IMG/VR virus record: IMGVR_UViG_3300026534_000010
Location: 1 to 22,830 of that record
Length of the DNA: 22,830 nucleotides
Strand: one strand, 5' to 3'
Source: a virus
Shown here: piece by piece, positions 1 to 22,830 of the stretch
Layout of the letters: every line of letters starts with the position of its first letter
Position numbering within the stretch: position 1 is the stretch's first letter
The notes under the pieces: generated by a model
Seen by the model: the letters and a program-made list of their open reading frames with translations, nothing else
The model's database searches: none
What the model was told of the DNA's origin: nothing
Program-made: the position numbers and the translations under genes

Positions 1-1
1 G

Positions 2-178
2 ACCTACATCGTGGCCGGCGTGCTGGCGCTGCTGGTGGCGGCGGAGCACTTCCTGGGCTGGGACATTCCCGGCATGGCGGCGCAGAACGACTGGCTGCAA
101 TGGCTGCTGGGGGCTGCCGGGCTGGCGGCGGTGCGCCACGGCATTGCCAAGAGCGCGCAGCGCGGCGCCAACTCCTGA
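2..178 (+). CDS. Small membrane protein of the lysis region, C-terminal part (5' end outside window)
   Basis: The reading frame enters from the left edge and stops at TGA 176-178; 58 residues are visible. There are two hydrophobic stretches, one at the very start and one around residues 31-44 that contains tryptophans, followed by a short basic tail ending in AKSAQRGANS. This is the profile of a small inner-membrane protein. Because it sits directly upstream of spanin-like genes and of Mu-type packaging genes, it may be the holin or another lysis accessory, but the N-terminus is missing and no diagnostic motif is visible. The next gene starts within a few bases of its stop, suggesting coupled translation. 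Function is inferred from position only. Confidence 0.6.
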   Translation, partial: TYIVAGVLALLVAAEHFLGWDIPGMAAQNDWLQWLLGAAGLAAVRHGIAKSAQRGANS

Positions 179-195
179 ATGTGCGTGAGCGTGCC

Positions 196-426
196 ATGCG
201 TCTGTTTCCCCTGTTGCTTGGCCTGTTGCGACTGGCTGCCCGGCTCTTCGGCTTTCTGGAGCGCCGGGCGGCCATCTCCGCCGCCGAACGCGCGGCGGTG
301 GCCGAGCAGGCGCTGAAGATTGCCGCGCGGGCCGGGGCGGCACGGCGCATCGAGGAGCAGGTGGCAGGCATGACGGATGACGAGGTGCGCCAGCGGCTGC
401 GCGAGCAGGGAGACTTCAGGCCATGA
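196..426 (+). CDS. Putative inner-membrane spanin (Rz-like) or small membrane protein
   Basis: A 76-residue protein with one N-terminal hydrophobic helix (about residues 3-20), then an alanine-, glutamate- and arginine-rich helical segment likely to form a coiled coil, ending in TDDEVRQRLREQGDFRP. This layout, a membrane anchor plus an extended helix, is that of an i-spanin (Rz), which pairs with an outer-membrane lipoprotein to fuse the two membranes at lysis. The stop overlaps the start of the Rz1-like gene by the ATGA tetramer, as spanin pairs often do. A GTG at 181 is an alternative start giving five more residues. Similar short proteins in Mu-like phages usually carry no assigned function, so the spanin role is an inference from architecture and neighbour. 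Confidence 0.65.
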   Translation: MRLFPLLLGLLRLAARLFGFLERRAAISAAERAAVAEQALKIAARAGAARRIEEQVAGMTDDEVRQRLREQGDFRP

Positions 427-680
427 CACCCCGCTTCTCCCTCCCGGTGGGATGTTTCTCCCGCATCCCGGGGCTGATGCTCCCGGCGTTGCTGCTGCCG
501 CTGGCCGGCTGCGCCACGGCGCAAGAGGCTGCCGTGTCCCCTCCGGACAGCTTCTGCGCCGTGGCGCGCATCATTCGCCCAAGCCCGGCGGACACGGACG
601 CCACGCTGCGGCAGGTGCTGGCGCACAACGAGAAGGTGCGGCGCTTCTGCCGCCGGCGGCAGACGGAGGGGGCGCGGTGA
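423..680 (+). CDS. Rz1-like outer-membrane spanin lipoprotein
   Basis: An 85-residue predicted lipoprotein. The signal peptide ends in the lipobox LAGC with the lipidated cysteine at residue 30; the mature part is only about 56 residues. It carries the pattern seen in Rz1/LysC-type proteins of Mu- and P2-like phages: DSFCAVAR, then SPADTDATLRQVLAHNEKV, then a second cysteine. The known role of this family is o-spanin: it sits in the inner leaflet of the outer membrane and binds the inner spanin across the periplasm in the last step of lysis. Start ATG 423 overlaps the upstream stop (ATGA). A start at 477 would shorten the signal peptide and is less likely. The stop overlaps the next start by GTGA. 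Confidence 0.8.
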   Translation: MTPRFSLPVGCFSRIPGLMLPALLLPLAGCATAQEAAVSPPDSFCAVARIIRPSPADTDATLRQVLAHNEKVRRFCRRRQTEGAR

Positions 681-1009
681 GTGGCATGGACTGGAAACTG
701 CTGCTGAGCGTTGCCGGGCTGCTGTGGGGCGTGGCGCTGACGCTGTGGACGCGCTACGTGGCGGCGCAGGCCGCCACCAAGGGCGAGATCGAGGAGATGA
801 AGGGCGAGCAGCACGGCATCTCCGAACGGGTGGCGCGGCTGGAGACACGGGTGGATCAGCTGCCCGGCGCGGATGCCGTGCACAAGATCGAGATTGCGGT
901 GGGGGCACTGGAAGGCGACATCAAGAAGCTCTCCGCCACGCTGGAGCCCATCGCCCGCTCCACCCGGCGCATCGAGGACTATCTGCTGAGGGAGAAGAGC
1001 GGCAAATGA
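677..1009 (+). CDS. DUF2730 family protein (Mu gp25-like)
   Basis: A 110-residue protein from GTG 677, whose GTGA overlaps the preceding stop; ATG 686 would give 107 residues. It has one N-terminal membrane helix (WKLLLSVAGLLWGVALTLW) followed by a long charged helix with heptad-like spacing (about residues 35-105, including ISERVARLETRVDQL). This is the DUF2730 arrangement found at the same place in Mu-like phages, between lysis and terminase genes. The molecular role is not known; a membrane-anchored coiled coil next to spanins could belong to lysis. The stop shares ATGA with the next gene. Confidence 0.8.
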   Translation: MSGMDWKLLLSVAGLLWGVALTLWTRYVAAQAATKGEIEEMKGEQHGISERVARLETRVDQLPGADAVHKIEIAVGALEGDIKKLSATLEPIARSTRRIEDYLLREKSGK

Positions 1010-1305
1010 CCAGCTATTCGGAGTTCGCCACCCGCGATCTGCGCCTGGTGCTGTTGCGCGAGCTGGCCGGGCAGCCGGACTACACCGCCAACGAGGCGGT
1101 GCTGCACCGGGTGGCGGAGGTGTTTGGCCACCATCGCTCGCGTGACCACATCCGCGCACAGCTGCGCTGGCTGGCGGACGTGGAAGCCGTGCGGCTGCAG
1201 GAGGTGGCCGGCGTGCTGGTGGCCACGCTGAAGCAGCGTGGGCTGGATCATGTTGAGGGGCGCAGCGTGATAGACGGCATCAACCGGCCCTCGCCGGAGG
1301 GTTGA
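1006..1305 (+). CDS. Mu gp26-like small protein (VpaChn25_0724 family), winged-helix-like
   Basis: A 99-residue protein starting at ATG 1006 in a 4-base overlap. The pattern runs LRLVLLRELAGQPDYTANE, then RDHIRAQLRWLADVEAV, then EVAGVLVATLKQRGLDHVEGR and ends in GINRPSP. This matches the small phage family located between DUF2730 and gp27 genes in Mu-like phages. The helix-helix-helix-strand order resembles a winged helix, so DNA or protein binding near the packaging machinery is plausible, but no experimental role is known to me. It is followed by a strong ribosome site for the small terminase. Confidence 0.8.
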   Translation: MTSYSEFATRDLRLVLLRELAGQPDYTANEAVLHRVAEVFGHHRSRDHIRAQLRWLADVEAVRLQEVAGVLVATLKQRGLDHVEGRSVIDGINRPSPEG

Positions 1306-1322
1306 GCCGAAAGGAGCACACC

Positions 1323-1904
1323 ATGGGCCGCGGGCGGCTGAGCTCCATAGACCTGCTGCCGGAGGAGGCCGCGCCCTGCGTGCGCGCTGCCCTGGACGCG
1401 CTGGCGGCGCGCAAGCGCACGCAGGAGGACATCCGCGCGGAGCTGAACGACTGCCTGGCCCGGCTGGGGCTGGGGCCGATCTCGCGTTCTGCCTTCAACC
1501 GCCATGCCCTGCGCATGGCGGCGGTGGGCAAGCAGCTGCAGCAGGCGCGCGAGGTGGCGGCGGTGATGGCCGAAAAGCTGGATGATCTGCCGGAAGGCGA
1601 CATCGGCCTGCTGCTGATAGAGGCCATCAAGACGCTGGTCTATGACGTGGTGATGGACGAGGCGCTGCGCGAGCAGGACGGGCGCGAGGGGCTGAAGATG
1701 CTCTCGCGCGCGGCGGATGCCGTGATGCGGCTGGAGCGGGCACGCAAGACCAATGCGGAGACGCGGCGGCTGGCCATGCGGGCCTTTGCCCGGCAGGCCG
1801 AGGAGGCGGTGGAGCGGGCGGGCCGCGAGGCGGGGCTGTCAGCGGAGGCAGTGGCGCAGATCCGCCGCGAGGTGCTGGGCGTGGTGGAGAAGGCCGATGG
1901 CTGA
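1323..1904 (+). CDS. Mu gp27-like protein (DUF3486), probable small terminase subunit
   Basis: A 193-residue, largely helical protein. The start ATG 1323 is chosen because AAAGGAG lies 6-12 bases upstream; the frame could extend to a TTG at 1302. The N-terminus (MGRGRLSSIDLLPEE) and the segment LGLGPISRSAFNRHALRM are typical of the Mu Gp27 family: a helix-turn-helix-like region followed by long helices, with an acidic/basic C-terminal helix. In Mu-like phages this gene always precedes gp28, and it is thought to be the DNA-recognition subunit that feeds the large terminase. It overlaps the large terminase start (ATG 1897) by 8 bases, which implies coupled synthesis of the two subunits. Confidence 0.88.
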   Translation: MGRGRLSSIDLLPEEAAPCVRAALDALAARKRTQEDIRAELNDCLARLGLGPISRSAFNRHALRMAAVGKQLQQAREVAAVMAEKLDDLPEGDIGLLLIEAIKTLVYDVVMDEALREQDGREGLKMLSRAADAVMRLERARKTNAETRRLAMRAFARQAEEAVERAGREAGLSAEAVAQIRREVLGVVEKADG

Positions 1905-3567
1905 GCAGCGCGGCAGTGGCGAACAGCATGACCGGGCGCCGGAACAGCCGGTGCTGCCGCGCCAGGCGGAAGCGCTGCCGGACGACCTGCCGCGCGGCGG
2001 CGACATCCCGGATGACCTCGACCCCTTTGCCGACGGCATCCTGATGGCGCACCAGAAGGCATGGCTGGCCGACAAGAGCGACCTGAAGCTGGCCGAGAAG
2101 GGACGGCGCACCGGCATTACCTTCGCCGAGGCGCTGGACGCCACGCTGACCGCCGCCGCGGCGCGTTCCGCCGGCGGGCAGAACGTGTTCTACATTGGCG
2201 ATACGCGCGAGAAGGGCCGGGAGTTCATCGGCTATGTGGCGCATTTCGCCCGGGTGGTGGCGAAGGAGCTGGGGCGCATCGAGGAGGTGGTGTTCGAGGA
2301 TCAGGCCGAGGATGGCAGCTCGCGCTTCATTACCGCCTACCGGGTGCGGTTTGCCTCGGGCTTTCGGGTGGAGGCGCTGTCCAGCAGGCCGGAGAACATC
2401 CGCGGCCTGCAGGGCGTGGTGGTGATTGACGAGGCGGCCTTTCATCGCGATGTGCGGGCGGTGCTGGACGCGGTGAACGCCCTGCTGATCTGGGGCGGCA
2501 AGGTGCGGGTGATCAGCACGCACAACGGCGTGCTGAACCCGTTCAACGAGCTGGTGCGGGAAGTGAAGGCCGGCAAGCTGCCCTTCAGCCACCATTTCAT
2601 CCCGTTTCGAACGGCCATTGAAAACGGCCTCTACAGGCGCGTGTGTGCCATCCGCGGGCGGCGCTACAGCCGCGAAGCGGAGGTGGAATGGGAGCGGCGC
2701 ATCCGTGCCGCCTATGGCGCGCGCACCGCGGCCATGCGCCAGGAGCTGGACTGCATACCGGCAGAGAGCGAGGGCGCGGCGCTGACGCGGGTGGAGATAG
2801 AGCGCCGGATGATCGACTGCCCCGTGATCCGCAAGGTGTTTCCGGACAGCTTCCGCGACCTGCCGGAGGAGCAGATGCGGAAGGTGGTGGGGCTGTTCTG
2901 CAGCCGCCGGCTGCAGCCGCTGCTGAATGCGCTGCATGCCGACCGCCCGCACGTGTTCGGCCTCGATTTCGCCCGCTCCGGCGACGTTACGGCGCTGGCC
3001 GTGTTCGAGCTGGGGCTCGACCTGGTGCGCCGGCAGGTGCTGCACCTGGAGCTGTTCAACGCGCCGTTCGATGCGCAGCGGGAGATCCTGTTCTTCGTTG
3101 GCGACCGTCTGCCACGGCTCTTCGGTGCAGCGCTGGATGCCCGCGGCAACGGCCAGTATCTGGCCGAGAAGGCGCGCCAGCGCTGGGGCTCCATTGTTAC
3201 GGAAGTGATGTTCAGCCAGGCCTGGTATGCGGCGGAGATGCCGCCCTACATCGAGGCCTTCCGCGACGGCACGGTGATGATTGCCCGTGATATGGACGTG
3301 TTGCGCGACCATCAGGCCATCCAGATGGTGAACGGCATCTACCGGGTGCCGGAGGGCTGGCGCACGAAGGGCGCAAACGGCCTGCAGCGGCATGGCGACG
3401 CGGCCATTGCCTGCGCCCTGGCCTTCCACGCCAGCCGGCAGGAGGAGGTGGGCGGCGACTACCACCTGCTGCCGCACCCGAACCGGCTGAATACCGGAGA
3501 GGATGCCGGTGATGGCCTGGCGGGCGCGGCGGAGAGCATCGGTCAATGGCGGGGAGCGGTGGCATGA
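1897..3567 (+). CDS. Large terminase subunit (Mu gp28-like): packaging ATPase and nuclease
   Basis: A 556-residue packaging motor. The ATPase part shows a Walker-A-like loop GRRTGIT (residues 69-75) and a Walker B VVVIDEAAF with D178/E179, followed by the coupling-like segment VRVISTHNG. The C-terminal part is RNase-H-fold nuclease-like: FGLDFARSGDVTALAVF places acidic residues at D357 and D363, and HGDAAIACALAF near residues 499-510 supplies a further acidic residue (D501). Mu-type terminases cut and package phage DNA together with flanking host DNA by a headful mechanism. Length is normal for the family. Start ATG 1897 lies inside the gp27 gene; the stop TGA at 3565 overlaps the portal start. 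Confidence 0.95.
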   Translation: MAEQRGSGEQHDRAPEQPVLPRQAEALPDDLPRGGDIPDDLDPFADGILMAHQKAWLADKSDLKLAEKGRRTGITFAEALDATLTAAAARSAGGQNVFYIGDTREKGREFIGYVAHFARVVAKELGRIEEVVFEDQAEDGSSRFITAYRVRFASGFRVEALSSRPENIRGLQGVVVIDEAAFHRDVRAVLDAVNALLIWGGKVRVISTHNGVLNPFNELVREVKAGKLPFSHHFIPFRTAIENGLYRRVCAIRGRRYSREAEVEWERRIRAAYGARTAAMRQELDCIPAESEGAALTRVEIERRMIDCPVIRKVFPDSFRDLPEEQMRKVVGLFCSRRLQPLLNALHADRPHVFGLDFARSGDVTALAVFELGLDLVRRQVLHLELFNAPFDAQREILFFVGDRLPRLFGAALDARGNGQYLAEKARQRWGSIVTEVMFSQAWYAAEMPPYIEAFRDGTVMIARDMDVLRDHQAIQMVNGIYRVPEGWRTKGANGLQRHGDAAIACALAFHASRQEEVGGDYHLLPHPNRLNTGEDAGDGLAGAAESIGQWRGAVA

Positions 3568-5159
3568 GCCTGTGGCAGGACATCATCGAGCGGGCGCGCC
3601 GGGCCATTGGCCGCGACCCGGCGGGCAAAGCGCTGATTGCGGGCCGGGCGCAGCCGGACTGGGGCGAGACGGTGATTGCCGGCATGACGCCGGGGCGCAT
3701 GGCGGCGGTGCTGCGCGATGCCGCGGAAGGCGCGGCGGAGGACTTCCTGACGCTGGCGGAGGAGCTGGAGGAGATCGATCCGCACTACCGCGCCGTGCTT
3801 TCCACCCGCAAGCTGGCGGTGGCCGGGCTGCAGCCGGACGTGGAGCCGGCGGCGGAGGACGCGGCTGCGCGCGAGGTGGCCGACTACGTGCGCGAGATAG
3901 TGGAGGCACCGGCCTTCAGCGGCCTGTTGCACGACCTGCTGGACGGGCTGGGCAAGGGCTATGCGGTGGTGCGTATCGTGTGGGATACCAGCGGCACGCG
4001 CTGGCTGCCGGCAGCCTATGTGTGGGAGCGCCCGCAGCTGTTCGGCTGGTGCCGGCAGCAGCGGCGCATCATGCAACGGACGGAGGATGGCGGGCTGCGG
4101 GACATCGCGCCGCTGCGCGCCATCGTGCATGTGCCGCGGCTGAAGAGTGGCGAGCCGGTGCGGGGCGCGCTGGCGCGCGTGTGCGCCTGGAGCCTGCTTT
4201 ACAAGAATTACACGCTGAAGGACTGGATGCGCTTCCTGGACGTGTATGGCCTGCCGCTGCGCCTGGGCAAATACAGCGCCACGGCGACGGAGGAGGACAA
4301 GCGCAAGCTGTTGCGGGCGCTCTATGCCCTGGGCTCGGACGCCGCCGCCGTGGTGCCGGCCAGCGCGCAGATCGAGTTCGTTACCGCTTCCAGCGCCATG
4401 AGCAGCTCCGGCCCGGTGTTTGGCGCCATGGCCGAATACATCGACCGGCAGGTGAGCAAGGCGGTGCTGGGCCAGACCATGACCACGGATGACGGCAGCT
4501 CGCTGGCGCAGGCGCAGGTGCACGAGGAGGTGCGCGCAGACATCATGCGGGCCGATGCCCGGCAACTGATGGCCACCATCAACGAGCAGCTCATCCGCCC
4601 CGCCATCATGCTGAACTTCGGCCCGCAGGAACGCTGGCCGGTGGTCTCGCTGCCGGTGCTGGAGCCGGAGGACATGCGGCAGTGGACGGAGAACGTTACC
4701 GCCTTCATGGATCGCGGCCTGCCGGTGAGCCGCCGGCAGGTGCGCGAGAAGCTGGGCCTGGATGACCCGCGGGACGACGACGATGCGCTGCGCGTGATGG
4801 CGCCCGCAGGCACCCAGGGGGCGGCGGCCAGCGCCACGGCGCATCGGCACGAGCCGGGCTGCCCGTGCTGTGGTGGCAGCCGGGCGCTGGCCACGGCGGG
4901 TGATGCACCGGCAGACGGCGAGATGGACGAGATCGACCGGCTGGTGGCGGCGGCGCTGCCGGAGATGGAAGAGGATGATCCGCTCGGCTCCCTGGTGGAG
5001 CCACTGCGCCGCGCCATTGCCGAGGCTGCCGATTACGACGACCTGCAACGGCGGCTGGCGGCAGCAGTGGCGAAGATGGATGATGCACCGCTGTGCGAGC
5101 GGCTGGCAGTGCTGAGCTGCATCGCCCGCGGGCTGGGCGATGTGCGCGATGCGCCATGA
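3564..5159 (+). CDS. Portal protein (Mu gp29-like, DUF935)
   Basis: A 531-residue portal. Start ATG 3564 is preceded by GGGGAG at 3551-3556 and overlaps the terminase stop; an upstream ATG at 3546 lacks such a site. Family features include the N-terminal LTLAEELEEIDPHYRAVLSTRK, the central YKNYTLKDWMRFLDVYGLPLR, and GQTMTTDDGSSLAQAQVHEE, all typical of DUF935. The portal forms the ring at one capsid vertex through which DNA enters and to which terminase and the neck dock. Near the C-terminus there is a His/Cys cluster (H427, H429, C433, C435, C436) that could bind a metal, then a helical acidic tail. AGGAGG directly after the stop serves the next gene. Confidence 0.93.
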   Translation: MSLWQDIIERARRAIGRDPAGKALIAGRAQPDWGETVIAGMTPGRMAAVLRDAAEGAAEDFLTLAEELEEIDPHYRAVLSTRKLAVAGLQPDVEPAAEDAAAREVADYVREIVEAPAFSGLLHDLLDGLGKGYAVVRIVWDTSGTRWLPAAYVWERPQLFGWCRQQRRIMQRTEDGGLRDIAPLRAIVHVPRLKSGEPVRGALARVCAWSLLYKNYTLKDWMRFLDVYGLPLRLGKYSATATEEDKRKLLRALYALGSDAAAVVPASAQIEFVTASSAMSSSGPVFGAMAEYIDRQVSKAVLGQTMTTDDGSSLAQAQVHEEVRADIMRADARQLMATINEQLIRPAIMLNFGPQERWPVVSLPVLEPEDMRQWTENVTAFMDRGLPVSRRQVREKLGLDDPRDDDDALRVMAPAGTQGAAASATAHRHEPGCPCCGGSRALATAGDAPADGEMDEIDRLVAAALPEMEEDDPLGSLVEPLRRAIAEAADYDDLQRRLAAAVAKMDDAPLCERLAVLSCIARGLGDVRDAP

Positions 5160-5171
5160 GGAGGCGGTGCG

Positions 5172-6446
5172 ATGGCTGATCATGTGCGCTGGACATTCGG
5201 CGACGGCCCGGCGCCGGAGGTCATCCGCTACTTCAAGGAGAAGCAGCTCACCCCCAGCTTTGACTGGCGCGACGTGTGGGCGGAGGAGCATGCCATTGCC
5301 TTCACCGTGGCCAAGAGCGCGGGCTTCGACGTGCTTGAGGACATTCACGAGGAGCTGAGCCGGGCCATCGAGGAGGGGCTGCCGTTTGCCGAGTTTCGCA
5401 AGCGGCTGGAGCCGCGGCTGCGGGCGAAGGGCTGGTGGGGGCGGCAGGAGGTGATCGACCCGGCGAGCGGCGAGGTGGTAACGGCACAGCTTGGCTCGCG
5501 CCGGCGGCTGAAGGTGATCTACGAGGCCAACATGCGCTCGGCGCGCGCCGCCGGGCAGTGGGAGCGGGCGCAGCGCACGAAGCGCATGCTGCCCTACTTC
5601 GCCTACCGGCTGGGGCCTTCCCGCCAGCACCGGGCGCAGCATGTTGCCTGGGCCAGCGCGCCGACCATCCTGCCGGTGGATGACCCGTTCTGGGATACGC
5701 ACTACCCGCCCAATGGCTGGGGCTGCAAGTGCTGGCTGCGGCAGATCAGCCGGCGCGAGGCGCAGCGCCTGGGCGGGCCGACGGAGAGCCCGCAGATCCA
5801 GTATCGCAACTGGATCAACCGCCGCACGGGCAGGATGGAGAAGATCCCCGTGGGCATCGACCCCGGCTGGCACAGCAACCCCGGCAAGGCGCGGGCGCGC
5901 AAGGCAATGGGCAGGTTTTTCGAACGGCTGGAGAAGGAAGGTGGGAAGGCCGCCGAAGCTGCCATGCGCGACTTCTGGCGCTCCGACATCTGGCGGGCCT
6001 GGGTGATGATGGAGCGCTCGCGCGTGCACATGCCCGTGGCGCTGCTACCGGTGGCGGCGGAAGCGCTGCAATCCTCCTCGCCGATGGTGTCCATTTCCAA
6101 TGACACCTTGGCTGCCAAGGTCAGGAAGCACGTTGACCCGAAGAAAGCGCTGCCTGCGGTGGATGAGAATGATCCGGATGCCATACGCCGCCGGGAGCGA
6201 GAACAGCAGCGGCGTGAACATGTCTACAGGTCGCTGCAAGCACTGCTGCGGGACTGGCCGCGGCTGATGGCAAGGGGGCAGGTGCTGAAGGATTTACAGC
6301 CGGGCGCAGTGTGGATCATTGTAGAGGCTGACGGGCTGCTGTGGCGCATCGTGGTGCGCAAGAGCCGCAACGGCTACATGCATGTGCAGACGTTGCACCC
6401 TACCGACCGCAAGCATCTGCATGGCTGGCTGAAAAAGAAGAAATAG
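5172..6446 (+). CDS. Head morphogenesis protein (Mu gp30/F-like, Phage_Mu_F) with extra C-terminal nuclease-toxin-like domain
   Basis: A 424-residue minor head protein preceded by AGGAGG at 5159-5164. Residues about 30-240 are the Mu F/SPP1 gp7-type domain: FDWRDVWAEEHAIAFTVAK, YEANMRSARAAGQW, and the hallmark HYPPNGWGCKCWLRQI, followed by the PGWHSNPG region. It works with the portal in head assembly and is probably injected or neck-located. From about residue 287 a separate domain follows (MPVALLP, then MVSISNDTLAAKVRKH, then VWIIVEADGLLWRIVVRK and GYMHVQTLHPTDRKHL). This resembles the barnase/EndoU/colicin/RelE-like (PBECR) domains known at the end of Mu F proteins, but that match is by eye. 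It ends with a lysine-rich tail, KKKK-TAG, and is followed by a non-coding gap rather than the usual overlap. Confidence 0.9.
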   Translation: MADHVRWTFGDGPAPEVIRYFKEKQLTPSFDWRDVWAEEHAIAFTVAKSAGFDVLEDIHEELSRAIEEGLPFAEFRKRLEPRLRAKGWWGRQEVIDPASGEVVTAQLGSRRRLKVIYEANMRSARAAGQWERAQRTKRMLPYFAYRLGPSRQHRAQHVAWASAPTILPVDDPFWDTHYPPNGWGCKCWLRQISRREAQRLGGPTESPQIQYRNWINRRTGRMEKIPVGIDPGWHSNPGKARARKAMGRFFERLEKEGGKAAEAAMRDFWRSDIWRAWVMMERSRVHMPVALLPVAAEALQSSSPMVSISNDTLAAKVRKHVDPKKALPAVDENDPDAIRRREREQQRREHVYRSLQALLRDWPRLMARGQVLKDLQPGAVWIIVEADGLLWRIVVRKSRNGYMHVQTLHPTDRKHLHGWLKKKK

Positions 6447-6524
6447 CAGCAACAGCCGGGGGACGGGAACACCCCGCAGCCCATGCGTGGGGCTGGCCCA
6501 ATCTGCGCTGCCGCTGCGCTCGTA

Positions 6525-6553
6525 TATATAATGTGTCCGCACGCCCCTGTCCA
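6525..6553 (-). promoter_or_regulatory. Possible sigma-70-type promoter on the minus strand
   Basis: Read on the minus strand, TGGACA (6553-6548) and TATATA (6530-6525) are separated by exactly 17 bases. One mismatch to the consensus -35 and a good -10 in otherwise GC-rich DNA make this notable. On the + strand the same AT block contains a perfect TATAAT (6527-6532), but no -35-like sequence stands at the proper distance. A minus-strand transcript would run antisense to the 3' end of the F gene; no gene is evident there. It could be chance. Confidence 0.3.
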
Positions 6554-6669
6554 GCAGCGGTGAGGCAGTCATCCGGCACGAATCCCTCAGAAGCCGCAGG
6601 AGCGCCGTTGCGCGCTGGCCGCACCCACCCCACCAGAAAATCGTTTGCGCGCATGCTGTCCTATTCGAT

Positions 6670-6701
6670 ACCCCTTTAACGGCGACGTTTTGAACGGGGG
6701 T
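6670..6701 (+). other. Hairpin with GCGA tetraloop in the non-coding stretch
   Basis: AACG (6678-6681) pairs with CGTT (6686-6689) around the loop GCGA, a GNRA-type tetraloop. Outside it CCCC (6671-6674) pairs with GGGG (6696-6699), with TT/AA pairs possible between and a bulge on the 3' side. There is no T-run after it, so it does not look like an intrinsic terminator. It might be a structured RNA element, an operator or a processing site on the late transcript. Function is unknown. Confidence 0.4.
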
Positions 6702-6812
6702 GGAGGGCTGCCGGAGATCGGGCACCGAAAATCGTGCTGGAGTGGGGCGGATTGCGCGCAGCGGGGCGGCGCGCTACAACCGCAGGTGAGATGCAGCAGA
6801 AGGGAGGGGCTC

Positions 6813-7421
6813 ATGTGGGAGGAGCTGAACCACTGGTCTGACTGGCTGGCGCTGGGCATCTTCGGCCTGTTCGTGCTGGCCGCCATCGGCCATCTCATCC
6901 AGGTGTTCACCGGCCCGCATCGCATCCGTGCCTTCTTCCTGGCGCTGATCACGCCGGTGATGGGCGGCATCATCGCCATGATGGTGGGCGCGTTGCTGCA
7001 TCCCGGCGGTGATCACCGGCAGGCGGGCGCACCATCCACCGCCGCGGCGCGCGCGCTGCCGACGCCGGAATGGGCGAAGGATATGCTGCCGATGGTGGAG
7101 AACTGGGCAAAAACATACATCGCGAACGCGGAATGCATGGCGTTTGACTGGCGTGAAAGGCACTACATCCACTGCGTGTCAGCGCCGTATGAAAAGAACG
7201 CCGGGCAAGGGCTGGACATCATCTTCCGGCTGAAGGACGGCGCACTGTATCCGGTCAACGGAACGACGCACGACATCATGAGCTCCGCCAAGGAACACCA
7301 TGGCCTCCCGGATGCGCCGGGTTTCAGGATGAGGCAGCGGTTCGTTCGTGATGGTGGGCCGATGGCTGCGGACATCTTCAATGAGATCAGGCGCCGGCTC
7401 CATCAGGCAGATCAGCCGTGA
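6813..7421 (+). CDS. Moron-like protein of unknown function: two membrane helices plus soluble C-terminal domain
   Basis: A 202-residue protein I do not recognise. Start ATG 6813 follows AGGGAGGGG at 6801-6809. Helix 1 spans about residues 12-33 (LALGIFGLFVLAAIGHLI) and helix 2 about 40-62 (FFLALITPVMGGIIAMMVGA). The loop between them is basic (GPHRIRA), so by the positive-inside rule the loop is cytoplasmic and the roughly 135-residue C-terminal domain faces the periplasm. That domain contains two cysteines (C108, C121) that could form a disulphide. It is not part of the standard Mu or P2 late set and sits between head genes F and I, where it interrupts the close packing. Its 3' end overlaps the minus-strand gene by 35 bases. 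Possible roles (superinfection exclusion, lysogenic conversion) are guesses from position and topology. Confidence 0.75.
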   Translation: MWEELNHWSDWLALGIFGLFVLAAIGHLIQVFTGPHRIRAFFLALITPVMGGIIAMMVGALLHPGGDHRQAGAPSTAAARALPTPEWAKDMLPMVENWAKTYIANAECMAFDWRERHYIHCVSAPYEKNAGQGLDIIFRLKDGALYPVNGTTHDIMSSAKEHHGLPDAPGFRMRQRFVRDGGPMAADIFNEIRRRLHQADQP

Positions 7422-7887
7422 ACTCGAACAACACCTCGTCTTCGCGGGATGGCAACACGACTTTCCATTTCACGATGTAAATGCCGTGAAGTGTCGTATC
7501 TGGAGCAAATGCTCCATCCTCGACCTGGATGAATGCCATATGATGTTCCCTATCAGCTATCCATACCATCTTATCCGGGCGATCCGGTAGCGGCTGCGGC
7601 AGGAGGAGAGAGCCAAAAGGCAAGTGGGCCTTGATACAGCTGGTGTGGATGGCGCTGGCATAATCGGGGATCAGCCGGGCATCATCAAACTGCAGGACAA
7701 GGTCGCTGGCGATGGCAGCGCGAACGCGCGCCTGCTCATTGCTGAACAGCAGGAAAGTTTTGTGTGGCTTCTCGTTTTCTCCCTTGGTGAGCTTGACACC
7801 AAATATGCGTTCGGAGGTCAAATAGATGAAGCTCCCCGGTGTGCACCCCTCTGGCGTCATCATTCGTGCTGCGAATTCGTAATCCAT
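7387..7887 (-). CDS. Minus-strand moron gene, hypothetical soluble protein
   Basis: A 166-residue protein, the only believable minus-strand gene here. Its start ATG (7887-7885) has a strong ribosome site GGGGAGGAGAG directly upstream on that strand. The frame extends upstream to 7944, but the site favours 7887. The sequence begins MDYEFAARMMTPEGCTPG and contains TSERIFGVKLTKGENEKPHKTFLLFSNEQARVR, whose lysine, glutamate and aspartate use and lower GC differ from the shadow ORFs. No signal peptide or membrane helix is visible; predicted alpha/beta. It converges on the membrane-protein gene with a 35-base 3' overlap, and would be transcribed against the late operon, perhaps from the promoter at 7943-7972. 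I recognise no family. Expression in the lysogen is a reasonable inference. Confidence 0.72.
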   Translation of the reverse strand: MDYEFAARMMTPEGCTPGSFIYLTSERIFGVKLTKGENEKPHKTFLLFSNEQARVRAAIASDLVLQFDDARLIPDYASAIHTSCIKAHLPFGSLLLPQPLPDRPDKMVWIADREHHMAFIQVEDGAFAPDTTLHGIYIVKWKVVLPSREDEVLFEFTADLPDGAGA

Positions 7888-7899
7888 CTCTCTCCTCCC

Positions 7900-7917
7900 C
7901 GGGGACAGCCGTCCCCG
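7900..7917. other. Seven-bp inverted repeat at the ribosome site of the minus-strand gene
   Basis: CGGGGAC (7900-7906) and GTCCCCG (7911-7917) form a perfect 7-bp stem with loop AGCC. On the minus strand the stem directly precedes the GGGGAGGAG ribosome site of the 166-residue gene, and its CCCC could alternatively pair with that site. There is no T-run, so it is not a typical terminator. It may affect translation initiation or bind a regulator. Confidence 0.45.
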
Positions 7918-7936
7918 TTCTGATGCCGCACCGGTT

Positions 7937-7953
7937 GCGGGCATTGTGCCCGC
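7937..7953 (+). other. Seven-bp hairpin abutting the gpI start codon
   Basis: GCGGGCA (7937-7943) and TGCCCGC (7947-7953) form a perfect 7-bp stem with loop TTG, ending on the base before the ATG of the protease gene. There is no Shine-Dalgarno sequence before this ATG. The same bases overlap the -10 region of the candidate minus-strand promoter, so the palindrome could equally be an operator. Confidence 0.45.
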
Positions 7954-7972
7954 ATGAGCAGGCGGAAATCAA
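7943..7972 (-). promoter_or_regulatory. Candidate promoter for the minus-strand moron gene
   Basis: On the minus strand TTGATT (7972-7967) and CACAAT (7948-7943) are 18 bases apart, each with two mismatches to consensus. The start codon of the 166-residue gene lies about 55 bases downstream. An independent promoter is needed because the gene opposes the late operon. The -35 lies inside the 5' end of the gpI coding sequence. Confidence 0.4.
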
Positions 7973-8976
7973 CACTCACGGTGAAGCTGGCGCTGGCTGG
8001 CAGCGGGCGGGACTTCGTGCCGCCGGAGTGGATCATGCTGATCCCCGCCGGGCGCATCGAGGCGGTGGACGGGCGCAGCTTCGTCAATGATGCGCCACAG
8101 GCCGTGGTGGCGGCCTTTCAGCGCCAGGGGCTGGAGCTGCCCATCGACATCAACCACCGCATGGAGCTGATGCCGGCTGGCGAGGAGGCGCCGGCAATGG
8201 GCTGGATTGCCGCGCTGGATGTGCGCGATGGCGCCATCTGGGCGCGGGTGGAGTGGACACCGCGCGGCGAAGAGGCCCTGCGCAACCGTGAATATCGCTA
8301 CATCTCCCCGGCGTTCCTGCATGACGAGCAGGGGCGCATCCTGGAGCTGCTCTCCGCCGCCCTGGTAACGCAGCCGGCCTTTCGCATGCCGGCACTGGCG
8401 GCGCGCGAGCCATCTCACCAGACCATCAGCAAGGAGCAGATCATGGACAGGAAAGCCCTGTGCCAGCGCCTCGGCCTGCCCGAGGACGCCGATGACGCGG
8501 CGGTGCTGGCCGCCATCGACGCGCTGAAGAAGGCCACCGCCAGCCAGGACAAGAACTTCGACAAGGACTTCACCCCGGACAAGTTCGTGCCGCGGGCCGA
8601 TTACGACCGGGTGCAGGCGGAGCTGGCTGCTGCGCGCAAGGAGCTGGCGGAGCGCGAGCGCCGCGCCCTGGCCGAGGCCGCCGAGGCGCTGGTGGAGGAA
8701 GGCATCAAGGCCGGCAAGATCGCCCCGGCCAGCCGCGACTTCTGGCTGGGCGTGGCCAGCGAGAACAAGGAGGGCCTGCGGCGCGTGGAGCAGTTCCTGG
8801 CCTCGGCGCCGCAGATCGTGCCGGTGAACGAGCAGGCCGGCAGCGATGATGCCTGCCCGCCGAAGAAGGCGCTGACGGCGGCGGAAAAGCAGGTGGCGGC
8901 AGTGCTGGGGCTGACGGATGAAGAGTTCATCGCTGCCCGCGACGAGGCGGATGGCGGCAACGAGGAGGCTGCGTGA
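7954..8976 (+). CDS. Capsid maturation protease with C-terminal scaffold (Mu gpI-like)
   Basis: A 340-residue protein. Residues about 10-160 are the Mu-like I protease domain: PEWIMLIPAGRIEAVDGR, FPIDINHR-type segment with H68, MGWIAALDVRDGAIWARVEWT, and YISPAF with S118; the histidine and serine are likely catalytic by analogy with phage prohead proteases. Residues about 164-340 are the scaffold: helical, highly charged (ELAAARKELAERERR) and ending in LGLTDEEFIAARDE. In Mu, gpI cleaves the scaffold during head maturation. ATG 7954 is the first in-frame start after an upstream stop (7921), yet it has no ribosome site and directly follows a hairpin. This break in coupling reflects the moron inserted upstream. 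The stop overlaps the next start. Confidence 0.93.
   Translation: MSRRKSTLTVKLALAGSGRDFVPPEWIMLIPAGRIEAVDGRSFVNDAPQAVVAAFQRQGLELPIDINHRMELMPAGEEAPAMGWIAALDVRDGAIWARVEWTPRGEEALRNREYRYISPAFLHDEQGRILELLSAALVTQPAFRMPALAAREPSHQTISKEQIMDRKALCQRLGLPEDADDAAVLAAIDALKKATASQDKNFDKDFTPDKFVPRADYDRVQAELAAARKELAERERRALAEAAEALVEEGIKAGKIAPASRDFWLGVASENKEGLRRVEQFLASAPQIVPVNEQAGSDDACPPKKALTAAEKQVAAVLGLTDEEFIAARDEADGGNEEAA
8443..8976 (+). CDS. Internal in-frame scaffold protein (gpZ-like) nested in gpI
   Basis: Within the protease gene, ATG 8443 is preceded by AAGGAG at 8431-8436 with a 6-base gap, an excellent internal ribosome site that the outer gene itself lacks. Initiation there gives a 177-residue protein beginning MDRKALCQRLGLPEDADDAA, consisting of the charged helical scaffold region alone. 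Mu is known to make its scaffold (Z) this way, from the 3' part of gene I, so free scaffold is produced in excess of protease. Expression here is inferred from the site and the Mu parallel. Confidence 0.75.
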   Translation: MDRKALCQRLGLPEDADDAAVLAAIDALKKATASQDKNFDKDFTPDKFVPRADYDRVQAELAAARKELAERERRALAEAAEALVEEGIKAGKIAPASRDFWLGVASENKEGLRRVEQFLASAPQIVPVNEQAGSDDACPPKKALTAAEKQVAAVLGLTDEEFIAARDEADGGNEEAA

Positions 8977-9374
8977 TGGTTGCACTGACCGAGAGGCGGC
9001 GCGTGAAGCGCCGTGATGGCCGTCGCTTTGCGCACCCGGTGGCGGCGGGGGCGCGCATCCACGCCGGTGCGCTGGTGATGCTTCAGGACGGCTACGCTGC
9101 CCCGGCGCGCGAGGCAAGCGGGCTGGTGAGCGCCGGCATCGCGCTGGGCGGCGTGGACAACACGGGCGGCGCGGCAGGCGCGGAGATGGTGGAGGTAGAG
9201 ACGGGTGTCTTTGCCTTCGAGAATGCCGGCGACATTACCCGCGCGCACATCGGCCAGCAGGCCTTTGCGGTGGATGACCAGACGGTTTCCGCCAGCGACA
9301 ACAACGGCGGGCGCAGCGCCGCCGGGCAGATCGTGGACGTCAACGAGGATGGCGTCTGGGTGCGGATCGGCTGA
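8976..9374 (+). CDS. Putative capsid decoration/cement protein between gpI and gpT
   Basis: A 132-residue protein starting at ATG 8976 (TGATG overlap) with GAGGAGG at 8962-8968; GTG 8973 is an alternative. It is rich in glycine, alanine and short strands. The order GALVMLQDGYAAPA, IALGGVDNTGGAAGAEMVEVETGVFAFEN, AFAVDDQTVSASDN, SAAGQIVDVNEDGVWVRIG is that of the small beta-rich proteins coded between protease and major capsid genes in Mu-like phages (position of Mu gp33), which resemble DUF2190-type cement proteins. It probably stabilises the capsid shell from outside. The assignment rests on pattern and synteny. Confidence 0.82.
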   Translation: MVALTERRRVKRRDGRRFAHPVAAGARIHAGALVMLQDGYAAPAREASGLVSAGIALGGVDNTGGAAGAEMVEVETGVFAFENAGDITRAHIGQQAFAVDDQTVSASDNNGGRSAAGQIVDVNEDGVWVRIG

Positions 9375-9386
9375 AGGAACTGAACC

Positions 9387-10268
9387 ATGGACATCAATCG
9401 CGAGACGCTGAGCGCCCTTTACACGGGCTTCAAGAAGCACTTCCAGGACGCCTTCAAGGGCGTGCAGCCGCAATACAAGGCGGTGGCCACCGTGGTGCCG
9501 TCGCAGACCGCGGCGGAAACCTACGGCTGGCTGGGCGACTTCCCGCGCATGCGCGAATGGATCGGCGAGCGCGTGGTGCACGAACTGGAAGCGCACGGCT
9601 ACACCATCCGCAACCGCAAGTTCGAGAACACCGTGCGGGTGCAGCGCGACAAGATCGAGGATGATCAGGTGGGCATCTATGCGCCGATGTTCGCCGAGAT
9701 GGGACGCGCTGCGGCCATTCACCCGGACGAGCTGGTGTTCGAGACGCTCATGCAGGGCTTCGAGCGGGAGTGCTACGACGGGCAGAACTTCTTCGACACC
9801 GATCATCCGGTGGCCGGCGGCACGGTGAGCAACATGCAGGCCGGCACGGGCGAGCCGTGGTTTTTGCTGGATACCTCCCGGGCACTGAAGCCGCTGATCT
9901 TCCAGGAGCGGGTGCGGGCAGACAAGCTCATCCGCATGGATCGCGAGGATGATCCGAACGTGTTCGAGCGCGACGAATACCTCTACGGTGTGCGCGGGCG
10001 CTACAACGCCGGCTACGGCTTCTGGCAGATGGCCTTCGGCAGCAAGGCGGCGCTGAACGAGAGCAATTTCAAGGCCGCGCGCACCGCCATGCGCAAGCTG
10101 ACCAGCGACGAGGGTGTGCCGCTGGGCATTCGCCCCGACCTGATCGTGGTCGGCCCCGGCAACGAGGATGCCGCGCACGAGCTGTTCGAGGTCTCCCGCC
10201 GCGCCAACGGCAGCGACAATCCGCTGAAGGGCGCGGTGAAGATCCTGGTGGCCGACTGGATCCGCTGA
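9387..10268 (+). CDS. Major capsid protein (Mu gpT-like)
   Basis: A 293-residue protein with an AAGGA ribosome site at 9374-9378. The family signature is clear: an N-terminal helix (LSALYTGFKKHFQDAF), ATVVPSQTAAETYGWLGDFPRMREW, DDQVGIYAPMFAEMG, and a central YDGQNFFDTDHPV followed by a C-terminal IRPDLIVVGP and NPLKGAVKILV. This is the HK97-fold shell protein of Mu-type heads. Length matches the family (about 300). It is made at high level, follows the decoration gene by 12 bases, and is followed by GGAGG for the HI1506-like gene. Confidence 0.95.
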   Translation: MDINRETLSALYTGFKKHFQDAFKGVQPQYKAVATVVPSQTAAETYGWLGDFPRMREWIGERVVHELEAHGYTIRNRKFENTVRVQRDKIEDDQVGIYAPMFAEMGRAAAIHPDELVFETLMQGFERECYDGQNFFDTDHPVAGGTVSNMQAGTGEPWFLLDTSRALKPLIFQERVRADKLIRMDREDDPNVFERDEYLYGVRGRYNAGYGFWQMAFGSKAALNESNFKAARTAMRKLTSDEGVPLGIRPDLIVVGPGNEDAAHELFEVSRRANGSDNPLKGAVKILVADWIR

Positions 10269-10282
10269 CGGAGGATGAGCGC

Positions 10283-10579
10283 ATGAGCAAGCAGAAACGG
10301 CAGACCGATGCGGCACAGCCGCAGGAGCAGCAGGAGCAGCAGGCCGATGCACAGCCGCCGGCTGGCGAGAAGAAGGCGGGCGGCAAGGGTGGCCAGGAGA
10401 AGGCCGTGCCGGCGCTGGCGTTGCAGGTGCGCGGGCCGGCGCGCGGGCGCTGGCGCGCAGGGCGGCGCTTCGGCGCGGTGCCGGTGGTGATCCCGCTGGC
10501 GGAGCTGACGGACGAGGCGCGTGCGGCGATTGAGGCCGACCCGGCCTTGAGCGTGCGCGAGGTGAGGATCGAGACCTGA
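10283..10579 (+). CDS. HI1506-like / Mu gp35-like small protein
   Basis: A 98-residue protein with a ribosome site ACGGAGG upstream. Residues 1-45 are disordered-looking and rich in Q, E, K and A (QPQEQQEQQADAQP). Residues 50-98 form a compact domain with RGRWRAGRRFGAVPVVIPL then LTDEARAAIEADPALSVREV, a pattern shared by small proteins placed directly after the major capsid gene in Mu-like phages (FluMu HI1506 and relatives). The role is not established; location suggests head completion. A few bases separate it from gp36. Confidence 0.8.
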   Translation: MSKQKRQTDAAQPQEQQEQQADAQPPAGEKKAGGKGGQEKAVPALALQVRGPARGRWRAGRRFGAVPVVIPLAELTDEARAAIEADPALSVREVRIET

Positions 10580-10583
10580 AGCC

Positions 10584-11024
10584 ATGAGCTACGTGAGCGC
10601 GCAGGACATTGCAGACCTCTATGGCGAGGACTTTCTGCTGCTGGTGGCGGAACGCGGCGGCGAGGGAGATCTGGCCGGGCCGGCGACGGCGGCGGCCATT
10701 GCGGATGCCTGCGCGCAGGCCAGTTCGGAGGCCGACAGCTACATCGGCGCGCGCTATCCGGTGCCGGTAGCGCCGGCGCCGCAGGCGCTGCAGATCCATG
10801 TCATCAACATGGCGGTGCATCACCTTGCGGCAACGGCGGATCGCATGACCGAGCAGATCCGCCAGCGTTACGAGGACGCCATCGGCTGGCTGAAGGACAT
10901 CGCCGCCGGGCGCGCCAGCCTGGGCACGACGGATGCCGGCGCCTCCGCCGCCGGCGAGGGAGGCAACCCGGACGAGGCGCTCATTGCCTCGCGCCCGGCC
11001 ATCGACTGGCGGAGGTGGCCATGA
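10584..11024 (+). CDS. Mu gp36-like head-tail connector (DUF1320)
   Basis: A 146-residue helical protein. MSYVSAQDIADLYGEDFLLLVAER, then ADACAQASSEADSYIGARYPVPV, then INMAVHHLAATADRMTEQIRQRYEDAIGWLKDIAAG is the DUF1320/gp36 pattern, which resembles the head-tail connector proteins that sit under the portal. The C-terminal 30 residues are glycine/alanine-rich and end in RPAIDWRRWP, typical of the family. ATG 10584 follows the upstream stop by 4 bases. The stop shares ATGA with the next gene. Confidence 0.9.
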   Translation: MSYVSAQDIADLYGEDFLLLVAERGGEGDLAGPATAAAIADACAQASSEADSYIGARYPVPVAPAPQALQIHVINMAVHHLAATADRMTEQIRQRYEDAIGWLKDIAAGRASLGTTDAGASAAGEGGNPDEALIASRPAIDWRRWP

Positions 11025-11482
11025 GTTCCGTGGCGCTGATCATTGACGGCATCGAGGGGCTGGAAGAGGTGGCGCGGCGCATTTGCGACTTCGGCCACCC
11101 GCGGCTGCTGCACGAACTGCTGGACGGCGTGGGGGCGCTGGTGGCGAGCCAGACGCAGGAGCGCATCGCCAGCGAGAAGCGCGGGCCTGATGGCACAGCC
11201 TGGCAGCCCTGGGCGGAGCGCACGGCGGTACGGCGGCATGCCGGCCAGTCGCTGCTGGTGCAGGAAGGGCACCTGAGAGACAGCATTCATCACGTGGTGA
11301 CGGGTAACGAGGTGCGGGTGGGTTCCGACATGATCTATGCCGCCATCCACCAGTTCGGCGGGCGCGCGGGCCGCGGGCATGCGGCGGAGATCCCGGCGCG
11401 GCCCTACCTGGGCCTGTCCGATGACAACCGCGACGAGGTGCGCGCGGTGGTGGAGGCATTCATTGCGGAGGCGCTGCAATGA
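11021..11482 (+). CDS. Virion morphogenesis / tail completion protein (Mu gpG, P2 gpS family)
   Basis: A 153-residue protein from ATG 11021, with GGAGG at 11011-11015 and a 4-base overlap. Markers of the Phage_tail_S family: ALVASQTQERIASEKRGPDGTAWQPW, QSLLVQEGHLRDSIHHVV, GSDMIYAAIHQFGG, and IPARPYLGLSDD. Members act at the head-tail joint (P2 gpS in tail completion, Mu gpG in virion morphogenesis). In Mu the gene follows F directly; here it sits after gp36, at the junction between head and tail modules, as S does before V in P2. Confidence 0.92.
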   Translation: MSSVALIIDGIEGLEEVARRICDFGHPRLLHELLDGVGALVASQTQERIASEKRGPDGTAWQPWAERTAVRRHAGQSLLVQEGHLRDSIHHVVTGNEVRVGSDMIYAAIHQFGGRAGRGHAAEIPARPYLGLSDDNRDEVRAVVEAFIAEALQ

Positions 11483-12039
11483 CGGCGCTGACCACATATC
11501 GGCAGATGGTGCTGGATGGCATCCATGCCGCCATGCCGGAACTGAAGGAGGTGGCGGCGCACCCCGGACGCTTCGACCTGGGGGAGCTGAAACGCATTGC
11601 CATGCGCGCGCCGGCGGTGCGCATGGCTATCCTGGGCGGGCCGCGTATTGCCGAGCAGTCGGATGAGCGGCTGCGGGTGGATCTCGCTTGCGCGCTGTTC
11701 GTCATCACCCGCGATGCGCCGGGGCTGTCGCGTGATGAGGCGGCGCTAAACATCACCGAGGCGCTGATCCGCCTCATCAGCCTCAACCAGTGGCAGATCA
11801 CGCCCGATGCCGGCTTCGGGCTGATGCTGCCACGCGAGGTGCAGACGGAGAACCTCTACTCCGGCGAGGTGGACAAGCGTGGCGTGGCGCTGTGGGGCAT
11901 CCACTGGCGGCAGGAACTGATCCTGGGCGAGAGCGCCTTTGCGCCGGGCGAGGCGCTGCCGGCAGAGCTTTACGTGCGCTTCGAGCGCGAGGATCCGCAG
12001 CCGCGGCTGGTGGCCACCGGCACGCAGGGAGGCGGGTGA
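11479..12039 (+). CDS. Mu gp37-like protein (DUF1834-type), probable tail terminator
   Basis: A 186-residue protein that overlaps the upstream stop (ATGA). It shows an N-terminal helix, ELKEVAAHPGRFDLGELKRIA, APAVRMAILG, RVDLACALFVITRD, and a C-terminal GEVDKRGVALWGIHWRQELILG. This resembles the Mu gp37/DUF1834 proteins that lie between the gp36/G block and the tail tube or baseplate genes. The alpha-beta layout and position suit a tail terminator that caps the tube before head joining, perhaps standing in for P2 gpR, which is missing here. The role is inferred. The stop forms TGATG with gene V. Confidence 0.78.
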   Translation: MTALTTYRQMVLDGIHAAMPELKEVAAHPGRFDLGELKRIAMRAPAVRMAILGGPRIAEQSDERLRVDLACALFVITRDAPGLSRDEAALNITEALIRLISLNQWQITPDAGFGLMLPREVQTENLYSGEVDKRGVALWGIHWRQELILGESAFAPGEALPAELYVRFEREDPQPRLVATGTQGGG

Positions 12040-12557
12040 TGCTGGACGAGATCATCCATCGCATCGAGGAGCTGGAGCGCCGCCTCGCCAACGTGGCGCG
12101 CATGGGTCGCGTGGTGGAGGTGGATGCCGGGCGCGGGCTGGTGCGGCTGCAGGTGGCCGGGCTGACCACGGACTGGCTGCCGTGGACGACGCAGGCCGGG
12201 GAGATCAACGTTTTCATCCCGCCCAGCGTGGGCCAGCAGATGATGCTTGTCTCGCCCTCCGGCGAGCCGGGCCAGGGCTGGGCGGTGCCGGCGGGCTTTT
12301 CCAATCAGTTCGCCCAGCCGCATGATCAGCCGGGCGAGATGAAGATGACGCACGGCGCCGTCTCCGTTTTCTCGGATGGAGATCAGCTGAAGGTGGCCGC
12401 CACACAATGCAAGGTGCAGGCGGAAGAAGTGGTGGTGCAGGCGGATGCGGTGCATCTGGGTGGCCGCGGCGGCCAGCCGGTGGCGAGGGTGGGAGATCCG
12501 ACCACCGATGGTGCTGCCATCGCTGCCGGCTCCGGCACTGTTTTCGCGGTGGATTGA
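12039..12557 (+). CDS. V: Baseplate spike protein V (P2 gpV-like) with PAAR-like C-terminus
   Basis: A 172-residue spike protein. It has an N-terminal coiled helix (LDEIIHRIEELERRLANVARMGRV), then an OB-fold (GRGLVRLQVAGLTTDWLPW, IPPSVGQQMMLVSPSGEPGQGWAVPAGFS) and a beta-helix region (VSVFSDGDQLKVAATQCKVQAEEVVVQADAV in alternating strands). In P2 the trimer forms the membrane-piercing tip. Here the last 27 residues (146-172: QPVARVGDPTTDG then AAIAAGSGTVFAVD) resemble the conical PAAR tip rather than the P2 HxH tip, but without the PAAR histidines. Start ATG 12039 overlaps the upstream stop. Confidence 0.92.
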   Translation: MLDEIIHRIEELERRLANVARMGRVVEVDAGRGLVRLQVAGLTTDWLPWTTQAGEINVFIPPSVGQQMMLVSPSGEPGQGWAVPAGFSNQFAQPHDQPGEMKMTHGAVSVFSDGDQLKVAATQCKVQAEEVVVQADAVHLGGRGGQPVARVGDPTTDGAAIAAGSGTVFAVD

Positions 12558-12579
12558 TGTGGCGAGAGGAGCTGAGGAG

Positions 12580-12783
12580 ATGCGCGAGACGCGGGAATAC
12601 GTGGTGGTGCAGGACGGCTGGCTGCTGGGGCGCTGGCATGAGGCCGGCGCGCGCGTGGCGCTGACGGACGCGCAGGCGACCTGGGAGCTGCTGAGCGGGC
12701 GCGTGCGCCCGCTGGAAGAGGCAGCGAGCCAGCAGCTGGCCGAGACTGCGCAGAAGACGAGAGCGAAGCGCAAGGGAGCCTGA
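12580..12783 (+). CDS. Small hypothetical protein between V and W
   Basis: A 67-residue protein. ATG 12580 is placed 9 bases after AGAGGAG; GTG 12559 is an in-frame alternative. The first part (REYVVVQDGWLLGRWHEAGARVALTDAQATWELLSGRVRPL) suggests a small beta unit plus a helix, like short proteins that recur in phage structural clusters, and the C-terminus is basic and helical (KTRAKRKGA). I know no function. The tight fit between V and W, one base before the W start, argues that it is a real baseplate-associated gene and not a shadow. Confidence 0.65.
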   Translation: MRETREYVVVQDGWLLGRWHEAGARVALTDAQATWELLSGRVRPLEEAASQQLAETAQKTRAKRKGA

Positions 12784-12784
12784 C

Positions 12785-13120
12785 ATGCAGGGCATGCATC
12801 GGCAGACGGGTGCGCCGCTGGGTGGGCTGGAGCACATCCGCCAGTCCATCGGCGACATTCTCTCCACCCGCCCTGGCGAGCGGGTGATGCTGCCGGAATA
12901 TGGCTCGGCCCTGCCTGACGTGATCGATGCGCCGATGAACTCCGCCGCGGCGGTGGATGCCTTCATGGCGGTGGCCGAGGCGCTTGATGCGTGGGAGCCG
13001 CGCTTCAGGCTGGAGAAAATCGAGATGACCGAGGCCGCGCCCGGCGGGCGCGCCGCCTTCCTGCTGCGGGGCCGGGTGTTGCCGGATGACGCGGTGCAGA
13101 TCGAGGTGCACATACAATAA
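12785..13120 (+). CDS. W: Baseplate protein W (P2 gpW, GPW/gp25 family)
   Basis: A 111-residue protein. The family signature is clear: GLEHIRQSIGDILSTRPGERVMLPEYGS, then FMAVAEALDAWEPRFRLEKIEM, ending with the strands AAFLLRGRVLPDDAVQIEVHI. GPW/gp25 proteins are wedge components of contractile-tail baseplates that touch the sheath and start its polymerisation. ATG 12785 lies one base after the upstream stop; ATG 12794 is possible. The stop TAA overlaps the J start (TAATG). Confidence 0.95.
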   Translation: MQGMHRQTGAPLGGLEHIRQSIGDILSTRPGERVMLPEYGSALPDVIDAPMNSAAAVDAFMAVAEALDAWEPRFRLEKIEMTEAAPGGRAAFLLRGRVLPDDAVQIEVHIQ

Positions 13121-14043
13121 TGAGCCGCTTTGACGCCATAGACTTGAGCCGCCTGCCGCCGCCCGCCGTGGTGGAGGAGATCGACTGGCGCGCCATCCGC
13201 AACGACATGCTGGATGATTTCCTGGCCCGCATTCGCGAGGCCGGACAGGAAGACTATGCGGCGCTGGAAAGCGATCCGGCGGTGAAGCTCATCGAGGCCG
13301 CCGCCATCCGCGAGATGTTGCTGCGCCAGCGCGTCAATGACGCGGCGCAGGCGGTGATGCTGGCGCGCTCCACGGGGGCTGACCTGGATCACCTCGGCGC
13401 AATTTACGGCGTGGCGCGCCAGGTGCTGGATGAGGGCGACCCGGATGCCACGCCGCCGGTGCCGCCCACCCACGAGCCGGACGACGAATATCGCCGCCGC
13501 ATCCAGCTGGCGGTGGAGGCATTTTCGACCTGCGGGCCGCAGGGCGCATACATCTATCATGCATTGGCCGCCGATCCACGGGTGCGCGACGCGCAGGCCT
13601 ATGGCCCGGATGACGGGCTGGGGCTGACGCCGGCGCAGGTGCTGGTGGTGGTGCTCTCGCGCGAGGGTGATGGCAGCGCCCCGGCAGACCTAGTGGCGGC
13701 GGTGCGCGACTACATCAGTGCGGACGAGCGCAGGCCACTGGCCGACCAGGTGATGGTGCAGGCGGCGGAGATCATCACTTACGAGATCACGGCGACGCTG
13801 ACCGTGCTGCCGGGCGCCGACCCGGCGGTGGTGGAGGCCGCGGCACGAGCAGCGCTGCAGCGCTACGCAGAGGAGCGGCATCGGATTGGCCTCTCCGTGG
13901 ACACGAGCTTTGTGCATGCGGCCCTGGCGCAGCCGGGGGTGGAGCGGGTGAGCCTGCGCGCGCCAGCGGCGGACATCGAGATCAGCCCTGTGCAGGCGGC
14001 GTATTGCACGGCCATCAATATCACGCTGGAGCAGGCGGCATGA
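13120..14043 (+). CDS. J: Baseplate wedge protein J (P2 gpJ)
   Basis: A 307-residue Baseplate_J protein. Typical segments are FDAIDLSRLPPPAVVEEIDW, LLRQRVNDAAQAVMLARSTGADLDHLGAIYGV, EPDDEYRRRIQLAVEAFSTCGPQGAYIYHA, VLVVVLSREGDG and PLADQVMVQAAEIITYEITA. J forms the outer wedge of the baseplate with W and I and links the core to the fibres. Length is usual for P2-type J (about 300). It overlaps W and I by one and four bases, which keeps the wedge proteins coupled. Confidence 0.95.
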   Translation: MSRFDAIDLSRLPPPAVVEEIDWRAIRNDMLDDFLARIREAGQEDYAALESDPAVKLIEAAAIREMLLRQRVNDAAQAVMLARSTGADLDHLGAIYGVARQVLDEGDPDATPPVPPTHEPDDEYRRRIQLAVEAFSTCGPQGAYIYHALAADPRVRDAQAYGPDDGLGLTPAQVLVVVLSREGDGSAPADLVAAVRDYISADERRPLADQVMVQAAEIITYEITATLTVLPGADPAVVEAAARAALQRYAEERHRIGLSVDTSFVHAALAQPGVERVSLRAPAADIEISPVQAAYCTAINITLEQAA

Positions 14044-14771
14044 GCAGCACCGTGAAATCCCTGCTGCCGGCCAATGCCACGGCACTGGAGCGCGCCCTCG
14101 AGGCCGCGCAGGCGCGGCTGGGCAACGTGCCGGTGCCGGTGGATCAGCTCTGGGATCCCTGGCGCTGCCCTGCCGAGCTGCTGCCGTGGCTGGCCTGGGC
14201 TTGGTCAGTGGATGAGTGGGATCCGGAATGGCCGGAGGAGGTCAAGCGGCGGGTGATCGCCGCCGCACCGGAGGTGCACCGGCGCAAAGGGACGCGCGCG
14301 GCGGTGGAGCAGGCATTGCGGGCCATCGGCGTGGTGGCCGACATCGTGGAGTGGTGGCAGCGCCAGCCCGCGGGCGTGCCTGGCACATTTTCGGTCACGG
14401 CCTGGGTCAACGAGCAGCTCGCCGCCGGTGGCGCGGTGCTGACGGACAAGGTGCAGCGGCAGATTGATACCGTTATCCGCTGCACCAAGCCGGTGAGCCG
14501 TGCCTATGACCTGATGGTGGGCGTGCTCTTCGGTCTGCGCGCTGGCGCCGCCGCCGTGCAGCGGGCGGTGGAGTGCGAGCGGCGGCTGGTGGCGACCAGC
14601 GTGCCGCCGGTGGTGGAGCACATGGGCACGGTGGCCATCAGCCGGCAGATCGAGATGGAGCGGCAGGCGGTGGCGGCGGAGGTGCCAGCCACCACCGGGC
14701 GGATGGGCGTGGCGGCGCTGCTGCGCGGCATCGAGGTGGATCGCCGCACGCTAATGACGGAGGTGAGATGA
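14040..14771 (+). CDS. I: Tail protein I (P2 gpI, baseplate wedge) with C-terminal 27-residue repeats
   Basis: A 243-residue protein. Residues 1-165 are the Tail_P2_I domain: SLLPANATALERALEAAQARL, DQLWDPWRCPAELLPWLAWAWSVDEWD, RRVIAAAPEVHRRKGTRAAVEQAL. P2 gpI (about 180 residues) is a wedge protein at the fibre attachment site. Here residues 175-243 are an extension made of two full repeats and one partial repeat with an exact 27-residue period, each starting R-x-(V/I)-E-x-(E/D)-R. The start overlaps J by ATGA. Confidence 0.94.
   Translation: MSSTVKSLLPANATALERALEAAQARLGNVPVPVDQLWDPWRCPAELLPWLAWAWSVDEWDPEWPEEVKRRVIAAAPEVHRRKGTRAAVEQALRAIGVVADIVEWWQRQPAGVPGTFSVTAWVNEQLAAGGAVLTDKVQRQIDTVIRCTKPVSRAYDLMVGVLFGLRAGAAAVQRAVECERRLVATSVPPVVEHMGTVAISRQIEMERQAVAAEVPATTGRMGVAALLRGIEVDRRTLMTEVR
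14562..14768 (+). repeat. 81-base coding repeat (27 residues, 2.6 copies) in gene I
   Basis: Units begin at 14562, 14643 and 14724, exactly 81 bases apart. Aligned positions conserve R at 1, E at 4, E or D at 6, R at 7, V and P around 14-15, and M-G at 21-22. The nucleotide sequences have diverged, so this is an old duplication kept at protein level. The third copy is cut short by the stop codon. Confidence 0.8.
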
Positions 14772-14772
14772 G

Positions 14773-15474
14773 ATGACAGCCCTGAATGCCGTGATCACCA
14801 GATCAGGCCTGCAATACATGCGCGATCGCATGCACAGCGACAATCGCCCGGTGATCAGCCACATCGCCGTGGGCGATGCATCGCCCTATCGTGCAAGCGC
14901 CACCCAGACGGCGCTGCGCCATGAGCGCGCGCGGATCGGCATCGCCGGCTTCAAGACGCCGGCGATCAACATCCTGCACATCACCGCGCTCTACGACGAC
15001 CCGCAGGCGCAGCACGAGATCACCGAGGTCGGCCTTTTGGCCGATGACGGCACGCTGCTGGCCATCTTCGCCGCCCCGCAGATCAACCTGGGCTGGAAAT
15101 CCCAGCAGGTGCCGCGCCTGCTGGCCTACGACTGGATCATCGATGCCTGGGATCTCACCCAGGTGCAAATCACCGTGGCCGAGCCGGAGCTGGCGCTTTT
15201 CTTCGGCGAAGAGATCGCCGCGCTGGCGGCGACGGACATGACCGCCATGCGGCTGCTGCTGCAGCACCGCCAGCGCATTGCCGATCTGGAGCGGCAGGTG
15301 GCCGCCCAGCAGGCAGCGCTGGCGCGCGCCGCCGACGAGCGGGCACAGATGCGCCGCGACATCGCCGCCCTCACCACCGCGCTGACCGAGCAGCTGGGGC
15401 TGATCGTGGCCACCGACGCGCTGGCCACCAGCACCGCCACGCAGCTGCTGCAGCATGAGATCACCGAGCACTGA
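14773..15474 (+). CDS. Tail fibre N-terminal/collar protein (P2 gpH-like, DUF3751) with coiled-coil end
   Basis: A 233-residue protein. Residues 1-150 are the phage tail-collar fibre domain that attaches P2-type fibres to the baseplate: AVITRSGLQYMRDRM, ISHIAVGDASPYR, EITEVGLLADDGTLLAIFAAP. The remainder is coiled coil (HRQRIADLERQVAAQQAALARAADERAQMRRDIAAL) and there is no receptor-binding tip. P2 H is about 670 residues, so this is a short fibre stem. It is likely extended by the product of the next gene. Start ATG 14773 lies one base after the I stop. Confidence 0.9.
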   Translation: MTALNAVITRSGLQYMRDRMHSDNRPVISHIAVGDASPYRASATQTALRHERARIGIAGFKTPAINILHITALYDDPQAQHEITEVGLLADDGTLLAIFAAPQINLGWKSQQVPRLLAYDWIIDAWDLTQVQITVAEPELALFFGEEIAALAATDMTAMRLLLQHRQRIADLERQVAAQQAALARAADERAQMRRDIAALTTALTEQLGLIVATDALATSTATQLLQHEITEH

Positions 15475-15491
15475 TCAGAGGAGACGAGATC

Positions 15492-16199
15492 ATGAGCCTG
15501 ACTACCGAGATCACCGGCCTGACCAGCGAGGTGCGACAGCTGGTCAACACGGTCGCCGCCCAGGACGACCTGGTGCGCGACAAAATCGCACAGCTGGCGG
15601 CGATGGTGCCAAATACAGCACGCCTGCTCTACGTGGATGGTGCTCAGGGCAGCGATAATAATGACGGCCTGACAGCTGCCACGGCGCTGGCCACGTATGA
15701 TGAGGCGCTGCGCCGGCAGCCGCCCGGAGGCCTATTGGAAGTCCGCCTGCTGACGGACGTCGGCCAGGCCGAGCGGCAGCCGCTCACAGCGCAGCTCGTC
15801 CGCACCATAGGGTGGGATGCGGTGGCAAAAACGTATGCGCGCCGCACACTCACCCCTGCGTCCGTGGCTGACAATCGCTCGGACTCCATTGCCGCCGTGT
15901 GGTCGCACGGTGGTGGTATATATTGGCTGAGGGATGTTGACATCTCGCTGCCGGCAATACAGCCAAGCATCGTGGAGACGTCGTATTTCGACGGCTGGCG
16001 CGCTGGCCACATCGTCGTCGCGGAGGCATCGATATCGTCTGGCGGATCATACTTGATTCAACGGCGGTTTGGCCCGGCATCCGCATTTTTCAGCAATGTG
16101 CAATTTGCCGGCATGGACGGCCTGAAATTCAAGAATGTGCCGGCGGGAACAGACCCCAACGCAGACCGCTGGATCACCACCAACATCACCCAAAATTGA
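15492..16199 (+). CDS. Second fibre/spike protein, putative beta-helix tip (receptor binding)
   Basis: A 235-residue protein with ribosome site AGAGGAGA at 15477-15484. Residues 1-40 are coiled coil (ITGLTSEVRQLVNTVAAQDDLV). Then comes LLYVDGAQGSDNNDGLTAATALATYDEAL, the usual entry to right-handed beta-helix (pectate-lyase-like) tailspikes, followed by strand- and aromatic-rich sequence (GGGIYWLRDVDISL, ETSYFDGWRAGHIVV). It is a good candidate for the distal part that touches the host surface. Its codon use and GC are lower than its neighbours (for example the ATATATATTGG block near 15917), as expected for a frequently exchanged tip. No catalytic residues can be named. Confidence 0.72.
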   Translation: MSLTTEITGLTSEVRQLVNTVAAQDDLVRDKIAQLAAMVPNTARLLYVDGAQGSDNNDGLTAATALATYDEALRRQPPGGLLEVRLLTDVGQAERQPLTAQLVRTIGWDAVAKTYARRTLTPASVADNRSDSIAAVWSHGGGIYWLRDVDISLPAIQPSIVETSYFDGWRAGHIVVAEASISSGGSYLIQRRFGPASAFFSNVQFAGMDGLKFKNVPAGTDPNADRWITTNITQN

Positions 16200-16210
16200 T
16201 GGAGATGAGC

Positions 16211-16711
16211 ATGGATACCACCCTGACCATCACCCACGAAGGCCGCACCTATGTGGCCATGACGCCGGAGCAGCTGACCGAGGCCGGCGTGCCGGCGGAG
16301 GTCATCCAGCAGGCGCTGGATGCGCAGATCATCCACCAGGCGGAGCAGCAGATCGATGCGGTGGCTGATCGCATTTTCACCGCCTCCGCCAGCCGCGCGG
16401 CGCGCTACGAGGGCAAGCTGCGCGAGGCGCTGCAATACCACGAGGCAGGCAACCCCACCACCAAGGCCGCGAAGGCTGAATATCCCATGCTGGCGGCGGA
16501 AAGCGCAGCGCGCGGCATCAGCATGAAGCAGATGGCGGACGCCATCCTGCAAGCCGCCGCCCGCTATCGTGACTTCGCCGCACTGGCCGAGGCCAAGCGC
16601 GCGCAGCTCAAGGTGGACGTGCCCGCCGCTGCCGATGAGGCCGCCAAGCAGGCCACCGCCGCCGCCATCGTCGCCGAGGTGCAGCAGGCCGCGCAGGCAT
16701 TGCAGCAGTGA
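16211..16711 (+). CDS. Fibre-associated helical protein, possible tail fibre assembly factor
   Basis: A 166-residue protein. Of several in-frame starts (16199, 16205, 16211), ATG 16211 has GGAG at the best distance. It begins with a short strand unit (TLTITHEGRTYVAMTPEQLTEAGVP), then continues as alanine-rich helices: RAARYEGKLREALQYHEAGN, YPMLAAESAARGISMKQMADAIL, and a terminal coiled coil. The middle resembles C-terminal parts of small proteins coded after fibre genes in Mu- and P2-like phages. Position suggests a chaperone for fibre trimerisation or attachment. This is inferred; no Caudo_TAP motif can be pointed to. Confidence 0.62.
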   Translation: MDTTLTITHEGRTYVAMTPEQLTEAGVPAEVIQQALDAQIIHQAEQQIDAVADRIFTASASRAARYEGKLREALQYHEAGNPTTKAAKAEYPMLAAESAARGISMKQMADAILQAAARYRDFAALAEAKRAQLKVDVPAAADEAAKQATAAAIVAEVQQAAQALQQ

Positions 16712-16725
16712 TGAGGTAGTGGCCG

Positions 16726-17229
16726 ATGCCAGCCTATGCCGACATCCGCGCAGACATCCGCTCCGGCGACCTGCTCGCCTGGAGCGGGCGCAGCGTGGGC
16801 GCGCGGCTGATCCGCCACTGGACAGGCTCGGAGATCACCCACATCGGGCTGGCGTGGCGGGCCGGCGGGCGGTTGTTCACGCTGGAGGCACTGCCAGGCG
16901 TGGGCGTGCAGATGCGGCTGCTGAGCCACGCACTGCCCTGCTGGTGGCTGCCGGTGCGCGCGCCGGATTGGATGGCAGCGGAGGAATACGCGCTGGCCGA
17001 ACTTGGCCGCGGCTATTCATGGCTGGACGCCATCCGCGCCGGGCTGGGGCTGGAGCCGCAGCGCTTCAACGGCGCGCAGTGCGCCGAATACGTGCGCGAG
17101 GTCTATGCCCGCGCCGGGCTTCACTGGGCGCAGCGCCTGCCGGCGCTGCCGGTGGCCCTGGTGCACGAGGTGGAACGCATGCTGGGTGCGCCGCGCACCT
17201 GGCTGAACAAGGAGAAAGCACATGCCTGA
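16726..17229 (+). CDS. YiiX/YebB-like permuted papain-fold hydrolase (NlpC/P60 superfamily)
   Basis: A 167-residue protein. The pattern fits circularly permuted NlpC/P60 enzymes (YiiX/DUF830 type): GDLLAWSG, the histidine in TGSEITHIGLAW (H39), an acidic residue in FTLEAL (E54), and the late nucleophile cysteine in GAQCAEYVREVYARAG (C119). Such enzymes cut amide or thioester bonds; in phages a peptidoglycan target is plausible but not shown. There is no signal peptide. It lies between fibre and sheath genes with ribosome site GATGAGG, and its stop overlaps the FI start. Virion-associated wall opening or a host-directed role are both possible. Confidence 0.78.
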   Translation: MPAYADIRADIRSGDLLAWSGRSVGARLIRHWTGSEITHIGLAWRAGGRLFTLEALPGVGVQMRLLSHALPCWWLPVRAPDWMAAEEYALAELGRGYSWLDAIRAGLGLEPQRFNGAQCAEYVREVYARAGLHWAQRLPALPVALVHEVERMLGAPRTWLNKEKAHA

Positions 17230-18421
17230 ACAGTTTCTGCACGGCGTTGAGGTCGTCGAGGTGGATGACGGCATCCGTCCCATTCGCACGGTGAAAAGCT
17301 CCATCATCGGCGTCATCGGCACCGCCCCTGATGCCGATGCCGCGGCTTTTCCGCTGAACGAGCCGGTGCTGGTGTTCGGCCCGCGGCAGGCGCAGGCGCT
17401 TGGCAGCACCGGCACCCTGCCAGCGGCGATGGATGACATCTATGACCAGGGCGGCGCGCTGGTGGTGGTGGTGCGCATCGAGGAGGGCGCGGACATCAAT
17501 GCCACGCTCACCAACGCGGTAGGCGATGCGGTGCAGATGAGCGGCGTGCACGCCTTCCTGGCCGCCGAGACCAGGGTGAAGGTAACCCCGCGCATCATCG
17601 TGGCGCCGGGGCTGACCAGCCAGCGCCCGAACGGCCAGGCCAACCCGGTGGTGGCGGAGCTGGCGGGCATCCTGCCGCGGCTGCGCGCCGTGGCCTTTGT
17701 CGATGGGCCCTCCACCACCTTTGCCGATGCCGTGGCCTACCGGCAGGATGTCGGCTCTGACCGCATCATGGTCATCGACCCGCACGTGCTGGTGTGGGAT
17801 GCCGCTTCCAACGCGCCGGTGGCGCGCCCGGCATCCGCCCGGTTCGCCGGGCGGCAGGCGCAGCTGGACAACGATCGCGGCTTCTGGTGGAGCGTCTCCA
17901 ACCAGCCGCTGGCCGGCGTCATCGGCCTGGCGCGGCCCATCAGCTTCAACATCTCGGATACCAACTCCGAGGCCAACCAGCTGAACGAGAACGCGGTCAG
18001 CACCGTCATCCATGCCGACGGCTACCGCACCTGGGGCAACCGCTCCACCACCAACGACCCGATGTGGGCCTTCCTGAGCGTGCGGCGCACCGCCGACATG
18101 GTCTACGAGAGCGTGGAGCAGGCCTTCCGCTGGGCCATGGACAGGCCCATCTCGGCCAATCTCATCGAGGACATCGCCGAAAGCGTGAACCTGTATCTGG
18201 CGCACCTGAAGAGTGTTGGCGCCATTCTCGGCGGCAAGGCGTGGCTGGATCCGGAGCTGAACACCAAGGATCAGCTGATGGCCGGCAAGCTCACCATCGA
18301 TTTTGACATCGAACCGCCGGCGCCGATGGAGCACCTGATCTTCAGGGCGCACCGCAACGCTGGCTACTACACCGAGCTGGTGGACGAGGTGGCGCGCGAG
18401 ATCGCCAGCTCCGCCGCCTGA
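17222..18421 (+). CDS. FI: Contractile tail sheath protein FI (P2 gpFI)
   Basis: A 399-residue sheath protein with AAGGAG at 17209-17214. Hallmarks are FLHGVEVVEVDDGIRPIRTVKSSIIGVIGTAP at the N-terminus, VPRIIVAPG-type segment with PVVAELAGILPRLRAVAFVDGP, NIMVIDPHV-like RIMVIDPHVLVWD, and the conserved C-terminal domain YRTWGNRSTTNDPMWAFLSVRRTADMVYESVEQAF, plus the final strands ISFNISD and LTIDFDIEPPAPMEHL. Copies stack around the tube and contract to drive it through the envelope. Length is normal (P2 FI 396). Confidence 0.97.
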   Translation: MPEQFLHGVEVVEVDDGIRPIRTVKSSIIGVIGTAPDADAAAFPLNEPVLVFGPRQAQALGSTGTLPAAMDDIYDQGGALVVVVRIEEGADINATLTNAVGDAVQMSGVHAFLAAETRVKVTPRIIVAPGLTSQRPNGQANPVVAELAGILPRLRAVAFVDGPSTTFADAVAYRQDVGSDRIMVIDPHVLVWDAASNAPVARPASARFAGRQAQLDNDRGFWWSVSNQPLAGVIGLARPISFNISDTNSEANQLNENAVSTVIHADGYRTWGNRSTTNDPMWAFLSVRRTADMVYESVEQAFRWAMDRPISANLIEDIAESVNLYLAHLKSVGAILGGKAWLDPELNTKDQLMAGKLTIDFDIEPPAPMEHLIFRAHRNAGYYTELVDEVAREIASSAA

Positions 18422-18448
18422 TGGCCGCCTGACAAGGAGGAATGAGAC

Positions 18449-18958
18449 ATGCCTGCTGTAGAGAACGTGCTGCGCAACTTCACCATGTTTGCAGACGGCT
18501 GGGGCAAGATGGGCAACGTGGAGGAGCTTACCCTGCCGAAACTGAGCCTGAAGATGGAGGAATATCGCGGTGGCGGCATGGACGTGCCGGTGGACATCGA
18601 TCTGGGCATGGAGAAGATGGAGGCGGAGTTCACGCTGACCAGCTTCGATGCGCAGGTGCTCTCGCTGTTCGGCCTCGGCCCCGGCAACGACCGGCAGTTC
18701 ACCTTCCGCGGCTCGCTGGCCTCCGAGGATGGCACGAGGCGCGGTGTCATCGTGCGCATGTTCGGCCTGCTCTCGGAGGTGGATCCCGGCAACTGGAAGA
18801 CCGGCGAGAAGGCCGAGCTGAAGGGCAAGATCTCGCTGAAGGTCTACAAGCTGACGGTGGGAGAGCAGCTCATCCACCACATCGACGCCATGAACGGCAT
18901 CCGCATCATCAATGGCGCCGACGTGATGGCGGATGTGCGGGCGCACCTGGGCGTGTGA
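18449..18958 (+). CDS. FII: Tail tube protein FII (P2 gpFII)
   Basis: A 169-residue tube protein with a near-perfect ribosome site AAGGAGG at 18434-18440. It begins MPAVENVLRNFTMFADG and has VEELTLPKLSLKMEEYRGGGMDVPVDIDLGMEKMEAEFTL, and near the end KISLKVYKLTVGEQLIHHIDAMNGIRIINGADVMADVRAHLGV, all typical of P2 FII (172 residues). It polymerises as hexameric rings inside the sheath. The strong site and the 27-base gap after FI fit high, independent translation. Confidence 0.97.
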   Translation: MPAVENVLRNFTMFADGWGKMGNVEELTLPKLSLKMEEYRGGGMDVPVDIDLGMEKMEAEFTLTSFDAQVLSLFGLGPGNDRQFTFRGSLASEDGTRRGVIVRMFGLLSEVDPGNWKTGEKAELKGKISLKVYKLTVGEQLIHHIDAMNGIRIINGADVMADVRAHLGV

Positions 18959-18966
18959 GGTGAGCC

Positions 18967-19338
18967 ATGACCAGCCCGGTGAAAGAAGCGCTGAAAGAGG
19001 CCATCGAGGCGGCTTCGAAGGATGCGTCGAAGTCCGATGAAACGGTGCGCGAATGGCCCGTTACCATCACCCTGACGACGCCGGTGGAGGTGAACGGGCA
19101 GAAGGTGGACAAGCTCACCTTCCGCAGCCCGCGCGGGCGCGACTGGGTGCGGGCGGAGCAGGCCGGCGGCGGCAAGCTGGAGCGCATGCACGCGGTGCTG
19201 GCCTCGCTGGCCGAGGTGCCGGAGGAGGTGTTCCTGGAGCTGGATCATCGCGACCACCTGAAGTGCCTGGAGATCACGCGGGATTTTTTCTCGGCCTACG
19301 AGCTGGCCCTGCTCGACCCCGTGTCCTTGCTCTCGTGA
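18967..19338 (+). CDS. E: Tail assembly protein E (P2 gpE)
   Basis: A 123-residue protein: a polar N-terminus, then VTITLTTPVEVNGQKVDKLTFRSPRGRDW and a helical C-terminus KLERMHAVLASLAEVPEEVFLELDHRDHLKCLEITRDFF. This is the Phage_TAC_7 (tail assembly chaperone) domain. It lies between tube and tape measure genes, where long-tailed phages keep a chaperone pair made by frameshifting; the protein coats the tape measure before tube assembly and is not in the virion. The TTTTTTC slip site lies 48-54 bases before the stop. Confidence 0.93.
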   Translation: MTSPVKEALKEAIEAASKDASKSDETVREWPVTITLTTPVEVNGQKVDKLTFRSPRGRDWVRAEQAGGGKLERMHAVLASLAEVPEEVFLELDHRDHLKCLEITRDFFSAYELALLDPVSLLS

Positions 19339-19445
19339 GCGTGGCGCTGGGCTGGGGGCCGGCGGATTTCGAGGCCGCCGAGCTGATGAGCCTGGGCGAG
19401 GTCATCGAGGAAGCCATCCGCCTGAAGACGCCGCCGGAGCAGTAG
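18967..19445 (+). CDS. E': Frameshift product E+E' (-1 frame), tail assembly chaperone
   Basis: If ribosomes slip back one base at T-TTT-TTC (19284-19290), the E frame continues from 19290 to TAG 19443-19445. This gives about 159 residues, 108 from E plus 51 from E'. The E' end reads SVALGWGPADFEAAELMSLGEVIEEAIRLK, which matches the small GpE' (Phage_P2_GpE) domain. That frame has no useful start of its own, and P2 itself makes E+E' from T TTT TTG at the same place. The extension is expected to recruit the tape measure or tube protein. Confidence 0.88.
19284..19290 (+). promoter_or_regulatory. Slippery heptamer T TTT TTC for -1 frameshifting in E
   Basis: In the E frame the codons are GAT TTT TTC, so the heptamer reads U UUU UUC, a classical X XXY YYZ -1 slip site. 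The overlapping -1 frame is open from here to 19445. No similarly placed T-run exists in the nearby GC-rich sequence. Confidence 0.85.
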
Positions 19446-19449
19446 CATC

Positions 19450-22107
19450 ATGTCCGACCTCACCGTCGCTCTCATCCTGCGCGCGGTCGACCGCCTGTCC
19501 GGCCCCGTCAAACGGGCCGGGCGGGTGGTCGGCCAACTGGCGCGAGAGGCCCGCCGCACGGGGCGGCAGATGGCCAGCGCCGGAGGCGGCGCGGAGCGCT
19601 TTGCCCGCGCCCAGCGGCAGGTGCGCGCCAGCACTGATGCGGCCACCCGTGCCGTCAAGCGGCAGGCGGAGGCCCTGCGGCGGCTGGCGCGCATGCGCGA
19701 GCAGGCGGCGCGGCAGTTGCGCCAGCAGGGGCTTGCCACAGCCGGCAAGCTGGCCGCGGCGGGCGCGGCAGCGGGCGCCGGCGCCTACGGCGTGAAGCGG
19801 CTGGTGGAAGGGGCGGTGAACCCGCTGCGCGAGGTGGAAAAGGCCAAGGGTGAGCTGGCCACGCTCGGCATTCGCAACATGCGGGCATGGGTGGATGCCG
19901 CACGCGAGGCGCAGAAGCGCATCTCCGGCATGATGGCGGCGGATTTTCTGCGCGCCGGCTATGACATCAAGAGCGCGCTGTCCAATCTCACCGATGAGGC
20001 AGCGGCCAGGATGACATTGGCCGCCGCCTGGACAGCCAAGGCCACCAAGGCCAGCGTGGCCGACATGACGACCTTGTTCTCCAGTGCCTACGGCGTGTTC
20101 AAGAGCCAGTTTCCGAAGCTGACGGATGCCCAGTTCGGCGACCTCATGGCCGGCATGACGGCAGCCGCGGTGCGTCAGTTCAAGACCACTGGCGCAGCCA
20201 TGCGGCAAGCGTTGCAGTCGGCCTCTGGTGCGCCGGCGAAGGTGGGCGTTTCCATGGCAGAGCAGTATGCCGTGCTCGGCATGTTGCAGCAGACCATGGA
20301 AGCCGGCATGGCCGGCACGGCGCTGAAGCAGTTCGCTGCCAAGGCGGCGGATGCGCAAACGCGCTTTCGGAAGAAGCTGGGCGTGAACGTGCGGCTGCTG
20401 GACAAGAAAGGCATGGTGCGTCCCATCGCGGAGATCATGGCCGAGTTGCGGCGTGCTTTCGGCGATGTGCTGGATGCACGGGAGATGGCCACCATCCAGC
20501 AGGCATTCGGCACCGAGGAAGCGGTGCGCCTGGTCGCGGCATTGTGGGGGCAGGAAAAGGCACTGCGCGCCAACGTCCGCGCCATGCGTGATGCCGCCAG
20601 CGCGGGCAGGCAGGTGGCCATCACCATGGCCATGCGCGGCATGGCCAACCTGGATGACCGGCTGGTGCTGCTGGCGCAGAAGTGGGATCTGCTCAAGCAG
20701 CAGATCGGCGAGGCCTTCCAGCCGGTGCTGGAGCGGCTTATTCCCGTCATCGGCACGATCATCGACAAGGTGAGCGTGTGGCTGCAAGAGCACCCGAAGC
20801 TGGCCTCCGGCATCGCCACCGTGGTGGTGGGCTTCGGTGCGCTGCTGGCGGTTACGGGGCCACTGATGATGGCGCTCTCCACGCTGATCGGCACGCTCAC
20901 CAAGGCCGCTTTCGCGTGGCGCCTGTTCAGCGCCGCCAGGCTGCGCGGCATGGCGGCGGAAATCAGCAGCGTGGGCGCGGCCATGGACAGCGTGGCGCGC
21001 AAGAAGTGGCGGCTGCCGCGGCTGATCTGGCGCATGGCCATCGCGCCGCTGCGCTGGGCGGCGTTCATCCCGCGGCTGGCATGGCGCGCCTTCATCGCCC
21101 CGCTGCGCTGGACGGCCACGCTGATCCCGCGCATCCCGTGGCCGCGGCTGCTGGGGCGCGGCGGGCTGGCGGCGGCTGGGCGGCTCATCGGGCGGCTGCT
21201 GGGGCGCAAGGTCATCGCCGGGCTGGCGCTGGCCATCCCCGCCATCGGCCCGGTGATCGCCGGCGCCCTGATGGCCTGGGACATCTGGGACACCATCATC
21301 AAGCCGCTGCAATGGGACAAATACATCCTGCCCACGCTCGAGGGTGCCTGGGCGGCGGTGAGGGCCAAGGCAGCGCAGGCCTGGGCCAGCGTGCGGAGCA
21401 TGACGCCGCTCGACTGGGCGCGGCTGGCGCTCACCGGCCTGCCCGGCGTCGTGGCGCGGATTATTCATGCCTTCACCGGCATTGACCTGGCAGCAGCGGG
21501 GCGGCGGATCATGCACAGCCTGTGGGCCGGGCTGAAGTCCGTGGCCGCTGGGCTGCTGGAGTGGGCGCACGGCGTGGCGCAGCGTATTGCAGGGGCGCTC
21601 GGCCTGGGGAGCAAGACGGTGCGCGGCATGCGCACCAGGAGCAGTGCGCCGCCAGCGCCGCAAACGGACATTCCCATGTTTGCGCGCGGCGGCTGGATGC
21701 GCGCCGGACAATTGGCGCTGGTGGGCGAACAGGGGCCGGAGCTGCTGTATCCCAGCCGCAGCGCCTGGGTAGCCAGCAACGACAACCTGCGCCGCCTGGC
21801 GGAGCGCGCCGCGCGCACCCGGCAGGCCCTGATGCAGGCAGCCGCCGCCGCGGTGGCCACGCCGCTAATCAGCCTGCCGCCGCAGCTGCTGTCCTTGCCG
21901 CCGTCGGCCATCACGGCTGCCGGCGCCAGCGCACCACGCGCCACGACAGCCGGCCACATGCCCGCCACACCGCAGATCACCGTGCACATGACCATCAACG
22001 TGCAGGGGCAGGCGGATGCGCGCGACATCGCGCGGGAGGTGGACAGGGCGCTGCGCCGCTCCGTGCGCTCGGCCCTGCATGACATCGACAGCGGAGGCGC
22101 GGCATGA
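19450..22107 (+). CDS. T: Tape measure protein T (P2 gpT, TP901-type core)
   Basis: An 885-residue tape measure. The N-terminus is basic coiled coil (VDRLSGPVKRAGRVVGQL). Residues about 145-380 are the TP901/PhageMin_Tail core: FLRAGYDIKSALSNLTDEA, KATKASVADMTTLFSSAYGVFK, GVSMAEQYAVLGMLQQTMEAG, and AFGTEEAVRLVAALWG. Hydrophobic helices follow near 455-485 and 595-620, with W/R-rich repeats at 522-565. The end has the conserved FARGGWMRAGQLALVGEQGPELLYP and WVASNDNLRRL. It sets tail length inside the tube and is ejected ahead of DNA. The ribosome site is weak, so coupling to E/E' is likely. Confidence 0.95.
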   Translation: MSDLTVALILRAVDRLSGPVKRAGRVVGQLAREARRTGRQMASAGGGAERFARAQRQVRASTDAATRAVKRQAEALRRLARMREQAARQLRQQGLATAGKLAAAGAAAGAGAYGVKRLVEGAVNPLREVEKAKGELATLGIRNMRAWVDAAREAQKRISGMMAADFLRAGYDIKSALSNLTDEAAARMTLAAAWTAKATKASVADMTTLFSSAYGVFKSQFPKLTDAQFGDLMAGMTAAAVRQFKTTGAAMRQALQSASGAPAKVGVSMAEQYAVLGMLQQTMEAGMAGTALKQFAAKAADAQTRFRKKLGVNVRLLDKKGMVRPIAEIMAELRRAFGDVLDAREMATIQQAFGTEEAVRLVAALWGQEKALRANVRAMRDAASAGRQVAITMAMRGMANLDDRLVLLAQKWDLLKQQIGEAFQPVLERLIPVIGTIIDKVSVWLQEHPKLASGIATVVVGFGALLAVTGPLMMALSTLIGTLTKAAFAWRLFSAARLRGMAAEISSVGAAMDSVARKKWRLPRLIWRMAIAPLRWAAFIPRLAWRAFIAPLRWTATLIPRIPWPRLLGRGGLAAAGRLIGRLLGRKVIAGLALAIPAIGPVIAGALMAWDIWDTIIKPLQWDKYILPTLEGAWAAVRAKAAQAWASVRSMTPLDWARLALTGLPGVVARIIHAFTGIDLAAAGRRIMHSLWAGLKSVAAGLLEWAHGVAQRIAGALGLGSKTVRGMRTRSSAPPAPQTDIPMFARGGWMRAGQLALVGEQGPELLYPSRSAWVASNDNLRRLAERAARTRQALMQAAAAAVATPLISLPPQLLSLPPSAITAAGASAPRATTAGHMPATPQITVHMTINVQGQADARDIAREVDRALRRSVRSALHDIDSGGAA
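21013..21156 (+). repeat. Trp/Arg-rich tandem repeat in the tape measure gene
   Basis: Residues 522-539 and 540-558 are near copies (LPRLIWRMAIAPLRWAAF and IPRLAWRAFIAPLRWTATL), and a third partial copy begins IPRIPWPRLLG. The shared core is (I/L)PR-L-x-W-R-x-x-I-A-P-L-R-W. It lies just before a hydrophobic helix (residues about 595-615). Confidence 0.75.
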
Positions 22108-22535
22108 TCATCGATCCCGGCATGGTGGTGATGATGGGCCTGGGGGCCTTTCGCTTCTCCGTCTCCGGGGCGGTCTATCAGCGGCTGACCCGTGAGGTCT
22201 CGGCGCGCTGGCCGGTGCAGGAGCGGGTGGGACGCCGCCCGGCGCTGCAGTTCACCGGCCCCGGCGTGGAGCGCCTGACGCTGGAGGGCACCATCTATCC
22301 GCACTACACCGGCGGGCTGGAGCAGATCCGCGGCATGCGGGCGCAGGCGCAGGCCGGCGCGCCGCTGATGATGGTGTCCGGGCTGGGCGACGTGTTCGGC
22401 CTGTGGGTCATCCAGACGGTGCGCGACACCGAGAGCTTCCTGCGCGCCGACGGCCTGCCGCGCAAGGTGGAGTTCACCTGCGAGCTGGCGGCCTACGGGC
22501 CGGATGGCGTGCGGCTGGGCGGAGGGCTGTTCTGA
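22104..22535 (+). CDS. U: Tail protein U (P2 gpU)
   Basis: A 143-residue protein with an ATGA overlap with the tape measure stop. The segments GMVVMMGLGAFRFSVSGAVYQRLTREVSARW, QERVGRRPALQFTGPGVERLTLEGTIYPHYTGG, and FGLWVIQTVRDTESFLRADGLPRKVEFTCELAAYGPD are the P2 GpU signature. It belongs to the central hub or tube-baseplate joint that P2-type tails need to start tube assembly. The stop forms TGATG with gene X. Confidence 0.95.
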   Translation: MIIDPGMVVMMGLGAFRFSVSGAVYQRLTREVSARWPVQERVGRRPALQFTGPGVERLTLEGTIYPHYTGGLEQIRGMRAQAQAGAPLMMVSGLGDVFGLWVIQTVRDTESFLRADGLPRKVEFTCELAAYGPDGVRLGGGLF

Positions 22536-22744
22536 TGGCCACCACCATCATCACGCAACAGGACGACCGGCTGGATCTGATCTGCCAGCGGCACTACGGC
22601 GCCTGCCGTGGCATGGTGGAGCAGGTGCTGGACGCCAACCCGCGGCTGGCCGCGCACGGCCCGCTGCTGCCCGCCGGCGTGCACATCTATCTGCCGGACA
22701 TCGCTCCGGAGCGGGAGGTGGTGCAGGTGCGCCTGTGGGATTGA
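22535..22744 (+). CDS. X: Tail protein X (P2 gpX, LysM-like)
   Basis: A 69-residue protein starting at ATG 22535 (TGATG). It reads TIITQQDDRLDLICQRHYGACRGMVEQVLDANPRLAAHGPLLPAGVHIYLPDI, a LysM-like fold typical of Phage_tail_X. In P2 X lies far upstream, between L and Y; here it lies between U and D, as in many Mu-like and pyocin-type clusters. It is thought to bind peptidoglycan or to plug the hub during assembly. Confidence 0.92.
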   Translation: MATTIITQQDDRLDLICQRHYGACRGMVEQVLDANPRLAAHGPLLPAGVHIYLPDIAPEREVVQVRLWD

Positions 22745-22756
22745 GGGGCGGTGCCG

Positions 22757-22830
22757 ATGACGCCGGACTTTCGCATCGAGGTTGACGGGCAGGATGCCAC
22801 CGGGCGCATCAATGACCGGCTGCTGCGGTT
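22757..22830 (+). CDS. D: Tail hub protein D (P2 gpD), N-terminal part; cut by the window edge
   Basis: From ATG 22757 the frame is open to the edge and reads MTPDFRIEVDGQDATGRIND then RLLR. This opening, PDFR-x-x-V-D-G-x-D-x-T-x-x-I-x-D-R-L, is typical of the GPD (late control D) family, and the order T-U-X-D is the standard one. D forms the trimeric hub that joins tube, spike V and baseplate. GTG 22751 is another possible start. Only 24 residues are visible. Confidence 0.85.
   Translation, partial: MTPDFRIEVDGQDATGRINDRLLR

Follow-up and report, generated by a model that had tools for sequence, protein, structure and literature searches.

In phage Mu, a strong gyrase site (SGS) is needed at the genome centre for efficient replicative transposition (PMC10052514). 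The annotation of Mu puts the gyrase cut site at 17879-17880, within the gap between genes G and I; a TTTAA[AC]{1,2}GG motif follows just to the right of the cut. The late promoter P_I is located in this same gap. C activates the late promoters of Mu, P_I among them, and is required at P_I (PMC4461284), and Mor, a related activator, recognizes a 16-bp element of the Mu promoter Pm whose centre lies at -43.5 (PMC4390567). In the Mu-like phages of Pseudomonas aeruginosa, anti-CRISPR genes are accessory genes residing in region G (PMC4378225). PBECR domains have been described as fusions to MuF, Mu F itself included (PMC5512222), and in the MuF polymorphic toxins Bxa and Apk2, two immunity genes adjoin the MuF toxin gene (PMC11699363).

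The window analysed here is a complete IMG/VR virus record of 22,830 bases with the Mu order of genes: terminase, portal, F, I protease, major head protein and tail genes. This 22.8-kb window lacks transposase genes and is probably a genome fragment. Between F and I it carries two additional genes, designated P0001 and P0002, which a preliminary description made from the sequence had presented as a moron locus whose minus-strand gene is read in the lysogen.

Organization of the F-I interval

The arrangement reported in the preliminary description was recovered when the coordinates were re-derived: 366 non-coding bases (6447-6812) separate the end of gene F at 6446 from the start of P0001, an ORF for a membrane protein on the plus strand, which is followed by an ORF for a soluble protein on the minus strand with a 35-base overlap of the 3' ends (Table 1). 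The accompanying picture of flanking head genes packed with overlaps of 1-8 bases was roughly right, although some neighbours lie 12 bases apart. A consensus scan of positions 6400-8050 found no terminator, as had been stated for the interval of the two genes, and no promoter on either strand. The promoter and terminator of its own that characterize a moron are thus represented here by no consensus match, and by a weak, conserved TTGCG-N17-TA box before the plus-strand gene, a candidate pattern that was picked post hoc with the sequences already in view.

Table 1. Features of the F-I interval and its borders, numbered from the first base of the window.
Feature	Position	Strand	Basis
Gene F, MuF minor head protein, 424 aa	5172-6446	+	Pfam Phage_Mu_F, E=5e-15; phrog_220, E=2e-82
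C-terminal domain of F, swappable, resembling the PBECR nuclease type	5901-6446	+	Nucleotide identity to L170 breaks at ~5900 and resumes at ~6545
Candidate central SGS element, TTTAACGGCG at 6675	6586-6700		Conservation and motif
Candidate P0001 promoter, TTGCGC-N17-TACAAC	6752-6780	+	17-bp spacer length kept in L170 and L010, spacer sequence differing
P0001, predicted two-TM membrane protein with C-terminal alpha/beta domain, conserved Cys108 and Cys121, 202 aa	6813-7421	+	Shine-Dalgarno GGGAGGGG
Convergent 3' overlap of P0001 and P0002, 35 bp	7387-7421		Kept in L170 (35 bp) and L010 (38 bp)
P0002, soluble protein, predicted all-beta (low confidence), 166 aa	7387-7887	-	ATG start with GGGGAGGAGAGAG
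Candidate late-activator operator at P_I, 18-bp dyad CGGGGACAGCCGTCCCCG	7900-7917		Position across loci
P_I -10 box, CATTGT	7942-7947	+	A at -11 in 54% and T at -7 in 46% of 113 loci
Weak candidate P0002 promoter, TTGATT-N18-CACAAT, overlapping the P_I -10 box	7943-7972	-	8/12 matches; missed by the consensus scan
Gene I, head maturation protease	7954-8976	+	Pfam Mu-like_Pro, E=7e-60

A candidate gyrase site in the non-coding stretch

Within the non-coding region, conservation is highest around the motif at 6675. The candidate SGS region belongs to a 164-bp stretch that is 94% identical to L170, a contig of a Hyphomicrobiales MAG, and in L010, the closest relative judged by capsid, identity is 75% across 68 bp. 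Across 95 non-redundant F-I gaps, the motif TTTAA[AC]{1,2}GG was present in 38, where random segments taken from these loci predict 8.3, and it may constitute the functional part of the SGS right arm. In Mu and five other complete Mu-like records, this gap (F-I or G-I) falls at 49-51% of the genome. The putative element therefore resembles the Mu SGS in occupying the same gap, in carrying the same TTTAA-CGG motif and in the central position of that gap in complete relatives; it differs in that a 1.1-kb insert separates it from P_I. Because a candidate central gyrase site lies within the 366 non-coding bases, as it does in the F-I gap across Mu-like phages, these bases probably fall outside the moron, to which the preliminary description had assigned them. 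An Rfam search returned only a sub-threshold match to mir-598, regarded as noise.

Late promoter P_I and the proposed control of P0002

Of 117 loci, 40 have a dyad whose centre falls at -43 to -45 relative to the I start (42 in the surrounding block), compared with four or fewer in distant blocks upstream or downstream; a second, weaker cluster occurs near the start codon. Both arms of the dyad are altered in L010, with pairing retained, and further copies in the window were limited to matches with three mismatches, in a number expected by chance. Across the loci a NANNNT signal occupies -12 to -7. In the window (7900-7953, matching 1866-1919 in L010), the dyad is centred at about -44 and followed by a -10 box, a layout that resembles the binding of Mor at Pm, centred at -43.5. 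In addition, a Shine-Dalgarno-like sequence precedes gene I in 7 of 113 loci and is absent from the remaining 106. The simplest reading of these patterns is a leaderless late promoter whose start point would lie at or near the I start codon. The window and most of the surveyed relatives thus appear to be leaderless at this position, whereas Mu gene I is preceded by the ribosome-site-like AGCAGGAC. Many Mu-like loci also carry an inverted repeat around the -10 box, which in the window overlaps the I start codon.

The placement of P_I bears directly on how the minus-strand gene might be controlled. In the preliminary description, P0002 had a strong ribosome site and its own candidate promoter, and was shut off by collision with late transcription. 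The start codon with its ribosome site GGGGAGGAGAGAG is borne out, but the promoter is reduced to the weak candidate listed in Table 1. Since P_I fires rightwards from about 7954, downstream of P0002, the minus gene is not transcribed through by the I operon; collision with P_I transcription was consequently set aside as a switch, and a collision would require read-through from the F side. Transcription of P0002 would need to start either in the same 66 bases upstream of I or within I itself. The weak promoter at 7972-7943 uses the P_I -10 box in the reverse direction, and the P0002 leader adjoins the P_I operator. Given this shared box, mutual exclusion of the two promoters would be a more economical switch than collision.

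Protein features and conservation of the pair

P0001 contains two hydrophobic helices, an acidic N-terminus and a basic loop between the helices, a charge pattern that predicts both ends of the protein on the outside. The structure model has a pLDDT of 65, with values mostly of 58-87 in the C-terminal domain. Cys108 and Cys121 are conserved in the window, L170 and L010 and oppose each other across a predicted beta-hairpin, an arrangement that in the model is consistent with a periplasmic disulphide and agrees with the two-cysteine periplasmic domain predicted earlier; a periplasmic topology is accordingly favoured by charge and cysteine placement, at the level of prediction. A fold search with this model gave no significant structural match, and Foldseek matches to metallo-beta-lactamases and other proteins were dismissed as noise (E > 0.02, TMq at most 0.26). 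P0002, whose longest in-frame start is at 7944, yielded a poor structure model (pLDDT 49). Sequence searches of both proteins against Pfam, PHROGs, NCBIfam, PADLOC and PDB returned no match for either; specifically, neither matched a PADLOC defence-family model. Profile searches and structure prediction thus assigned no family, in keeping with the initial impression that neither protein belongs to a known one.

Protein identities to the window are 85% for P0001 and 90% for P0002 in L170, and 55% and 37% in L010, whose major head protein is 85% identical. Both frames are intact in the two relatives, with the same gene order and overlaps of 35, 35 and 38 bases in the window, L170 and L010, respectively; the minus-strand ORF, whose presence in close relatives had been a point for verification, is therefore found in both. 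Even where P0002 identity drops to 37%, its frame, start, ribosome site and overlap are kept. Differences in P0002 by codon position were richest at the third position, with 11/5/18 against L170 (chi-square p = 0.024) and 76/57/108 against L010 (p = 0.0003), and the dN/dS values between the window and L170 were 0.56 for P0001 and 0.31 for P0002, alongside 0.16 for the F N-terminus and 0.24 for the portal. The intact frames, retained overlap, codon-position bias and dN/dS argue that the two are not chance ORFs; by these sequence measures, P0001 and P0002 are real genes under purifying selection.

The pair was seen in three genomes only, namely the window, L170 and L010. Viral scans with the P0001 or P0002 protein found L010 alone, and the genome-collection scan found L170 alone; in three further samples of whole genomes, drawn at the level of order (397), phylum (398) and class (385), the L170 genome was again the sole find. 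Co-occurrence at the same site in other Mu-like phages, a check that the preliminary description had suggested, consequently holds for these two relatives but not for other F-I gaps, which lack the pair. GC content is 55-64% over most of the pair compared with 66-72% in the adjacent head genes. The pair is inserted between genes that are adjacent in relatives, and its base composition is unlike that of the flanks, features expected of a moron; with its restriction to three close relatives and the presence of conversion and defence genes in the slot elsewhere, they uphold the original moron reading and support an accessory insert.

Accessory cargo of the F-I slot in Mu-like phages

A gap was present between F and I in 135 of 135 Mu-like loci, often of 100-400 bases, and the larger gaps contain gene G in many loci and unrelated inserts in others. 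A gap at F/G-I is thus the rule among Mu-like phages. Proteins encoded in this slot elsewhere matched AbiTii at E=2e-32, PDC-S42, a group of defence candidates, at E=6e-97 and 1e-48, and a 2TM effector at E=6e-4; a minus-strand gene for a pentapeptide-repeat protein also occurs there. In Pseudomonas phage JBD88a, AcrF3 and a small minus-strand gene occupy the slot, which there is bordered by MuF/G and the protease. The F-I slot is therefore a recurrent cargo site whose contents include anti-CRISPR and anti-phage defence genes.

Several individual inserts illustrate the range of this cargo. Locus L068 (3968-5596) encodes an EptA-type phosphoethanolamine transferase, a possible case of lipopolysaccharide-modifying lysogenic conversion, and in L169 (6926-9864) the gene after a PDC-S42 candidate probably encodes an adenine methylase, as assessed by eye, with a third gene also present. 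In L035, tandem related membrane-protein genes (4912-5790 and 5849-6706) are each preceded by a near-identical TTTAA-CGG element. The F-I gap of L064 (1096-6294) holds a minus-strand gene for an exported-looking protein of 1732 aa, which may be an unrelated insertion or may reflect an assembly join.

The C-terminal domain of F and alternative roles for the pair

Up to base 5900 the window and L170 share 94% identity; they diverge over the C-terminal domain of F and return to 90% at 6545. The two versions of the domain remain relatable by hhalign (probability 99%, 17% identity), an almost invariant histidine stands out in alignment A4, and the L170 version gave a weak match to PBECR2 that fell below the cut-off (E=0.005); the domain thus appears akin to phage BECR nucleases. 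It has been exchanged as a cassette (window 5901-6446; L170 3333-3839) between phages that are otherwise 94% identical.

This variable, PBECR-like domain raises the prospect that P0001 and P0002 protect the lysogen from a nuclease-like F, as in the MuF polymorphic toxins, for which paired immunity genes beside the toxin are documented (PMC11699363). The window shares with Bxa and Apk2 a variable MuF C-terminal domain and two small neighbouring genes, but differs in that the domain swaps independently of both: L170 has a very divergent replacement, while its P0001 and P0002 are still 85-90% identical. An immunity gene would be expected to travel with its toxin domain, and the pair, unchanged across the swap, argues against a domain-specific role, although a broad immunity role would be compatible with these data. 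Moreover, the SGS region separates F from the pair, one of the genes is on the opposite strand, and many phages with a similar F domain have a gap without any gene, which together make protection from F distinctly unlikely. A somewhat less remote alternative, though still unlikely, is a convergent toxin-antitoxin or regulator pair in which P0001 is a membrane toxin restrained by the P0002 protein or by the overlapping antisense transcript: the convergent overlap is retained in all three relatives and a small two-TM protein stands beside a cytosolic one, but neither protein matches a toxin or antitoxin family, the 140-aa folded domain of P0001 exceeds known type I toxins, and the overlap is short.

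Counter-defence, whether anti-CRISPR or anti-restriction, would match what this slot usually carries in the Mu-like phages of Pseudomonas. The window resembles the anti-CRISPR locus (RGP G of JBD88a and D3112) in its slot upstream of the I protease, directly seen in JBD88a with AcrF3, and in being accessory, lower in GC and variable in content; P0002 is also cytosolic and fast-evolving, with 37% identity where the major capsid protein has 85%. In contrast to that locus, however, the genes converge, one of them, P0001, is a predicted membrane protein, and gene G is absent from the slot. Furthermore, the slot has no Aca-type regulator gene, PADLOC, Pfam, PHROG and NCBIfam returned no Acr or Aca homologue for either protein, and P0002 lies on the opposite strand outside the late operon, so that we consider this role improbable. 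Least probable by far is that the two are minor virion or assembly genes, accessory in appearance only; their location inside the head gene cluster speaks for this, whereas the absence of the pair from other surveyed Mu-like phages, the antisense orientation of P0002 to the late operon and the two transmembrane helices of P0001 speak against it.

Proposed function and implications

Slot cargo and protein architecture make exclusion or defence at the envelope the likeliest class, and the pair probably functions in one of these ways. Morons of the HK97 gp15 type are superinfection exclusion morons, and P0001 can be likened to them, by type and not by sequence, as a predicted inner-membrane moron protein encoded by a phage. 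We propose that the F-I interval may be a midpoint control region comprising the candidate SGS, which in Mu organises the genome for transposition, and the late promoter P_I, with a two-gene moron inserted between them. P0001, with its two helices, would reside in the inner membrane, and its domain, braced by a disulphide, is probably periplasmic; the protein probably acts at the cell envelope of the lysogen by excluding or aborting other phages. P0002 would be cytosolic, read leftwards from the P_I region, and probably a partner or modulator of P0001; binding of the late activator to the dyad and rightward firing of P_I would then shut P0002 transcription by promoter overlap. Within this scheme, the sequences themselves establish that both genes are real and accessory, as well as the slot, the SGS-like motif and the dyad and -10 pattern of P_I; periplasmic topology, expression in the lysogen, the shut-off of P0002, the P0001-P0002 partnership and exclusion are what we infer, and we hold the explanation as a whole to be evenly poised. 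The two-part system envisaged in the preliminary description comes down to the co-occurrence of both genes in three of three relatives. That the pair represents a new, convergent two-protein exclusion or defence system, with a P_I-overlapped minus gene that is on in the lysogen and off with the late activator, is accordingly offered only as a tentative proposal of low probability.

Cargo would collect at the midpoint of Mu-like genomes because this is a boundary between late transcription units and because an insert there moves the gyrase site away from the centre by just half of the insert's size. The anatomy of the slot, with a candidate gyrase site, an insert, an activator dyad and an apparently leaderless promoter, offers an explanation for this build-up. 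Together, these findings add two uncharacterised protein families to a slot associated with defence and counter-defence, and make P0001 and P0002 good candidates for phage-resistance screens.
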